Shown here: in pieces, positions 1-64,000 of the stretch
Layout of the letters: each line of letters opens with the position of its first letter
How positions within the stretch are numbered: position 1 is the stretch's first letter
Assembly: GCF_900114615.1 (NCBI RefSeq)
Contig: NZ_FOTS01000007.1
Location: forward strand, 1 to 64,000
Direction: 5' to 3'
Origin: Pelosinus propionicus DSM 13327
GTDB taxonomy: Bacteria > Bacillota > Negativicutes > DSM-13327
Length of the DNA: 64,000 bases
Notes under the pieces: generated by a model
Told to the model about the DNA's origin: nothing
Database searches by the model: none
The model's input: only the letters and a program-made list of their open reading frames with translations
Program-made: the position numbers and the translations under genes

Positions 1-104
1 AAATGTTACAATGTAAATGTTTTTGTATTCTTATTTTATACCGCCGCGAATATTATTAATAACTATGTTACAGGTTACTAAGTTATAGTTAAAATTTTGT
101 AATA

Positions 105-143
105 AAAAGGAACAGCCTAATTCAAGCAGCTGTTCCTTCTTTT
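105..143. terminator. Bidirectional Rho-independent terminator
   Basis: Arms AAGGAACAGC (107-116) and GCTGTTCCTT (129-138) are followed by a T-rich run on the plus strand, and the minus strand also has TTTTTATT after the stem. It can end mgsA on the minus strand and an unseen plus-strand gene entering from the left. Confidence 0.75.
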
Positions 144-179
144 TCAATGGGTCATAATTTTATCTAAATAAAAATATTC

Positions 180-554
180 TTATAGTGATTCGTTTAGTGT
201 AGAAACCAGTAAATGAGCGCAGACTACATTTGTTGCAACAGGTATATTATGTACATCACATATTCTAAGGAGGGCTGTGATATCTGGTTCATGGGGTTGG
301 GCCGTAAGAGGATCTCTTAAAAAGATTACCAGATCAATTTCTTCACAGGCGATACGTGCTCCGATTTGTTGATCACCACCAAGCGGTCCGGATAGATACG
401 TGGTGACATCGAGTCCAACAGATTCTTTAATTAGACGACCAGTAGTGGCAGTAGCGACTAAATGGTGTTTTGCTAGAATTTTTTGGTGTTTAACAACAAA
501 TTCCAACATGGTTTCTTTTTTACGATCATGAGCAATTAACGCAACAGTTTTCAT
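180..554 (-). CDS. mgsA: Methylglyoxal synthase
   Basis: Converts dihydroxyacetone phosphate to methylglyoxal and phosphate, a cytosolic bypass of lower glycolysis used when sugar phosphates build up. The 124-residue protein is compact, like bacillary MgsA. It shows the phosphate-binding TTGR stretch (38-41), the [12 protein letters not shown] segment holding catalytic Asp61, and FLRDPL...PHEPDI with His88 and Asp91, which match the catalytic His98 and Asp101 of the E. coli enzyme. It stands alone, facing away from the next gene, with a terminator just beyond its stop codon. Confidence 0.95.
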
Positions 555-841
555 GACAACACCTACCTCAATTATAGATAGATAAATTATAACATAATTA
601 TTGTTACTAGTATGTTAAAGTTAATAACATAATGTTATTTTTTATCCATTAGCTAATTGCTTCAGAAAGTTCCTTTTCGAATTGATCATAAGCAAGTTTC
701 TTGCTTTTCATTGTCAAGGAAGCAAGATGCAAAGTTTAAAGATCATTAAACATATGATTGATTGGAGAAAGCAGGATGAACATTGTTTTATGGCGAATAG
801 AAAATAGTAATGAACCTTTAATTTGCAAGGAGTGATTAAAT

Positions 842-2578
842 GTGTTGCCATTTTTAATAATAGCATTCTTAGTAATTAATTTTTTATATTTCTTTATGGA
901 AATGCCCGTATTAGCATTTGGTTTTACGGATTGGTCGAATGTGGTTATAGCCTGGGGAATATTATTTTTGTTTATTTCAGCGTTGATTTTGTTGAATAAA
1001 TTTAGACTATTTATTGCTAAAACGGCTTGGGGGGAAGTATTAAAAAATTTATTTCCGCAGTTATTTCAGGAACGTCCACATGTTGTTGATATTGCTAACT
1101 ATCAGAATCAAGGACAAAATTATAAGCGATATAGAATGCTTGGCTTTGTAGGGATTGTATTATTAGTCGTTGGTGTGAGTAATTTGCTGATTCTACCGAT
1201 ATTAACAAGCGCTCCAATGCTATATAGCAGTTCTTACAGAGGTTTGTTAGGGGAGGTAAAGGAAAGTTCGTTTACTTCTGATATTGAGCCGATAAACTTA
1301 TCACAAATCCGAATTGTAGATGAGGAAACAGCTCGCAAGCTGGCTGAGAAAATCATTGGTGAAGTGCCTGCTTTAGGTAGTGAAGTGCAAATTGGAGAAT
1401 TATCGCTGCAAAAGGTACGAGAAAAATTATATTATGTCGCACCCTTAGAACATCGCGGTATCTTTCAATGGTTGACGAATTATACTAAGGGAAGTAAAGG
1501 ATTTGTGATGGTATCTGCGACAAATCCTCAAGATGTACACTTAGTGCAGTCAGTTAATGGCAAAGAGATATATTTAAAGTATCAAATGAAGGGGTTTCTA
1601 TTTGATTATTTACCTAGATATGTATATTTCAATGGATTTTTTAATATTGGTATTTCAGATTTTTCCTTTGAAATAGATGATGATCTTAATCCATATTGGG
1701 TTGTAACATTATATAAAAATAAAGTAGGGTATCACGGTTCTGATGCAGTCGGTGCAGTGATTGTAAATGCTCAGACAGGTGAAATTAGCCGTCATACTAT
1801 TGATGATCTGCCTCGCTGGATTGACAGAGTTCAGCCTGAGTCCTATGTATATAAGCAAGTTAAGGATTGGGGCGATTACATAAATGGTTTTTGGAATAGC
1901 GTATTCGCCAAAATGGGAACATTGAAGCCAACGGGAAATGAACTTCATCTCATTTATGGCAATGATGATAGTGTATATTGGTACACAGGGATTACATCAT
2001 CGGGAAAAGATGGAAGTTCTGTAGGCTTCATTTTAATTAACTCGCGCACGAAAGAAGCAAAATGGTATAAGGTGTCTGGGGCTGATGAGGGCGGAGCTAA
2101 AAAATCTGCAGAAGGTCAGGTACAGGAGAAATCCTATCGTGCCGGATATCCTATTTTATATAATATTGGTGGTGTGCCAACTTATATTGCTCCATTAAAA
2201 GATAAAGAAGGATTATTAAAAGCTGTATCTTTTATCTCAGTAGAAAATTACAACTTGGTTGGAGTTGGAGCCGACATTGAAAGCGGTTTGCGTGCTTACC
2301 AGCAAGTGTTGGCTAGCAAGGGAAATCAATTTGTTCCGAGTCAGGAAAATAAAGCCTTGAAATTGCAAGGTAAAATCAGCCGTGTTTCTCAAGTCGTCAA
2401 AGGTGGGGAATCCTATTTTTACTTTATGATTGAGGGAGATAATCGTATTTTTGTAGGGAGTTCGAATACGTCACCGAAAATTCCTTTAGTCAAGGTTGGA
2501 GATATTATATCCGTAACAGCCAATGATACGAAAGAAAGTACATTAAGCATTACTGATTTTAAAGGAGAGAGCTATTAA
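842..2578 (+). CDS. Large membrane protein of unknown function
   Basis: I do not recognise a named family. The 578-residue protein starts at GTG 842, chosen because AAGGAG (827-832) lies nine bases upstream; an overlapping ATG at 840 is out of frame. Three hydrophobic segments are visible near residues 1-30, 33-52 and 98-122. A long soluble region of about 450 residues follows, rich in aromatic beta-strand-like stretches and including many Gly-Tyr and Trp-Tyr pairs. This suggests an N-terminal membrane anchor with a large extracytoplasmic or cytoplasmic domain. A strong terminator follows, so it is probably transcribed alone. Function is unknown. Confidence 0.8.
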   Translation: MLPFLIIAFLVINFLYFFMEMPVLAFGFTDWSNVVIAWGILFLFISALILLNKFRLFIAKTAWGEVLKNLFPQLFQERPHVVDIANYQNQGQNYKRYRMLGFVGIVLLVVGVSNLLILPILTSAPMLYSSSYRGLLGEVKESSFTSDIEPINLSQIRIVDEETARKLAEKIIGEVPALGSEVQIGELSLQKVREKLYYVAPLEHRGIFQWLTNYTKGSKGFVMVSATNPQDVHLVQSVNGKEIYLKYQMKGFLFDYLPRYVYFNGFFNIGISDFSFEIDDDLNPYWVVTLYKNKVGYHGSDAVGAVIVNAQTGEISRHTIDDLPRWIDRVQPESYVYKQVKDWGDYINGFWNSVFAKMGTLKPTGNELHLIYGNDDSVYWYTGITSSGKDGSSVGFILINSRTKEAKWYKVSGADEGGAKKSAEGQVQEKSYRAGYPILYNIGGVPTYIAPLKDKEGLLKAVSFISVENYNLVGVGADIESGLRAYQQVLASKGNQFVPSQENKALKLQGKISRVSQVVKGGESYFYFMIEGDNRIFVGSSNTSPKIPLVKVGDIISVTANDTKESTLSITDFKGESY

Positions 2579-2581
2579 ATA

Positions 2582-2627
2582 AACAAGTCATCCTGCTACA
2601 AAAAGTAGAAGGATGACTTGTCTTTTA
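2582..2627 (+). terminator. Rho-independent terminator
   Basis: Perfect 11-bp arms ACAAGTCATCC (2582-2592) and GGATGACTTGT (2610-2620), with an inner GCTAC/GTAG stem, followed by CTTTTAT. It closes the preceding membrane-protein gene. Confidence 0.85.
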
Positions 2628-2706
2628 TATGGTAGATAAATTATAGTAGTATTAAAGAGAGATACTATAAAAGAATAAATCAGTATCTTTTATAGGAGGT
2701 TTTACT

Positions 2707-3093
2707 ATGAATTTTGATTTTGAGAAGTACTCGACAAAATATACAGATAAAAAACTATTTGAGAAACTAAAAAAATTTTCCCTGAAGGCTGGCAAAAAAT
2801 TAGTATATGTTGTTTTACTTTTATATTATACGTTACAAAAAGATAATGTTCCGAAAAAGGTGAAGGCGGTTATTATTGGAGCACTAGGGTATTTTATTTC
2901 TCCTTTTGATGTGATCACTGATTTTTTACCTATTATAGGATATACTGATGATTTTGGTGCGTTAATGATGGCGTTAGCAGTAGTTGCAATTTATATTGAT
3001 AAAGAGACGAAATCCCGAGCAAAATCCCGATTGGAGTCTTGGTTTGGTGAGGTAGATGAAAGTGAATTGGAAGAGGTTAATTCTAAATTATGA
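2707..3093 (+). CDS. DUF1232 (YkvA-like) membrane protein
   Basis: A 128-residue protein with the DUF1232 signature: a basic N-terminal part, then PKKVKAVIIGALGYFISPFDVITDFLP-type sequence near residues 50-78 (the conserved Y-x2-SPxDxIPD-like core) and a second hydrophobic helix ending near 98. The C-terminal tail is charged. The molecular role of the family is not established. It overlaps the next gene by four bases (ATGA), so translation is coupled with the first DUF445 protein. The ribosome site AGGAGG at about 2695 supports the start. Confidence 0.88.
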   Translation: MNFDFEKYSTKYTDKKLFEKLKKFSLKAGKKLVYVVLLLYYTLQKDNVPKKVKAVIIGALGYFISPFDVITDFLPIIGYTDDFGALMMALAVVAIYIDKETKSRAKSRLESWFGEVDESELEEVNSKL

Positions 3094-4331
3094 GCGCTAA
3101 TAAATATAAGGCAACTTGTATCTTGGGGATTGTCTCTTGCGGATTTTTAGTAAGCTATCCTTTTTCTCAGACTTTCTTTGGAGGGCTTTTAGCAAGAGGC
3201 TTTGGAGCTGCAATGATAGGAGGTCTAGCGGATTGGTTTGCTGTGTCTGCCTTATACCGTCGCCCCTTAGGCATACCTTTCCGTACCGCGATAATTTCTC
3301 GAAATCGGGAAAGAATCTTTCAGGCTTTAATTGATATGGTAGAGAATGAAATATTAATAAAAGAGAATATAAAGAAGAACTTAGATCAATATGATTTAAC
3401 GGAAACGTTGTTATATTTTATAAATGAGAGTAGCAGTAAGCAAGATGTGAAAAAAATGCTCTATCGCTTTTGGCAGGACTTTGCTTATCAAGTGAATCCG
3501 GAGGATTTAGAAGTATTAATTCAAGATTTTGTAGAAAATAATATAGAAAATATTAAAATCCTTCCTTATGCGATTCCTGTAGCTCAATGGTTTATGGAGC
3601 ACGAATATGATGATCAAATACTCGATTTTATCATTGAACAATGCATCCTTGCTGCGCAAAATGAAAAGTTTGTTCATTTACTGACAAACGTTTTTTCTGC
3701 TGTAACTAAAAAATATGAGCATGGCATGAATAGGCGAAAATTATTTAACTTGCTGATGGATTTATCCCCTAAACAATTGGCCAAGGCAGCTCAGCATGGA
3801 TTGGTCAGTATATTATTTGAAATGAAATCTCCCCAGCATCCTTTTAGGTTAGACGGGAAGGAAAAATTACATCAGTTTATTGACAGAATGCGAAATGATG
3901 CTGATTTTGGGGAACGGATCGAGTCATGGCTCCAGCTCAATATAATTTATAAATTTAAACTAGGAGAAAAAATCGCAGGGTCTATGGTGGCTGTATTTCA
4001 TAAAGTGATTCGTGATAATAGACTGGCAGTTAGAGGGATGGATTCTCTCATGGCACAGTTTGAGATTATGCTGGCGGATTTCTCTAAAAATAAGGAAGAT
4101 CGGGTAAAAACTGATTTGTATCTTAAAAGTGCTTTAGGGGAATGGCTAGATCGCAATCACGATGAAATTGGAAGAATTGTAAAAGAGAGCCTGAATGACT
4201 TCACCAATGAGAAATTAATAAATTTCATTGATAGCAAGATGGGTAATGATTTGCAAATGATCCGTATTAATGGTTCATTCGTTGGCGGTTTGGTAGGAAT
4301 GGCACTATATATATTGACCTATTGGTTATAA
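3090..4331 (+). CDS. DUF445 family membrane protein
   Basis: A 413-residue DUF445 protein. It has an N-terminal hydrophobic segment and the family hallmark GLADWFAVSALYRRPLGIPF near residues 45-65, then a long helical body predicted to be soluble. It ends with GNDLQMIRINGSFVGGLVGMALYIL, the typical C-terminal membrane segment. DUF445 proteins are widespread in bacteria and lack a firmly assigned function. The start overlaps the DUF1232 gene and the stop codon abuts the next DUF445 gene, making a three-gene operon. The paralogue next to it probably arose by tandem duplication (inference). Confidence 0.9.
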   Translation: MSANKYKATCILGIVSCGFLVSYPFSQTFFGGLLARGFGAAMIGGLADWFAVSALYRRPLGIPFRTAIISRNRERIFQALIDMVENEILIKENIKKNLDQYDLTETLLYFINESSSKQDVKKMLYRFWQDFAYQVNPEDLEVLIQDFVENNIENIKILPYAIPVAQWFMEHEYDDQILDFIIEQCILAAQNEKFVHLLTNVFSAVTKKYEHGMNRRKLFNLLMDLSPKQLAKAAQHGLVSILFEMKSPQHPFRLDGKEKLHQFIDRMRNDADFGERIESWLQLNIIYKFKLGEKIAGSMVAVFHKVIRDNRLAVRGMDSLMAQFEIMLADFSKNKEDRVKTDLYLKSALGEWLDRNHDEIGRIVKESLNDFTNEKLINFIDSKMGNDLQMIRINGSFVGGLVGMALYILTYWL

Positions 4332-4346
4332 ATGCAGGTGAGAGAA

Positions 4347-5636
4347 ATGAATAATAAAAGCATAGCAAATCAAGTCTTATTATTGGTATTTTTACTATTT
4401 TTATTGTCTGCATGGCTTAGACACTGCTATAAAGATATATTGGCTGTAGAAATGCTCTTCTCTGTAATGGAGGCGGCATTGGTAGGTGGGATTGCCGATT
4501 GGTTTGCAATTACTGCACTATTTAAAAAACCGTTAGGTTTCCCCTGGCATACAGCATTAATTCCCAGGCACCGTGAAAAAGTAATTCGATCCATTAGGAA
4601 TATCATTGACCAAGATTTACTTACGATACAATCGATTAAAAAAAGAGTAGAGAGTACTTGTTTTGTCACGTTGCTGATTGGTTTTGTAGACAATGAGAGA
4701 GGAAGAGAGTTCATTAGAAAATCGCTGGAGCGATTCTGTAGAGATATGATCAATAAACTTGATATTAGGGATTTAGTGAACCATATGGATAGTTTTATTA
4801 GAAAAGAAATAAAAAACATTGATCTTATTTCACAAATGGACAATGTTGTCAGATGGTTATTAGAAAATGACCGTACTCGAGTTTTAACAATGTACATTGT
4901 AGAAGAACTTATCATCCAGCTAGATAAAAATGAGGCAAAAGGTAATATTTATCAATATTTAGAAGAAATGACACAGGCAAAGAATCGGTCACCCTTAGAA
5001 AGAGCTGTTATTTGGTTAGGTGAGCAGACTAATAGTGTAAGCCTTTCTGATGCTACGGATGCCTTTTATGCAGAGATTCTGGCAATTTTGCAAGAGATAA
5101 AGAATCCTGATCATATTATACATAATAAAATTCATGAATTTTTAACAGCAATAGCTGAAGCATCTGAAAAGAATTATACTTGGTTAGAGCAAGTGGAGAA
5201 TTGGAAAATGGCATTGGCGACAGACCTAGAATTAGGTGATGCAGTAATTCCTATAACGGAGTATTTTCTAAAGACAACGAATCCTCAGTTCAGTTCTCAG
5301 CTCATGGATTGGATATACATTCAATTGGATCACTATTGGATGTTCTTTAAGGGAAATATTGAGCTGCAAGAATGGTTAGAAGTTCGCATTAAACAGATGA
5401 TAGATGAGCTTATCGAAAAAGAACATTATATCATTGGTGAAATTGTTCAAAGTGTTTTAGGGGAATTTAACAATGATAAGTTGAATCGTTTTGTCGAAGA
5501 TAAAGCAGGGAATGATTTACAATGGATTCGTATTAATGGTTCTATAGTAGGTGGCATAGTTGGCTTACTGATGTTTTTCTTCTTACATTATGTTTATGAT
5601 CCCTATGTCGTTCCCATTATCCAAAGTTGGTTTTAA
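4347..5636 (+). CDS. DUF445 family membrane protein, second copy
   Basis: A 429-residue paralogue of the upstream protein: ADWFAITALFKKPLGFPW near residues 45-62 and a closing GNDLQWIRINGSIVGGIVGLLMFFFL segment match the first copy in order and spacing. An ATG at 4332 abuts the upstream stop, but AGGTG at 4336-4340 sits at the right distance from ATG 4347, so the later start is preferred. The two copies share ends but diverge in the middle, as expected if they form a hetero-oligomer or have taken on separate tasks (inference). Confidence 0.88.
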   Translation: MNNKSIANQVLLLVFLLFLLSAWLRHCYKDILAVEMLFSVMEAALVGGIADWFAITALFKKPLGFPWHTALIPRHREKVIRSIRNIIDQDLLTIQSIKKRVESTCFVTLLIGFVDNERGREFIRKSLERFCRDMINKLDIRDLVNHMDSFIRKEIKNIDLISQMDNVVRWLLENDRTRVLTMYIVEELIIQLDKNEAKGNIYQYLEEMTQAKNRSPLERAVIWLGEQTNSVSLSDATDAFYAEILAILQEIKNPDHIIHNKIHEFLTAIAEASEKNYTWLEQVENWKMALATDLELGDAVIPITEYFLKTTNPQFSSQLMDWIYIQLDHYWMFFKGNIELQEWLEVRIKQMIDELIEKEHYIIGEIVQSVLGEFNNDKLNRFVEDKAGNDLQWIRINGSIVGGIVGLLMFFFLHYVYDPYVVPIIQSWF

Positions 5637-5641
5637 GGAAA

Positions 5642-5749
5642 ATGATGAAAGAGCGTTTTGTAATTGCAATACTGATCATTATGGTAGTCATATTAGAAAT
5701 CATTGATGAAGTCGCAAAAAGAATCACCTCTCTATACACGAGAAGGTGA
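5642..5749 (+). CDS. Possible 35-residue single-span membrane peptide
   Basis: A short frame starting MMKERFVIAILIIMVVILEI carries one clear hydrophobic helix followed by a basic tail ending YTRR. It begins five bases after the second DUF445 stop; AAGGAA (5635-5640) would serve the second ATG at 5645 better than the first. Its stop codon lies inside the operon's terminator hairpin. The hydrophobic core and the ribosome site argue for a real product, but the frame is short and unconfirmed. Confidence 0.35.
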   Translation: MMKERFVIAILIIMVVILEIIDEVAKRITSLYTRR

Positions 5750-5757
5750 TTCTTTTT
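5717..5757 (+). terminator. Rho-independent terminator
   Basis: AAAGAATCACCT (5718-5729) pairs with AGGTGATTCTTT across a CTCTATACACGAG-containing loop and runs into TTTTTATA. It ends the DUF1232/DUF445 operon. Confidence 0.85.
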
Positions 5758-5854
5758 ATAATACAATCAATAAAACTCTATTTTAAGAGTTTGGTCATAT
5801 ACTAATAGAAGGTTGCTGGAAAGTTATTTTATTAATAACAAGGGAGTGGTTAAG

Positions 5855-6547
5855 GTGAAGGTTGGTTTAGTAGGGATTGGACGTATGGGACGAGTATTGG
5901 CAGGATTGTTAGCGGGTCAGGTAGATTTAGTTATCTTTGATCGAAATATAGAGAAGATGGAAAAAGCAGCAGAAGAACTTAGTGTTTCTACTGTTAGTTC
6001 ATTAGGAGAGATGGCGGAATTGGGAATTGTAATTTTGGCTCTCCCTGATTCGGAAGTCGTGAGTAGTATTAAAGTATTTAATACTATAGGAAAAAACGTA
6101 ACTGTGATTAATATCGCGACGAATGTGAGCCAAGATATGCTAAACAGTATAGCGGATTCCCATGTAAAGTGTATTTGTGCTAAGTTTATTGGTCATGCAG
6201 GTGAGATTGCATTAGGACATTCTCCAGTCATTATTGTCAATCAGTTTCCTGTAGAGATAGTTGGGCAGACTGTGGAAATCTTTCAATTAGCTGGACAGGT
6301 AATCGTTGGCAAGGCAGATTTAGTGTATACCATTAATACGATAGCTGCTCAGAAAGCAATTGAAGCGGGCGTGACTATTGAGGAGATCTTAAAGAAAAAA
6401 GGGATTTCAGATCCAGGGATTATAAAAAGTGCTGTCGGGCAAGTTGCCGCTGGAGTGATGAAATCCTATGCTAATGGCACCCTGGGACCTTTTGCCAGGG
6501 AAATCGTACAATCTGTGAAAAATAAAAGCGAGACACAAAGCTTATAA
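5855..6547 (+). CDS. NAD(P)-binding dehydrogenase-like protein (6-phosphogluconate/3-hydroxyisobutyrate type fold)
   Basis: A 230-residue protein with an N-terminal Rossmann fold: KVGLVGIGRMG at residues 2-12 is the GxGxxG dinucleotide motif, followed by VIFDRN at the end of the second strand. The rest includes a helical C-terminal part and lacks the complete catalytic signature of 3-hydroxyisobutyrate dehydrogenases, so the substrate is unknown. The open frame extends to 5813, but AAGGGAG (5840-5846), eight bases before GTG 5855, and the position of the Rossmann motif fix the start there. It stands alone between two terminator-like structures. Confidence 0.75.
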   Translation: MKVGLVGIGRMGRVLAGLLAGQVDLVIFDRNIEKMEKAAEELSVSTVSSLGEMAELGIVILALPDSEVVSSIKVFNTIGKNVTVINIATNVSQDMLNSIADSHVKCICAKFIGHAGEIALGHSPVIIVNQFPVEIVGQTVEIFQLAGQVIVGKADLVYTINTIAAQKAIEAGVTIEEILKKKGISDPGIIKSAVGQVAAGVMKSYANGTLGPFAREIVQSVKNKSETQSL

Positions 6548-6578
6548 GTTTAGTGGGTGAAAAGATAGGAAATAGTAT

Positions 6579-6636
6579 GAACCACAAAGACGCAATGCCG
6601 CTGCAGCGGCATTGCGTCTTTGTGGTTCGATTTTTT
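6579..6636 (+). terminator. Perfect 50-bp palindrome with T-run, likely terminator
   Basis: Positions 6579-6628 read the same on both strands, centred on CTGCAG at 6601-6606, and are followed by TTTTTT on the plus strand. As RNA it forms a very long hairpin with almost no loop. It lies 30 bases after the dehydrogenase-like gene and is most simply its terminator. Confidence 0.7.
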
Positions 6637-6781
6637 AAAAATCTGTACCTGTTGAAAAATATAATTCTGTATATTTCAAAGAGGTCTATTTTGTTTTATA
6701 ATTGCATTAGAATTTAGAAGTCCTCAAAAAATAGACGATCCTAGGACTAAAAATAAAAACAAATACAGGAGGCATAACAAT

Positions 6782-7663
6782 ATGCAGCAAGGAACTTTTC
6801 GTGTAAAGACTGGGCTGGCAGAGATGCTTAAAGGTGGAGTGATTATGGATGTGACTACGCCTGAACAGGCCAAAATTGCTGAGGAAGCCGGAGCTTGTGC
6901 TGTAATGGCATTAGAACGTGTTCCAGCAGATATTCGCGCCGCAGGCGGAGTTGCCCGAATGGCTGATCCTACGATTGTCTTGAAGATCATGGAGGCTGTT
7001 ACTATTCCGGTTATGGCTAAAGGACGAATTGGACATTTTGTAGAAGCGCAGATCATAGAGTCGTTAGGAGTTGATTATATTGATGAAAGTGAAGTGCTAA
7101 CCCCTGCCGATGATAAATATCATATTGATAAGCATCAGTTTACAGTTCCCTTTGTATGTGGTGCTAAGAATCTTGGTGAAGCACTCCGCCGTATTGGTGA
7201 AGGGGCAGCAATGATTCGTACCAAAGGAGAACCAGGAACGGGTAATGTAGTCGAAGCAGTAAAGCATATTCGTATGGTTATGAGTGAAATTCGCCAGTTG
7301 CAGAACCTGCCGAATGAAGAAGTATCTGCCTTTGCCAAAAATATTGCAGCTCCGTTAGAACTTGTTATGGAAGTAAAAAAACTAGGACGCCTGCCAGTTG
7401 TTAATTTTGCCGCAGGAGGAATTGCGACACCTGCTGATGCAGCTCTGATGATGCAACTAGGCTGCGATGGCATTTTTGTTGGTTCAGGAGTCTTTAAGTC
7501 AGGTGATCCTGTAAAAAGAGCAAAGGCAATTGTAACAGCTACTACCTATTACAATGATCCTAAGATCTTGGCTGAAATTTCCTGCAATCTTGGAGAGGCT
7601 ATGGTGGGGATTGAGATTTCTGCAATAGCAGATCATGAGCGAATGCAGGATCGTGGCTGGTAA
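6782..7663 (+). CDS. pdxS: Pyridoxal 5'-phosphate synthase, PdxS lyase subunit
   Basis: Synthesises PLP from ribose 5-phosphate, glyceraldehyde 3-phosphate and ammonia supplied by PdxT; the cytosolic enzyme is a dodecamer with twelve PdxT subunits. The 293 residues show the expected (beta/alpha)8 sequence with Asp23, Lys80 (VMAKGRIGH) and Lys148 ([11 protein letters not shown]), matching the catalytic Asp24, Lys81 and Lys149 of the Bacillus enzyme with a one-residue offset. AGGAGG lies just upstream of ATG 6782. pdxT follows after 21 bases in the same operon. Confidence 0.98.
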
Positions 7664-7684
7664 GCAAGATAGAAGGCAGGGGTT

Positions 7685-8260
7685 ATGATGAAGATCGGAG
7701 TATTAGCATTGCAAGGCGCTTTTAGAGAACACTGCTGGATGCTGGAAGGCTGTGGAGTAACAGCAGTAGAGATTCGCAGGTCAGAGGAATTAGACAAGGT
7801 TAATGGTTTAATCATACCTGGGGGAGAAAGTACCGCCATTGGCAAGTTAATGGTACAGTGGGGATTGATGGATACGATTAAATCCAAAGTGAAGCAAGGT
7901 ATGGCGGTATTTGGAACTTGCGCAGGTATGATTTTGCTGGCAGAGAACATTATAGAAAGCGATCAGCCTCGCTTAGGACTTATGGATATTGTTGTTGTTC
8001 GTAATGCTTTTGGCCGTCAACGTGAGAGCTTTGAAAGGGATATAACAGTGTCTGAACTTGGAGCAGAATCTTTAAAAGCTATTTTTATTCGTGCACCTTA
8101 TATAGAAAGGGCAGGACGGAATGTAGAAATTATGGCAAGGGTAGAAGAGAAAATTGTTTTTGCTAGGCAAAATAATATCTTGGTCACTGCATTTCATCCT
8201 GAATTGACTATTGATAAGCGAGTCCACAAATACTTTATTGAAATGAGTAGAAAAGCTTGA
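7685..8260 (+). CDS. pdxT: Pyridoxal 5'-phosphate synthase, PdxT glutaminase subunit
   Basis: Glutamine amidotransferase that hydrolyses glutamine and channels ammonia to PdxS. The 191-residue protein has the class I glutaminase triad: Cys79 in FGTCAGM, and His171 and Glu173 in FHPEL. It also has the PGGEST loop (46-50) typical of PdxT. A second ATG follows the first directly, so the start may be 7685 or 7688. It ends against a strong terminator that closes the pdxST operon. Confidence 0.97.
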   Translation: MMKIGVLALQGAFREHCWMLEGCGVTAVEIRRSEELDKVNGLIIPGGESTAIGKLMVQWGLMDTIKSKVKQGMAVFGTCAGMILLAENIIESDQPRLGLMDIVVVRNAFGRQRESFERDITVSELGAESLKAIFIRAPYIERAGRNVEIMARVEEKIVFARQNNILVTAFHPELTIDKRVHKYFIEMSRKA

Positions 8261-8312
8261 TGGCAAAAAAATGATTGAGCATGTTTGGCTGCTCAATTAT
8301 TTTTTTGCCATC
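8259..8312 (+). terminator. Rho-independent terminator after pdxT
   Basis: A 22-bp stem pairs 8259-8280 with 8291-8312 with a single G-T wobble. The upper stem is TGATTGAGC/GCTCAATTA and the lower part is an A-run/T-run. The left arm begins inside the pdxT stop codon. Confidence 0.85.
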
Positions 8313-8418
8313 AACCATTCTAAAAATAAATATAAATTCAATCAATTTCAGAAGGGAATAGCAAAACATTACAGAATAATACAAGATAGAAATTTATATT
8401 GAAAAATTAGGAAGAATT

Positions 8419-8447
8419 TTGACATAATTAGTAAAACTATCGAATTT
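8419..8447 (+). promoter_or_regulatory. Possible sigma-70 promoter of the HMA2/P-type ATPase operon
   Basis: TTGACA (8419-8424) is a perfect -35 box; a weak -10-like GAATTT lies 17 bases on (8442-8447). Transcription would start near 8454, which supports the later start codon of the first gene. Confidence 0.4.
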
Positions 8448-8486
8448 ATAAGGATGAACAAGTACTACTATAGGATGGTGGCTATT

Positions 8487-8984
8487 ATGGACATAGGCAA
8501 TTCAAAGCCCAGTTTGGGATTAGTTATTTCTTTAGCAGGGAGCTTGCTGACACTGCCTTTAAATAAAAAATATCATATTGCTTTTGGTATTCTGCTTACT
8601 GCTTGGTCGGGGATACATTCTTGGCAGCATCGCAAAAGCTTAAGGAAGAATATATCCAAGGAGGTGAACAATGTGAGAGGGTTATTTACTGGTTGCGCTA
8701 ATTTTTTAAACCAGAAAACGGCTGTCTCATTTTTATCTCAGAATGTTGAAGTACTGCATTATGTACCAGGCAGGGTACGGCTTTATTCAAATCAGCTAAT
8801 CAACAATCCTGACAATGTGCAGCAGGTGGAAAGTTATTTGAATTCTATTTCTGAAATTCAGACATTTTCCATTAATCCAGGGACGGGTTCTGTTCTGATT
8901 CAGTATTCGCCGAATGATGTGGAAGGAAATCCATTGCTGACAGAAGTTGAAAAATTGGTGGTTAGGCAGTACAGGAGGAGATAA
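8487..8984 (+). CDS. HMA2-like domain membrane protein, first gene of P-type ATPase operon
   Basis: A 165-residue protein. Residues 8-45 hold two hydrophobic stretches (LGLVISLAGSLLTLPL and IAFGILLTAWSGIHSW). Residues about 88-150 form an HMA2-type domain recognised by VEVLHYVPGRVRLYS and the closing strand INPGTGSVLIQYSP. It lacks the CxxC metal site of classical HMA domains. AGGATGG (8472-8478) favours ATG 8487; the ATG at 8454 has no spaced ribosome site. It is the first of five closely packed genes ending in a small membrane protein, so it is probably an accessory subunit or regulator of the ATPase (inference). Confidence 0.75.
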   Translation: MDIGNSKPSLGLVISLAGSLLTLPLNKKYHIAFGILLTAWSGIHSWQHRKSLRKNISKEVNNVRGLFTGCANFLNQKTAVSFLSQNVEVLHYVPGRVRLYSNQLINNPDNVQQVESYLNSISEIQTFSINPGTGSVLIQYSPNDVEGNPLLTEVEKLVVRQYRRR

Positions 8985-8988
8985 GAGG

Positions 8989-9516
8989 ATGAGTTATTTA
9001 ACCGGATTGGCTCTAGGAATTTCTGCAGGAAAGCAAGTCGGAAAATTATATCGCAGTAAGGGGTTCCAGTTGGTGCACAAAAGTCGCGGGCGGCGTCGTT
9101 ATTATCATGAAGAATTGGTTCATAATGCTGAATTCGCTGAAAAACTGGAGCAGCAGCTAGCAGGTGCTTCTATTTTGCATTGTTTTGCCATTAATCAGGT
9201 AACAGGAACTCTATTACTAGAATATACATGCCAAGATGAGCAAATGGATAGGATTATCAGCTACTTAGATGATATCGCACAGCGTCCTAGCCCTACTAGC
9301 TCTTATGGAAAAATCGGCAGTGATATTCGTCGTGGTTTTAGTAGTATGAATAAAAAAATTAAGAAAAATACAGGTTTAACTTTTGATCTGCGTACACTAG
9401 TATCTTTATGGCTAATGGCTTGGGGTGTCAACAAAATGTGGACGTTAGGGCAGCGTCCTTCTGGGCCGCAAATGCTTTGGTGGTCCTATTCACTACTGAA
9501 AGGACGAGACTCATGA
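8989..9516 (+). CDS. HMA2-like accessory protein of P-type ATPase
   Basis: A 175-residue protein. It starts MSYLTGLALGISAGKQVGKLY, a glycine-zipper-like helix, then a basic RGRRRYYHEE stretch and an HMA2-like fold near residues 25-85 with the strand INQVTGTLLLEYT, again without CxxC. A second hydrophobic segment lies near 130-150 (TLVSLWLMAWGVNKMWTLG). ATG 8989 is chosen because AGGAGG is eight bases upstream; the frame opens earlier but overlaps the previous gene. The stop overlaps the ATPase start (ATGA), implying coupled translation. Confidence 0.72.
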   Translation: MSYLTGLALGISAGKQVGKLYRSKGFQLVHKSRGRRRYYHEELVHNAEFAEKLEQQLAGASILHCFAINQVTGTLLLEYTCQDEQMDRIISYLDDIAQRPSPTSSYGKIGSDIRRGFSSMNKKIKKNTGLTFDLRTLVSLWLMAWGVNKMWTLGQRPSGPQMLWWSYSLLKGRDS

Positions 9517-11630
9517 CGTATCAATATAGTATATTTTCTGTTCCAGCTGGGATGAGTGTACAACAAAAAGCAATGCTGGAGATACAGGTTCGGAAGCTGT
9601 CAGGAGTCGTTAGTGCTTATGTTGATGATAAGGGGGGCATGACAGTACGATCTTGTGGTGTTCCTTCCAAAAAGAGTATTGGACGCTTGATTCAAGACGC
9701 CACATTTTATTCAAAAAAGATGGTGAATGCTGCAGGCTTGAGAAAAAAAGAAAAGCATTCTGAGGTAAATGAATACAGGCGTGATGCGATTACTGCAGGA
9801 CTGGGGTTAGTTGGTCTTCAGTTACTGCGCATGTATTCTCCTATGGCTTTTAATGGCATATATATTGCTAGAAGTGCCTTTACCTTATTTGTCGCTCGGA
9901 ATTTTATCAGCAATGGTATTAAAGGACTAATAAAAGATCGGCAGCCAAATGCGGATACACTTACTGCTACCGCGGTTCTGGCATCGGTTATATCTGGCAA
10001 ACCGGAGTCAAGTTTAACTTTGTTGATGCTGGCCAATGCAGCAGAAATGCTGACAACTTATACTGCAGAGAAAGCTCGCAATCATATTTCAGATATGCTG
10101 CGTTTGGATCAGCCTCATGCTTGGAAGATCGAAGAGGATGGACACGAAAGAAGAGTATCTGTTGAGAGTTTAAAACCCGGAGATCACATTGGAGTACACT
10201 TGGGTGAAAAGATCTGTGTTGATGGCAGGGTAAAAGATGGTGTAGCAGCGGTTGATCAATCATCCATTACCGGTGAATACATTCCTGTAGAAAAATCCAG
10301 AGGGGCTTATGTATATGCGGGAACAGTAGTCAAAAATGGGTTTTTAGAAATTATCGTAGAAAAAGTGGGAGATGCCACGGCTCTTGCTCGTATTGTCCAT
10401 ATGGTGGAAGAAGCGCAGTCCAGACGTGCACCCGTGCAGAATTTTGCTGATCAAATGGCAACTAAGCTAGTTCCTATTTCCTTTATAGCAGCTGGCTTAG
10501 TATATGGATTGACTAAGGATTGGCAGCGGGTACTGAATATATTATTTATTGATTATTCCTGCGGCTTAAAATTATCTACTGCCACTGCGATTTCAGCGGC
10601 GATTGGACATGCTGCTAAACGAGGAGTGTTGATTAAGGGCGGGAATTATGTAGAATCATTAGGCAGCATTGATACTATCGTTTTGGATAAAACAGGCACC
10701 ATTACTGTTGGTACTCCTAAAGTAATGTTAGTAGAACCAGCTCCAGGAATACAGGAGAAAGAGCTAGTATTATTAGCAGCTGCTGCGGAATATCATTCTG
10801 CACATCCTTTAGCCTCAGCCATATTAGACTACGTAGGAGAGCAAGGATGGGAGGTTCCGCCTCATCTTACGACAGAGACGATTGTAGCCAAGGGGATTCA
10901 GGCAAATGTGCCTGATTATGAGAAAATCATTGGTGGTGAAATTCTAGTTGGCAGCATTCCTTTTATGCGTGAGAATCATGTAGAATGTCAATCGGCAGTT
11001 GAGCGAGGAGAGACTTATTCTGATTGTGGCTATAACGTGGTATATGTAGCTCGTGATGGCATTTTGTTAGGGATGCTGGTTATTAATGATCCTATCAGAC
11101 CCAATATGAAAAGGACAATTAATCGTTTACGGCGCATTGGCATTGACGAGATTGTAATGCTTACAGGTGACAGTAAGAATGTAGCACAGCATGTAGCTGC
11201 AACATTGGATATTGATTCCTATCATGCCGAAGTGCTGCCTGCGGATAAAGCTCTATTAGTATCAAAATTGCAAAGAGGTTCCCAAGTCATGATGATTGGT
11301 GATGGTATTAATGATGCTCCGGCGTTAGCTTTTGCTGATGTAGGTGTAGCTATGGGCGGGCGGCGTACGGATATTGCAGTTGAATCAGCGGCAATGACGA
11401 TTAATTCAGATGAACCTTTAATTATTCCCGAAATGATTGATTTAGGTCGGAATACAATGAAAATTGTGCAGCAAAATTTTACTACGACAATTGCTGTCAA
11501 TACAGCAGCAATGCTGCTGGGAGCTATCGGAAGAACGAGTCCTATGGTTTCGGCTCTTATCCATAATGCTGCAACAATTGGAGTGGTGTTAAATAGCGCA
11601 CGCATTTTACTAATGGAGAAGAAAAAATGA
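9513..11630 (+). CDS. P1B-like P-type ATPase with non-canonical transport motif
   Basis: A 705-residue ATP-driven cation pump of the inner membrane; the ion is unknown. Order: a degenerate HMA2-like N-terminal domain (1-70, no CxxC); membrane helices near 90-190; the actuator loop with TGEYIPVEK; the catalytic loop with phosphorylated Asp392 in DKTGTIT; SAHPLA; TGDSKN and GDGINDAPALA; and closing membrane helices including SALIHNAATIGVVLNS. The helix before the catalytic loop reads YSCGLKLSTATA (Ser349-Cys350-Gly351) where metal pumps normally carry CPC, CPH or SPC. The frame opens at 9408, but AAAGGA eight bases before ATG 9513 and the ATGA overlap fix the start. It somewhat resembles the mycobacterial CtpC type (from memory). 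Confidence 0.88.
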   Translation: MTYQYSIFSVPAGMSVQQKAMLEIQVRKLSGVVSAYVDDKGGMTVRSCGVPSKKSIGRLIQDATFYSKKMVNAAGLRKKEKHSEVNEYRRDAITAGLGLVGLQLLRMYSPMAFNGIYIARSAFTLFVARNFISNGIKGLIKDRQPNADTLTATAVLASVISGKPESSLTLLMLANAAEMLTTYTAEKARNHISDMLRLDQPHAWKIEEDGHERRVSVESLKPGDHIGVHLGEKICVDGRVKDGVAAVDQSSITGEYIPVEKSRGAYVYAGTVVKNGFLEIIVEKVGDATALARIVHMVEEAQSRRAPVQNFADQMATKLVPISFIAAGLVYGLTKDWQRVLNILFIDYSCGLKLSTATAISAAIGHAAKRGVLIKGGNYVESLGSIDTIVLDKTGTITVGTPKVMLVEPAPGIQEKELVLLAAAAEYHSAHPLASAILDYVGEQGWEVPPHLTTETIVAKGIQANVPDYEKIIGGEILVGSIPFMRENHVECQSAVERGETYSDCGYNVVYVARDGILLGMLVINDPIRPNMKRTINRLRRIGIDEIVMLTGDSKNVAQHVAATLDIDSYHAEVLPADKALLVSKLQRGSQVMMIGDGINDAPALAFADVGVAMGGRRTDIAVESAAMTINSDEPLIIPEMIDLGRNTMKIVQQNFTTTIAVNTAAMLLGAIGRTSPMVSALIHNAATIGVVLNSARILLMEKKK

Positions 11631-12241
11631 GAAGCAGAGCATATGAGGTTGTTCATGTACTTCCAGGAAGAGTGAGAATTGTAATAGCATCTTCGTTGTC
11701 AGCTGGATTTGCTAGTCATTTATCGCGATTAGAAGCAAGCCGCGCCATTCATAAAGTAATTTGGAATCCAATTACTCGCTCGGTCGTTGTTGAATATGCG
11801 GCTGCCAACCTAGAGTTATCAGAAGTAGTACTCGTATTTGATCAAATCTTTGCTGAAATGGGATACAAAGTTGGCGGACAAAACTGCAGCAATGATTTGT
11901 TCTGGTCGCTTTTGGCTGGAGGGGCGATTGCTTTGGCTTTTGCTTTGCGAAGAGTTACACCCAATAGCGGAGCGGCCAGTATGCTGGAAACAGCTGCCTT
12001 TGGCATTACAGCATATTCTGTAGTAACTCACTGCGGTGGACAAAATAGCTCTTCTAAAGCCCTGCATTTAGATAGTATTGCAGGGTTGGTAAGTGTGTTA
12101 AATCTTGGTTCCAATCGAGCATTTGCAGGTCTATTCATGACTTGGTTGTTTAATTTTATGGAAATTATCGGTTGGACTCCTTTGAAAAACCGTCAAGGAA
12201 GTGGAACATCATCTTTTCGCTGTGGCTTAACGAATTATTAA
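11627..12241 (+). CDS. HMA2-like protein downstream of P-type ATPase
   Basis: A 204-residue protein overlapping the ATPase stop by four bases. Residues 1-65 form an HMA2-type domain: YEVVHVLPGRVRIVIAS has the same V-PGRVR core as the first gene of the operon, and the closing strand is WNPITRSVVVEYA. The remainder has three or four short hydrophobic segments (LLAGGAIALAFAL, AAFGITAYSVVTH, AGLFMTWLFNFM), so it is probably membrane-embedded. No CxxC is present. Three proteins with the same domain flanking one pump suggests a multi-subunit complex (inference). Confidence 0.72.
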   Translation: MRSRAYEVVHVLPGRVRIVIASSLSAGFASHLSRLEASRAIHKVIWNPITRSVVVEYAAANLELSEVVLVFDQIFAEMGYKVGGQNCSNDLFWSLLAGGAIALAFALRRVTPNSGAASMLETAAFGITAYSVVTHCGGQNSSSKALHLDSIAGLVSVLNLGSNRAFAGLFMTWLFNFMEIIGWTPLKNRQGSGTSSFRCGLTNY

Positions 12242-12271
12242 AAGGAAATATTGAAAGGAGGTGAATGATAA

Positions 12272-12487
12272 ATGTTTGCTAGAACTGATTTTTGGATTGG
12301 CTTAGCAGTTGGTGTAGTGGCAGGCGCATTTGGTTATAAATTAATGGAAGAGCATTCCCAAAAATGTATTTCAACATTGCAGCCTCCAGTAGCTCAAGGA
12401 GTGGCCGAGGTTCCTGTGGATGAGTTAATGAGACAAAAAGAGCGTTTGGAAGATTTGATTGCTGAGCGACAAAGCATTGGTGCATAA
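12272..12487 (+). CDS. Small single-span membrane protein closing the P-type ATPase operon
   Basis: A 71-residue protein with a very strong ribosome site (AAAGGAGGTGA). A glycine-rich helix, WIGLAVGVVAGAFGYKL (residues 8-24), is followed by a soluble tail that is charged and helical at the end (DELMRQKERLEDLIAERQ). The layout of one glycine-zipper helix and a hydrophilic tail beside a P1B pump recalls the DUF1490/PacL partners of mycobacterial CtpC, but the Asp/His-rich metal-binding tail of PacL1 is absent, so homology is not claimed. Confidence 0.7.
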   Translation: MFARTDFWIGLAVGVVAGAFGYKLMEEHSQKCISTLQPPVAQGVAEVPVDELMRQKERLEDLIAERQSIGA

Positions 12488-12499
12488 CAGTTATTATGA

Positions 12500-12535
12500 G
12501 AGGGCTGTCTCAAATGAAAATTTGAGACAGCCCTC
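12500..12535 (+). terminator. 16-bp stem with GAAA tetraloop
   Basis: GAGGGCTGTCTCAAAT (12500-12515) pairs perfectly with ATTTGAGACAGCCCTC (12520-12535) over a GAAA loop. There is no proper T-run after it, so it may be a weak terminator or a 3'-end stabiliser for the ATPase operon. Confidence 0.6.
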
Positions 12536-12734
12536 AAAATATTCTTTGAAAAGAAGCCGAAAGAACAGATTGCTATTAGTTTGGCTGTGAGGTGAAAATA
12601 AGATGGTAATCTTTCAAATTCTAAGAAAATAGTGTAATATGAAATAGGAAGATTAGGGCTTTTGCTGATCATATGAATGGAATTTGGCATAAGCTTTTAT
12701 AATAATAAAGTGTGTTTAGCTAGGAGAAAATAAG

Positions 12735-14057
12735 ATGGAAAAATTGATACGGCTGGCAATCGTTGGACCTGCTGATTCTGCAGCCATTGCCTATGAAGTC
12801 GCTTTGGAACGAAGAGATTATTTAGTGCCAATGGTATTGGCCTATGAGGATGCTTCAGAAGTTGCTGATATTTTGGCGCAGAATATGAACGAATTTGATA
12901 TGTGGCTATTTTCTGGGATTGTTCCTTATCAGCGTGCCGTAGCTGTTAATAGCAATCAGCCATTATTTTATATTCCACATACTGGATCCAGTTTATACAG
13001 AGCGTTGCTTGAGATTCTCCATACGCAAAAAATTGTAATGGAAAGTATTAGCTTTGATACCTTTAGTGAAAAAGAAATTGTAGAAACATTTAAGGATACT
13101 GCATTGCCGCTGCCGCGAATTTATGCCAATCAATATAAAGGTGTTGTTACAGCCAAGGAAGTCACCGAATGGCATTATGCATTATGGAAGAACGGAAAAA
13201 CGGATGTTGCAATCACTTGTTTTTTGGCAACGTATAAAAACTTGCAAAAACTAGGAGTGCCTGTAGTACGGATATGGCCAACTCGCTGCAATATCAGGAC
13301 AACATTAGAGTTTGCCATTAAATCATTTGAGGCCCAGCGAGTCAAAGGCAGTCAATTAGCTGTACAGCATATCGTAATTGATGATTATGGGGATATTGTG
13401 AGAGCTAGCTCAAGCTATAATGTAAAGAAAGTTGAGCTGAAGCTGTATGAAATACTAGTCAATTATGCGCATCAATTGCAGGGATCGGTCATTATGCGAG
13501 GAGATGGCCAATTTACACTTTATTCCACCCGAGGCATTCTTACTGAGTTTACTGATGAGTTTACCGTAATGCCAATTTTGGACGAGATAACACGTAATGT
13601 AAACGCTAAGGTAAGTGGAGGGATTGGATTTGGGCTAACCGCATATGCTGCTGAAGAAAATTCTTTTGCCGCATTGGGGTTGGGAGCGGGTAAGGGGCAC
13701 TGGATGGTAGTGACTGATGAACATACCGTCATTGGGCCTCTTAGTTCTAGAGTTCACCTGAAGTATTCGATCCGCACCAATGATCATGGATTGCGACAGC
13801 TTGCCGATACGTTAAACATTAGCATAACTACTGTAAATAGGCTTATGGCGATTATTGATAAACTTGAACAGAATAATCTTGCCGCCGACGATCTGGCTAT
13901 GTATCTAAATATTACAGCGCGCAGCGCCAGACGGATGCTGTCTAATCTTGTAGATAAAGGGTTTGCCAAAATAGAAGGGGAAGAATTAGTTGGCAAGGGG
14001 CGTCCGCGTAAAATATATAAAGTTTTACTTAAAGAATTAGTGCAGTCGATAAAATAA
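12735..14057 (+). CDS. Predicted transcriptional regulator: sensor, nucleotide-cyclase-like fold and tandem HTH
   Basis: A 440-residue protein without a name I recognise. The N-terminal part (1-110) alternates strands and helices like a ligand-binding fold (LAIVGPADSAAIAYEVA). The middle (about 215-325) holds VKLSGGIGFGLTAYAAEENSFAALGLG-like sequence, resembling the degenerate GGDEF/cyclase modules of CdaR-type regulators, without a GGDEF motif. The C-terminus (350-440) has two helix-turn-helix units: GLRQLADTLNISITTVNRLM, then DLAMYLNITARSARRMLSNL with a basic wing, GKGRPRKIYK. It precedes the amidohydrolase and AbgT genes and may control them (inference). AGGAG lies eight bases before the ATG. 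Confidence 0.7.
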   Translation: MEKLIRLAIVGPADSAAIAYEVALERRDYLVPMVLAYEDASEVADILAQNMNEFDMWLFSGIVPYQRAVAVNSNQPLFYIPHTGSSLYRALLEILHTQKIVMESISFDTFSEKEIVETFKDTALPLPRIYANQYKGVVTAKEVTEWHYALWKNGKTDVAITCFLATYKNLQKLGVPVVRIWPTRCNIRTTLEFAIKSFEAQRVKGSQLAVQHIVIDDYGDIVRASSSYNVKKVELKLYEILVNYAHQLQGSVIMRGDGQFTLYSTRGILTEFTDEFTVMPILDEITRNVNAKVSGGIGFGLTAYAAEENSFAALGLGAGKGHWMVVTDEHTVIGPLSSRVHLKYSIRTNDHGLRQLADTLNISITTVNRLMAIIDKLEQNNLAADDLAMYLNITARSARRMLSNLVDKGFAKIEGEELVGKGRPRKIYKVLLKELVQSIK

Positions 14058-14112
14058 AACAGAATTAAGTTGATAAAAAGTTTTTATCAACTTAATTCTG
14101 TTTTATTTTAGG
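14051..14112. terminator. Very long perfect inverted repeat, bidirectional terminator
   Basis: A 29-bp left arm (14051-14079) pairs without mismatch with 14081-14109 across a single base. The left arm includes the regulator's stop codon. The T-rich right end (TTTTATTTTA) serves as the plus-strand tail. Confidence 0.8.
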
Positions 14113-14199
14113 AAATTTCTTTTAATAGACCATAATGTATGATAAGATAATATCGTAATCATAAAATTGACTTGTATGTCAAGAGAGGATGGTTGTCCT

Positions 14200-15390
14200 A
14201 TGGAAAATGAAAGCGGTTTACCCGCGCTTGGTCAACAGCTGGTCAAATGGCGACGAAATTTTCACCAATTTCCGGAAGTAAGCAGAAAGGAAAAACGGAC
14301 AGCTTGGATGATTGTCGAAGCGTTAAAGGAGATGGGAATTGAAGCAGAGACGTTTAGTGATCATTATGGGGTTTGCGCTGTCATCAAGGGGAGCAAGCCG
14401 GGGCCAGTAGTGGCTTTTCGTGCTGATATGGATGCTTTGCCGGTTGCTGAAACAAATCAAGTCCCATATCGATCAGTTAATGACGGTGTAATGCATGCGT
14501 GTGGACATGACGGACATATGTCTATTATTTTGGGAGTGGCTAAAATGTTCTTCAATGTGAAGGAAACACTGACAGGTACAGTTAAAGTCATTTTCCAGCC
14601 TGCGGAAGAGGATGCTCCGCGTGGCGGTGCTGATTTAATGCTAAATGAAGGAATTCTGGCTGATGCTGATGTTATCTTTGGCATGCACTTATGGCCGGAT
14701 CTTCCCTGCGGACGGATTGGTATACGCAAGGGGCCGCAAATGGCAGCTTCTGATCGATTGACAATTAAAGTTTTTGGACATGGAGCTCATGCAGGTCAGC
14801 CACAGCACGGAGTCGATGCAATTACCATTGCTGCGGATGTGATACAAGGAATAGGGCATATTTTAACTCGTCAGCTTGATCCGTTGGAAACGGCAACTGT
14901 TTCTATCGGCTCTATTCAAGGTGGTGAGAGATACAATGTCATAGCCAGAGAGGTCACTCTGTATGGAACTGCCCGTACACTTGGCGAAGAAGTTCGTAAG
15001 GAGCTTCCAGTAAAAATTGAAAGAATGTTGAAAGGAATCGCCTCCAGCCAGGGGGGGGATTATGATCTGTCTTATCAATTTGGCTATCCTGTGCTCAAGA
15101 ATTGGGAGGAACCAACTAATTTGGTTGTTGCCGCTGCACGGACAGTTGTGGGATATACGGGAGTCGATACACAAATCAAGCCAGTATTGGCATCGGAAGA
15201 CTTCGCAAAATATCTAACTCAGACTCCTGGGGCTTTTTTCTGGCTCGGTTGTGGGAGAGCAGATCAAGAAGCCTGTGTGCTTCACAGTTCTGATTTTGAT
15301 ATTGATGAAGATGCGTTGCTGATTGGGGTTCGCGTTATGTATCAAACAGGATTGGCTGCACTTGAACATTATCGCAGGATTTCAAATTAG
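14200..15390 (+). CDS. M20 family amidohydrolase (aminoacylase/aminobenzoyl-glutamate hydrolase type)
   Basis: A 396-residue zinc-dependent amidase that removes acyl or aminobenzoyl groups from amino acids or peptides. Diagnostic motifs are RADMDALPVAE near residue 75, HACGHDGHM near 100 (metal-binding His and catalytic Asp), QPAEE near 137 (catalytic and metal Glu), FGMHLWP, GHGAHAGQP in the dimerisation lid domain, and SEDFAKYL near 335. The frame opens at TTG 14167, but AGAGAGG (14182-14188) ahead of ATG 14200 and the family's usual start favour 14200. Next to AbgT, a role in hydrolysing imported p-aminobenzoyl-glutamate or a similar dipeptide is plausible. Confidence 0.93.
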   Translation: MENESGLPALGQQLVKWRRNFHQFPEVSRKEKRTAWMIVEALKEMGIEAETFSDHYGVCAVIKGSKPGPVVAFRADMDALPVAETNQVPYRSVNDGVMHACGHDGHMSIILGVAKMFFNVKETLTGTVKVIFQPAEEDAPRGGADLMLNEGILADADVIFGMHLWPDLPCGRIGIRKGPQMAASDRLTIKVFGHGAHAGQPQHGVDAITIAADVIQGIGHILTRQLDPLETATVSIGSIQGGERYNVIAREVTLYGTARTLGEEVRKELPVKIERMLKGIASSQGGDYDLSYQFGYPVLKNWEEPTNLVVAAARTVVGYTGVDTQIKPVLASEDFAKYLTQTPGAFFWLGCGRADQEACVLHSSDFDIDEDALLIGVRVMYQTGLAALEHYRRISN

Positions 15391-15482
15391 GGAAATTTCC
15401 TTAAGTGAATCATATTTCCATTAGTTGGTCTTATATGTTGCTGTTATGTAAATCTTATTTTACAGAGGGGGATGAAACATCA

Positions 15483-17015
15483 ATGAAACAAATGGCTACT
15501 CAACCGAATATAAAAGAGTCATCAGGCGGATTTTTGAAAAAACTCGAAATATTAGGCAATAAATTGCCGAATCCAGCAGTTCTGTTCCTATATCTAATTG
15601 GGGTTCTTGCAATTATTTCAGCAATTTTCTCATCTATGAATGTAACAGCTATTCATCCAGCAACTCATAAAGTCATTCAGATTCAAAATCTACTTAGTAG
15701 AGAAGGTCTACACTGGATTATGAGTTCAATGATTATTAACTATATTAATTTCCCTCCACTTGGTATGATCATGGTATTAACTTTGGGGATTGGGCTGGCA
15801 GAAAAAGTTGGTTTGATGGATTGTGTGATCAAGTCATCAATTCATTCTATTCCGAAAAGCTGTGTAACGGCAGCTATTGTTTTTATCAGCTTAATGAGCC
15901 ATATTGCATCTGATGCGGCAATTGTTGTTGTGCCGCCTATTGCGGCAATGCTTTTTTATTCATTAGGCAGGCATCCGTTTGCTGGGTTTGCAGCTTCTCT
16001 AGCAGCTATTTATTCCGGGTTCACAGCCAATATTTTGATTGTTACGACTGATGTCCTGTTATCTGGAATCACGACACAGGCAGCGCAGATTGTTGATCCT
16101 AAGATCGTAGTTACAGCTATCGATAATTGGTATTTTATGTGTTTCTCGGTATTTTATCTAACATTAATTACGACGATTATCACAGAGAAGTTTGTCGAAC
16201 CTCGTTTGGGCAAGTATACTGGTGTTGTTAAAGAAATTTCATTGGAAAGACCGACAACTCAGCAAATGGAAGCTCTTAAAGCCACGGGGTACGCGGCAGC
16301 GGCTTTTATCATAGTCCTTTTGCTTATGGTTGTGCCGGAAGGAGCTATTTTACGTAATCCTCAAACTGGTGCAATCTTAGGGTCTCCCTTGATGAAAGGT
16401 ATTGTGCCACTTCTTTTCTTGTTTTTACTTACGCTGGGGTTAACCTTCGGGATTAAATCAGATTCAATTACGAGTGCTGATGATGTAATCAAGAAGATGA
16501 GTGAGGCAATGAAAGGACTTTCTGGCTTTATGGTTATGGCTTTCGCCATTGCTCAGTTTATTGCAGCATTTACCTGGACGAATATGGCTACATTAATTGC
16601 AACAAGTGGTGCTGATTTTCTAAAGAGTATTGATATGACAGGGTTGCCGGCATTTATCTGTTTTATGTTATTTGCTCAGTTTTTGGGGCTGTTTACTGCA
16701 AGTGGATCAGCTGTATGGGCACTGCTTTCACCTGTATTTGTTCCAATGTTCATGTTACTTGGCTATCATCCCGCCTTTATTCAAATGGCTTTTCGTGCAG
16801 GTGACGGTTCTCTCAATACCGTTGGAATTGTTAATCCATTTCTTCCATTGTTTTTGGAAGGGCTCGGAAAATATCAAAAGAATGTTGGTATAGGGACGTA
16901 CTTATCGTTGATGCTGCCTTACGCAGTGTCGTTTCTTGTGATGTGGTACTTGCTCTTTAGTTTCTGGTATTTTATGGGCTGGCCTTCCGGTCCAGGGGTT
17001 ACGCAGCGCTTATAG
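15483..17015 (+). CDS. abgT: AbgT family transporter
   Basis: A 510-residue secondary transporter, the usual AbgT length, with about ten or more membrane segments and the family landmarks PNPAVLFLYLIGVL near the start, HIASDAAIVVVPPIAAMLF near 145-165, the paired FAASLAAIYSGFTANILI stretch, and AFRAGDGSLNTVGIVNPFLP near 440. AbgT proteins move p-aminobenzoyl-glutamate or, in some cases, export sulphonamides. The start is ATG 15483, preceded by a GAGGGGG ribosome site; the longer frame from 15405 would add 26 residues. The pairing with the M20 amidohydrolase matches the abg logic of E. coli. Confidence 0.9.
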   Translation: MKQMATQPNIKESSGGFLKKLEILGNKLPNPAVLFLYLIGVLAIISAIFSSMNVTAIHPATHKVIQIQNLLSREGLHWIMSSMIINYINFPPLGMIMVLTLGIGLAEKVGLMDCVIKSSIHSIPKSCVTAAIVFISLMSHIASDAAIVVVPPIAAMLFYSLGRHPFAGFAASLAAIYSGFTANILIVTTDVLLSGITTQAAQIVDPKIVVTAIDNWYFMCFSVFYLTLITTIITEKFVEPRLGKYTGVVKEISLERPTTQQMEALKATGYAAAAFIIVLLLMVVPEGAILRNPQTGAILGSPLMKGIVPLLFLFLLTLGLTFGIKSDSITSADDVIKKMSEAMKGLSGFMVMAFAIAQFIAAFTWTNMATLIATSGADFLKSIDMTGLPAFICFMLFAQFLGLFTASGSAVWALLSPVFVPMFMLLGYHPAFIQMAFRAGDGSLNTVGIVNPFLPLFLEGLGKYQKNVGIGTYLSLMLPYAVSFLVMWYLLFSFWYFMGWPSGPGVTQRL

Positions 17016-17055
17016 ATGAGAAGTAGTGGATAATATAAAGCCCAAAGACGAAAAA

Positions 17056-17096
17056 AAGGGGTCTGTCTTAGATTTGAGACAGACCCCTTGTATTTT
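17056..17096. terminator. Terminator between convergent abgT and hexokinase genes
   Basis: AAGGGGTCTGTCT (17056-17068) pairs with AGACAGACCCCTT (17077-17089), followed by GTATTTTTT. The minus strand also has a T-run (complement of 17051-17057), so it can stop transcription from both sides. It shares TTTGAGACAG with the hairpin at 12500. Confidence 0.85.
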
Positions 17097-18422
17097 TTAA
17101 CTTTCTGTATGTATCGCAATGGCGGTAGCGATAGCAGCACCAATACCTGAGCCATCTTTTGTAAGTCTGCTAATAAATTTCTTCTTTGTTCCAAGTGTTT
17201 CATCCAATGTATTCTGAATGGTTTTAGCATAATTGGGAGATTTCTCGTATAGGGAGCCGTCGATGGCAATAGTATGATTTTGAGAAGAATCTGGATCAAT
17301 GTGATGCAAAATTCCGATATAAGTAGCCGCGACTAAGCGGGCAGAGCGAATCGATACAAGAGAGGCAATCTTTTTTAAGGCTTGGCGATCTTCAAGAGTG
17401 GAGTTTGTAATTCCTAGCTGATTTTCAAAAAAGGATGCAATTTGTTCTTTCTTATCACCGTCATCTTCCAATAGGAGTGAAATATGAGCACCCTGTAAGA
17501 TATAGGGGGTAGTTAGGATTTTTTTTGCAGAGGTGCTTTGTGCCAGTAATCCACTGTCAAATAAACTGCATGCAATGATTCGCACTAACTCGCCAATGTA
17601 GTGACCAGAGACCATTTTTTCTAATCGTTGTTCGCCGGGCTTCTCACTTTGTTGATCCAATAGCGCATCATAAGTGGTAAAGGGTAATTGATCGAAATTA
17701 CCTGATTCTAGGTTGATAATCATTGGACTTTTGGTGTTAGGTGCGCAAGGTTCAATATAAGCCGTATTGTGCCCCGTGCCGCAAATCGAACCAATGTCCG
17801 TGTAGGGGTCTTCATAGGCTGAAGCAAGTAGGGTGCCAACGGTATCATTAATGATGGCTTTAGGTATTACATTATGAAGATTCTGTCTGTCTAAGGCTGA
17901 GCGCAGTAAGGTTGTAATGTCTTCACCTTCCACACCTGTTGTTTCAATTTCTTTTGTCCAATGTATTAATGTTCCAGTATTAAGTCCTCTTTGGTCTGTA
18001 GGGAAGGAAAAAGTATGTCCTAAGGGGTATATCTCATCGGGTTTTACAAGAGGGGAAATTTGCTGAGCAATAAAATCAAATAAGTGATTCGCAGTAGAGT
18101 GTTTTGAGATATGATTGTATTGTTCTGCTTCTTGTTTAAGTGGACTTCCTGCTCGTGCATGTACCCGATATTGTCCTTCTCCGAGCAATTCCGTTAATAA
18201 AACTCTTACATTGGTTCCTCCGAAATCTAAAGCCAGAAAAATTCCTGTTTCTTTTCGAGAAGGTTTGTTTAAAAAAGAGGGTAACATTTTTAATGAACTA
18301 GGTGCTTTGCGTAGCCCATTTTCCATAGCTTGTTGAAATTTAGCAGCGATGTCACAAATTTGCTCAGGGGAAATAGTGAGTTGTGTGGCTAGCTCATGTA
18401 GCTGAGTTAACAACTTGCTCAT
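17097..18422 (-). CDS. Hexokinase of the eukaryotic type
   Basis: A 441-residue ATP-dependent sugar kinase. It carries the eukaryotic hexokinase landmarks in order: LALDFGGTNVRV near residues 63-74 (phosphate 1), GHTFSFP near 136 with the sugar-binding LIHWTKE that follows, NDTVGTLLASAYED near 193 (catalytic Asp), GSICGTGHNTAY near 215 (phosphate 2), and a C-terminal GSGIGAAIATAIA adenosine-binding segment. Its length matches one hexokinase unit. Typical bacterial glucokinases are shorter (about 320 residues) and differ in these motifs. It is monocistronic; the ribosome site TGGAGG lies upstream of ATG 18422. Confidence 0.92.
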   Translation of the reverse strand: MSKLLTQLHELATQLTISPEQICDIAAKFQQAMENGLRKAPSSLKMLPSFLNKPSRKETGIFLALDFGGTNVRVLLTELLGEGQYRVHARAGSPLKQEAEQYNHISKHSTANHLFDFIAQQISPLVKPDEIYPLGHTFSFPTDQRGLNTGTLIHWTKEIETTGVEGEDITTLLRSALDRQNLHNVIPKAIINDTVGTLLASAYEDPYTDIGSICGTGHNTAYIEPCAPNTKSPMIINLESGNFDQLPFTTYDALLDQQSEKPGEQRLEKMVSGHYIGELVRIIACSLFDSGLLAQSTSAKKILTTPYILQGAHISLLLEDDGDKKEQIASFFENQLGITNSTLEDRQALKKIASLVSIRSARLVAATYIGILHHIDPDSSQNHTIAIDGSLYEKSPNYAKTIQNTLDETLGTKKKFISRLTKDGSGIGAAIATAIAIHTES

Positions 18423-18549
18423 ACAGTAAACCTCCAGTAAAAAATCGATTCGCCATGTCTATGATAGCGTTTATGGAAATTATATCATAAACATGTGAAA
18501 TTTAACTGACTTTTTACGCAATTATCTCAGAAAAGTTAAATATATACAA

Positions 18550-20046
18550 TTAAATTAAAGTTTGCATATCCATTGCTTGCTGGCGTAAGTTGGTTTTTAG
18601 AATTTTTCCCGTCGAACTTTTAGGCAGAATGTCTACGATGATAAACTCCTTAGGGATTTTGTAAGAAGCAAGTTTTTTTTGCAGATAGGATTTAACGGAT
18701 TTCTTGTCGATAATGAATCCTTCATTGGCTGTAAGATAGGCTTGGACTAAAGTACCATGCTGTTTATTGGGAATTCCGATGACAGCAGCTTCGGCAATTG
18801 CAGGATAGGCATATAGAAGTTCTTCAATTTCCCGTGGATAGATATTTTCTCCGTTAATTACAATCATATCTTTTAATCGGTCTACAATAAAAAGATAGCC
18901 TTCCTGATCCATATAGGCTATATCTCCTGTGTGGAGCCAGCCATTTTGAAGGACTTTAGAGGTTTCTTCTGGTAAGCGATAATAGCCGTACATTACGTTA
19001 GGTCCGCGGACTATTAGTTCACCTGCTTCGCCTAAGGGAAGGGGTTGATTATCCGAATTCACAATCTTTACTTCAATACCCGGTAATGGTTTGCCTATAG
19101 AGCAGTATTTTACCTTATGGATTGGATTTAAAGAGACAATGGGCGATGCTTCTGATAGCCCATAGCCTTCTACTACTGGCTTGCCGATTTTCTTTATAAA
19201 TTGCTCAGAAATTTCTTGCGGCAGGGAAGAACCGCCTGAAACAAAGAGCTTAACATGAAAGAAGTCTTCTTTTTGTGCCCTTTGGGCAAGCAGACGAAAC
19301 ATATTGGGAATACCAAAAATTACGGTTAAGGCATTGTCCTTTATGGCTGTAATGGTTTCTCGAATGGAGAAATTATCTAAAATTAAGATTGACGATCCGT
19401 TTAATAAGGGGGTCAATACGGCAGCCGTCCAGGCAAAGCAATGATACATGGGTAAAACACAAAGAATTCGATCCACATGCTGATAGGTGAATACTTTTGA
19501 AAAAGCCTGGGCATTGCTAACCAGATTTTTATGAGTAAGCATCGCACCTTTCGGGTTTCCTGTTGTTCCAGAAGTATAGATGATTGTGCAAACTTCATTT
19601 TCATCAAAAGCTTGAGGCATTGAGAGGACAGGAAAGGATTGCTGAGAGATGGCATGAGAAATATCAGTGATGAGTAACTGGCTTACTTCTTCTTGATAGC
19701 CATATTGAGCGAGTTCCATATTTAAATCAAGTATCGTCATGGTAATTAATTTTTTTATATTGGCATTAAATAAAATATATGCAATTTCACGGGGAACAAA
19801 TTGAAAATTAAGAGGTACAATGACTGCTCCTAAGCTGGTGATTGCTAAATAGCTATAAATAAATTCAACACAATTCTTAGAACACAGGCCTACATTTTCT
19901 CCTGGTCGTATACCTTGCTGAAAAAAGAAATTTCGATAGTTTGCGACTGTATTGGATAATTCACCGTAGGTAACTGGCTTTTCTCCTAAAAATACTATGT
20001 GGTTATGATGGATGAGGTCTTGTTGGATTATTTCATGTACAAGCAT
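18550..20046 (-). CDS. Acyl-CoA ligase (AMP-forming), long-chain fatty acid type
   Basis: A 498-residue member of the ANL superfamily that activates a carboxylic acid as acyl-adenylate and transfers it to CoA. It shows the P-loop-like A3 motif YTSGTTGNPKGAMLTHKNL near residue 155, GYGLSEASP (A5) near 295, TGDIAYMDQEGYLFIVDRLKD (A7-A8) near 375-395, the hinge and INGENIYPREIEELL, and the A10 lysine motif KSSTGKILK near 482. The acid substrate cannot be read from sequence; resemblance is to FadD/LcfB-like ligases. Start ATG 20046 has AAGGAGG upstream. The gene appears to be transcribed alone. Confidence 0.9.
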   Translation of the reverse strand: MLVHEIIQQDLIHHNHIVFLGEKPVTYGELSNTVANYRNFFFQQGIRPGENVGLCSKNCVEFIYSYLAITSLGAVIVPLNFQFVPREIAYILFNANIKKLITMTILDLNMELAQYGYQEEVSQLLITDISHAISQQSFPVLSMPQAFDENEVCTIIYTSGTTGNPKGAMLTHKNLVSNAQAFSKVFTYQHVDRILCVLPMYHCFAWTAAVLTPLLNGSSILILDNFSIRETITAIKDNALTVIFGIPNMFRLLAQRAQKEDFFHVKLFVSGGSSLPQEISEQFIKKIGKPVVEGYGLSEASPIVSLNPIHKVKYCSIGKPLPGIEVKIVNSDNQPLPLGEAGELIVRGPNVMYGYYRLPEETSKVLQNGWLHTGDIAYMDQEGYLFIVDRLKDMIVINGENIYPREIEELLYAYPAIAEAAVIGIPNKQHGTLVQAYLTANEGFIIDKKSVKSYLQKKLASYKIPKEFIIVDILPKSSTGKILKTNLRQQAMDMQTLI

Positions 20047-20319
20047 AGCTGCCTCCTTACTAAATAGTGTTGGATGGAGTCGATTTTAGACTTATCACTC
20101 TTTATGGTAGCGTAAATTCTTCTAATGGTAAAGTCTAGGGAAAGAACCGTCACTAATGCCTGATGATGAAGTAGGCAAGCAGAAAAAGGAAGTGTTAAAC
20201 TATTGTAAATATATTGCTATATTTGTCAACTGGCGCAGGTAAAAAGATAAAAATATAGAATGAATAAAGTAATATAGCTTATTTAATTTAATCATAAAAT
20301 TTATGCTGGTGGTGAGACG

Positions 20320-21171
20320 ATGAAAAAAATTCGAGTACTAATAGTTGATGATTCTCCATTTAGTCAGAGATTAATAAAAGATGCTTTAAAAGAATCAAAA
20401 TATGAGGTATGCGGTTGTGCTGGTACGGGCAGAGATGGTATACATCAATACCGAGAACTACAGCCTGATTTGGTAACAATGGATTTGACATTGCCTGACA
20501 TGGATGGGTTGGAGTGCTGCCGTGAATTGTTAACGATTGACCCGGCAAGTAAAATCATCGTAGTAAGTGCCATGAAGGATGAAGCTATTATCAATCGGGG
20601 GACGGCGATTGGCGTAAAAGCCTTTTTTCAGAAGCCAGTAAAGTCAGAGGATCTCCTTGCTGGTTTGGAAAGGATTATTACACAACAGGGCAATGCGGCA
20701 GATCAGCAGCATTTCTTGAAATATTTCATTGCAGCCTTTACAAAAAATATTATAGACATGACGGGAATGGAGGTTCTTTCCGTAGATCATAGTATGAATC
20801 AGGCTCTAGTATCTCATGGATTAGGTGTGATCATTGGCATCACAGGAAGCCAGCAAGGACGGATTATGCTGGATGTATCTATGGATGTGGCGCAACAGTT
20901 CACTAAGAAGTTATTAGGAAATGCTGTAGTAACAGATGAGGATGTATTTAATAGTATTTCTGAATTTACTAATATTATTGCAGGGCATAGTATTTCTGAG
21001 ATTAATAATGTATTAAAAGCAAAAGAATTTGAGATTCGTCTTACACCGCCGAGCATTATAATTGGTGAATCAATTGCTATTATTAATCCTAAAATGACTT
21101 CAAATACAGTCACAGCAAGGACTGCCATTGGTTCATTGCATATGAATGTCGGGTTTGTAGGAGGGAAATAA
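20320..21171 (+). CDS. Response regulator fused to CheX-type phosphatase domain
   Basis: A 283-residue two-domain protein. Residues 1-122 form a receiver: VDDSPFS with Asp10, phospho-acceptor Asp56 in LVTMDLTLPDMDG, the Ser/Thr position in VVSAM, and FFQKP with the conserved Lys. Residues about 130-283 form a CheC/CheX-like domain with SISEFTNIIAGHSISEINN, which has the ExxNxxxG-type spacing of CheX phosphatases. CheX dephosphorylates CheY-P, so the fusion may dephosphorylate its own or another receiver (inference). A stand-alone CheX follows after two bases, in a two-gene operon without other che genes nearby. Confidence 0.88.
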   Translation: MKKIRVLIVDDSPFSQRLIKDALKESKYEVCGCAGTGRDGIHQYRELQPDLVTMDLTLPDMDGLECCRELLTIDPASKIIVVSAMKDEAIINRGTAIGVKAFFQKPVKSEDLLAGLERIITQQGNAADQQHFLKYFIAAFTKNIIDMTGMEVLSVDHSMNQALVSHGLGVIIGITGSQQGRIMLDVSMDVAQQFTKKLLGNAVVTDEDVFNSISEFTNIIAGHSISEINNVLKAKEFEIRLTPPSIIIGESIAIINPKMTSNTVTARTAIGSLHMNVGFVGGK

Positions 21172-21173
21172 TC

Positions 21174-21632
21174 TTGGATGTAAAAATGATTAATCCATTT
21201 ATTGATGCAATTATGAATATTATGCCGCAATTAGGCTTTCAAAATGTTGTCAAGGGAAAACTTTCAGTAGGGGAGCAGTTCGTTGAGAGTAAGGGAATTA
21301 CTGTATTGGTAGGATTAACAGATCAGCTGCGAGGTAATATCGCGTATAATTTTACAGAAGTAACGGCCATGTCTATTGCATCTAAAATGATGATGGGGAT
21401 GCCTGTAGCAACTTTAGATGACTTGGCACAAAGTGCAATTTCTGAGTTAACGAATATGGTTACAGGAAATGCTGCAACTCATTTTGAAAAAGATGGATTA
21501 CGAGTGGATATTTCCCCTCCTAGCTTAGTGGTGGGAGAAAAGTTCAAACTGAAAGTAAGCAGCGCAAAGTTCTTAGTAGTGGAAATGATTGCTGACTCAT
21601 TAGTAATTGAATTAAATATTGGCATAGAATAA
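21174..21632 (+). CDS. cheX: CheX-like CheY phosphatase
   Basis: A 152-residue single-domain CheX. The motif AQSAISELTNMVTGNAATHFE (about residues 82-102) carries the conserved Glu and Asn that attack CheY-P in the family. The best start is TTG 21174, with AGGAGGGA (21159-21166) eight bases upstream; a later ATG at 21186 is possible. It is translationally adjacent to the CheY-CheX fusion, of which its domain looks like a paralogue. Confidence 0.85.
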   Translation: MDVKMINPFIDAIMNIMPQLGFQNVVKGKLSVGEQFVESKGITVLVGLTDQLRGNIAYNFTEVTAMSIASKMMMGMPVATLDDLAQSAISELTNMVTGNAATHFEKDGLRVDISPPSLVVGEKFKLKVSSAKFLVVEMIADSLVIELNIGIE

Positions 21633-21715
21633 TGTACAATTCAATTACAGGCTACATCCCAAGATATTCTGATTTCTTATGAAATAGTGAATAAAAACTT
21701 ATGATTAGCTGATTG

Positions 21716-21777
21716 AAAAAAAGGCGTAAGAGTGTTGCTCTGCTAATAAGAGCGGAGACCTTAGGCCTTTTTATTTT
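21716..21777 (+). terminator. Branched hairpin terminator after cheX
   Basis: The outer stem AAAAAGGC/GCCTTTTT with GTAAG/CTTAG encloses an inner GCTCT/AGAGC hairpin, ending in TTTTTATTTT. It separates cheX from the HAD phosphatase gene and lies inside the 5' extension of that gene's open frame, another reason to start the phosphatase later. Confidence 0.65.
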
Positions 21778-21814
21778 AAATATAGTAAGTTTGAGAAATA
21801 GGAAGGTGACAGTT

Positions 21815-22465
21815 ATGTATGAAATTATATTATTTGATTTAGATGGGACCTTAACAGATCCTAAAGTTGGTATTACCTTATCCATTCAATATGCATTAGA
21901 GAAAATGGGAATTAAAGAAGAAGATCCAGATGTGCTGACTCCTTTTATCGGACCGCCTTTGTTAGAATCCTTTAAGGAGATTTATCACATGAGTGATCAA
22001 GAGGCGGCCCAGGCCATTGCATATTATCGGGAGCGTTTCTCAGTGACGGGATTATATGAAAACAAAGTATACGGAGGCATGGAGGAGCTATTAGATAGTT
22101 TGAAGAAGCAAGGGAGAAAACTAATTGTAGCAACATCAAAGCCTACTGAGTTTTCAGTGAAGATTTTAGAACACTTTGGTTTAAAACAATACTTTGCTGT
22201 CATTGTGGGAAGTAATTTTGATGGAACAAGGACTGAGAAAAGCGATGTGATCCAATTTGCTCTAGCAGGTGAGAATGATACTGATTTAAGTAAAGTGGTA
22301 ATGATTGGAGACCGGAAGTATGATGTCGATGGCGCTAAGAAAAATCATATTGATGTGATTGCAGTTTCGTATGGGTATGGCAGTCAAGAAGAGTTGGCGG
22401 CTGCTGATCCTAATTATATCGTCTCATCGGTTGCAGAACTTACTAGTCTCTTAGGAAAATTGTAG
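21815..22465 (+). CDS. HAD-superfamily phosphatase (phosphoglycolate-phosphatase-like)
   Basis: A 216-residue cytosolic hydrolase with HAD motif I LFDLDGTLTD (residues 6-15, nucleophile Asp8), a helical cap, motif II VATSKP near 107, motif III lysine near 149-150 in TEKSDVI, and motif IV MIGDRKYDVDGA near 169-180. It resembles Gph/PpaX-like phosphatases; the substrate is not determined by sequence. The frame opens at 21713, but AGGAAGGTGAC lies just before ATG 21815 and motif I then sits at the usual distance from the N-terminus. Confidence 0.88.
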   Translation: MYEIILFDLDGTLTDPKVGITLSIQYALEKMGIKEEDPDVLTPFIGPPLLESFKEIYHMSDQEAAQAIAYYRERFSVTGLYENKVYGGMEELLDSLKKQGRKLIVATSKPTEFSVKILEHFGLKQYFAVIVGSNFDGTRTEKSDVIQFALAGENDTDLSKVVMIGDRKYDVDGAKKNHIDVIAVSYGYGSQEELAAADPNYIVSSVAELTSLLGKL

Positions 22466-22637
22466 TCTGCCTGGAATGATGCTAAAGTAACGCGATCTAA
22501 AATGAATGAATATAATGCCCTAAAAAAACAAAAAAAATGAAATAAATTTTCTGAATGAGCAGGTATCCTTAGACTTACACTAGAATAATACAGTATCAAG
22601 GGCAATCGATTTGTTACAGAAAGGGAGGAAAAAAGGG

Positions 22638-24047
22638 ATGTTATATGATATTGGATTAGTTGGTTTGGCTGTTATGGGTGAAAATCTAGTGATGAATATG
22701 GCTAATAAAGGCTTTGGTGTGGCTGTATATAATCGTACCGTAAGTAAGGTGGATGAATTCCTGCTGCAAAATTCTGAGGGAAAGAAGATTGGCGGAGCTC
22801 ACTCGGTAATGGAACTCACTAAGATGCTTATCAGGCCACGGAAAATTATGCTCATGGTTAAGGCTGGTAAGCCCGTAGACGATATGATAGCGGAATTACT
22901 GCCTTATCTAGATGAAGGAGATATCATTATTGATGGCGGCAATTCTTATTTTCAAGATACTCGCAGGCGATTCGATGAACTTTCTCATAAGGGGATTCGT
23001 TTCATTGGCATGGGCGTTTCTGGGGGAGAAGAAGGAGCACTAAAGGGACCAAGTCTTATGCCTGGAGCTGAACTTTCTGCTTATCAGGATGTTGCATCGA
23101 TTTTTACAGCAATTGCTGCCCAAGTTGCTGATGGACCGTGCTGCGCTTATGTCGGACGGGACGGAGCTGGTCATTATGTGAAAATGGTACATAATGGGAT
23201 CGAATATGGTGATATGCAGCTCATTAGTGAAGCATATTATATTATGAAAGTTGCATTAGGGTTGTCAGCAGAAGAACTTTATGAGGTCTTTGCTGAGTGG
23301 AACAAAGGGGAGCTCGATTCGTATTTAATTGAAATTACTCGAGATGTATTTTTGCAGAAGGATGAAATTACAGGAAAACCATTAGTCGAAATGATTTTAG
23401 ATAAAGCTGGACAGAAGGGCACTGGCAAATGGACATCACAAAGTGCTTTGGATTTGGGAGTACCAACGCCAACAATTACAGAGGCCGTATTTGCGCGATG
23501 TATGTCCGCATATAAAGAAGAACGAGTAGCTGCATCTGGTATCCTAAGTGGCCCTGATGATCAGTATAAGGGAGATAAGCAAGCCTTTATTAAAGCAATC
23601 CATGATGCGCTGTATGCCTCTAAAATATGCTCTTATGCCCAAGGTTTTGCTCTTTTAAAGGCAGCGGATAAGGAATACGCTTGGAACTTGAACTATGGTG
23701 ATATAGCGCTTCTTTGGCGGGGAGGGTGCATTATCCGGGCTCAATTTTTAGATCGGATTAAAGAGTCTTTTCAACAAGATTCTAATTTGCCCAATCTGCT
23801 GTTGGCGCCTTACTTCCAAGAGGCGCTAAGCCGAGTTCAAAATAATTGGCGTTTAGTTGTAAAAACATGCAAGGAGCTAGGGATTCCGACGCCTTCTTTT
23901 AGTGCTTCCTTGGATTATTATGATAGCTATCGCAGGGCGGTACTTCCATCCAACTTGATTCAGGCTCAAAGAGATTATTTTGGAGCTCACACTTATGAGC
24001 GAGTAGATCAGCCTGGTATTTTCCATACCGAATGGATAAAAAAATAG
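22638..24047 (+). CDS. gnd: 6-phosphogluconate dehydrogenase (decarboxylating)
   Basis: Oxidative pentose-phosphate enzyme: 6-phosphogluconate + NADP+ to ribulose 5-phosphate, CO2 and NADPH. The 469 residues match the long, classical Gnd. The sequence shows [13 protein letters not shown] (Rossmann loop), [25 protein letters not shown], catalytic Lys in [32 protein letters not shown], and the closing [11 protein letters not shown] and [16 protein letters not shown] 22638 is chosen because AAGGGAGG lies nine bases before it. A terminator with 27-bp arms follows. Confidence 0.97.
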
Positions 24048-24062
24048 GCTTAAAAGCAATTG

Positions 24063-24120
24063 ACCAGAGGGAACAAAGATGAGGAGAATTCATATTCTCC
24101 TCATCTTTGTTCTCTCTGGT
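24063..24120. terminator. Long inverted repeat between convergent genes
   Basis: The arms 24063-24089 and 24094-24120 pair over 27 bp with one wobble across a four-base loop. The core is GAACAAAGATGAGGAGAAT. It lies between gnd and the convergent secreted-protein gene and likely terminates both. Confidence 0.8.
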
Positions 24121-24134
24121 TTAATGGAATTATT

Positions 24135-25052
24135 TTATTGATTTAGCGTAACATTATAATTTGTTAGCATGGTATTATTCTGATTGATAAAGGTTACCCG
24201 AATTGGACGGCGGGTATCAAATAATGAACGTTCCATGGCGATATAGTCATAACCTTTGGTAGTCGTTACACTCTCACTAAGGCGAGGACTTTTTGTTCTG
24301 ACGGTTACCGTTAGATCATTTCCTGACTGCGTGATCTTTTCAATACCAATACCGTAACCAGTTGAATCCACGGTACCAAGGTGGGTATATACAACGATTT
24401 GATGGCTAAAGTCAACATTTTTCATTTGGTTAATGATATCTTCGGGGACTAAGTTTGTGCCTCGCAAGCGGGGGTCTTGAACCAAAGCCCCAAAGGTCAT
24501 ATCAGCGGGATAGGTGTTATTATACCATGTCCATTCACGGAAATCATTGGTTTGATATAACGTTTGGGTGGCATTAGGGTTCACGACTACTGGGCCCGTG
24601 ATGGGACGGTGAGTAAAAAAACTAGCAGGAGTATAGGTAGCAGGGTACTTTGAATTACCAATACCACGTATTGCAGTAATTTCCCATCCCTGATTGCGGG
24701 TCTTAACCAGGTTTACTTTAAAAGTCTGACCGCTAGTTCGTACCTCAACAGTTGCTTTATTTGCAGATTGATCCAATATGCTAAATTTATCACGAAAGGG
24801 ATTAAAACCATAGGTATAGGCATTTTCCTTTACCGTTCTCACAGGATCCATTTTGTATGGGTTTGACCAACTTTTGGATTTAGAGGTTTGGTCTATTTCA
24901 GGAGTTTGGTTGGTTTCATTTGAAGCGGCAAAAACTTTTGCGACAGGAAGACCAGGCAGCATTGCCGAAGACATGACCGCCGCTCCTGCAACAGCAGCTA
25001 ATAGTTTCTTTGAGCGGTTCTTTATTTGTTTTCTGCGAATTACACTTTTCAT
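24135..25052 (-). CDS. Secreted protein with PrcB-like C-terminal region
   Basis: A 305-residue exported protein. Residues 1-45 are a signal peptide: basic RRKQIKNRSKK, a hydrophobic LLAAVAGAAVMSSAMLPGLPV core and a probable cut after VFAA. The middle is uncharacterised and rich in Thr, Asn and Trp. The last 90 residues (VVYTHLGTVDSTGYGIGIEKI...GYDYIAMERSLF) resemble the PrcB/protease-complex C-terminal domain of secreted proteins. The start is ATG 25052, preceded by AAAGGAAG; an upstream in-frame ATG at 25070 would add six residues. Function is unknown. Confidence 0.72.
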   Translation of the reverse strand: MKSVIRRKQIKNRSKKLLAAVAGAAVMSSAMLPGLPVAKVFAASNETNQTPEIDQTSKSKSWSNPYKMDPVRTVKENAYTYGFNPFRDKFSILDQSANKATVEVRTSGQTFKVNLVKTRNQGWEITAIRGIGNSKYPATYTPASFFTHRPITGPVVVNPNATQTLYQTNDFREWTWYNNTYPADMTFGALVQDPRLRGTNLVPEDIINQMKNVDFSHQIVVYTHLGTVDSTGYGIGIEKITQSGNDLTVTVRTKSPRLSESVTTTKGYDYIAMERSLFDTRRPIRVTFINQNNTMLTNYNVTLNQ

Positions 25053-25184
25053 ATATAATCTTCCTTTCATGTATTTTTGTTAGTGTTTCCATTACTGCAC
25101 TTATACATGTTAGGGAGTTTTATCCGAAAAATAAGAAAAGATTGGATTGTTACTAGTTATTTTATTCCTGAAGAATTCTGATTA

Positions 25185-25937
25185 TCAAGATTTAGAGCAA
25201 ACCGGACAGTTTTGCATGGAGAAAGGCTGCTCTAAGCCAGCCTGCTCTAATATCAATTTGTTTCGAAAGATTTCAAGGGTAGGGCCATCAGCGAGAATGG
25301 TGCCATTATGCAAGACAATAGTCCGTTTGCAAAGATCCAGTACCATATCCAAATCATGAGTTGCAATAATTTTTGTATGACTAAATGTGTGCAAAAGAGT
25401 GATCAATTTGCGGCGTGCCAAGGGGTCAAGAGCTGCTGTTGGTTCGTCCATTACCAATATTGCTGGATCCATAGCTAATACCGCTGCGATGGCTACTGCT
25501 CGTTTTTGTCCTCCCGAAAGGCGATAAGGAGGGCGGTCTTTTAAAGCATAAGCACCTACCGTTTTTAATACTGACATTACACGTTTTTCCACTTCTAGAG
25601 GCGGATATCCTAAGTTAAGGGGGCCAAAGGCTACATCATCATAAACCGTTGGCATGAACAGCTGATCGTCAGGATTTTGAAAAATCATGCCAACTGTGCG
25701 ACGGATATGGCTTAGAGTTTCTTTGACAACGGGATAACCGCCAATATTCACTGCTCCTTCCGTGGGAAATAGTACGCCATTTAGATGAGACAGCAAAGTG
25801 GTTTTACCTGAACCGTTGGAACCAACGATTGCGACCGCTTCCCCATGGCCGATATGAAGAGAAAGGTTCCTTAAAGCAGTTGTGCCATCAGGATAAGTAT
25901 AGAATACATTTGTTAAATCGATTGTGTGATGACTCAT
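25185..25937 (-). CDS. cbiO: Cobalt/nickel ECF transporter ATPase CbiO
   Basis: ATP-binding subunit that powers uptake through CbiM and CbiQ. The 250-residue ABC protein has Walker A GSNGSGKTTLL near 39, the Q-loop in FQNPDDQLF (the ECF-type NPDDQ), signature LSGGQKRAVAIA near 139, Walker B LVMDEPTAALDP near 160, and the switch His in IATHD. The C-terminal 20 residues contain two cysteines (QNCPVCSKS). Its start overlaps the cbiQ stop by four bases. Confidence 0.95.
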   Translation of the reverse strand: MSHHTIDLTNVFYTYPDGTTALRNLSLHIGHGEAVAIVGSNGSGKTTLLSHLNGVLFPTEGAVNIGGYPVVKETLSHIRRTVGMIFQNPDDQLFMPTVYDDVAFGPLNLGYPPLEVEKRVMSVLKTVGAYALKDRPPYRLSGGQKRAVAIAAVLAMDPAILVMDEPTAALDPLARRKLITLLHTFSHTKIIATHDLDMVLDLCKRTIVLHNGTILADGPTLEIFRNKLILEQAGLEQPFSMQNCPVCSKS

Positions 25938-26746
25938 TGAAAACCTCCTGTTAGCAATCTTCCCAATGTCTGCGGAATATTAATAAAACGACAGAAGAGA
26001 AAGAAAAATAGACAAAAAAGTAGATAGACATACTCTTTTTTTGTCCAGCTTGCGGCGGATCGTAAAGGGACTTTTCCGTCAAAGCCGCGACACAGCATAG
26101 CTTGATAGATTCGTTGCGCTCGATCCATGGTTCTAAGCAGCAATTGTCCCAGTAATGATCCCCAAGCCTTATAATGAATTCCAGTTGTCTTGAAAGAACG
26201 AAGGTCGTAGGCCTGATTGGTTTTTAGAAACTCTTCAAGTAAAACGTGAAGATAGCGATACATGAAAAGAATTTGAATCACAATTGGTTTGGGAACTCCA
26301 ATTTGCGCCATGGCTGAGCAAATTGAATTCATACCCGTTGTTGCAACCAAAATTAATGCCGATGTTACTGTTAAAAGTAGTTTGATGGTAATGGATAAAA
26401 AGGATAGCCAGCCTCCAGTTATCAAAAAGGGCCCGAGCTTTGCAATGGGTGCCTTGTCAAAGATTGGATTGAGTAAGCCAATAAAAACAATAAAAGGGGC
26501 AATCAGCAGCAAGCGCTTTGCGATCGGTTTATAGGGAAGGTTCCCTAGAGACATTAACGCAACGGGATAAAACAATAGGGGGATAAGACTTGTAACTTCA
26601 TAATTTGAAAATGAAGTTACAAAGAGAATAAAGGCTAACGTTGTGACCAGCTTCGTACAGGAATTCAAAGAGTGAATGAAGGTATTTTGAGCGGCAAGAT
26701 CATCAATAGTACGCAGATCGAGCCAAGTTGATTTTAGTTTGATCAT
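25934..26746 (-). CDS. cbiQ: Cobalt/nickel ECF transporter transmembrane protein CbiQ
   Basis: A 270-residue membrane coupling subunit linking CbiO to CbiM. It has five or six hydrophobic segments, and the coupling-helix motif AMLCRGFDGKVP near residue 220 is the ARG-type EcfT signature. The start is ATG 26746 (MIKLKSTWLDLRTIDDLAAQ), preceded by GAGAGGTTAC; the longer frame to 26800 runs into the terminator behind cbiM. It is co-transcribed with cbiO by a four-base overlap and separated from cbiM by 82 bases holding a terminator-like hairpin. Confidence 0.93.
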   Translation of the reverse strand: MIKLKSTWLDLRTIDDLAAQNTFIHSLNSCTKLVTTLAFILFVTSFSNYEVTSLIPLLFYPVALMSLGNLPYKPIAKRLLLIAPFIVFIGLLNPIFDKAPIAKLGPFLITGGWLSFLSITIKLLLTVTSALILVATTGMNSICSAMAQIGVPKPIVIQILFMYRYLHVLLEEFLKTNQAYDLRSFKTTGIHYKAWGSLLGQLLLRTMDRAQRIYQAMLCRGFDGKVPLRSAASWTKKEYVYLLFCLFFFLFCRFINIPQTLGRLLTGGFQ

Positions 26747-26783
26747 AGTAACCTCTCTCAAAGAAGAAAATATTTTCATATCC

Positions 26784-26822
26784 AAAAAAGTAAGGGACAC
26801 GACGTATCATCGTATCCCTTAT
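26784..26822 (-). terminator. Intra-operon terminator between cbiM and cbiQ
   Basis: On the minus strand, AAGGGATACGA pairs with TCGTGTCCCTT (forward 26792-26802 with 26810-26820, one wobble), followed by TACTTTTTT. It would lower the level of cbiQO relative to cbiM or respond to a regulator. Confidence 0.75.
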
Positions 26823-26828
26823 AGTATA

Positions 26829-27869
26829 CTAGCGTTTTGCTGCAACTTGTAGCCCTTTGCCAATAAAATACGCTAAAATCAATGTAATTACAGATCCTAC
26901 GAGACCAGCTACCGAGGTCCCTGGATCTACCGCAGGCCAAGCTGCTTCTGATGTTGCCTCGGTTTCTTCAGCTGCCGTTGGATGGGAGGTAGCCTTAAAA
27001 TTGTAGTCAGGAAGGAAGGCAACCTTTTCCTGTATTTCCGCGAAGAAGCCATGAATCTCATCTGTTTCTTGCAGTTTTTCTTCTCCGTTTGTTCCAGAAA
27101 TCGACCACTCCAGTCCATCGGGATTGCTGGAAGCAAACCAAGATAAGGCGCCGCCTGTGATTAAAGCAAGGATAAACAAGACGATAACCACTTTTTTTAT
27201 AGAGGTAGCACCTAATGATTGATTGAAAGCCTTGGGTTGAATGATCTGAGGTGCTTCTTGATAAATGAATCCAATGACCACAGCGGTAATAATGCCTTCA
27301 ATCAGGCCAATAGCAAGGTGAATGGGCTGCATGAGCAGTACAAAAGTTGAAAAAGGCAGAGCTGATATTCCAGAAAAGAAGGTTTCAAGCACTACGCTAA
27401 AGGCGCCTAGCTGAAGCCCGACAACTGCTGCTGTGATAGAGCCAAGCATAATACGTCGTTGTGAGGGAGTCGTGCCGACTAGTGGTTTATAGATAAATGG
27501 ATAGGCTATATAGCAAGGAATAAAACCCATGTTGAAAATGTTACAGCCAAGCGCCAATAACCCCCCATCAGCGAAGAATAACGCCTGGACCGTAAGTATA
27601 GAAGCAATTGTTAAAAAGGCTGCATGAGGACCAAGCAGTATTGCCAGCAATACGCCTCCTCCAATGTGACCGCTTGATCCTGTTCCCGGTATAGTGAAAT
27701 TAATCATTTGGGAAGCAAAGACAAAGGCACCTAATACACCCATCAAAGGGACTTTTTGTTCATCCATATCACTTTGAACTTTCTTGGCTGCGTAAGACGC
27801 TAATCCAGCAGTTGCGGCCCATAGGGTTCCGCCAACCACTGGGGAAATTAGTGCGTCTGCCATGTGCAT
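26829..27869 (-). CDS. cbiM: Cobalt/nickel ECF substrate-binding subunit CbiM fused to a CbiN/PDGLE-like domain
   Basis: The metal-binding membrane subunit. It starts MHMADALISP, where the N-terminal Met-His pair is the metal ligand of CbiM/NikM proteins. Residues 1-215 are the CbiM core with GTGSSGHIGGGVLLAILLGP and GLIEG. Residues about 230-346 add a membrane helix, an SNPDGLEWS segment like the PDGLE/CbiN partner, a soluble stretch and a last membrane helix. The fusion replaces the separate CbiN gene of other loci. The metal (Co or Ni) cannot be decided here. AGGAG lies nine bases before the ATG. A structured leader lies upstream. Confidence 0.93.
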   Translation of the reverse strand: MHMADALISPVVGGTLWAATAGLASYAAKKVQSDMDEQKVPLMGVLGAFVFASQMINFTIPGTGSSGHIGGGVLLAILLGPHAAFLTIASILTVQALFFADGGLLALGCNIFNMGFIPCYIAYPFIYKPLVGTTPSQRRIMLGSITAAVVGLQLGAFSVVLETFFSGISALPFSTFVLLMQPIHLAIGLIEGIITAVVIGFIYQEAPQIIQPKAFNQSLGATSIKKVVIVLFILALITGGALSWFASSNPDGLEWSISGTNGEEKLQETDEIHGFFAEIQEKVAFLPDYNFKATSHPTAAEETEATSEAAWPAVDPGTSVAGLVGSVITLILAYFIGKGLQVAAKR

Positions 27870-28282
27870 ACATGATCACTCCTTACTGTTTTCTTAATTT
27901 ATAAATCTGTACGAAATATATATCCAGGACCATTTAATGGAGGCATCCCTTCTTCCTTATATAAAGATGGCTACGCAAGAAAAGCCCCAAATACTTCTTG
28001 GAGCATGACTTCCGTAGCCATCTGACAAGTCTTCATGACTTGTAATAGTAAAAAATATATGATTATGATCTTCAAATTCGCCGTTATCTTGTTTTATCCT
28101 GCTGCTTGCAGAAAATAATAATAATAAAAATGGAAGAAATAAACAGAAGATATTTTTAGGCTGATTTAGACCTTGTGCCTAATAATATATTTATATTTAT
28201 TGACAAAACAAAATAAAATATTGCATTATATATTTATACGGAAATATTATTGCGTTTCAGTATAAAGGAGAGGGATATTGTT
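27870..28282. other. Divergent regulatory gap between cbiM and the Lrp gene
   Basis: Besides the cbiM leader structure, this 413-base gap holds AT-rich DNA with a TTGACA box at 28200-28205 oriented towards the Lrp gene and a TTGTCA box reading towards cbiM about ten bases away on the other strand. No open frame with a ribosome site was seen. Confidence 0.45.
27966..28043 (-). ncRNA. Structured leader upstream of cbiM, candidate regulatory RNA
   Basis: Read on the minus strand: a 7-bp hairpin ACAAGTC/GACTTGT (forward 28025-28043), then a 10-bp closing stem GATGGCTACG/CGTAGCCATC (forward 27966-27975 with 28013-28022). The stem encloses a smaller CTCCAA/TTGGGG hairpin and unpaired GGAAGTCATG. 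AAGTCATG occurs twice. It lies about 100 bases ahead of the cbiM start. It lacks the cobalamin-riboswitch B12 box that I would look for. It could be a metal-sensing or protein-binding leader; this is unproven. Confidence 0.4.
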
Positions 28283-28747
28283 ATGACACTTGATCGTTAT
28301 GACCGAGCCATTCTAAATGCTTTACAAAAAGATTCTTCAATATCCAATTTAGATTTATCTAAATTAATTGGTCTTTCAACCTCTGCATGTCTTGCTAGAA
28401 CCAAAAATCTAAAAGAATTGGGGGTTATTAAGCAGTTTACAACGATTGTAGATGAAAGAAGACTTGGAATGGAGACAATTGCCTTTATTATGGTGATTTT
28501 GTCCCCTTTGAATCGTGAAACCGCTAATTTCTTCTTGGAGCAAATTAATAAGCTTCCACAAGTGCTTGAGTGCTACAGTATTACTGGTAATAAGGATTAT
28601 CTTTTAAAGATCGTTGTGAAAGATATGCCAACGTATAAAGATTTTGTAATCGATTCACTTATGTCGATACCTGGGGTAAGTCGGGTGGAAACCAGTATTG
28701 TAATTAATACTGAAAAGAGAACATTATCGATACCAACGGAAGATTGA
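28283..28747 (+). CDS. Lrp/AsnC family transcriptional regulator
   Basis: A 154-residue DNA-binding protein responsive to amino acids in this family. The N-terminal helix-turn-helix is DRAILNALQKDSSISNLDLSKLIGLSTSACLARTKNL (residues 7-42). The C-terminal RAM/AsnC ligand domain spans about 65-145 with VLECYSITGNKDYLLKIVVKD, the usual G-x-x-D-Y-L core. The frame extends to 28250, but the AAAGGAGAGGG ribosome site and the family's normal start point to ATG 28283. It lies 34 bases before the permease gene, which it probably controls. Confidence 0.93.
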   Translation: MTLDRYDRAILNALQKDSSISNLDLSKLIGLSTSACLARTKNLKELGVIKQFTTIVDERRLGMETIAFIMVILSPLNRETANFFLEQINKLPQVLECYSITGNKDYLLKIVVKDMPTYKDFVIDSLMSIPGVSRVETSIVINTEKRTLSIPTED

Positions 28748-28781
28748 TCTAGACAAAAACATCTTAGAAAAGGGGACAAGT

Positions 28782-30145
28782 ATGGATAGTAACACTACGA
28801 ATCAAGAAATACAACGGGGGCTGAAAAATCGTCATATCCAGATGATCGCGTTAGGGGGGGCTATTGGTACCGGCTTATTCTACGGCTCTGCTACGGTAGT
28901 CAAAATGGCTGGGCCTGCTATTACGTTATCATATTTAATCGGCGGTATCATTATATTCTTTATTATGCGAGCATTAGGAGAGATGGCTGTAGATTGCCCA
29001 GTATCTGGATCATTCAGTCAGTATGCCTATCAATACTGGGGGGAGCTTCCTGGATTTATTGCTGGCTGGAACTACTGGTTTAATTATGTGGTTGTTGGAA
29101 TGGCTGAATTATCAGTTGTAGGGACTTATATGAATTATTGGTATCCGGATATTCCTACATGGATAACAGCACTTATCTGCTTAGTAGTTGTTACATTCAT
29201 TAATACGGTAAATGTAAAGGCCTATGGTGAGCTTGAGTTTTGGTTTGCCATTATTAAGGTATTGGCAATCATTGGAATGATTGTTTTTGGCGTAGCCATG
29301 ATAGCCTTTGGCATTGGTAATAATGGACATCCTGTTGGAATAAGCAATTTGTGGGAACATGGCGGTTTTTTTCCAAATGGCGTATTAGGAGTGGTGATGT
29401 CACTGGTCTTAGTCATGTTTTCATTTGGTGGTGTTGAGCTTGTGGGGATTACTGCTGGTGAGGCTGAAAATCCTAAAAAACAATTCCACAAGCAATAAAC
29501 CAAGTGGTATGGCGGATTTTACTTTTTTATGTAGGTGCTATGGGCGTTATTTTAGCAATCTTTCCTTGGAATGAAATTGAAGCAACTGGCAGCCCCTTTG
29601 TACAGATCTTTTCCCATGTCGGCATTCCATCTGCCGCTAATTTATTGAACTTTGTAGTTCTTACAGCGGCTCTTTCTGCATATAACAGTGCGCTGTATAG
29701 CAATGGAAGAATATTATACGGCTTATCAGTGCAGGGGAATGCTCCTAAATTCTTTGGAAGGCTTAATTCGTCTGGCGCACCAATCAATGCAATTTTATTT
29801 TCTACAGTGTTTACATTGTTTACAGTAGTAATCAGTTATTTAGATCCAGAAAAGGTATTTTTGTACTTTATGGCATTGGCAACGATTTCGATTATTATTA
29901 ATTGGGCGACCATTTTGATTGTACAATTAAAATTCCGAAAGCATAAGGACAAGACTGGTGAGCCAATAGTATTCAAGATGCCCCTGCATCCCATCTCATC
30001 GTATATTAGTTTGCTATTTTTAGTTGTTGTTGTTGTGATTATGGCCTTTATCCCTGATCTTCGCTTCTCCTTATATATTGCACCCATTTGGTTGCTTTCT
30101 TTGTATATTGGCTTTAAATTAAAAACTTCTGCAAAGAAGAATTAA
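28782..30145 (+). pseudogene. Amino-acid permease (APC/AAT type) broken by one frameshift
   Basis: Residues 1-234 (GLKNRHIQMIALGGAIGTGLF near the start, the AAT signature) are in one frame and end at a stop at 29496-29498. The rest, LLFYVGAMGVILAIFPW onward, continues in another frame to 30145. In the family the junction reads AENPKKTIPQAINQVVWR, which is restored by one extra A in the six-A run at 29475-29480. Repaired, the protein would be about 454 residues with 12 membrane helices, similar to proline/GABA permeases. Either the gene is broken in this strain, the base call is wrong, or slippage restores it. Lrp lies just upstream. Confidence 0.85.
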
Positions 30146-30171
30146 CGATATCAATACATTAAAATACTGTT

Positions 30172-30210
30172 AAGTGCCTACTTTTTTATTGTTTTAAAGT
30201 AGGCACTTTG
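30172..30210 (+). terminator. Rho-independent terminator after the permease
   Basis: AAGTGCCTACTTT (30172-30184) pairs perfectly with AAAGTAGGCACTT (30196-30208) around a T-rich loop. The tail is short. Confidence 0.7.
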
Positions 30211-30267
30211 CTATAATGGGAAAATCGTATCTATTGATATAGTTAAGGTGTTACAGGAGGAGCTTTT

Positions 30268-31890
30268 GTGTCTTTAAGTCTTCGAGCAAAAGTAGTTATT
30301 TTAGTTATTACATTAATTATTTTTTTAACAACAACGTTGAGTTTTCTTACCGGATTACGTGCGAGTGCAGATTTAAAGACTGAGATTGGCATTTCACTAA
30401 CGGATACGGCATATCAAATGACGAGTCGCTTAGATCAATATATGTGGGGGCGTGCAGGAGAAATTCGAATGTTAAGCGAGCTGGCGCTTCTAAAGAATCC
30501 GACCAATCTAGGCGAAGTTGAGATTTTGTTAAATAAAATGAAAGAAAACTATCCAGCTTTTGCTTGGATTGGATTAACAAACGTGGAGGGTGTTGTACTA
30601 GCAGGAACAGATGGTATTCTAGTAGGTCAAAGTATTGCAAAGAGACCTGTTTATTTGCAAGGAATGAAAGGCGAATTTATTGGGGATGTTCATGATGCGG
30701 TGTTGCTGGCAAAATTACTGCCAAATCCGACAGGAGAACCAATGAAGTTTGTTGATATTAGTCTTCCCATTAAAGATAAAGATAATAATAGTATTGGTGT
30801 TTTAGCCGCACATTTGAGCTGGTCGTGGGCTGGGCAAATTGAAGAATCAATGTTTAAAGCATTAAGAGATCGTAATAAAGAGGAAATCTTTATTGTAAGT
30901 CGTCTTGATAATACGATTCTTCTTGGTCCAAAAGCGATGCTTGGAGAAAAACTTGAACTAGAGAGTATAAAGCGTGCTCAGTCAGGAGAAATTGGCTGGC
31001 GAGAAGAATCTTGGCCGGATGGTGAAAAATATCTTACTGGCTTTGCTTCTGGAGAAGGCTACTTGGATTTTAAAGGGCTAGAATGGATCGTTTTAGTAAG
31101 GCAGCCGATAGAAGTAGCATATGGTATTGTATATCATCTGCAGCTATTTATTTGGCTTATCGGTGGAGTGTTTTCCGTACTATTTGCTATGGTTGGCTGG
31201 GGGATGGCGGGTTCCATTACAAAACCGCTGACCGAATTTACAAAGGCTGCAGACCGCATTCGATTTGGCGGAAGAGTTGAAATTTCGAAATACAAGGGAA
31301 TTAAAGAAGTAGAACTTTTAACAGAATCACTAACGGAGCTGGTAAATAGTTTATCTGCTGCTGAAACGGAATTAACTAAAATGGAAGCCATCGCTCATCA
31401 CGATCGTCTTACAGGCTTACCGAATCGAATTGGTCTAGATCACTTTACCATGACGGTTTCAAAAGTGGCTAGGGAGCAGAATGATGTGATTGCTGTTTTG
31501 TATATGGATCTCGATGGATTTAAAAATGTTAATGACACAATGGGGCATTTAGCAGGAGATTTAGTCTTAAAAACAGTGGCCCGTAGATTAAAAAATACGG
31601 TGAGAGCCGGTGAATTTGTTGCTCGGCTTGGAGGAGATGAATTTATTGCTATGATCTTTGTAGAAAAAGATCAGCAAGAAGAAATTGCAGGGAATATCGC
31701 TACCAGAATTATTCAAGAAATTAACAAGCCAATTATAGTTGAAGGTGAGAAAGTAAAGGTCGGCTGCAGCATAGGATGTGCTTTTTGGTTAGGTGGGGAT
31801 GACATCCAAACAGTGATTAATTTAGCGGATCAAGCGTTATACGAAGTTAAAAGAACTGGTAAAAATCGGTTTCAATTTATAAAAGACTAG
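30268..31890 (+). CDS. Membrane-bound diguanylate cyclase (Cache-HAMP-GGDEF)
   Basis: A 540-residue signalling enzyme that makes cyclic di-GMP from two GTP. Order: membrane helix (7-28); extracytoplasmic Cache-like sensor domain (about 30-285) containing WIGLTNVEGVVLAGTDGILVGQS; second membrane helix (about 290-315); HAMP linker; and a GGDEF domain (about 370-540) with DRLTGLPNR, YMDLDGFKNVNDTMGH and the intact active site ARLGGDEFIAM. The I-site RxxD is not obvious just upstream, since RAGEFVARLGG lacks it. GTG 30268 is the start, with ACAGGAGGAGC upstream. The Cache domain suggests sensing of a small external ligand. Confidence 0.93.
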   Translation: MSLSLRAKVVILVITLIIFLTTTLSFLTGLRASADLKTEIGISLTDTAYQMTSRLDQYMWGRAGEIRMLSELALLKNPTNLGEVEILLNKMKENYPAFAWIGLTNVEGVVLAGTDGILVGQSIAKRPVYLQGMKGEFIGDVHDAVLLAKLLPNPTGEPMKFVDISLPIKDKDNNSIGVLAAHLSWSWAGQIEESMFKALRDRNKEEIFIVSRLDNTILLGPKAMLGEKLELESIKRAQSGEIGWREESWPDGEKYLTGFASGEGYLDFKGLEWIVLVRQPIEVAYGIVYHLQLFIWLIGGVFSVLFAMVGWGMAGSITKPLTEFTKAADRIRFGGRVEISKYKGIKEVELLTESLTELVNSLSAAETELTKMEAIAHHDRLTGLPNRIGLDHFTMTVSKVAREQNDVIAVLYMDLDGFKNVNDTMGHLAGDLVLKTVARRLKNTVRAGEFVARLGGDEFIAMIFVEKDQQEEIAGNIATRIIQEINKPIIVEGEKVKVGCSIGCAFWLGGDDIQTVINLADQALYEVKRTGKNRFQFIKD

Positions 31891-32141
31891 TGATTTGGGA
31901 GTGGATGCGATTAGCTAATTCTGAATAATAGTCATTTCTTCAAGCAGCTAAAATAACTCCTGACTCCTCAACTCCAGGTCAGCATTAATAACGATGTTTG
32001 GCAGCTGGAAACAACTTATTTAAGCCCTGAGAATAGTGGCATGTTGGGAGCGGTTTTAACTTTTGGAGAAAGCAGGGCTTTGGTATTACGATTGATGAAG
32101 AAGGAACCGCTCAGATTGTTCATATGGAAAAATTATTATAA
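31891..32141 (+). pseudogene. Remnant of a frameshifted, unidentified gene
   Basis: Protein-like sequence survives in two frames. INNDVWQLETTYLSPENSGM...LTFGE lies near 31985-32070, and after a shift near 32072 comes GFGITIDEEGTAQIVHMEKLL ending at TAA 32139-32141. A ribosome site and ATG near 31903 open a frame that stops after seven codons. I could not assign a family. A terminator follows directly, so this looks like the decayed 3' end of a gene. Confidence 0.55.
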
Positions 32142-32151
32142 TTGTAAAAGA

Positions 32152-32195
32152 AAAACTCTTGCCAAATTTAGTATGGATTTGGCAGGAGTTTTATA
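32152..32195 (+). terminator. Rho-independent terminator
   Basis: AAAACTCTTGCCAAAT (32152-32167) pairs with ATTTGGCAGGAGTTTT (32177-32192) with one wobble and ends in a T-run within the stem. It closes the decayed gene. Confidence 0.75.
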
Positions 32196-32292
32196 ATTAA
32201 ATAAGAAGTATACGATAGATGAATCCAATTAAGCAGCAGGATGTCAGCATTTAGAAGTGAAATCTTTAATATTAAATAGGAGAGATACGATT

Positions 32293-32661
32293 ATGAGTAA
32301 ACAATGTCTTTTTATGTGGTATCCTAAATGCACTACTTGCCAGAAAGCAAAGAAATGGCTTGATGATAATGCTATTTCATATGAAATTCGAAATATTAAG
32401 GAACAGAATCCAAACGCATCCGAGCTGCGTAAATGGTGGGAAAAAAGCAACCTACCCTTGCGCAAATTTTTTAATACCAGCGGACTCCTATACAAATCTT
32501 TAGAACTAAAGGATAAGCTGGCAGACATGTCTGCGGAGGAACAGTTTTCTCTGCTAGCAACTGATGGAATGCTTGTCAAACGCCCTTTAGTGATATCCGA
32601 GGATCGGGTGCTGATCGGGTTTAAGGAAGCGGAGTGGGAAATACTTACTGCGCCATGCTAA
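32293..32661 (+). CDS. Spx/ArsC family protein
   Basis: A 122-residue thioredoxin-fold protein. WYPKCTTCQKAKKWLDDN near residues 8-24 has the Cys-x-x-Cys of Spx/MgsR-like proteins, and KKPLVI-type RPLVISEDRVLIGF near 95-110 carries the conserved cis-Pro. Members are either RNA-polymerase-binding regulators (Spx) or arsenate-reductase-like; I cannot tell which. ATG 32293 is preceded by AGGAGAG; the longer frame from 32257 is less likely. The HxlR regulator follows after 42 bases. Confidence 0.85.
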   Translation: MSKQCLFMWYPKCTTCQKAKKWLDDNAISYEIRNIKEQNPNASELRKWWEKSNLPLRKFFNTSGLLYKSLELKDKLADMSAEEQFSLLATDGMLVKRPLVISEDRVLIGFKEAEWEILTAPC

Positions 32662-32703
32662 GAAGCATAAGGTTAAGTTATATAAATGCAAAGGAGTTCT
32701 GTA

Positions 32704-33030
32704 ATGTTTTTATTTCATGCAACCAAGTATGAATGTCCTTTTGATTGCTTTATCAACATGATTAAAGGAAAATGGAGAACCACGATTATTTTGTCACTAC
32801 TTAACGGACCAAAACGATTTTCCCAACTGCATAGACTAATCGGTGGCATCAGTCCTAAGGTGCTGTCTGATAATCTCCAAATTCTCGAAGAAAATCATAT
32901 TTTAAATAGGACGGTATACCCAACCATACCGCCAACTGTTGAATATCGCCTCACTGAGCAAGGAACTGAGTTTGCAAACATTATAGAAGATATTAATTCT
33001 TGGGCACATCATTATACAAAAATAGACTAA
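32704..33030 (+). CDS. HxlR family transcriptional regulator
   Basis: A 108-residue winged-helix repressor or activator. The signature CPFDCFINMIKGKWRTTIILSLLNGPKRFSQLHRLIGGISPKVLSDNLQILEENHILNR shows the conserved N-terminal Cys, the GKW turn and the recognition helix (GISPKVLSDNLQ). The start is ATG 32704, eight bases after AAGGAG; an ATG at 32686 is upstream of the ribosome site. HxlR proteins often sense thiol or aldehyde stress, which fits the Spx-like neighbour and the convergent NAD(P)-binding protein. Confidence 0.9.
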   Translation: MFLFHATKYECPFDCFINMIKGKWRTTIILSLLNGPKRFSQLHRLIGGISPKVLSDNLQILEENHILNRTVYPTIPPTVEYRLTEQGTEFANIIEDINSWAHHYTKID

Positions 33031-33074
33031 AAAATAGCGTACTGCAATTTCTAAAGGCAGTACGCTATTTTTAG
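33031..33074. terminator. Terminator between convergent genes
   Basis: AAAATAGCGTACTGC (33031-33045) pairs perfectly with GCAGTACGCTATTTT (33057-33071). Both ends are A/T runs, so it can act in both directions, for hxlR and the convergent epimerase-like gene. Confidence 0.85.
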
Positions 33075-33089
33075 AACGAGTATAAATCA

Positions 33090-33716
33090 TTAATATCCAA
33101 TTGTAAATCGTTCTCGTACATAGTTTGCATGTTCGATTTCATCTATTAGCGCAATCGCGTAATCTTCCATGCTAATGTGACTTTTTCCCTGAGAATCAAC
33201 GAGGAGATGGTCTTTGCCTAAACGGAATTGACCCGTTCTTTCTCCTGGGCCAAATTCTGCTGCCGGGCTAAAAAATGTCCAGTTTACATTGTCAAGTGTT
33301 CTTAAAAAGACCAGTTCTTCTCCCATGGCTGTAGCTGTTGGAAGGTAGGCGGGCGGAAAATCAGGAGTAGAAGATACTTTTGTTCCCTGATCATCAACCA
33401 GCAAGCTGCCAGCTCCTCCTACAATTAACAGTCGTGGTTTTTCTTTACCATTAAGCAGCGAAACTAAATGCTTAGCAACTTCTAGGTGCAAATGATTCTG
33501 ACTGGAATCAGTGCCAAAAGCATTGACAACGACATCAAAAGGTGCAAGATCAGCCGCCTGTAGGGAAAAGATATCTTTTTCGATGCTTTTCACATCAGGG
33601 TCAGATAATTTTGCTGGATTACGTACAATAGCAGTAACGTCATGCTGGCGATTTTTTGCTTCGGTTAAAATCCGGGAACCAGCTCGACCAGTAGCGCCAA
33701 TTATGGCTATTTTCAT
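33090..33716 (-). CDS. NAD(P)-binding protein, SDR-like (YwnB/NmrA type)
   Basis: A 208-residue atypical short-chain dehydrogenase with N-terminal KIAIIGATGRAGSRI (GxxGxxG), AIVRNP in the second strand and VVNAFGT in the fourth. The catalytic YxxxK is not evident, as expected for the NAD(P)H-binding NmrA/BVR-B-like group. Its substrate is unknown. It lies convergent to HxlR; family members are commonly HxlR-controlled, but here a direct link is inference. AAGGAGG precedes the start. Confidence 0.87.
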   Translation of the reverse strand: MKIAIIGATGRAGSRILTEAKNRQHDVTAIVRNPAKLSDPDVKSIEKDIFSLQAADLAPFDVVVNAFGTDSSQNHLHLEVAKHLVSLLNGKEKPRLLIVGGAGSLLVDDQGTKVSSTPDFPPAYLPTATAMGEELVFLRTLDNVNWTFFSPAAEFGPGERTGQFRLGKDHLLVDSQGKSHISMEDYAIALIDEIEHANYVRERFTIGY

Positions 33717-33782
33717 AAAAAATTACCTCCTTGTAAATATATTGCTTTCAGTCATATAGAAATAGCTGGACTTGCACGATTC

Positions 33783-34262
33783 TTAAAACATCGTATTATT
33801 ATTTTCTGCTTTTTCGGGTATATCCTGCAGCACATCCCAGTGTTCGATAATTTTACCATCTTTTACACGGAAGATATCTACGGCTGCCTGGCCTGGATCA
33901 TTGGGATTCAGTTTTACATTATTGTGAATAAATACATAGTCTTTATCACTGACGATACGTTTAATTTCCGCACTGCTGTAGGGAAATTGTATTAGATAAG
34001 CGGAAATAGCGGATTGGAAGGCATCTTTTCCATCTTTGAAGCTAGGACTGTGCTGTATGTATACTGTTCCAACATATGTATGAATAAAGCTTACATCGTG
34101 TTGATTGAATATGCCATTCCAGAAGGATTCCACGATTTTTTTATTTGTTTCCGCCAGATTGCCTTTTGGCGTGCTGGCTGCTTCAACAGATGACTGCTGG
34201 GCCAGAATACTTCCAGCGAAAATAGCAAAACCTAATAGAATCGATAAAAGGTTCTTTTTCAT
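33783..34262 (-). CDS. Secreted SnoaL/NTF2-like protein
   Basis: A 159-residue exported protein. Residues 1-29 are a signal peptide (MKKNLLSILLGFAIFAGSILAQ, cut near VEAAS). The rest folds as an NTF2-like cone: NKKIVESFWNGIFNQHDVSFIHTYVG, YIQHSPSFKDGKDAF and VDIFRVKDGKIIEHWDVLQDIP are the classical SnoaL-like polyketide-cyclase features. Secreted members of this family have no clear role. It is probably co-transcribed with the NAD(P)-binding gene 66 bases downstream. Confidence 0.82.
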   Translation of the reverse strand: MKKNLLSILLGFAIFAGSILAQQSSVEAASTPKGNLAETNKKIVESFWNGIFNQHDVSFIHTYVGTVYIQHSPSFKDGKDAFQSAISAYLIQFPYSSAEIKRIVSDKDYVFIHNNVKLNPNDPGQAAVDIFRVKDGKIIEHWDVLQDIPEKAENNNTMF

Positions 34263-34459
34263 ATTTTATTTCTCCCTTATGTTGATTTATGATAATGATA
34301 TCACTTAATCGTTAGAGAGAGAAGAGCGCACTTTGCTATTAGCTGCTTACCTAGAGGTAACCTTCTATTTGCTTTTATATAGTGAATGCAGAAATAGCAA
34401 TACAAATAAACGATGTGCTTGCTCTTATAATCGAGATATGATAGAATTGTTTCAACACT

Positions 34460-34481
34460 AATCATTATATAGCTAATGATT
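34460..34481 (+). promoter_or_regulatory. Palindromic operator candidate before the MarR gene
   Basis: AATCATTA (34460-34467) and TAATGATT (34474-34481) form a perfect 8-6-8 dyad directly upstream of the GGAGG ribosome site. Position and symmetry fit MarR autorepression (inference). Confidence 0.5.
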
Positions 34482-34497
34482 TGGAGGATGGGAAATA

Positions 34498-35013
34498 ATG
34501 AAATTTATGGATCCTAATTCTGACTTGGAAGAATTGAATGTGCTGCGACGTTTACCTAACGTTCAATTAGGACCGCTAAATGTAAGTGCCATTTCAGTGG
34601 CAACGAACATCTATCGGGCGGGTCAATGTTTAAAGCTCAAAATGGAGCGAGAAAAACTTTCGAAGTATGATCTGTCTTGGACAGCCTTTTCAATATTGTA
34701 TGATCTTTGGATATGCACTTCACTGGAAACAAGGCAGCTAGCTGCATCTTCCGGTATAACAACGGCTACAGTAAGCAATGTAATAAAAACATTAGAAAAT
34801 AAAGCGCTATGCATGAGAGAGGTAGATAAAAAGGATCGCAGATTAGTCAATGTTACGATTACTGAAAAGGGTATAAGAATTATGCAGGATTTATATCCTG
34901 ATTTTCATCAAGGTGAAGTGGAAATCGTGAAAGAACTAAGTGGCGAAGAGCAAGAGACACTTGCCAAGTTGTTGCGAAAAGTAATAAAAGGTATGCAGTT
35001 ATCAACTAAATAG
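34498..35013 (+). CDS. MarR family transcriptional regulator
   Basis: A 171-residue winged-helix regulator. After a 40-residue N-terminal extension the core runs SWTAFSILYDLWICTSLETRQLAASSGITTATVSNVIKTLENKALCMREVDKKDRRLVNVTITEKG, with a recognition helix at TTATVSNVIKTLE and the DxRR wing typical of MarR. It is followed by the tyrS T-box and has no co-transcribed partner, so its target outside itself is unknown. Confidence 0.92.
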   Translation: MKFMDPNSDLEELNVLRRLPNVQLGPLNVSAISVATNIYRAGQCLKLKMEREKLSKYDLSWTAFSILYDLWICTSLETRQLAASSGITTATVSNVIKTLENKALCMREVDKKDRRLVNVTITEKGIRIMQDLYPDFHQGEVEIVKELSGEEQETLAKLLRKVIKGMQLSTK

Positions 35014-35039
35014 GAAGCATTGACGGGAATCAGTAGTAT

Positions 35040-35247
35040 CGTATCTCCCTGTAAACAGAGAGCCGATGTAAGGTGTGAATCGGTACAAAGATAGATGTGA
35101 ATTACCTCCCTGAGCTTTCTTTGTGAACAAAGTGAGTAGCAAAGAACGGAGCGAACCGTTATGTCGTTGAGTGGAAGAAGAGATTCTTCAAGTAGGGTGG
35201 TACCGCGTGCAAGAAACCACGTCCCTTTTTAGGGGCGTGGTTTTTTT
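35040..35247 (+). ncRNA. T-box riboswitch controlling tyrS
   Basis: Leader RNA that reads uncharged tRNA. The conserved T-box AGGGTGGTACCGCG lies at 35194-35207; its TGGT bulge matches a tRNA ending in ACCA. A UAC tyrosine codon at 35103-35105, after GTGAAT, is placed like the specifier. The terminator AAACCACGTCCCT/AGGGGCGTGGTTT with seven Ts is at 35214-35247. When tRNA-Tyr is uncharged, the antiterminator forms and tyrS is read through. Confidence 0.92.
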
Positions 35248-35276
35248 ATATCTAAATACAATTGGAGGAAGTAAAG

Positions 35277-36524
35277 ATGAAAAATCAATTGGAACAATTA
35301 ACAGGTAAGCAGCTTGCAGAAGTAGATAGACAGTTTTCCCTCTATTCTTCTGGGGCAGTAGAGATCATCCCTGAAGAAGAACTTAAGCATAAAATTGCAA
35401 AATCAGTGTTAATTAAGAAGCCTTTAAAAATAAAACTGGGATTAGATCCTTCTGCACCAGACGTTCACTTAGGACATACTGTAGTACTAAATAAGTTGCG
35501 ACAGTTTCAAGATAATGGACATGTTATTCAGTTGATCATTGGTGATTTTACTGGTAAGATCGGAGATCCTACAGGTAAATCTATTGCGAGAAAACAGCTG
35601 ACAAATGAAGAGGTTCAGCATAATGCTCAAACCTACTTCCAGCAATTCAGCAAAGTGATACAAATGGAAGAAGTTGAACTTCACTACAATTCAAAGTGGC
35701 ATTCCAAGCTTCATTTTGAGGATGTAATTAACCTGGCAGGAAAAATTACAGTGGCACGTTTAATGGAAAGAGATGATTTTGAAGAGCGTTTGGCCCTTAA
35801 AAAGCCGATTTCCTTGCATGAATTCTTCTATCCTTTAATGCAGGGATATGATTCTGTAATTTTAGAAAATGACATTGAGTTAGGCGGAACAGATCAGCAC
35901 TTTAACATCTTAATGGGCAGACATTTTCAAGAAAAATTTGGTAAGGAAAAGCAAGTGGCAATATTGATGCCCTTGTTGGAAGGTCTCGATGGGGTAGAGA
36001 AAATGTCTAAGTCGAAGAATAATTATATTGGCATTGATGAGCTTCCCAATAATATATATGGAAAAGCCATGTCAATTCCTGATGAATTAATGCTTAAGTA
36101 TTTTGAACTTGTTACAGATTTCTCCCCAGATCAAATACAAACGTTACAGCATGATCTAAAAAATAATATTCTACATCCACGTGATGCCAAAATGCTCTTA
36201 GGTAGGACGATTGTAAGAATGTATCACGATCAACAGGCTGCAGAGGAAGCGGAACTTCGTTTCAAATCCATATTTCAAAAGAGAGAACTTCCAACTGATA
36301 TTCCTACAGTTCACTGGCAGGGTTCTAGATCAATAACAGTAATCGATTTGCTTATTGTACTTGATTTGCTGGGGTCTAAAAGTGAAGCAAGGAGAATGAT
36401 TCAAAATGGTGGTATAAAGATGAATGGTGAAAAGATTTTGGATATACATGCAGTGATTATTATAGCAGATGATTTGATTATTCAAGTTGGCAAGCGCATC
36501 TATCGGAAGTTAAAATGCAATTGA
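35277..36524 (+). CDS. tyrS: Tyrosyl-tRNA synthetase
   Basis: Charges tRNA-Tyr with tyrosine. The 415-residue class I synthetase shows HLGH (64-67) for [22 protein letters not shown] near residues 242-246 and a C-terminal S4 RNA-binding domain ([18 protein letters not shown]). Its HLGH and short insertions place it with the TyrZ-like bacterial type. The start is ATG 35277, after TTGGAGG; an upstream TTG at 35262 would place the ribosome site inside the gene. It is controlled by the T-box just upstream and transcribed alone. Confidence 0.97.
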
Positions 36525-36557
36525 TTATTTATCAAGGTTTTTACGTTCGTAATCTGT

Positions 36558-38132
36558 TTATAGGGAATCTGCCCTACTAGGAATATTGTATTTTCTCATT
36601 CGATTTAGCACTCCAGTATGGGATAACCCCAGTATTTTACCGACTTGACGGGAGGTTCCATACTTATTAATGGTTTCGTGAAGAATACAGCATTCCATCT
36701 CTTCTAAGACTTCCTTTAATTTGCGGTTATTACTAGTTGGTGAGGCAATAGCGGAAGATGTGGGGGTCATATGATCCAGGATAATGTCATCCTGAGTGAT
36801 TTGTCCATGAGAAGCAAAGCTAACGGCACGTTCCATTACATTTTCTAACTCCCGGACATTTCCCAGCCAATCGTGCTGCAGCAGTTTGTCCATAGCGGGC
36901 TTCAAGATATGCTTAATATGTTTTTTTAAACGGTGATTTTTCTTAAATAAAAGGCTTTCAATGAGTAAGGGCAAGTCTTCTTTACGCTCACGCAGCGGAG
37001 GAATAAAAAGTGGAATCACATTTAATCGATAATATAAGTCCTCACGGAACTGATTTTTACAAAGCATCTCTTCTAAATTACTATGGGTTGCTGTAATAAT
37101 TCGAACATCGACAGCAATTTCTCGATTGCCGCCAACACGTCTGATTTTTCCTTCTTGCAGTACTCGCAATAATTTTGCCTGAAGACTAAAGGAAAGCTCA
37201 CCAATTTCATCTAAAAAAATCGTTCCTCCATTGGCATATTCAAAAAGTCCACTTTTTCCATATTTCTGTCCTCCTGTAAAAGCACCTTCTTCATAGCCAA
37301 ATAACTCACTTTCCAGAAGAGCATCTGGCAAAGCTGCACAGTTTACAGGTGCAAAAACTTTGTCTCGTCTAGGACTTGCCATATGTATAGATCTAGCAAA
37401 AAGCTCCTTGCCAGTACCGCTTTCTCCGCGAATGAGTACGGTAGAATCATTCTGTGCAACTAATTTTGCCATGTTGATGGTATGTTCCATCACTTTGCTG
37501 ACATGAAGAATTTCCTCAAAACTATTAATCTCAGGTTTAGTTACGGAATAGACCAATTCCTCTACGTCTTTCATGGCCTTTAACACTGCGACAGCTCCGA
37601 TAACGATACCGTTAGCATCCTTTATAGGACGTCCGCTTGTAAGATAATGATTTTTACCTTTCACCGTGGTAACTATGATTTCGCGATTATTATAAGGCAT
37701 TCCATTATGCAGTATTTCTAGTAATGGTACTTTTGAGATAAAAACATCCCTAATTTTAGATCCAATGATTTTCCCGCTGCTGCAGCTCATCATTTTTTCT
37801 GCGGCAGCATTAAAATGGGTTATGATTTCTTGTTGATTAATTGCTAAAATTCCATCACCAATTGTATCCATTACTGTTTTTAATTCCTGCTCCCGCTCCT
37901 GATGAGGCATGCGAGATATTCGATTCACATTGCCAATCTGCGGTATCTCACCCAATTGAGTATTGAGGAGCACTTCCTCGTAAGGGGACAAAGATTGAAT
38001 TTCTAAATACATGACATCGGGCAAGACTTCCATAGAAAGAATGTTGATATTCTGCTTTGCGAGTACTCGAGAAATATCAAGAACAAGTCCGACCCGGTCC
38101 TGATTGCAGATTTTTAAACAGAGATTAGCCAT
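36558..38132 (-). CDS. TyrR-like sigma-54-dependent activator with ACT and PAS domains
   Basis: A 524-residue enhancer-binding protein. Order: ACT domain (1-75, [23 protein letters not shown]); PAS domain (about 80-190); AAA+ domain (about 205-440) with Walker [13 protein letters not shown], the sigma-54-contact loop EGAFTGGQ (canonical GAFTGA has Gly here in place of Ala) and Walker [10 protein letters not shown]; and a TyrR/Fis-like HTH at the C-terminus ([22 protein letters not shown]). ACT domains bind amino acids. It is divergent from ald and separated from it by a sigma-54 promoter and a dyad, so it most likely activates alanine dehydrogenase. ATG 38132 is favoured over GTG 38141 by the spacing of AAGGAGA. 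Confidence 0.9.
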
Positions 38133-38359
38133 CTCCTTCACTCTCCTTATAAGAAAATCTTTTTTTCTTCCTCTTGTTAATAATATGAAAGATGAAGCTA
38201 CATTATTAACAGGCTAAGTCTATTGCTAACTGTTAGCTCTCTCAATAAGGACAATCTTTTTTTCTAAAAATAGTATAACATCGTAAATCTCCAGAATAAA
38301 GAAATTTTTTGAATTAAATGTCAATTAAACAAAGAGCTTGTCAGGAGCGTGATCCTATA

Positions 38360-38400
38360 GTGGTATAAAAATGTTCCAATGCGGAACACTTTTATACCAC
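38360..38400 (+). promoter_or_regulatory. Upstream activating dyad of ald
   Basis: An 18-bp left arm (38360-38377) and right arm (38383-38400) pair with one mismatch around AATGC; the core is TGTTCC-N5-GGAACA. It lies about 60 bases upstream of the -24 box, the right place for the enhancer-binding protein encoded divergently. A further half-site TTTTGGAAC follows at 38402. Confidence 0.75.
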
Positions 38401-38460
38401 CTTTTGGAACGAAATATAACAGAATATATAGAAAAGTTAGTAAAGTCTGAATTGTTGTTT

Positions 38461-38476
38461 TGGCATGTTTGTTGCA
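38461..38476 (+). promoter_or_regulatory. Sigma-54 promoter of ald
   Basis: TGGCATGTTTGTTGCA has GG at 38462-38463 and GC at 38474-38475, separated by exactly ten bases, as required for the -24/-12 elements. It reads toward ald, whose start codon lies 61 bases downstream. Confidence 0.88.
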
Positions 38477-38537
38477 TTACTAATTAGCAAGTACTCAAAA
38501 TAGTACTTGCTAAATTATTAAATGGAGGTTTTTTATA

Positions 38538-39659
38538 ATGATTATTGGTGTAGCAAAAGAGATTAAAAACAATGAAGCTCGCGTAGGCTTGACGCCAGCA
38601 GGTACTGAAGCTCTGTGTAAAGCTGGTCACGCCGTTATGATTGAAAAAGGTGCAGGCATTGGTTGCGGCTTCTCAGATGAAAGTTATCAAAAGACCGGTG
38701 CAGTTATTATTACTGACAGGAAAACCTTATTTGATAAAGCAGAAATGATTATTAAAGTAAAAGAGCCAATCGAATCAGAATACGATCTTTTCCATGAAGG
38801 GCAAATTCTCTTTACCTATTTGCACTTAGCGCCAGAGCCTAAATTAGCTCATGCTTTATTAGAAAAGAAAGTAATTGGTATTGCCTATGAAACCATTATA
38901 GGGCGTAATAATACATTGCCATTATTATCACCAATGAGTGAAGTCGCAGGTCGAATGTCAATACAGATCGGTGCACAATTTTTAGAAAAACCTTGGGGTG
39001 GTAAAGGAATTCTCTTAGGGGGCGTACCAGGAGTTGAATCCGCCCAGGTCGTTATTATTGGCGGCGGCAATGTCGGCACCAATGCAGCTAAAATGGCCTT
39101 AGGAATGGGGGCACGAGTTGCTATTCTTGATAAATCAACCGATCGTCTGGCTTATTTAGATGATATTTTTGGCGGAAGAGTTACAACTGTTATGTCCAAT
39201 AGCTACAATATTGCCAGCTGGGTCAAGAAAGCTGATCTTTTAGTCGGCGCTGTGTTAATTCCAGGTGCGAAGGCTCCGAAATTGGTGAGTGAACAAATGG
39301 TTAAAACAATGGAGGAGGGTTCGGTTATAGTAGATGTAGCTATTGATCAGGGCGGATCTATTGCCACGATTGACCATGCTACTACTCACAGCAACCCTAC
39401 CTATACCAAACATGGTGTAGTGCATTATTCTGTAGCAAATATGCCAGGGGCAGTTTCTCGAACTTCCACGTTGGCTTTGACAAATGCTACATTGGACTAT
39501 GCACTGCAGATTGCAAATAAAGGCTGGAAACAAGCTGTACTTGATAATGAAGGGCTGGCTAAAGGCGTTAACGTATTGGATGGCAATGTGACCTATAAAG
39601 CAGTAGCAGATGCATTGAAATTACCCTATGTAGCTTTAGAAGAGTTGATTCGTAAATAA
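38538..39659 (+). CDS. ald: Alanine dehydrogenase
   Basis: Reversible oxidative deamination of L-alanine to pyruvate and ammonia with NAD+, a cytosolic hexamer. The 373-residue sequence is the normal length and shows [22 protein letters not shown] at the start (conserved Arg15), substrate-binding Lys74-type KVKEP, catalytic His in [37 protein letters not shown] for NAD+ binding, and [15 protein letters not shown]-like sequence near 300. Its own sigma-54 promoter and dyad stand directly upstream. Confidence 0.97.
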
Positions 39660-39790
39660 TAAATCTCCATTATTGGTATAGAAGATACAGGTTTAGATCA
39701 GGTATTTTTTAAGAAAAGCAAAATGAAATTATAAAAAATAAAAACAGGAAAGAATGCTTTTTCGGGTAGAATCATTTAAACACTGGTAAT

Positions 39791-39830
39791 AGGACCATAA
39801 ATACTAGGGTTAATATTTATGGTCCTTTTC
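39791..39830 (+). terminator. Rho-independent terminator after ald
   Basis: AGGACCATAAATA (39791-39803) pairs perfectly with TATTTATGGTCCT (39814-39826) and runs into TTTT. It separates ald from the downstream fused permease. Confidence 0.85.
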
Positions 39831-39927
39831 CAGGTTGTCTTCCATTAGGATGTAATAGTATGATTATGTAGTTTAACTTATATATAACATTTAAAATAGG
39901 AGAATATTCGCGCAAGGAGGTATTACT

Positions 39928-42045
39928 ATGAGTCAGTTAAGCAATCATAATTCACCTGAAAAAGAACTGCGAGCTGATCTAGGGCTGATTTCAGCATTGT
40001 CCTTAGTAGTCGGTATGGTTTTGGGTGCTGGTGCGTTCATGAAACCGCCAGCTGTATTAGCAGCGGCAGGAGATTTTAACTTGGCCTTAGCTGCTTGGGC
40101 TATCGGTGGGCTCTTCTCAATTAGTGGCGGTTTGACACTTTGTGAATTGGGGGTTATGTTCCCTCGTACAGGCGGCATTTTTGTCTATCTGGAAGAAATA
40201 TATGGTCCTAAAGTGGCCTTTTTATACGGCTGGATGATTAGTGTAATTTTTGGGCCAGCCCTAGTTGGAGCACTTACTGGATACTTTAGTTCTGTATTCT
40301 GTTTGTTATTTAATATTCCCGATTCTTATAATGGCGTTGTCGGTGCTGGAGCCTTAGGCTTTATTGCCTGTGTGAACTCTATAGGTGTAAAAGAAGCTGG
40401 ATATCTGCAGACTGTAGCAACCTTTTGCAAACTGATTCCAATTGTATTATTAGCCGTATTTGGTATTTGGAAAGGGAATGGGCAGGTAGCTATATTTAGT
40501 GCCAGCGGTGGGGGCATTGCGACAGCAGCTCCTTTTTCTGTTGCAATTCTTGCAACTTTATTTGCTTATGATGGATGGGCGCAAGTTGCGTCTGTAGCTG
40601 GTGAAATCAAGAATCCCAGTAAAGTGCTGCCTAAGGCAATTATTGGCGGGATATCATTTCTGGTTATCGTATATATCAGCATTAATATTGCCATGTTTAA
40701 TATTTTTCCAGTGAGTGAAATGGTTGCCCTTGGTCATGATGCATCGTCCATTGCGGCACAAAGGATGTTTGGTCTGATGGGGGGCAACCTGATTGCAGTA
40801 GGTATTATGATTTCGATCCTGGGTGGTCTTAATGGATATATTATGACGTTGTCCCGTACGATTTATATTATGGGGAAAAGAGGGCAGATTTTCGGCGCTT
40901 CTATTTTAAGTAAGATTGATAATGATAGTAATTCACCAGTAAATGCGATATTGATGCTGGTTACAAGTTCTTACGTCTATTGCCGCCTGTTAGATGCTGA
41001 CAAGCTTTCCGATATTGCGATGTTCTCCGTTTGGTTGTTTTATTTACTGGCGTTTATTGGTGTTATCATTGCCCGAAAGACACATGCAGATGTACCACGA
41101 TCTTATAAGGTGCTTTGCTATCCCGTTGTGCCTTTAATTGCAATTGGTGGTGCCATATATGTCATTTATGGTATGCTGAGTTACCAATTTCTAAACGGTA
41201 TCATCTCTATTGGTCTTACGCTGGCCGGATTACCCTTATATTATTACCTAAATAGGAGCGAAAAGAACGTAAATCTGTTTTCAAGATTGAAAACAAAATA
41301 TATGGTTGGTATAGGTGCTTTGCTTGTCATTGGACTGCTGACGCTATTTGTACAAGTAGTTGATAATCGGGAAGAAATTACGGTAGGTATTGTACCGCAA
41401 TTCGCACCATTTGCTTATGAGGATCAAAATGGCAAGCTTACAGGATTTGATATAGAACTTATTAATATCATTGCAGAAAAGGCAGATTTAAAAGTCAACT
41501 ATCGAATGGTTTCATTGGAATATATTTTTGATGCCGTAAATCATGATTATGCTGACATTGCGATATGTTCTTTGTCTGTAACACCAGAAAGGCAAAAGAG
41601 TGTCAATTTTACGAAACCCTATATTGAAAAAGGTGGCTTAGCCTTATTAGCTAGGCAAGGAACGCCGATTCAAGGTGTGAAAGACTTGGCAGGCAAGGTT
41701 GCAGGTGTACCGCAAGGATCGACGAGTGAAGCGTTCATCCGTAATAATAGTAATGCAAGAATACAGGTTTTTCAGTCCAACTTAGATATGATCCAAGCTT
41801 TTAATCAAGGATGGATTGATGTAATTGCTTTTGATAAGTTAACATTAGAATATTTCATATCGCAAAAAATGATTGCCTATCCGGTGGATCTACAGGTCAT
41901 CCATCAAGAAGACTATGCAATTGCTTTTTCCAATAAGAATAAGGCAATCGGTGAAAGGATGAATAAGATTATAGCAGATATGAGGAAAAACGGCGAATTG
42001 GAAGCAGTATATCAAAAATGGTTTAACAGTAACGTGAATATATAA
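39928..42045 (+). CDS. Amino-acid permease fused to a periplasmic amino-acid-binding domain
   Basis: A 705-residue fusion in one frame. Residues 1-445 are an APC-family permease with about 12 membrane helices, including VVGMVLGAGAFMKPPAVLAAAG (the helix 1 unwound GxGxF segment) and FAYDGWAQVASVAGEIKNPSKVLPKA. A final membrane helix lies near 455-475 (YMVGIGALLVIGLLTLFVQVV). Residues about 480-705 are an extracytoplasmic SBP_bac_3 domain: ITVGIVPQFAPFAYEDQNGKLTGFDIELI, and SLSVTPERQKSVNFTKPYIE. Such binding domains usually serve ABC importers, not secondary carriers. The order permease then C-terminal binding domain places the latter outside the cell membrane. The ligand is unknown; ald upstream hints at alanine or a related amino acid. 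Confidence 0.92.
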   Translation: MSQLSNHNSPEKELRADLGLISALSLVVGMVLGAGAFMKPPAVLAAAGDFNLALAAWAIGGLFSISGGLTLCELGVMFPRTGGIFVYLEEIYGPKVAFLYGWMISVIFGPALVGALTGYFSSVFCLLFNIPDSYNGVVGAGALGFIACVNSIGVKEAGYLQTVATFCKLIPIVLLAVFGIWKGNGQVAIFSASGGGIATAAPFSVAILATLFAYDGWAQVASVAGEIKNPSKVLPKAIIGGISFLVIVYISINIAMFNIFPVSEMVALGHDASSIAAQRMFGLMGGNLIAVGIMISILGGLNGYIMTLSRTIYIMGKRGQIFGASILSKIDNDSNSPVNAILMLVTSSYVYCRLLDADKLSDIAMFSVWLFYLLAFIGVIIARKTHADVPRSYKVLCYPVVPLIAIGGAIYVIYGMLSYQFLNGIISIGLTLAGLPLYYYLNRSEKNVNLFSRLKTKYMVGIGALLVIGLLTLFVQVVDNREEITVGIVPQFAPFAYEDQNGKLTGFDIELINIIAEKADLKVNYRMVSLEYIFDAVNHDYADIAICSLSVTPERQKSVNFTKPYIEKGGLALLARQGTPIQGVKDLAGKVAGVPQGSTSEAFIRNNSNARIQVFQSNLDMIQAFNQGWIDVIAFDKLTLEYFISQKMIAYPVDLQVIHQEDYAIAFSNKNKAIGERMNKIIADMRKNGELEAVYQKWFNSNVNI

Positions 42046-42179
42046 TGGAACCAAGACCGATAATAAAGAGCATCTAAGATCTGCTTTTCAAATTTTCGAC
42101 GGCATGATAAAGTTATACTTTACTGTTTTACAAATTTGATATACATTAATTGGTAAGGAATTGAAAGGAGATTATTGTT

Positions 42180-42680
42180 ATGATTGTTACTAGTACTGGT
42201 ATTGTTAATGGACTTATCGATAAGAAATATGGAAAGTACGGAGAACAATTTTTTAAGGGTATGCCAACATATTCCTTACCTTTAATGATCAAAGAGTATC
42301 CCCGAAATACAAGAACGTTTGCGCTTATTATGGAAGATAAAGATGCGATACCTCCTACTGGATTTTCTTGGATACACTGGTCTGCTGCTAATATAACAAG
42401 TGATTTACTAGAAGAGAATGCGAGTATCAATACCAAAGCTTTCGTCCAAGGTACGAATAGCTGGTCTAGCGCTTTACTTGAAAAGCCGCTAGGGAAATAT
42501 GAAGCCGCCAAGTATGGTGGGCCAATGCCTCCTGATAAGCCTCATACCTATGAAATACATATCTTTGCATTAGATCGTTCATTGGATTTACAGGATGGTT
42601 TTTATGTGAATGAGCTCTATAAGGCGATGGAAGGACATATTTTAGCTCATCATACGCTGAAGGGCATCTATTATAATTAA
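42180..42680 (+). CDS. YbhB/YbcL-like PEBP family protein
   Basis: A 166-residue phosphatidylethanolamine-binding-like protein of the bacterial Raf-kinase-inhibitor type. The conserved segments are SLPLMIKEYPRNTRTFALIMEDKDAIPPTGFSWIHWSAANI (anion-pocket Asp/His/Trp) and KYGGPMPPDKPHTYEIHIFALD, close to the GPxPPxGxHxYxFxLYAL signature. No signal peptide is present, so it is cytosolic. Bacterial members have no settled function. AAAGGAG precedes ATG 42180. Confidence 0.92.
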   Translation: MIVTSTGIVNGLIDKKYGKYGEQFFKGMPTYSLPLMIKEYPRNTRTFALIMEDKDAIPPTGFSWIHWSAANITSDLLEENASINTKAFVQGTNSWSSALLEKPLGKYEAAKYGGPMPPDKPHTYEIHIFALDRSLDLQDGFYVNELYKAMEGHILAHHTLKGIYYN

Positions 42681-42681
42681 G

Positions 42682-42733
42682 AAGGAAAGAGGGAGCACGG
42701 CTCATTTGTGAGTGGTGCTCCCTCTTTCCTTTC
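42682..42733. terminator. Terminator between convergent genes
   Basis: AAGGAAAGAGGGAGCAC (42682-42698) pairs perfectly with GTGCTCCCTCTTTCCTT (42715-42731), with an inner CTCA/TGAG hairpin. It lies between the PEBP gene and the convergent DMT exporter and can serve both. Confidence 0.85.
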
Positions 42734-42754
42734 TAAAAAATTTTAAAGAGCAGT

Positions 42755-43654
42755 TTAGAGTAGATTTGTACCAAGGATACCTGCAATGATCATGATAGCT
42801 CCAATAATATGATAATACTCTAAGTGCTCTTGTAGAAAGATGACTCCTGCAATCATAGAGATCAAGGTAGCTAAATTACCAAATACACTCATTTTGGATG
42901 CCTCAATCTTCGATAATACGTAATTGGATAGCCAGGAAGTTCCTAGCGAGGACAGTACCCCTAAGTACAAAATCGAGACAAGAAAGATCGGATCTGATAG
43001 GGGCTGAAAGTATTCATGAATCGTGCTATTCATGCCATGGCGTATGAGTGCGAATAAATTAAAGGTAAAAAAAGCAATGGTAAGCATGAGAAAAGTCAAT
43101 TCTAGTGGTTTAAATTTTTGGGTTAAAGGTCGGGCTAATACGCTGTAGCCAGCAAAGGAAAGAGAAGAGAGAAAGAGTAGTGAGGTTCCTAGCATCTGCT
43201 GGGTTTCAAAATAAGCACCTTTCATGATCAAAATATAGATAACCCCTGCTACGGATAGCGCAAGGGAAAAATTTTGTAAATAATTATTTTTTTCTTTCAA
43301 GAAATAAGAGGCTAAAAACATTGTGAGAACTGGTGTAGATGCTAAAATAATACCGGCTTCTGAAGAGGTGGTATACACCAGTCCTGTGATTTGAAAACCG
43401 AAGAACAGCGCTGGATATAAAAGTGCCAAAGGGAGAATTTGTACGATATCTTTTTTTGTAAAGCTTAAATGAATTTTACCAAGCAAGAAAGGAACCAAAA
43501 TTGCCAGAAAAGAGGCGGTGAAACGATGAGCAAGAGTGTCGATGGGATCAGAAACTGTCAACGCTAATTTTACGAAGAGAAAAGAGAAACCTATAATAAA
43601 GGCGTATAACACAGCTGCTGCATAAGCGACTTTTTTATCTCCATTGTCATCCAT
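42755..43654 (-). CDS. EamA/DMT family transporter
   Basis: A 299-residue membrane protein with ten helices formed by two EamA repeats: AAVLYAFIIGFSFLFVKLAL in the first half and AGYSVLARPLTQKFKPLELTF in the second. The final helices end with the usual FLQEHLEYYHIIGAIMIIAGI. Drug/metabolite transporters of this type export small molecules, often amino acids; the substrate is unknown. ATG 43654 is chosen because GGAGG stands ahead of it; the frame opens five codons earlier at a TTG. Confidence 0.9.
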   Translation of the reverse strand: MDDNGDKKVAYAAAVLYAFIIGFSFLFVKLALTVSDPIDTLAHRFTASFLAILVPFLLGKIHLSFTKKDIVQILPLALLYPALFFGFQITGLVYTTSSEAGIILASTPVLTMFLASYFLKEKNNYLQNFSLALSVAGVIYILIMKGAYFETQQMLGTSLLFLSSLSFAGYSVLARPLTQKFKPLELTFLMLTIAFFTFNLFALIRHGMNSTIHEYFQPLSDPIFLVSILYLGVLSSLGTSWLSNYVLSKIEASKMSVFGNLATLISMIAGVIFLQEHLEYYHIIGAIMIIAGILGTNLL

Positions 43655-43744
43655 TGAAGAAACCTCCAATTTTACTTGCTAACTCTACTATACTGGATAG
43701 AAGTCCGTCTTACAATGCAAATACGATCTTTCTATAAATTAGAA

Positions 43745-43799
43745 TTGTCAAACGATAATAAATTTATTATTTGACAATAATTATTATTATCGTTATAAT
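43745..43799 (+). promoter_or_regulatory. Perfect sigma-70 promoter inside AT-rich metalloregulator-like dyads
   Basis: TTGACA (43771-43776), 17-base spacer, TATAAT (43794-43799): both boxes are perfect. They are embedded in dyads: TTGTCAA (43745-43751) with TTGACAA (43771-43777), AACGATAATAA (43751-43761) with TTATTATCGTT (43784-43794), and the palindrome ATAATAAATTTATTAT (43755-43770). GATAAT/ATTATC-rich sequence like this is typical of Fur-type operators (family knowledge); the regulator is unproven. Confidence 0.75.
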
Positions 43800-43805
43800 G
43801 TGGAT

Positions 43806-43908
43806 AAGAAGTAGCAGTAAAACATAAATAAAAATACTAGCCTCCGCGAAAAATGGGAATTTGGATCTGCCTTGTACAGAGACATCCTGTACACGCAGGA
43901 GGTTTTTT
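43806..43908 (+). ncRNA. Candidate small RNA or transcribed leader with own terminator
   Basis: About 103 bases from the predicted transcription start to a terminator with CCTCCGCG (43841-43848) pairing with CGC-A-GGAGG (43894-43902), an inner hairpin TGTACAG/CTGTACA (43873-43879 with 43887-43893) and six Ts (43903-43908). The only short frame inside (24 codons from ATG 43853) has no ribosome site. It is followed by 149 bases before the next gene on the same strand, so it could be a free RNA or an attenuator for that gene. Confidence 0.6.
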
Positions 43909-44057
43909 GTCATCAAGATTACTTTAACCTATGCAAGAAGTATTTAAAACAATTCTGATTTTGAAAAAATTCTAACATGATGTAAGAGGCAATCGGATAG
44001 ATGTCTCTCATTCAAAATAAACAATGAAGAGATAAGAAGGAAAGGAGAGAATATAAG

Positions 44058-44963
44058 ATGAAACAATTAACTGTAAAGAATATTTTATTACTGAGTTTAC
44101 TATTCGTATTTGGAGTAGCAGGAGCTGCCTGGGCTAGCGAAACATCTCCAACTAATTTAACGACAGAGCAGTGGAGAGGACATAGTTTTACCTTTCTTGC
44201 TTTGCCAGCTGATAAGCAAGCTGCTGGATACGAATTTTTTCCGGTGGATCAGGCAGAGCGTGGATTCCAAGGGGATCGTACAGTTCGCATCTCCTATGAT
44301 GGTTATGTTGGGAAAGACGTAATTGTTACAGAACTTATAGCCTTTCCAGCCGGCTATAATCAGCATGAATATCTGGTTTATCTAACAGTAAAGGACACAG
44401 GGGAAAAATTGGTGGGCCGCACGATGCGTGGTCAATTAGAGGGAGTGGTATTAACAGCTGATCTGGTCAATGCCAAAGAACAATTCTTGGGAAAAGTAGT
44501 TTATCCTAAGTTTAGAGAGCTGTCTGGTGTATATGTACCCAATGTAAACACAATGTCAGCAACAGTGCCAGCTTCAATTGGCGGACCAGCCACAGTGGTT
44601 GATGTGTATACGGGGAATCAATCTCAAGATCCGATTTGGTTGGTTCTTTCTATAAATGGAGAAAAGGCAATTTTGCCTATTGCTTACAGCTGGACCAATA
44701 TACCAGTAAGTTCTTGGACAGAAATTCCGCCATGGCAAGAGGCTTTATTTACTGAGGATCCAAGAATAAGCTTTGGCTGGTCCCTAGATGCGTGGAATAA
44801 GATTGAAAGCGGTATTGTAGAGGAAGGTATGACGAAAGAACAAATACGCCTTAGCTGGGGGAAGCCTGTTCGCATGGAAGACGATGATATGAGTTGGATA
44901 TACGGTACAAAAAAACTTGGCTTTACTGGCGATGTATTACACTCGATTGAAACGGTAGAGTAG
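44058..44963 (+). CDS. Secreted protein with SmpA-like C-terminal motif
   Basis: A 301-residue exported protein. The signal peptide is NILLLSLLFVFGVAGAAWAS (about residues 8-27, cut after WA). The body is beta-rich and unfamiliar. The C-terminal 40 residues contain EEGMTKEQIRLSWGKPVRMEDDD, which has the GM-T-x-x-Q-V/I-x-x-x-x-G-x-P motif of SmpA/OmlA-type domains usually found on the outer membrane. This fits a two-membrane Firmicute. No neighbouring gene explains its role. AAGGAGAG precedes the start. Confidence 0.75.
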   Translation: MKQLTVKNILLLSLLFVFGVAGAAWASETSPTNLTTEQWRGHSFTFLALPADKQAAGYEFFPVDQAERGFQGDRTVRISYDGYVGKDVIVTELIAFPAGYNQHEYLVYLTVKDTGEKLVGRTMRGQLEGVVLTADLVNAKEQFLGKVVYPKFRELSGVYVPNVNTMSATVPASIGGPATVVDVYTGNQSQDPIWLVLSINGEKAILPIAYSWTNIPVSSWTEIPPWQEALFTEDPRISFGWSLDAWNKIESGIVEEGMTKEQIRLSWGKPVRMEDDDMSWIYGTKKLGFTGDVLHSIETVE

Positions 44964-45017
44964 GTCTTTCGTAACTCGCAATCGAAAGACGAAATGAAAA
45001 GATTGGGGGAATACGGA

Positions 45018-45305
45018 GTGGAAAAACGTAATATGTATTTAGAAAAGATTGAGGCTAATATAGACAAATATAATGATAAATTGGCTGATTTTAAAATAAG
45101 AGTTACTGAGGTTCAGTCAGATCTGAAATCCGAATATCTTTTGCAAGTGGATAACCTTGAAAAAAAGAGAGATGAGTTTGTGGAAAAATACGGACAAATT
45201 AGAGAAACTAGTGAACATGCGTGGGAAGATGTAAAAGAAGGTACTGAAAAAGCATGGGCAGAATTAGAGGATTCAATTGAGAAGGCGGTTTCTCGATTTA
45301 AGTAA
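45018..45305 (+). CDS. Coiled-coil protein, possible stress-response protein
   Basis: A 95-residue, highly charged, almost entirely helical protein: NIDKYNDKLADFKIRVTEVQSDLKSEYLLQVDNLEKKRDEFVEKY and then EHAWEDVKEGTEKAWAELEDSIEKAVSRF. The pattern of Lys/Glu and heptad hydrophobics resembles small coiled-coil stress proteins such as the sll1863 type (from memory, not checked). GTG 45018 has GGGGGA eight bases upstream; the frame begins at ATG 44994 and a start there is possible. The GlsB-like gene follows, so a stress pair is plausible. Confidence 0.65.
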   Translation: MEKRNMYLEKIEANIDKYNDKLADFKIRVTEVQSDLKSEYLLQVDNLEKKRDEFVEKYGQIRETSEHAWEDVKEGTEKAWAELEDSIEKAVSRFK

Positions 45306-45340
45306 TCCAGATGACATAAGTAGAGACGTTTCAGTTAAAT

Positions 45341-45379
45341 TTCATTAGCGAAAGAAGTTAAGCTTCTTTCGCTAATGAA
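45341..45379 (+). repeat. Perfect 17-bp inverted repeat upstream of the GlsB-like gene
   Basis: TTCATTAGCGAAAGAAG (45341-45357) pairs without mismatch with 45363-45379 around TTAAG. It has no T-run and lies immediately upstream of the GAGGGAGGGGG ribosome site, so it may stabilise the mRNA or modulate translation instead of terminating. Confidence 0.7.
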
Positions 45380-45398
45380 CAAGAGGGAGGGGGTAAGT

Positions 45399-45629
45399 AT
45401 GCTTTGGTTTTTAATTATTGGAGTTATTGCGGGCTGGTTAGCTGGTAATCTTACAGAAGGCAGAGGATTTGGCTTAATTGGAGATTTAGTTATAGGGGTT
45501 GTAGGCTCTTTTATCGGTGGGTTCTTGTTTAGTCTTTTGGGTCTAAGTGCTTATGGAACCATTGGTGAAATTATAACGGCAACAATAGGGGCGATTGTAC
45601 TATTATGGATTATGGGGCTGGTTCGGTAA
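45399..45629 (+). CDS. GlsB/YeaQ/YmgE family membrane protein
   Basis: A 76-residue protein with three hydrophobic helices and the family pattern WFLIIGVIAGWLAGNLTEGRGFGLIGDLVIGVVGSFIGGFLFSLLG. Members are linked to general stress or the envelope, with unknown mechanism. ATG 45399 has a purine-rich ribosome site (GAGGGAGGGGG); the longer frame from 45375 overlaps the inverted repeat. Confidence 0.9.
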   Translation: MLWFLIIGVIAGWLAGNLTEGRGFGLIGDLVIGVVGSFIGGFLFSLLGLSAYGTIGEIITATIGAIVLLWIMGLVR

Positions 45630-45687
45630 TATATAAATAGATTGTAAATATGAAGCCGGTAAAATGGAATTGAAAATACCCTATAGG

Positions 45688-45744
45688 AATACTCATATAA
45701 AAAGCTGATCCCAAACATCGGAATCAGCTTTTTATATGAGTATT
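45688..45744. terminator. Long terminator between convergent genes
   Basis: A 22-bp arm 45688-45709 pairs perfectly with 45723-45744; the central part includes AAAAAGCTGAT/ATCAGCTTTTT. It lies between the GlsB-like gene and the convergent chemoreceptor gene and can serve both. Confidence 0.85.
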
Positions 45745-45774
45745 ATGACCGAAAAGACTATTTTAAGGCGCAAG

Positions 45775-47742
45775 CTATATTTTAAACTGATGGACGGATT
45801 GCTGCAGGTCCCCTGCTAAATGGGCTAATCCTTGGCTGGAAGAAGAGATTTCCTGCATAGCTGCTGATTGTTCTTCGGTTGCAGCAGAAATATTTTGTGT
45901 TTGCCCTGCAATATCGCGACTAATGCTATTAACTTCTTGGGCAGCAGAAAGTACTTGTGTGCTATTTGTGACTAAGCGCTCAAGTTCGGTTGTTGTTTCT
46001 TTAGAAATAGCGGCAATATCTTGAACCTGCTGCTCAATTTCTTTAAATGCTTTGCCAGCTTTATTGACGGCATCCATACCTTTTTGTGCTTCGGATGTAC
46101 CAGTAGTCATGGATTGAACTGCATGCTCAGTTTTTTCTTGTATATCATGAATCAGCTCTGCAATTTCTTCAGTAGCGGCTTGTGATTGCTCGGCTAGTTT
46201 TCGGACTTCTTCGGCTACTACGGCAAAACCGCGACCTTGCTCTCCGGCTCTGGCAGCTTCAATAGCAGCATTGAGAGCGAGTAAATTCGTCTGTTTTGCT
46301 ATATTAGAGATTGTTTCCATAATCATTCCAATTTCTTTTGAACGATACCCTAATTCAGTTACTACATTAGAAGAAGCGTTGACTGTTCGTTGGATTTGAT
46401 CCATTTGCGTTATTGCTTCTCTTACATCGTGGCTACCCTCGGATGCGGCTTGAGCTGCCTTATCTGTGATATCGGATGCCTGTTTGACATCGTTTGCACT
46501 TTTTTGTGCACTAGCGGTAATTTGTTCAGCTAAGGCAAGAGTAGTAGTAGATGTTGCGGTTTGTTTTTCTGTTCCTTGGGACGTTTGGTAAATGGATGCA
46601 GAGACTTGGGTGGCAGCCTGAGCTGACTGTTCAGCATTTGCGTTTAGTTCTTCTGCAGAAGAGGCTACCTGCTCTGTAGCCTCAGCTATTTTCCGCATAA
46701 GTGATCGTAAATTTATAGTCATTTTTTCAAAACTTTGTGCTAAACGGCCAATTTCGTCATTGGTTTCAAATCCAAGTGAGGTAAGAGTAAGGTCCCCTTC
46801 GGATATTTTAGTAGCTTCCACTACTAACGTTTCAATGGGATGTAATGTTTTGAAAAGATATCGCCAAGCAATTAGGCCAACAATGAGTAAGCCGAGGCAC
46901 AGCGAAGCAATCATCCATGCGACTGTCGAGTAAAAGCCAATACGAAATTCAGCTGTAGGTAATGTTACTATTGCAAGCCAGTTTGTATTTTTTATTGGAA
47001 TTGCCAGCATCATAGAGTCAATATTTGCAATATCTGTGTCGTTTATTAAATGTCCAGGCTGCTCCTTGAAGCGTTTCATTAAGTTCTCAGGAATCTTTTT
47101 TTGCTCTTTAATAATCTCTTTGTTGGTATGAGCGATTAAAGTTCCATCATCAGCTGCAATGGCGACGACCCCTGAAAATGCTACTTTTACTTCAGCTAAA
47201 AAATTCTGCAGGGTATCTAAGTTGACTGCTTGCAGTACCATTCCAGTAAGTTGATTGTTCACTGTTATCGGTTGGGTGAGAATAATAGAGGGAACTCCAG
47301 TTACTCGATTGATAATAATATCGCTAAGCTGAGATTTCTGGGTACTTATGGTATCTTTAAAAAACTTTCGATCTGATAAATTATCACCGATTACTTTAGC
47401 ATCGTAGGGAGAAATAGCAATTCGAATTCCTTTTGTATCCAGAACATTCAATCGGTCAATACCCCAGGAGACTCCATAATAGGTATTGATTTTAGATTGT
47501 ATTTGCGCAGGATTATTAGATTGTAGATCACTATCAACACCATAGGATTTTCCGCTTTTTGCAAAAGCCTCAAAAAGGTCTTCTACTTGACTTGCAAGCT
47601 GTTCCGTTTGATTATTCATGGCTAACTCCGTACTGCTCAGTGTTTGCTTATATAGCATATAAATTCCTGTACTGCCAACGATGATTCCTGATACGAGCAG
47701 GGCAGCCACGAGTAAAAGGAGTGTTTTTGTTTTAATTGACAT
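45775..47742 (-). CDS. Methyl-accepting chemotaxis protein with dCache sensor
   Basis: A 655-residue transmembrane receptor. Membrane helix 8-28, extracytoplasmic double-Cache sensor (about 35-270; [39 protein letters not shown]), second helix (about 277-300), HAMP (302-355), then the signalling domain with the conserved tip [40 protein letters not shown]. The ligand is not readable from sequence; dCache_1 sensors commonly bind amino acids. ATG 47742 has a GGAGGGAAAAGG ribosome site. Confidence 0.95.
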
Positions 47743-48061
47743 CCTTTTCCCTCCTAGTCTAGTATAACTTTAAAATTGTAACCAATTTTTAAATTGGCAC
47801 TGCGTTGTGCCGCATATATTATTGCCGAAGAATAAAATGCAAATGATCATATGTATGGCTGGATTACAATTTTACATAACTATAGATATATGACGTTTTA
47901 TCTAATAATCCTTCTTAGGGAGGAAAAATATGTATCTATGAGTCAGTAGAGAGGTATGCAAATGATACAAAAGAAAGCTAATGTGCAAAAGACATTAGCT
48001 TTCTCTGTAATATTAACTTTCATTGCTAATAAAGCAAAGCAATCTCTTAAAATAAGAGAGA
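47743..48061. other. Gene-free stretch between chemoreceptor and LDH-like genes
   Basis: A 319-base gap with no open frame that carries a ribosome site. It holds the chemoreceptor promoter region, with a GGCAC/GTGCC palindrome near 47798-47812, and the hairpin that ends the LDH-like gene. Nothing else was recognised. Confidence 0.5.
47964..48004 (-). terminator. Terminator of the LDH-like gene
   Basis: AGAAAGCTAATGT (47972-47984) pairs perfectly with ACATTAGCTTTCT (47992-48004). On the minus strand the stem is followed by TTTTGTATC, so it ends the upstream LDH-like gene. Confidence 0.75.
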
Positions 48062-49024
48062 TTATTTTATCAATCCTACGGACTTCATGACAGTTGAGAT
48101 GCTTTGGCAACTATGCTGAAGTTTTTTTATTTCCTCGTCGGATAGGGAGACCTCAATGCGTCTTTCGATACCTTCTTCTGTAATGAGGCAGGGAAGACTC
48201 AAGGCAACATGATTTAAACCATATTCTCCTTGGAGAGTGGTAGAGACAGGAAAGATACTACGTTCATTAAATAGAACGGCTCTGGCAAGATGACAAGCTG
48301 CCATTGCAATACCAGAATTCGTGCAGCCTTTAAGATTGAGAACATCATAGGCGACAGAGATAACACTAGCAGCAGTCTTTTCTAGATCTAGAGACTCATC
48401 AGGCTGGAAATAGTTGTCTAGCTGATTGTAAGGAACTCCAGCGATATTGACAAGGCTCCAAGCTGGGAATGCGGAATTACCATGTTCGCCAAGCATATAA
48501 CCATGGATATTTTTAGGATCTACTTTATACTTATTTGCTAGAATACTTCTAAAACGTGCCGTTTCAAGGGTTGTTCCAGTACCAAAGATTTTATTCTTAG
48601 GATAACCAAAGAAGTTTTGCGCATAATAGACCATAATATCCAAGGGATTGGTGATCATGATGATAACAGCATCTTTGGTATATTGGGTGATGGAGGTCAT
48701 TACATCCTTCATCACTTCTACATTTCTGCCAGCAAGCGTTAGGCGATCAGGAATTTCACCTGGCAGAATACTAGGGCCGGCAGCGATGATAATCACTCGT
48801 GCATCTTTGCACTCTTCAAACGTTCCAGCATGGATATTTACGTTTGTGCCAGTGGAAAAAGGGATTGAGTGTGTGGAATCTAAGGCTTCACCTTGGGCTT
48901 TTTCACTGATAATATCGATTACAGCAATTTCGGATACAAAATTAAAGGATAATGCACAATTTAATACTGCCGAGCCTACATGACCCGTACCAACAATGAC
49001 AAGCTTATTTTTGGTTGCATTCAT
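48062..49024 (-). CDS. L-lactate/malate dehydrogenase family protein
   Basis: A 320-residue NAD-dependent 2-hydroxyacid dehydrogenase. It shows VIVGTGHVGSAV (9-20), the NAD-binding Asp in VIDIISEKAQGEALD, NPLDIMVYY, and the catalytic His181 in LGEHGNSAFPAW. Two features are odd. The substrate loop reads AAGPSILPGEIPDRLTLAGRN (82-101), with Ile85/Leu86 where lactate dehydrogenases have Gln and malate enzymes Arg, and it is about two residues longer. The segment TTLETARFR (151-159) has Glu154 where the family has catalytic Asp. Its substrate could therefore be a branched or aromatic 2-oxoacid instead of pyruvate (inference). It stands alone with a terminator. Confidence 0.85.
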   Translation of the reverse strand: MNATKNKLVIVGTGHVGSAVLNCALSFNFVSEIAVIDIISEKAQGEALDSTHSIPFSTGTNVNIHAGTFEECKDARVIIIAAGPSILPGEIPDRLTLAGRNVEVMKDVMTSITQYTKDAVIIMITNPLDIMVYYAQNFFGYPKNKIFGTGTTLETARFRSILANKYKVDPKNIHGYMLGEHGNSAFPAWSLVNIAGVPYNQLDNYFQPDESLDLEKTAASVISVAYDVLNLKGCTNSGIAMAACHLARAVLFNERSIFPVSTTLQGEYGLNHVALSLPCLITEEGIERRIEVSLSDEEIKKLQHSCQSISTVMKSVGLIK

Positions 49025-49137
49025 AGATAAATTTCCTCCAGTTTAATTGATTTATTTATAATGATACAAACATTTTAATCCCGAGTTTTCTATAAGTCAA
49101 AAAAATAAGTTGCTTATACTTTTTTGACTTTATACTG

Positions 49138-49905
49138 TTATAGCTTGAGTTGGAGATTGTATGTGGAATCTTGCCATGAACTTTGGGAGGAATGATATTT
49201 TCGTTCAGCAAAGGTGACCCAGCCATCTTGCCTGATGAGTAAGAGTGTAGAAGACCGTGTTCCATATTCTGGACTTGCAATAAAAATCGGGGAGAGAGTA
49301 CGTTCTAAATCCAAGCCAACCCCTGTGTTTGGCAGCAGATCATCAGCGGCTTTTTCTTCATTGGTCAGAATATGCCATAGATCGTCTTCGCAGACCTCCT
49401 CTTTAGTCAGGCATTGTATTAATTGCTGACGACCTTTTTCTAATTTAGGCCAGGGAGTGTTCAATAGATGATTGCAAAGTCCATGGACTCCAGGAACAAT
49501 GGGATGTACTTGTCCTTGTTTGTTCCCATAATACCATAAGGAGTGTAGATCGCCAACAAGGAGATTAAAACCATTATACTGATCAGCTTGTTTACAGATA
49601 TCTTCCAAATACTCCTGGGGTGATTGCTGATTCTTGAGATAATTGGCAACTAAATGTCCTCTAGAGAGTGGATTTACTGTATGCTGGCTAGGGTCTCGAT
49701 AATTGGTTAGGGCTGCAAAGCGTCCATGAACAGTGATTCCCATCCAAGTACCAAGTTCTTTTAAATCCCTTCCAGCTAGAATATCAGGTTGATCCGACCA
49801 ATAGTGGGCTGGGGATGTGGGACGAGAATAAAACTCATCTCGATTTGCAGCAATAATCAAAGGATAGTTGGGATGATATTTGTAAGCAAATAGAATTAAG
49901 CACAT
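49138..49905 (-). CDS. TANGO2/NRDE family protein
   Basis: A 255-residue protein beginning MCLILFAYKYHPNYPLIIAANRDEFYSRPTSPA, the conserved Cys2 and NRDE signature of the Transport and Golgi Organization 2 family, which adopts an Ntn-hydrolase-like fold. GRDLKELGTWMGI and FAALTNYRDP are further conserved segments. Suggested roles in other organisms include acyl-CoA or haem handling; none is settled, and none is claimed here. The start has GGGAGGTCATTGC upstream. Confidence 0.93.
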   Translation of the reverse strand: MCLILFAYKYHPNYPLIIAANRDEFYSRPTSPAHYWSDQPDILAGRDLKELGTWMGITVHGRFAALTNYRDPSQHTVNPLSRGHLVANYLKNQQSPQEYLEDICKQADQYNGFNLLVGDLHSLWYYGNKQGQVHPIVPGVHGLCNHLLNTPWPKLEKGRQQLIQCLTKEEVCEDDLWHILTNEEKAADDLLPNTGVGLDLERTLSPIFIASPEYGTRSSTLLLIRQDGWVTFAERKYHSSQSSWQDSTYNLQLKL

Positions 49906-50098
49906 GTTAGCAATGACCTCCCTTTATGTTAAGGTTCTCCAAAAAAATACCTGGCACCTTCAAGATAAATATAAAAAAATCCCAAGGAAATATTGTATTT
50001 TTGCCAGTAGGAATTCAAGCTGGTATTGTATTGGGAGAATTAACAAATACTAGCCATTAAAGATAATGATCTTTTTAAATAAACTGGGAGGAAACGGA

Positions 50099-50641
50099 AT
50101 GAAAAAATTTATTTGTACAATTTGTGGATATGTTCACGAAGGGGAAGAAGCGCCTGACAAATGTCCAATTTGTAAAGCTGGTAAAGAACAGTTTAAAGAA
50201 ATGACTGGAAAATTAGCTTGGGCAGATGAACATCGCATTGGCATAGGAAAGGATATACCTGGAGAAATTGTTGAAGGATTACGTGCCAATTTTATGGGAG
50301 AATGTACAGAGGTTGGGATGTATTTGGCTATGTCCCGGCAGGCGGATCGGCAAGGTTATCCAGAAGTCGCAGAGGCTTATCGTCGTATTGCTTATGAAGA
50401 AGCAGATCATGCTGCTAAATTTGCCGAGATCTTAGGGGAGGTCGTTGTGGCAGATACCAAAGCTAACTTAACAGCAAGGGTAGAAGCAGAGTATGGTGCA
50501 TGTGATGGCAAGAAGAAACTAGCGACATTGGCAAAACAGCATAATTTAGATGCGATTCATGATACTGTACACGAGATGTGTAAGGATGAAGCTAGGCATG
50601 GGTGCGCTTTTGCAGGCTTACTCGATCGATATTTTAAGTGA
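50099..50641 (+). CDS. Reverse rubrerythrin (peroxide reductase)
   Basis: A 180-residue di-iron protein that reduces hydrogen peroxide or oxygen in anaerobes. The N-terminal rubredoxin-like FeS(Cys)4 site ([23 protein letters not shown]) precedes the four-helix di-iron domain, the opposite order to classical rubrerythrin. Metal ligands are visible in [28 protein letters not shown] and [19 protein letters not shown] precedes ATG 50099; the frame to 50066 is not favoured. A DUF1540 protein follows after 12 bases in the same operon. Confidence 0.95.
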
Positions 50642-50653
50642 GGAGGAATTAAC

Positions 50654-50974
50654 ATGGCAAAAATCAATTGTAAAGTTATGAACTGTTCCCATAATCAATC
50701 GGGTGAATGTTATGCAAACTGTATTGATATTGTTGGCGGTTCTGCAAAAAAAGAATGTGATACCTGTTGTGGTTCATTTTTAGACAGCCGGCATTACTCT
50801 GAACTGACAAACAATACGTTAAGTATGGGCTCTTGTGATTGTTTAAAATGTACTGTTGCTGCTTGCAGCTATAATGACAATCGACTCTGTACGCTTGACC
50901 AGATTCAAGTGAGCGGAGAAAGAGTCGAGTTCTATACGCAAACGGAGTGTTCCAGCTTTCAGCAAAGAGAGTAG
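50654..50974 (+). CDS. DUF1540 cysteine-rich protein, two domains
   Basis: A 106-residue protein with two DUF1540 units. The first is INCKVMNCSHNQSGECYANCIDI...CDTC (about residues 3-39), the second CLKCTVAACSYNDNRLCTLDQIQVSG...CSSF (about 62-101). Each has four or more cysteines in the C-x3-4-C-x6-7-C pattern, suggesting metal or disulphide binding. Members are common in spore-forming Firmicutes and have unknown function. It is translated from AGGAGG just after the reverse rubrerythrin gene. Confidence 0.9.
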   Translation: MAKINCKVMNCSHNQSGECYANCIDIVGGSAKKECDTCCGSFLDSRHYSELTNNTLSMGSCDCLKCTVAACSYNDNRLCTLDQIQVSGERVEFYTQTECSSFQQRE

Positions 50975-51020
50975 CAGGTAACTTAATAGGAAAAGAAACA
51001 TCTACTTATAAGGATCCCCC

Positions 51021-51075
51021 AAATAAATGAAGCTCACTCTTATTGATGTATGAGTGAGCTTCATTTATTTTTTGC
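51021..51075. terminator. Terminator between convergent genes
   Basis: AAATAAATGAAGCTCACTC (51021-51039) pairs perfectly with 51052-51070, followed by TTTTTT on the plus strand. It stops the reverse rubrerythrin operon and the convergent metal-ATPase gene. Confidence 0.85.
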
Positions 51076-51081
51076 GCAGTA

Positions 51082-53655
51082 TTAGTTTATTTTTCGCATT
51101 AAACGCATTCCATTTAATGTTACTAGAATAGATGAACCTGTATCTGCGAAAACTGCTAGCCACAAATTTGCTATACCGGTGAAAGTTAAAATAACAAAAA
51201 TGACTTTCACTATGATTGAAAAACTGATATTCTGCTTAATGATGGATAGTGTCTTATTACTGAGTTTGATTACATAGGCTAGTTTTCCAAGATCATCAGA
51301 CATCAGCGCAATATCGGCTGTTTCCAGAGCCGTATCTGAGCCCGCCACCCCCATGGCAACGCCAATTGTAGAGGCAGCCATTGCAGGAGCATCATTGACT
51401 CCATCGCCCACCATAGCAACATTTTGATAGTTAGTTAATAACTCATTTATAGTTGCAACCTTATCTTGAGGCAATAGCTCGCTATAGAGTGTATCAATGT
51501 TTAGTTCTTTTGCGATCGAGCCAGCTACTTGTCGATTATCGCCTGTCAACATGGCAATATGTTTTATGCCTGCTTCCCGAAGCTGTACAAGGGCATCCTT
51601 ACTATTTTCCCGTAGAGTATCAGCCACTGCGATCATACCATGGAGGTTATCTTGGGTTCCAAGCAGCATAAGAGTTTTGCCTTGCTGCTGCAAATCGGTG
51701 ATTTGTTTTTGATATGGAGATAAATCCAATCCCAAATCTTCAAACAAGCGTGGATTGCCGATAAATATAGTTTGGCTGTTTATATCGGCCTGTGCCCCTA
51801 GTCCTACCAAGGCTTTAAAATTGGTTACTGATCGTAATGTTAACCCTGCCGATTTTTCTACAATTGCAACAGCCAATGGATGTTCAGACCATTTTTCAAT
51901 AGAGGCTGCAGTGGTTAAAACATCTTCTTGACTGCTGTTTATAGAAATAATATCTGTAACTCGGGGATGGCCATGAGTTAAGGTACCCGTTTTATCAAAG
52001 GCGATGGCCCGTATGGTGCCCATTTGCTCTAGGTAGGCGCCACCTTTAATAAGAACACCATTTCTCGAAGAGTTACCAATAGCTGAAACGATAGACACAG
52101 GTGTGGAAATAACCAGAGCGCAAGGGCAAGATATAACAAGAAGAACCAAACCTTTGTAGAACCACGGAGAGAATGGCTGATTGAAGAGCAGCCAAGGTAC
52201 GACCATGATTCCAGCAGCAATTGCTAATACTGCTGGTGTATAGTATTTTGCGAACAGATCAACAAACTGTTGGGAGGGAGCCTTCTGTGACTGTGCTTCT
52301 TCAACCAAATGCATAATCTTGGCAAGAGTAGAGTCGGTAGCAATTTTAGTAACTTCAATTTCTAATGCACCATGTTCGTTGACGGTGCCCGCATATACCC
52401 CGTCCCCGATTGTTTTTTCTACCGGTAAGGATTCTCCTGTAATTGTCGCTTGGTTCACAGCAGATGTTCCGTTTTTAACAATACCATCCATAGCAATACG
52501 TTCACCAGGCTTTACGATAATGTGATCGCCAATCACTATTTCTTCTACAGGTAACTTTTGTTCCAGTCCATTACGCACAACTAAAGCTTCCGCTGGAGCT
52601 AATTCCATAAGAGCTCGGATCGATTGTCTTGTTTTATCCATTGTATAGGTTTGGAGCGTGTTGCCAAAGGAAAACAAAAAAGCAACTGTTGCCCCTTCTC
52701 CCCACTCTCCTATGGCAAAAGCTCCAATAACAGCTACTGTCATCAGAAAATTCATATCAAAAGTAAGGGATCGCATGCTGTAAAAGCCACTTTTCGCGGT
52801 GCTGTATCCGCCGATAATGGCAGCTAGAACATATAAGGGAACAATGAAGATATCACCAATAGCCAGCCAATCAAGGATCATGCTGATTGCTAGTATAATT
52901 CCGGAACCTATTGTAGCTTGGGTTTTAGGATTGTTCCACCATTCCTCCTGGATTTTGGCATGTTGTATCGATTGGGTATTCATTTCTGCTTTGTAACCTA
53001 CTTGTGAGACTGCCTGTATAATAGCAGAATCGGTAGTTGCATGCTCTACCGTTAATTTTGCGGCAGCAAAGTTTACATTTGCTGAGTGCACTCCAGTAAG
53101 AGTGGAGAGATGTTTTTCCAGCTTATTAGCGCAATCACCGCAATCAAGTCCAGAGACGGTAAAGACAGACTTATGAAATTGGGACTGTTGATTAATAGCG
53201 TTTATTAGACTGGCTTTATATCCAAAACTGCTAACGATTTTTGCAATTTCCGCAGCTTGAATTATAGTATGATTATGCGTCACTTTCATCTTTGCAGTAG
53301 CAAAGTTGACCTTCACGTCCAGAATACCTTCTTGCTTTCTGAGACCTTTTTCCAATTTAATAGCGCAGTCTCCACAGTCGAGTCCGGTAATGGTAAAGTT
53401 ATTTACGCTAATATCACTTTTAGCAGTAGCTGGAGCAGCTGGGTGTGAACAGCAATCGCAATGCTCTTCAATAGCATCGGCTTCTTCATCTAGGTGTCCC
53501 GTATGATTCCTATCAGCATCAGTGGGAGAATCCTCTGGCGAGCAGCAGCTGCAGGATGGTATTTCCGGCTGTGTCAATGCTGCACTGGATTCAGAGCAGC
53601 AGCTATCGTTACAGGAATGTTTTGTCTCCCCTATGAATTGAGTTTTATTTGCCAT
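51082..53655 (-). CDS. cadA: Cd/Zn/Pb-exporting P1B-type ATPase
   Basis: An 857-residue inner-membrane pump that expels Cd2+, Zn2+ or Pb2+. The N-terminus (about 1-80) is Cys- and His-rich. Two HMA domains follow, each with GLDCGDC (metal-binding CxxC; near residues 93 and 167). Eight membrane helices carry the transport motif VISCPCALVISTP, and the cytosolic loops carry TGESLPVEK, DKTGTLTHG with the phosphorylated Asp, SEHPLA, TGDNRQ and GDGVNDAPAMA. ATG 53655 is preceded by TAGGAGTGAG; the frame to 53724 runs into the repressor gene. It is co-transcribed with the ArsR repressor 10 bases upstream. Confidence 0.96.
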   Translation of the reverse strand: MANKTQFIGETKHSCNDSCCSESSAALTQPEIPSCSCCSPEDSPTDADRNHTGHLDEEADAIEEHCDCCSHPAAPATAKSDISVNNFTITGLDCGDCAIKLEKGLRKQEGILDVKVNFATAKMKVTHNHTIIQAAEIAKIVSSFGYKASLINAINQQSQFHKSVFTVSGLDCGDCANKLEKHLSTLTGVHSANVNFAAAKLTVEHATTDSAIIQAVSQVGYKAEMNTQSIQHAKIQEEWWNNPKTQATIGSGIILAISMILDWLAIGDIFIVPLYVLAAIIGGYSTAKSGFYSMRSLTFDMNFLMTVAVIGAFAIGEWGEGATVAFLFSFGNTLQTYTMDKTRQSIRALMELAPAEALVVRNGLEQKLPVEEIVIGDHIIVKPGERIAMDGIVKNGTSAVNQATITGESLPVEKTIGDGVYAGTVNEHGALEIEVTKIATDSTLAKIMHLVEEAQSQKAPSQQFVDLFAKYYTPAVLAIAAGIMVVPWLLFNQPFSPWFYKGLVLLVISCPCALVISTPVSIVSAIGNSSRNGVLIKGGAYLEQMGTIRAIAFDKTGTLTHGHPRVTDIISINSSQEDVLTTAASIEKWSEHPLAVAIVEKSAGLTLRSVTNFKALVGLGAQADINSQTIFIGNPRLFEDLGLDLSPYQKQITDLQQQGKTLMLLGTQDNLHGMIAVADTLRENSKDALVQLREAGIKHIAMLTGDNRQVAGSIAKELNIDTLYSELLPQDKVATINELLTNYQNVAMVGDGVNDAPAMAASTIGVAMGVAGSDTALETADIALMSDDLGKLAYVIKLSNKTLSIIKQNISFSIIVKVIFVILTFTGIANLWLAVFADTGSSILVTLNGMRLMRKIN

Positions 53656-53665
53656 GGTCTCACTC

Positions 53666-54034
53666 CTATCGATGTTTAATATGGTCGATACCCTGAGAGA
53701 GTAATGAACGGACGTGTTCGTCATCTAAGGAATACCAAGCCATTTTTCCCTCACGGCGGTACCTAACAAGTCGAGCGTTTCGTAAAAGCCGCAGCTGATG
53801 AGAAACGGCAGACTGGCCCATTTCGATCACTGCTGCAATATCACATACACACAGCTCCCGTTTGCTTAAAACTTGTAGTATTTTCACTCTGGTGGTATCA
53901 CCAAGTAATTTAAAGATTTCAGCGACTTGCTGTGCTTCATTGTCAGAAATCGATTCTTTTTTAGCTAGACAAATAGTCTGTGGATGCTCACAGAGCTGCT
54001 CACAAATATCGTCAGGACATTCTTTTGTTTGCAA
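53666..54034 (-). CDS. cadC: ArsR/CadC-type metal-sensing repressor
   Basis: A 122-residue winged-helix repressor of the SmtB/ArsR group. The N-terminal cysteines (ECPDDICEQLCEHP) and ELCVCDIAAVIEMGQSAVSHQLRLLR (metal-site Cys-x-Cys in the recognition region) match the CadC sensor for Cd, Pb or Zn. The frame opens at ATG 54052, which would lie inside the operator and lacks a ribosome site. TTG 54034 is preceded by AGGGAGTG at good spacing, so it is preferred. Start uncertainty is the main caveat. Confidence 0.93.
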   Translation of the reverse strand: MQTKECPDDICEQLCEHPQTICLAKKESISDNEAQQVAEIFKLLGDTTRVKILQVLSKRELCVCDIAAVIEMGQSAVSHQLRLLRNARLVRYRREGKMAWYSLDDEHVRSLLSQGIDHIKHR

Positions 54035-54047
54035 ATTCTCACTCCCT

Positions 54048-54073
54048 AACATATGAACATATATTCATATGTT
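54048..54073 (-). promoter_or_regulatory. CadC operator
   Basis: AACATATGAA, six bases, TTCATATGTT form a perfect 10-6-10 dyad of the ArsR/SmtB style, covering the transcription start of the cad operon. Metal binding should release the repressor. Confidence 0.8.
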
Positions 54074-54075
54074 GT

Positions 54076-54103
54076 ATTATAAATTATTTATATGAGAAGT
54101 CAA
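54076..54103 (-). promoter_or_regulatory. Promoter of the cad operon
   Basis: Minus strand: TTGACT (forward 54098-54103), 16-base spacer, TATAAT (forward 54076-54081). Transcription should begin inside the CadC operator. Confidence 0.75.
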
Positions 54104-54164
54104 GCTTAAATGTGACAATTAAAAAATAAAAGCATTAGTAAACTCCATGGATAATTCCATGGAG

Positions 54165-54899
54165 TTAGTTTACGATTGCAGTATATCGTTCTTTAACAGG
54201 AATGTGAGGTAGAGGAAAATACATAGGGACGCAACATTCGTGAACGGAAGTGTAAAGTACTTTCATTCCTTTTCCCAGTTTACGAAAGCCGAATTTTTGA
54301 TAGAAGGCTACTGCCTCTGGCAGAGCGAATAGGGTAATCAATTGTACTCCTACTAGCGTTTGAATCTTAAATATTTTCTGGATCGTATGATTAAAGATTG
54401 CTTGCCCGATGCCCAGATATCGATAGTGATCGTCAATGCATAACGCTGCCACTTCTATAGATGGACAGAGGCTTATTATTTTTCTTCCTTTAACTTTTAA
54501 CGATGAGCATTTTGTTGAACAAAACCCTACTAGCTGATTTGCATTACTTTCAAAAAATAAGGTAGTGCATGTGTTGCCTTTTTCTTCATAAAGAAATGCG
54601 TCAGTTTGTAAAAATTGTAATAGTGGACCATACGCAGAATTAAACCCCATAATTTGCGGTTGATATTCATAAGATAAGGGCTTATGAATTAACGTATAAT
54701 TTGAATTTAACGTATCAATTTTAAGAGGATCAGCTAGTAGAGAATGATCTCGAAACGACTTCAGAATAGTGTTGCTTTCAATGAGAGGATCTTCCAATAT
54801 GAAAATAGATGATTGACTATCGACCCATTCAATGATTCCCCCGGGGATGACTGTCATTTCCCAAGTATCGTGACTACTGATCAGATCTTCATTACTCAT
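54165..54899 (-). CDS. GNAT family acetyltransferase
   Basis: A 244-residue protein. The first 120 residues are unfamiliar. The C-terminal half has the GNAT core: LVGFCSTKCSSLKVKGRKIISLCPSIEVAALCIDDHYRYLGIGQAIFNHTIQKIF carries the acetyl-CoA loop (Q/R-x-x-G-x-G, here YRYLGIG) and then FALPEAVAFYQKFGFRKLGKGM. The substrate is unknown. ATG 54899 is used, preceded by GGCGGTGATTGC; the frame extends to 55058 but the added 53 residues have a weak ribosome site. It is divergent from the hydrogenase genes. Confidence 0.82.
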   Translation of the reverse strand: MSNEDLISSHDTWEMTVIPGGIIEWVDSQSSIFILEDPLIESNTILKSFRDHSLLADPLKIDTLNSNYTLIHKPLSYEYQPQIMGFNSAYGPLLQFLQTDAFLYEEKGNTCTTLFFESNANQLVGFCSTKCSSLKVKGRKIISLCPSIEVAALCIDDHYRYLGIGQAIFNHTIQKIFKIQTLVGVQLITLFALPEAVAFYQKFGFRKLGKGMKVLYTSVHECCVPMYFPLPHIPVKERYTAIVN

Positions 54900-55118
54900 G
54901 CAATCACCGCCAATTAAACTTACGAGAACTGATATATTATATGCTACATAAACAATATACGTAACACCGAATGCAGAATTTTTGAGTGAATATTCCTGGA
55001 AGAGATATCTTCTATTGGATGGAGCAGGAATATTGTCTTTTTGTGGGAATACATTCATATAGGTTATTCATAAATCAGATAAGGAATCAGTCAAGTGGTA
55101 AATATGGGAGGGAGTCAA

Positions 55119-55595
55119 ATGTCGGAGGTAGTAGATAACAAGGAAATGGACGAAATTCTACAGAAATATGGATATGAGAAAAGCTGTATCATACCTATAT
55201 TGCAGGAGACACAAGCAAAATACAGATATCTGCCCAAGGAAGCCTTTTCTTATCTTTCAGAAAATTTAGGAATCAGCACGGCCAAAATATATAGTATAGC
55301 TACTTTTTATGAAAATTTTTCTCTAGAACAAAAAGGAAAATATGTAATAAAAATATGTGATGGAACGGCGTGCCATGTGAGAAAATCCATCCCGATATTG
55401 GAACGATTAAAAAGTCAGCTTGGACTTACGGAAGCCAAGGTAACAACGGATGACCTTATGTTTACCATTGAAACCGTTTCCTGTCTTGGGGCGTGCGGTC
55501 TAGCACCTGTGCTTACCGTAAATGATCAGGTATATCCTGCCATGACGCCGGATAAAGCACAGGAACTTCTTATGAGGCTTAAGGAGGAAGAATGA
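55119..55595 (+). CDS. hydC: [FeFe] hydrogenase gamma subunit (NuoE-like)
   Basis: A 158-residue thioredoxin-like [2Fe-2S] protein of the electron-bifurcating hydrogenase. The four cluster cysteines are in KICDGTACHVRKS and ETVSCLGACGLAPVL. The N-terminal helical part (EILQKYGYEKSCIIPILQETQAKYRYLP) is that of NuoE/HydC. ATG 55119 follows GGGAGGGAGT. It overlaps hydB by four bases and is the first gene of a three-gene operon. Confidence 0.95.
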   Translation: MSEVVDNKEMDEILQKYGYEKSCIIPILQETQAKYRYLPKEAFSYLSENLGISTAKIYSIATFYENFSLEQKGKYVIKICDGTACHVRKSIPILERLKSQLGLTEAKVTTDDLMFTIETVSCLGACGLAPVLTVNDQVYPAMTPDKAQELLMRLKEEE

Positions 55596-57469
55596 TGTTT
55601 TTAAACAGAGAAGATTTTAAAAATGCTTGTACAGCATATACCGATTCACTTAGTATGCAAATAAAAAAGATCTTGGTATGTGCCGGAACGGGTTGTGTGG
55701 CCGGTGGGGCCATTGAGATTTATGAGCAATTGATAAAATCCAATGAAAAGTATAATGTACCTTGTACGGTGACCTTAGAGAAGGAGCCTCATGACAAATC
55801 GATAGGAATCAAAAAGAGCGGATGCCATGGTTTTTGCGAAATGGGCCCGCTGGTACGAATAGAACCGCAGGGATGGTTATATATAAAAGTAAAGCCAGAG
55901 GACTGTGCTGAGATTATAGAAAAATCAATCATTAATGAAACCTTTATTGAGCGTTTGGCTTATAAAAAAGAAGGAGTGATGTATCCCACGCAAGAAGAGA
56001 TTCCTTTTTATAAAAAACAAACTAGGCTTGCACTTGAACATTGTGGGCATATTGATGCCACATCGATCAATGAATACTTGGCAATTGGGGGATACGGAGC
56101 ATTTACAAAAGCCTTATTCGATATGAGTCGGGAAGAGGTTGTAAAGGAAATTGATTTATCCAATTTACGAGGGCGGGGAGGCGGCGGATATCCTACAGGC
56201 CGTAAATGGAAGCAGGTAAAGGGGCAGAATTCCAGTGTAAAGTATATTGTCTGCAATGGTGATGAGGGCGATCCTGGCGCATTTATGGATCGGAGTATCA
56301 TGGAAGGAGACCCTCACAGGGTACTGGAAGGAATGATGATTGCTGGCGTAGGCTGCGGATCATCGGAAGGTTACATCTATGTACGGGCGGAATATCCCCT
56401 TGCCGTTAGCCGACTGGAAACAGCAATTTGTGAAGCAAAAGAGAAGGGACTTCTTGGACGGAATATACTAAGCTCAGGTTTTGACTTTGATATAAAAATA
56501 TGTAAAGGCGCAGGAGCATTTGTTTGTGGCGAGGGAAGTGCTCTTACTGCATCAATTGAAGGTAAGCGGGGAATGCCAAGAGTTAAGCCTCCTCGAACGG
56601 TTGAACATGGTCTTTTTGATAAACCTACTGTCCTTAATAATGTAGAGACTTTTGCCAATGTTCCATTTATTATTCACAGGGGAGCTAAGTGGTATAAAGC
56701 CATAGGACCGGAGAACAGTCCGGGAACAAAGGCTTTTGCTCTGACAGGAAATATCGAAAATACAGGTCTTATTGAAGTTCCAATGGGGACCACCCTTGGT
56801 GAGGTGATATTTGATATTGGCGGCGGAATGCGAGGAGGTCATGATTTCAAAGCGGTTCAGATAGGCGGACCTTCCGGTGGATGCCTGACCAAAGAACAGC
56901 TTGATCTGCCTTTAGATTTTGATTCCCTTAAAAAGGCGGGAGCGATGATCGGATCTGGTGGGCTAGTGGTAATGGATGAGCATACATGCATGGTAGAAGT
57001 AGCAAGATTCTTTATGAATTTTACGCAGAATGAATCTTGCGGCAAGTGCATACCCTGCCGTGAGGGGACGAAACGTATGCTTGAAATCCTGGATCGTATC
57101 GTTTCTGGGCAAGGTGCTATAGAAGACTTAGATATGTTATTGGAGCTTGCAGACACGATTTCATCGACGGCACTGTGTGGTCTGGGAAAAACTGCAGCAT
57201 TGCCTGTTGTCAGTACCATTCGAAACTTCAGAGAAGAATATGAAGCTCACATCGTAGAAAAGAGATGTCCGTCAAGAACTTGCCAAAAATTAAAAAGAAT
57301 CTATATTGCTGCAGAATTTTGCCGTGGCTGTTCAAAATGTTCCAGGTTATGCCCGGTGGGGGCAATTAGCGGCAAATTAAAAGAGCCGTTCTTGATAGAT
57401 CCGGATAAATGCATAAAGTGCGGTGCATGTATAGAGTCATGTGCCTTCAAAGCAATCAAGGAGGCATGA
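55592..57469 (+). CDS. hydB: [FeFe] hydrogenase beta subunit (NuoF-like, FMN and NAD(H) binding)
   Basis: A 625-residue electron-bifurcating subunit. Order: N-terminal thioredoxin-like [2Fe-2S] domain (CAGTGC...CHGFC, about 30-90); NuoF core with the FMN/NADH site LRGRGGGGYPTGRKW and CNGDEGDPGAFMD near 200-235; SLBB domain; [4Fe-4S] site ESCGKCIPCREGTKRM near 480; and a C-terminal pair of [4Fe-4S] motifs, CRGCSKCSRLCPVGAI and CIKCGACIESCAFKAI. The domain set is that of HydB in bifurcating hydrogenases that couple NADH and reduced ferredoxin to hydrogen. Confidence 0.96.
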   Translation: MMFLNREDFKNACTAYTDSLSMQIKKILVCAGTGCVAGGAIEIYEQLIKSNEKYNVPCTVTLEKEPHDKSIGIKKSGCHGFCEMGPLVRIEPQGWLYIKVKPEDCAEIIEKSIINETFIERLAYKKEGVMYPTQEEIPFYKKQTRLALEHCGHIDATSINEYLAIGGYGAFTKALFDMSREEVVKEIDLSNLRGRGGGGYPTGRKWKQVKGQNSSVKYIVCNGDEGDPGAFMDRSIMEGDPHRVLEGMMIAGVGCGSSEGYIYVRAEYPLAVSRLETAICEAKEKGLLGRNILSSGFDFDIKICKGAGAFVCGEGSALTASIEGKRGMPRVKPPRTVEHGLFDKPTVLNNVETFANVPFIIHRGAKWYKAIGPENSPGTKAFALTGNIENTGLIEVPMGTTLGEVIFDIGGGMRGGHDFKAVQIGGPSGGCLTKEQLDLPLDFDSLKKAGAMIGSGGLVVMDEHTCMVEVARFFMNFTQNESCGKCIPCREGTKRMLEILDRIVSGQGAIEDLDMLLELADTISSTALCGLGKTAALPVVSTIRNFREEYEAHIVEKRCPSRTCQKLKRIYIAAEFCRGCSKCSRLCPVGAISGKLKEPFLIDPDKCIKCGACIESCAFKAIKEA

Positions 57470-57473
57470 CACA

Positions 57474-59156
57474 ATGAATACAGAATTTATGGTAATTGAT
57501 AATATGCCCGTAGAAATAAATGGAGAAAGAAATATCCTGGATGTAATCAGGAAGGCGGGAATTGACCTTCCAACTTTTTGTTACTACTCGGAGTTATCCG
57601 TTTATGGCGCCTGTCGTATGTGCGTGGTAGAGGATCAGTGGGGTTCGATTCAGGCGGCATGTTCGACACCACCCAAGGCTGGTATGGAGATTCGCACGAA
57701 TACGCCAAGGCTGAGGAAATATAGAAAGATGATTCTAGAGCTGCTGCTTTCCAATCACTGTCGTGACTGTACAACCTGTGAGAAAAATGGAAAATGCAAG
57801 CTACAGGAGCTGGCGCAGCGTTTTGGCATAAAACAGGTGCGATTTCACAACACTTCGGAAGATTCCGAACTTGATACCTCTTCTCTCTGCATTGTTCGGG
57901 ATAAAAGCAAATGCATATTATGCGGTGACTGTGTGAGAATGTGCAATGAAGTGCAGAATGTGGGAGCTATCGATTTTGCTTTTCGCGGATCAAAGATGTG
58001 TGTAAGTACAGCATTTGACGAGCCTCTAGCCAATACCAAGTGTGTAGGCTGCGGCCAGTGTTCTGTTGTCTGTCCCACAGGTGCTATCGTTGTTCGAAAT
58101 GACACAGCGAAACTCTGGAAGGAATTAAGTGATAACAATACAAAAGTAATTGTACAGATTGCTCCTGCAGTAAGGGTAGGCATCGGAAAAGAACTTGGTT
58201 TTTCCGAGGGGCAAAATGTGATGGGCAGGATTGTTGCTGCTTTAAGACGGATTGGCTTTGATGAAGTGTTCGATACATCTACAGGTGCGGATTTTACCGT
58301 GTTGGAAGAAGCAGAAGAGTTTAGTAAAAGATTGCTAACTGGAGACAAGCTGCCTCTATTCACCTCTTGTTGTCCTGCCTGGGTAAGGTATGCTGAACTG
58401 AATTACCCTCAGCTGCTCAAAAATATATCTACATGCCGCTCTCCAATGCAGATGCTGGCATCCATTCTGAAAGAACATCATAGGGATGATGAAAAGAGAG
58501 TCGTTGTTGTTGCAGTTATGCCTTGTACAGCCAAAAAGCAGGAAGCAGCACGAGATGAATTTAAAGAAGACGGTGTCCCCTACGTCGATTATGTGATCAC
58601 TACGCAAGAGCTGATCCATCTCATTAAAGAAGCGAACCTTATTTTTTCTGAAATAGAACCGGAAGCTGTGGATATGCCTTTTGGAACCACTAGTGGTTCT
58701 GGGATCATTTTTGGCGTAACCGGAGGGGTCACTGAGGCAGTAATTAGACGGCTTTCCGATGATAAATCAGCATTTGGGCTGCGAGCAATTGCCTTTACAG
58801 GTGTACGGGGTATGCAGGGCGTAAAAGAAGCAAGGATTGATTGTAATGGACGTGAGGTAAAAATTGCAATTGTCAGCGGTCTAAAAAATGCGGATGATCT
58901 AATCAGAAGCATACAAGCAGGCGAAAAACAATATGATTTTGTTGAAGTGATGTCTTGCCCTGGAGGCTGTATCGGGGGAGCGGGACAGCCGGTTACCAAT
59001 AGAGATGGAAAGTATAATAGAGGAGCAGGACTCTATAATGCGGATCGGATGAGCAATATAAAACGATCGGAAGAGAATCCGATTATAAAAGAGCTTTATG
59101 ATGGCATGCTAAAGGATAAGGTGCATAAGCTGCTTCATGTGAATTACCTCAAATAA
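57474..59156 (+). CDS. hydA: [FeFe] hydrogenase catalytic subunit
   Basis: A 560-residue H-cluster enzyme. Order: N-terminal [2Fe-2S] (FCYYSELSVYGACRMC); His-ligated [4Fe-4S] (NHCRDCTTCEKNGKC); two [4Fe-4S] ferredoxin motifs (CILCGDCVRMC and CVGCGQCSVVCPTGA); and the H-cluster motifs L1 FTSCCPAWVRY, L2 MPCTAKKQEA and L3 VMSCPGGCIGGAGQP. L3 reads SCPGGC where ACPGGC or ACHGGC is more usual, and GGAGQP instead of GGGQP. ATG 57474 has AAGGAGG upstream. No maturation genes (hydE, hydF, hydG) were seen in the window. Confidence 0.96.
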   Translation: MNTEFMVIDNMPVEINGERNILDVIRKAGIDLPTFCYYSELSVYGACRMCVVEDQWGSIQAACSTPPKAGMEIRTNTPRLRKYRKMILELLLSNHCRDCTTCEKNGKCKLQELAQRFGIKQVRFHNTSEDSELDTSSLCIVRDKSKCILCGDCVRMCNEVQNVGAIDFAFRGSKMCVSTAFDEPLANTKCVGCGQCSVVCPTGAIVVRNDTAKLWKELSDNNTKVIVQIAPAVRVGIGKELGFSEGQNVMGRIVAALRRIGFDEVFDTSTGADFTVLEEAEEFSKRLLTGDKLPLFTSCCPAWVRYAELNYPQLLKNISTCRSPMQMLASILKEHHRDDEKRVVVVAVMPCTAKKQEAARDEFKEDGVPYVDYVITTQELIHLIKEANLIFSEIEPEAVDMPFGTTSGSGIIFGVTGGVTEAVIRRLSDDKSAFGLRAIAFTGVRGMQGVKEARIDCNGREVKIAIVSGLKNADDLIRSIQAGEKQYDFVEVMSCPGGCIGGAGQPVTNRDGKYNRGAGLYNADRMSNIKRSEENPIIKELYDGMLKDKVHKLLHVNYLK

Positions 59157-59194
59157 GATGCACGTTGTGTTTCAATAAAAGGGTTCTGATAAGG

Positions 59195-59242
59195 GAACAA
59201 ACAGAAGGATCAGTTAGGATCAATTTCTGTTTGTTCTTTTTT
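59195..59242 (+). terminator. Terminator of the hydrogenase operon
   Basis: GAACAAACAGAA (59195-59206) pairs with TTCTGTTTGTTC (59225-59236), followed by TTTTTT. It ends the hydCBA transcript. Confidence 0.85.
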
Positions 59243-59252
59243 GTCTCGAAGA

Positions 59253-59753
59253 CTAACGCTGTTTGTAGCAATAATAATTGATGATATCTTGTGAAATGAC
59301 TAAGTGAATTCCAGGTGCCCAAGTGGGAAGAAGGAGAGAGGGGGATTCAATCCCCATGATCTGTCCTAGGGTATTAAAAACAGAATTGCAGTTTTTTTTG
59401 TAAAAATGTTCCCACAAATTAGGGTAACGCAGCTGTAATGCATTGATAGCAGGAATTGCATTGACTGCTGCTTGCCATCGTTCATTGATCTCTGCTTTAT
59501 CACCTGTAATGCAGGATGTTATTGGCTGATTAAACTGCAAAGACCAAGATATTCCAGCGTCACGAAATACTTGTAAATGATCTGAGGAGCTTCCGATCGC
59601 TTTGGTTGTTTTGGATTTTATATTAAATGCCAGGCCATGAAGCTGATCTGTTACCCTATGATTGGAATTCGATAATGCCCAGAAGTTATGGCTAAATGGA
59701 GTATAGGGAATCAGAAAAGCACGTGCCTGAATATTCCATTGATGACTGCTCAT
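59253..59753 (-). CDS. Conserved hypothetical protein
   Basis: A 166-residue protein, probably cytosolic (no clear signal peptide). Recognisable phrases are HNFWALSNSNHRVTDQLHGLAFNIKSKTTKAIGSSSDHLQVF, WSLQFNQPITSCITGDKAEINERWQAAVNAIPAINAL, YPNLWEHFYKKNCNSVFNTLGQIMGI. The even spread of aromatics and the lack of low-complexity sequence argue for a real fold, but I do not recognise the family. AAGGTG precedes ATG 59753. It faces the hydrogenase genes across a terminator. Confidence 0.6.
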   Translation of the reverse strand: MSSHQWNIQARAFLIPYTPFSHNFWALSNSNHRVTDQLHGLAFNIKSKTTKAIGSSSDHLQVFRDAGISWSLQFNQPITSCITGDKAEINERWQAAVNAIPAINALQLRYPNLWEHFYKKNCNSVFNTLGQIMGIESPSLLLPTWAPGIHLVISQDIINYYCYKQR

Positions 59754-60046
59754 TTATGCTGCTTCACCTTCTTTGTTTCTATATAGGTGTCAGTATTTAA
59801 TAGAATTTTGGAGGAATCGTACTTCGTTAGAGTTTGATTTCTATAGGTTAGTATATACGGACTTTAAAATATATTACTATCTTATTTTTAGTATTTTCAT
59901 TGGTATAGTATACATCACGTTGTGGATGGTGGAAGATGATTCTGAGACCAAAGGAATCTAGATTATAATGATTAAAATATTGTATTTTATCATTTAAAAT
60001 AGAAGTAGGTGCTCTTTTTGATTAGTTTTGTATGTTTCTGGGCCAG

Positions 60047-60086
60047 GATTATGAATAGTAATGTAATTACATTACTATTCATAATC
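60047..60086 (+). promoter_or_regulatory. Perfect 40-bp palindrome, likely enhancer site of the PTS operon
   Basis: Positions 60047-60086 are identical on both strands, centred between 60066 and 60067 in GTAATTAC; the outer arms read GATTATGAATAG and CTATTCATAATC. It lies 45 bases upstream of the sigma-54 -24 box, the typical position for an enhancer-binding protein. Confidence 0.7.
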
Positions 60087-60131
60087 TCAGATAATAGTGT
60101 TTATAAGGAGTATATATGTAAAATTTGTAAC

Positions 60132-60147
60132 TGGCACGATAGTTGCA
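60132..60147 (+). promoter_or_regulatory. Sigma-54 promoter of the PTS operon
   Basis: TGGCACGATAGTTGCA matches the -24/-12 consensus TGGCAC-N5-TTGCA, with GG (60133-60134) and GC (60145-60146) ten bases apart. It points at the EIIB gene starting at 60188. Confidence 0.9.
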
Positions 60148-60187
60148 TATATTTATAGGTGAAATAAAATCTGGAGGAGATGTGAGC

Positions 60188-60493
60188 ATGAAAGAAAAAG
60201 TGACAATCCTTTGCTGCTGCGGAGCAGGCATATGTACATCCAATTACTTAAAAGAAGAAATTGAAGATCGAATCAAACAGGAAGGTCTAAAAAATGTCAA
60301 AATCGTTTTATGCAGAGTGAGTGATGTAGACGAAGCGATCAGCGGGGCTGACTTACTTGTTACAACTGTGGAAATGAAGGCAGCATACCCCGTGCCAATG
60401 ATAAGGGCTTTAGGCATCATGTTAGATGATAAGGCTGCAAAAAAAGCACTGGATCAAATTGTGGATGAAGTGAAAAACATTATGCAAAAATAA
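60188..60493 (+). CDS. PTS EIIB component, galactitol type
   Basis: A 101-residue cytosolic phosphotransferase subunit that passes phosphate to the sugar. It has the P-loop-like CCCGAGICTSN near residues 9-19, where one of the three adjacent cysteines should be the phospho-acceptor. It resembles GatB rather than mannose or fructose EIIB. ATG 60188 follows GGAGGAGATG; a GTG six bases upstream is possible. It is the first gene of the operon behind the sigma-54 promoter. Confidence 0.9.
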   Translation: MKEKVTILCCCGAGICTSNYLKEEIEDRIKQEGLKNVKIVLCRVSDVDEAISGADLLVTTVEMKAAYPVPMIRALGIMLDDKAAKKALDQIVDEVKNIMQK

Positions 60494-60566
60494 ATGGTTC
60501 TGATAGCTGGATTTAGATTTTTTAAGATATTGTGATGGTAAAGAGAATATGTATGGAGGGTGAAAA

Positions 60567-61841
60567 ATGGAATTTATAAGTTCAATTACCAGTGGGCTGT
60601 CTGCGTTCTTTAGATTTGATTCAACCGTCACTATACTGGGTATTATTATTGCAATCTCTCTGCTTGTGAAAGTACCAATCAAGAAAGCTGTACTCGGTGC
60701 TTTGAAAGTTTCTATAGGGCTTACAGGTCTATTCTTAATTGTAGATTTGATACAGACCGCCATGGTAAATCCAATAAGCAATATGATCTCTTTGTATGGC
60801 ATTAATAAAAGTATAGTAGATATTGGCTGGGGTTCTGTCGGATATGCTTTTGGCAATACATATGGTTATTTTGGAGTACTCGTATTTTTAATCGTAAATA
60901 TAATATTAGTTTCCGTAAGATTTACCCAGACCATCTATGTTGATGTTTTTAATACATGGAGAGCGATGCTTCTGGCAGGAATGATCGGTGTTACGACCGG
61001 CAACTTTTGGATTGCCACGTTTGCTGTTGTAATCTTTCTCATCATTGATGTAAAAGCTGCAGATATTGCGGCGCCATATATAGAAAAAATCAATAATTTT
61101 CCTCCTGGAGGCTCATGGCCTCATGGCAGTCACTTTTCATTTCAGGCATGCATTGCTATACCAATTGAATGGGTTTTGAGAAGAATACCCATTATCAAGG
61201 ATATTAATATTAAGGCCGAAACAATTGAAGAGAAATTTGGAATATTTGGAGAGACAACAGTCATGGGAGCAATACTGGGTATTGTAATTGGACTATTTAG
61301 CCAAGTCGGTATTATGCCTTCCTTGTTGCTTGGAGTAAAAATGGCAGCTGCATTTCTTCTTCTTCCGAGAATGGCGGCCATTCTGGTGGAGGGCTGGTTC
61401 CCGGTGATTAAAGCTGCAAGACAGATATTGGTAAGTAAGCTAAAACGAGATGATGTGCGTATCGCACTTGATTGTTCGACGGTTATTGGACATGCAGCAG
61501 TCGTCCCTACAACACTTATTATGTATCCGTTAGCATTGCTCATATCGGTCATACTTCCAGGCAATCAGATGATTTCATCCGTAAGCTTAATCATCGTTCT
61601 CTGGGAGAGTGCAGCGGTGAATGCGATCACAGAGGGAAACATATTTCATAACATTATCATATTATCCCTGATCGTTTGTCTCTTCTGCTGGGGAGCTACT
61701 TTCATGGCAGGTCCTATGACACATTTGGCGGTTTCCATGGGATATGATGCTGCTAAAGGTTTAGTGTCCAATTGGGATGCGGCAGGTACTCCTGGACTGG
61801 TTTTAGTATATGGATTGTTTTCTTGGATATTTGGTTTTTAA
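60567..61841 (+). CDS. PTS EIIC component, galactitol type (GatC)
   Basis: A 424-residue membrane channel of the PTS-GFL/Gat type with about ten helices. Landmarks are VKVPIKKAVLGALKVSIGLTGLFLIVDLI near the start, VDVFNTWRAMLLAGMIGVTTGNFW, PPGGSWPHGSHFSFQACIAIPIEWVL, and the closing AGPMTHLAVSMGYDAAKGLVSNWDAAGTPGL. Members carry galactitol or related polyols or sugars; the true substrate here is not known. GGAGGG precedes ATG 60567. Confidence 0.92.
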   Translation: MEFISSITSGLSAFFRFDSTVTILGIIIAISLLVKVPIKKAVLGALKVSIGLTGLFLIVDLIQTAMVNPISNMISLYGINKSIVDIGWGSVGYAFGNTYGYFGVLVFLIVNIILVSVRFTQTIYVDVFNTWRAMLLAGMIGVTTGNFWIATFAVVIFLIIDVKAADIAAPYIEKINNFPPGGSWPHGSHFSFQACIAIPIEWVLRRIPIIKDINIKAETIEEKFGIFGETTVMGAILGIVIGLFSQVGIMPSLLLGVKMAAAFLLLPRMAAILVEGWFPVIKAARQILVSKLKRDDVRIALDCSTVIGHAAVVPTTLIMYPLALLISVILPGNQMISSVSLIIVLWESAAVNAITEGNIFHNIIILSLIVCLFCWGATFMAGPMTHLAVSMGYDAAKGLVSNWDAAGTPGLVLVYGLFSWIFGF

Positions 61842-61883
61842 CGCGCACATATAAATGAGTTTGTTATAGTAAGATTTCTTCAT

Positions 61884-61905
61884 TTTGCAGCTATATAGCT
61901 GCAAA
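61884..61905 (+). repeat. 22-bp palindrome between EIIC and EIIA genes
   Basis: TTTGCAGCTATATAGCTGCAAA is a perfect palindrome within the 170-base gap between the EIIC and EIIA genes. There is no T-run, so it may mark an mRNA-processing site or a stabilising hairpin. Confidence 0.6.
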
Positions 61906-62011
61906 TATGAAAAGATACGCTTATACATCCGACTTATAAGAGAAAATTCATGATAAGAAGATGCGTAAGCAGGTAGTCAGCTAATGTCAAAAGACTAGGA
62001 GGAGGGGAAAT

Positions 62012-62485
62012 ATGAGCAATGAAGCAGATACTATATTTTATGATGTAGTAATGTTAAGGAACGTAACAACAAAAGAAGCAGCAATACATTCTTTATCAGA
62101 GTACTTGCTAAAGAAGGGGCATGTCAATGAACATTATGAACATGCAACAATTGAAAGGGAAGATACCTATCCTACTGGTCTTCCAACCAAACCAATTGCT
62201 ATAGCAATTCCTCATTCTAAACACGAGAATGTAATAAAGCAGTCGGTTGTACTGGGGATATCCGATCAGCTAATCGAGTTTTCTGAGATGGGAAATAGTG
62301 ATTCCAAACTGAATGTTGGAATTCTGTTTTTACTGGCACTAAAGGGTGAAAATGGTCATATCAATTATTTGAAGAATATTGTTAATTATTGCAAGGTAGA
62401 AGAAAATATTGAAAAACTCTATGGTGTAAAATCGGCAGAGGAAGCGTTACAGATCTTTGTAGCTGAGATCGTAAATGCTGATTAA
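62012..62485 (+). CDS. PTS EIIA component, mannitol/fructose type
   Basis: A 157-residue cytosolic protein that accepts phosphate from HPr and gives it to EIIB. The phospho-His is in IAIAIPHSKHENV near residue 74, with PTGLPTKPIA just before it, the usual PTS_EIIA_2 layout. VGILFLLALKGENGHINYLKNI is the conserved second half. AGGAGGAGGGG precedes ATG 62012. It belongs to the same operon as EIIB and EIIC. Confidence 0.92.
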   Translation: MSNEADTIFYDVVMLRNVTTKEAAIHSLSEYLLKKGHVNEHYEHATIEREDTYPTGLPTKPIAIAIPHSKHENVIKQSVVLGISDQLIEFSEMGNSDSKLNVGILFLLALKGENGHINYLKNIVNYCKVEENIEKLYGVKSAEEALQIFVAEIVNAD

Positions 62486-62510
62486 AGCAAAATAAGAGGA
62501 GGACGTTAGT

Positions 62511-63611
62511 ATGAATAAAGATAAAAAAATAAAAGCATTAGTCGTGGGAGACGATTGGGTAAAAACAAAAGATCTGATTGAAGCTACCAAGCGTGTATTG
62601 GAAGGTTATGATTATGAAATCGATTCATTTGATCAAGTAATGGACAAACCAATGAGCAGAGAAAAAAAAGACGATATAGGCGATGACAGTGTTACCGAAT
62701 ATTGTGGGCATCCCCAAGAACTGATCAGCAGAATTGATGGTGTGCATTTACTGGTGGTTCATACATCTCCTGTTACAAAGCAAGTAATTGAGGCAGGCAA
62801 AGATCTAATTGCAATTGGCTGCTGCAGATCTGATGCTGTAAGTGTAAATGTAGATGCTGTTACGGATAAAGGAATTTATTTCTTTAATGCCCCAGGACGG
62901 TCCGTTGAACCAGTATCGGATCTTACGATCACTTTCGCTTTGGCGCTTTGCAGAAATATATTGAGAGCTGATCGGTACGTAAAAGAGGGCAGATGGGCAG
63001 GCGATCTCAATAGAGAAGTACCAAGCTGGGAAGAGTACGAAACCTTTAGAGGACTTACCCTTAAAAATAAAAAATTTGGCGTGGTTGGCCTTGGTAAAAT
63101 AGGGCGGAAAGTCGCTGAGAAGGCAGCCGGACTTGGTATGGACGTACAAGTGTATGATCCGTTTTTAGATAAAAAGATATTAGGTGAGTATGGCACGGTA
63201 TGTACTCTGGAGGAGCTGTTTGTAAACAGCGATTTTATAACCATTCACATTCCCCCCGTTGAATCAAACAGAGGCATCATCAGCAAAGAACTCTTTAATA
63301 AGATGAAACCTTCTGCATACTTCATCAATGTTGCAAGAGGAGAAATTATTGACGAAGAAGCGCTGATTGATGTATTGCAGAAGGGGAAAATAGCGGGAGC
63401 AGCCCTGGATGTATATTATACAGAGCCTTTGCCTGCGACCAGCCCTTTAGTCAAATTGGACAATGTGATTCTGACTCCTCATTTAGCAGGGCAAAGAAAA
63501 GATGTTTCAGAAGGGTCAGCCTCCATATTAGAAGGAACGATGAAGCCATTCTTCCAGGAAGACAGCCTTGCTACTTGCTTTAATTCCGCTGAAATTAAGA
63601 AAAATAAATAA
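62511..63611 (+). CDS. D-isomer 2-hydroxyacid dehydrogenase (phosphoglycerate-dehydrogenase-like)
   Basis: A 366-residue NAD(H)-dependent enzyme. The nucleotide-binding loop is FGVVGLGKIGRKVAEKAAGLGMDVQVYDPF near residues 190-220. The catalytic residues are in INVARGEIIDEEAL (Arg), a Glu nearby, and LTPHLAGQRKD (His). It is longer at the N-terminus than a minimal family member. Located within the PTS operon, it probably acts on a phosphorylated sugar acid or ketose derived from the imported substrate (inference). Confidence 0.9.
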   Translation: MNKDKKIKALVVGDDWVKTKDLIEATKRVLEGYDYEIDSFDQVMDKPMSREKKDDIGDDSVTEYCGHPQELISRIDGVHLLVVHTSPVTKQVIEAGKDLIAIGCCRSDAVSVNVDAVTDKGIYFFNAPGRSVEPVSDLTITFALALCRNILRADRYVKEGRWAGDLNREVPSWEEYETFRGLTLKNKKFGVVGLGKIGRKVAEKAAGLGMDVQVYDPFLDKKILGEYGTVCTLEELFVNSDFITIHIPPVESNRGIISKELFNKMKPSAYFINVARGEIIDEEALIDVLQKGKIAGAALDVYYTEPLPATSPLVKLDNVILTPHLAGQRKDVSEGSASILEGTMKPFFQEDSLATCFNSAEIKKNK

Positions 63612-63664
63612 GCGGCAGATATAAGTGCCTTAGAATAAAATATAGAGAAAATGAAGGTGAAAGT

Positions 63665-64000
63665 ATGCTTACAGATATGAAAAGCATTCTGGCAGATGCC
63701 AAGAAGAAATCTTACGGGGTGGCAGCTCCTAATGCATGGAATGAAGATAGCATAAGAGCAGCAATCAGGACTGCCGAAAGAGAAAAAGCGCCGATCATCA
63801 TTGCCCTTTATCCTGTAATGGCTGATATTTTTGAATTTGGCAAAATTGCCGTTGAACTGGCAAAGAACGCTTCGGTACCGGTTGCAGTTCATTTAGACCA
63901 TGGACAAGAGTTAGAGCAAGTAGTGAAGGCGATACGAGCCGGCTTTACATCGGTTATGGTTGATCGTTCAACTTTGCCTTTTGACAAGAATGTAGAAGCC
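63665..64000 (+). CDS. Class II ketose-bisphosphate aldolase, truncated by window end
   Basis: The first 112 residues of an aldolase of the fructose/tagatose-bisphosphate (Fba/GatY/KbaY) type. MKSILADAKKKSYGVAAPNAWNEDSIRAAIRTAEREKAPIIIALYP and the metal-site motif PVAVHLDHGQ lead to GFTSVMVDRSTLPFDKNVEA, all standard class II aldolase sequence. The reading frame is open to the last base. In this PTS operon it should cleave a phosphorylated ketose (inference). GAAGGTG precedes ATG 63665. Confidence 0.9.
   Translation, partial: MLTDMKSILADAKKKSYGVAAPNAWNEDSIRAAIRTAEREKAPIIIALYPVMADIFEFGKIAVELAKNASVPVAVHLDHGQELEQVVKAIRAGFTSVMVDRSTLPFDKNVEA

Follow-up and report, generated by a model that had tools for sequence, protein, structure and literature searches.

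A conserved five-gene unit of HMA_2 proteins and a P1B-type ATPase in Pelosinus propionicus, a probable iron-handling relative of the ferrosome clusters

Ferrosome (fez) operons and their P1B-6 ATPase, FezB, were reportedly described by Grant et al. in 2022 and Pi et al. in 2023, and the original ferrosome paper is said to have found FezB in diverse bacteria and archaea. Together with the PacL effluxosomes, the ferrosomes are the closest named precedents of the unit considered here. In C. difficile, fezAB corresponds to CD630_05910-05920 (PMC11651100), and FezA and FezB are required for ferrosomes and are Fur-repressed (PMC12574912); the fez set of R. palustris comprises six genes, RPA2333-2338 (PMC12016538). 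As for the effluxosomes, PacL proteins cluster P1B pumps via a GxxG motif in their transmembrane (TM) segment (PMC13043812). P1B6 pumps carry a highly conserved HN in TM6, and DUF6110 proteins are typically encoded with them (Boudehen et al., PMC9374683).

The window, i.e., the whole stretch of 64,000 nucleotides of P. propionicus DSM 13327 that was analysed, contains on its plus strand, between 8487 and 12487, five genes that were all read directly from the sequence (Table 1). An earlier note on this DNA had described five plus-strand genes with two ATGA junctions, and they are present as described, the overlaps lying at 9513 (genes 2 and 3) and 11627 (genes 3 and 4). Gene 1, for which an alternative start is possible at 8454, has two hydrophobic helices at its N-terminus and the HMA_2 domain at its C-terminus. 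Gene 2 begins with a glycine-rich helix, continues with an HMA-like domain, and ends with helices bearing an LWW motif. The hairpin after gene 5 is missing from the terminator-scan matches because it has no T-run, and sigma-70-like matches occur at chance level (18 found versus 13.3 expected in shuffles). Directly upstream are the genes for PdxS (SOR_SNZ) and a PdxT-like protein (6782-8260, plus strand), which are unrelated to the pump unit. Elsewhere in the window (51082-53724, minus strand) a P1B pump of the CPC type is encoded, 880 aa long and Cys-rich at its N-terminus; it is an ordinary candidate for a Zn/Cd/Pb exporter.

Table 1. Components of the five-gene unit and its flanking signals (window coordinates)
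Feature	Position	Strand	Basis and remarks
Gene 1, HMA_2 protein	8487..8984	+	165 aa; PF19991 E 1.6e-14; syntenic orthologues
Gene 2, full-length HMA_2 protein	8989..9516	+	175 aa; PF19991 E 2.9e-24
Gene 3, P1B-type ATPase (pump)	9513..11630	+	705 aa; TIGR01525 532.6 bits; motifs; trees
Gene 4, HMA_2 domain with membrane helices	11627..12241	+	204 aa; PF19991 E 3.8e-5; profile match to gene 2
Gene 5, single glycine-rich TM helix, then conserved KERLEDLIAE helix	12272..12487	+	71 aa; family alignment
Perfect 15-bp hairpin, probable 3' boundary of the unit	12501..12534	+	direct sequence reading
Sigma-70-like promoter match upstream of gene 1	8399..8428	+	chance level

The pump belongs to the heavy-metal P1B ATPases and, among their classes, it falls on the P1B-6/FezB side of the tree. 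Its motifs are FIDYSCGLKLS in TM4, ALIHN (SALIHN) in TM6, and DKTGT. CPC is absent from its TM4 and is replaced by a sequence of the D[FY]SC type, which reads FIDYSCGLKLS in the window versus VDFSCALKLS in a Clostridioides-like pump. The pump has the TM4 pattern D[YF]SCGLKLS, and the broader pattern D[YF][SA]C[AG]xK[LI]S is common to the window clade and the FezB-like pumps, with HN in TM6 of all the sampled members of both. Two maximum-likelihood trees place the window clade (34 rows, SH-aLRT 99) beside the FezB-like pumps (99-100), as their sister group and not within them, where "FezB-like" denotes pumps fetched for this work, a set from which the proven FezB of D. magneticus, R. palustris, and S. 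putrefaciens are absent. The two clades join at a support of 98-99, and the CPC pumps, including the CtpC types that adjoin DUF1490, are placed outside this group. Among the P1B pumps of the closest relatives, a wide gap separates the orthologues from all the rest (lowest orthologue 792 bits, next 407). The degenerate HMA2 fold that the earlier note had seen in the pump is a divided matter: the sister pumps carry a clear HMA_2 domain, whereas the window pump gives a borderline match (hhalign probability 54, E 1.3e-4).

What, then, are the proteins that accompany the pump? An HMA2 fold had been proposed for three of them, and the profile searches agree: genes 1 and 2 score above the curated cut-off of PF19991, and gene 4, which is below it, is confirmed by a family profile-profile comparison of its N-terminal domain with gene 2 (probability 98.3, E 1.4e-14). 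The AlphaFold2 model of gene 2 (pLDDT 85) displays an HMA-like domain followed by helices, that of gene 4 (pLDDT 77) an HMA-like fold, and HMA folds are among the best PDB matches of gene 2, with Z of only 7-8. These fold searches are supportive of an HMA-like fold and not decisive about identity.

The same proteins had been said to be devoid of CxxC, and across relatives the motif is indeed absent or nearly so, with 0/75 occurrences for gene 1, 1/83 for gene 2, and 2/52 for gene 4; the N-terminus of the pump has it in 0/107. The Arg pair of PGRxR, by comparison, is invariant across the HMA_2 family (R35/R37 in gene 2, R15/R17 in gene 4), and it occupies the position that CxxC has in HMA domains. 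A docking role would suit these proteins better than thiol metal binding, and for genes 1, 2, and 4 a function as assembly or adaptor proteins appears at least as likely as that of regulators. The literature searched on PF19991 or HMA2 together with P-type ATPases contained no relevant paper. If this reading is true, the uncharacterised HMA_2 domain would gain a role as an adaptor that assembles P-type pumps, and not as a thiol metal carrier.

Gene 5 is the glycine-zipper small membrane protein already recognised at the end of the unit, and its TM segment, GLAVGVVAGAFGYK, is glycine-rich. The C-terminal end reads ...LEDLIAERQSIGA and has no metal-binding motif of the DLHDHDH type. In the family alignment, one glycine-rich TM helix is followed by an invariant K-E-x-x-E-D-x-x-A helix. 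No Pfam family is matched by gene 5, and its homologues likewise match neither DUF6110 (PF19605) nor DUF1490 (PF07371). Its identification as DUF6110, a family that was not found in the same genome, is ruled out by the missing Pfam match and by hhalign (probability 3.4, E 0.013); PacL (DUF1490) is ruled out in the same manner (hhalign probability 0.2). A profile match does connect gene 5 with the small protein encoded in the FezB-like operons of Proteobacteria (probability 91, E 9.2e-7). Since PacL clusters pumps through the GxxG of its TM segment, a clustering role may reasonably be supposed for gene 5. In architecture it appears FezA-like, and which of the small proteins equals FezA is something that we infer.

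The unit is widespread. When 84,980 named species genomes were searched with the TM4 region of the pump, 80 loci came up, which belong to Bacillota, Pseudomonadota, Bacteroidota, Fusobacteriota, and Thermodesulfobacteriota. Two or more HMA_2 genes precede the pump in 95 of the 105 pump loci, the small protein is present in 98, and 90 have both, so that the multi-component pump envisaged in the earlier note is borne out as a conserved system, a P1B ATPase with HMA_2 partners devoid of CxxC; the co-occurrence is far above chance, and the partners are confirmed as HMA_2 proteins. Homologues of genes 1, 2, and 5 also adjoin the orthologous pump in the loci fetched from the closest relatives. The downstream HMA_2 gene, gene 4, is less constant (58/105 loci): Pelosinus, Bacilli, Clostridia, Fusobacteria, and Bacteroidales retain it, and the other Negativicutes and the Gammaproteobacteria mostly lack it. 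Separate gene orders are seen, namely small-HMA2-HMA2-pump and HMA2-HMA2-pump-(HMA2)-small. Because the linkage is conserved across phyla, the unit is, on the evidence of gene neighbourhoods, an ancient functional module and not a genus-specific one.

A counterpart is found on plasmid pBM400 of Priestia megaterium, one of some Bacilli copies that are plasmid-borne. The order there is identical to that of the window (HMA2, HMA2, ATPase, HMA2, and a 74-aa protein, the last annotated as hypothetical), yet the two pumps share 44% identity and TM4 reads VIDFICGIKLS in the pBM400 pump. In the tree, the gammaproteobacterial pump copies of the Succinivibrionaceae nest among those of Negativicutes, which suggests gene transfer. 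A Pseudomonadota search with a pump of this clade returned only the Succinivibrio genome on which that search was centred; the same kind of search with a FezB-like query found eight genomes. In Succinivibrionaceae, at loci such as L136 and L147, gene 5 is followed by another small TM protein rich in glycine.

How do known fez clusters compare? Two genomes of 4.1-4.3 Mb, from the same family as Peptostreptococcus, have a DUF6110 gene followed by a pump gene whose product carries VDFSCALKLS and LHNAST. In the Clostridioides-like genome this pair lies at 713.9 kb, and from family and position it would be the C. difficile fezAB. The same DUF6110-pump pair is present on a Deinococcus plasmid. The FezB-like pumps of Vibrio, Arcobacter, and several other Proteobacteria belong instead to operons that also encode HMA_2 proteins and small membrane proteins rich in glycine, the small protein having KER(L/M)ED, and in gene number these operons resemble the six-gene fez set of R. 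palustris. The window unit shares with fez the motifs of the pump and its sister position in the tree, the HMA_2 partners and the KERLED small membrane protein of the proteobacterial operons, and, in its relatives, an iron-linked neighbourhood and Fur boxes. It differs in that its pump is in a separate clade and not in the confirmed FezB set, and in having three HMA_2 proteins versus one or two. It also has no DUF6110 and no FezC-like cytochrome, and nothing in the five genes resembles FezC (DUF4405). On sequence grounds, the kinship with fez is well supported. The earlier note had gone further and regarded the unit as its best candidate for an undescribed system; that it stands alone is not supported, since the pump is on the P1B-6/FezB side and the proteobacterial FezB-like operons share its HMA_2 partners and a related small protein.

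Another question is which metal is moved. If any upstream site with at most two mismatches to the consensus TGATAATNATTATCA is counted as Fur-box-like, 14 of 92 clusters are preceded by one, against 7 of the 328 other upstream regions at the same loci (Fisher 7e-6), and none of the permuted palindromes used as a control reaches 14 clusters. Clostridium acetireducens and Desulforamulus have perfect sites, and one Pelosinus relative has a site with two mismatches; the upstream region of the window itself has no recognisable Fur box (best 4 mismatches, p 0.54). A feoB gene is found within 3 kb of the pump at 14 of 105 loci, which represent several genera, and feoAB adjoin a proteobacterial FezB-like pump (L223); no feoB is near the window copy. 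The association with Fur boxes and feoB in relatives moderately supports iron as the substrate. In Halobacillus, genes for a metal ABC importer that reads as Zn/Mn-type (binding protein, ATPase, and permease; L157, 9552-12157) come after the unit, so that the substrate may differ between branches and, in particular, in Bacilli. A short DUF2325-like gene recurs near pump clusters at L040, L041, L043, and L210; it is annotated so only in Arcobacter L210, and at the other three loci it is accompanied by feoB.

Is the metal stored or expelled? For the reading in which the unit is an HMA_2-rich variant of the fez (ferrosome-type) cluster that moves Fe(II) into iron stores, we consider the chances about even. 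Expression induced by the metal is expected of a detoxifying exporter; the fez genes of C. difficile are Fur-repressed, and iron storage is therefore the leading reading and PacL-like efflux its main rival. The rival, possible though rather doubtful in our estimate, is a plasma-membrane platform analogous to the PacL-CtpC effluxosome, in which the pump would expel excess Fe(II), Zn, or Mn while gene 5 and the HMA_2 proteins cluster and stabilise it. Mycobacterial PacL-CtpC (DUF1490 with a P1B6-like pump) also couples a small one-TM glycine-rich partner to an HN-type P1B pump. The glycine-rich helix of gene 5 is like the GxxG TM of PacL, CtpC shares the HN of TM6 and its type forms the next branch out, and some Bacilli copies are on plasmids or beside a metal importer. 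However, the window unit differs by its HMA_2 partners, its CPC-less pump, and a gene 5 devoid of both a DUF1490/DUF6110 match and a C-terminal metal-binding motif; moreover, repression by iron, to which the Fur-box-like sites of relatives point, would be unusual in an exporter that detoxifies it. The parallel with PacL partners drawn in the earlier note holds for architecture, and hhalign and Pfam give no match beyond it.

Should the substrate instead be Mn, Zn, or another ligand, moved by an obligate P-type ATPase complex with the HMA_2 proteins as regulatory subunits, the genes would be expected to stay together, as they do at 90 of 105 loci (five phyla are represented by the named ones), and the invariant Arg pair in the place of CxxC would also be in keeping with it. 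We find such a non-iron pump unlikely, because the Fur-box and feoB association in relatives indicates iron and the nearest relatives are FezB-like, FezB being an iron-storage pump. As for the idea that unrelated metal genes happen to lie close together in a single genus, the distribution is patchy, the pump orthologue being absent from three of the seven same-genus genomes searched, but the linkage extends over five named phyla and two separate gene orders; this explanation is hardly credible, and the co-occurrence census of the 105 loci rules out chance adjacency.

Taken as a whole, the unit is probably a machine for iron storage or iron export, in a form that has no database name so far, because the set is kept in many unrelated bacteria and the pump is the sister of the ferrosome pump. 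In the ferrosome-type reading, gene 3 as a P1B-6/FezB-like ATPase would remove Fe(II) from the cytosol, and in the anaerobic Pelosinus its destination would most likely be ferrosomes, iron stores bounded by a membrane. Gene 5, as a FezA-like glycine-zipper protein, would form clusters in the membrane, recruiting or organising the pump, and genes 1, 2, and 4, as membrane-anchored HMA_2 proteins, would serve as modules for assembly or adaptation that dock on the pump or on one another, and not as thiol metallochaperones. The direction of transport, the docking or complex formation, and the formation of ferrosomes are steps that we infer. A bolder version, improbable in our judgement, makes the Arg-pair HMA_2 proteins obligate structural subunits that bind no metal, in a P1B complex that builds a metal-storing compartment of its own, distinct from known ferrosomes.

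If the ferrosome-type reading is right, fez-like clusters reach Negativicutes, Fusobacteria, Peptostreptococcus, Bacteroidales, Succinivibrionaceae, and Bacilli, among them numerous anaerobes of gut and sediment. Current family names miss this form, its partners being annotated as "HMA2 domain-containing" or hypothetical.

The same genome offers a further pump for comparison, on contig C121 (locus L036, 6020-8275): it has an N-terminal HMA_2 domain, which the window pump has in borderline form, and shares with that pump the HN in TM6, but it carries CPC in TM4, belongs to a separate clade, and has other partners. This intact pump adjoins a 573-aa P-type-ATPase-like protein (2422-4143, minus strand) with an HMA_2 N-terminus and no DKTGT, possibly a catalytically dead pump subunit. 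The C121 cluster also includes a 126-aa one-TM protein (1931-2311, plus strand) with a weak match to DUF1490 (E 0.0098), which might be a PacL relative outside Actinobacteria. Finally, giant P-type-ATPase-like proteins of about 1530 aa, divergent from the CPC HMA_2 pumps, are encoded at L064 (148-4767) and L065 (978-5564), and relatives have counterparts in frames of about 1670-1740 aa.
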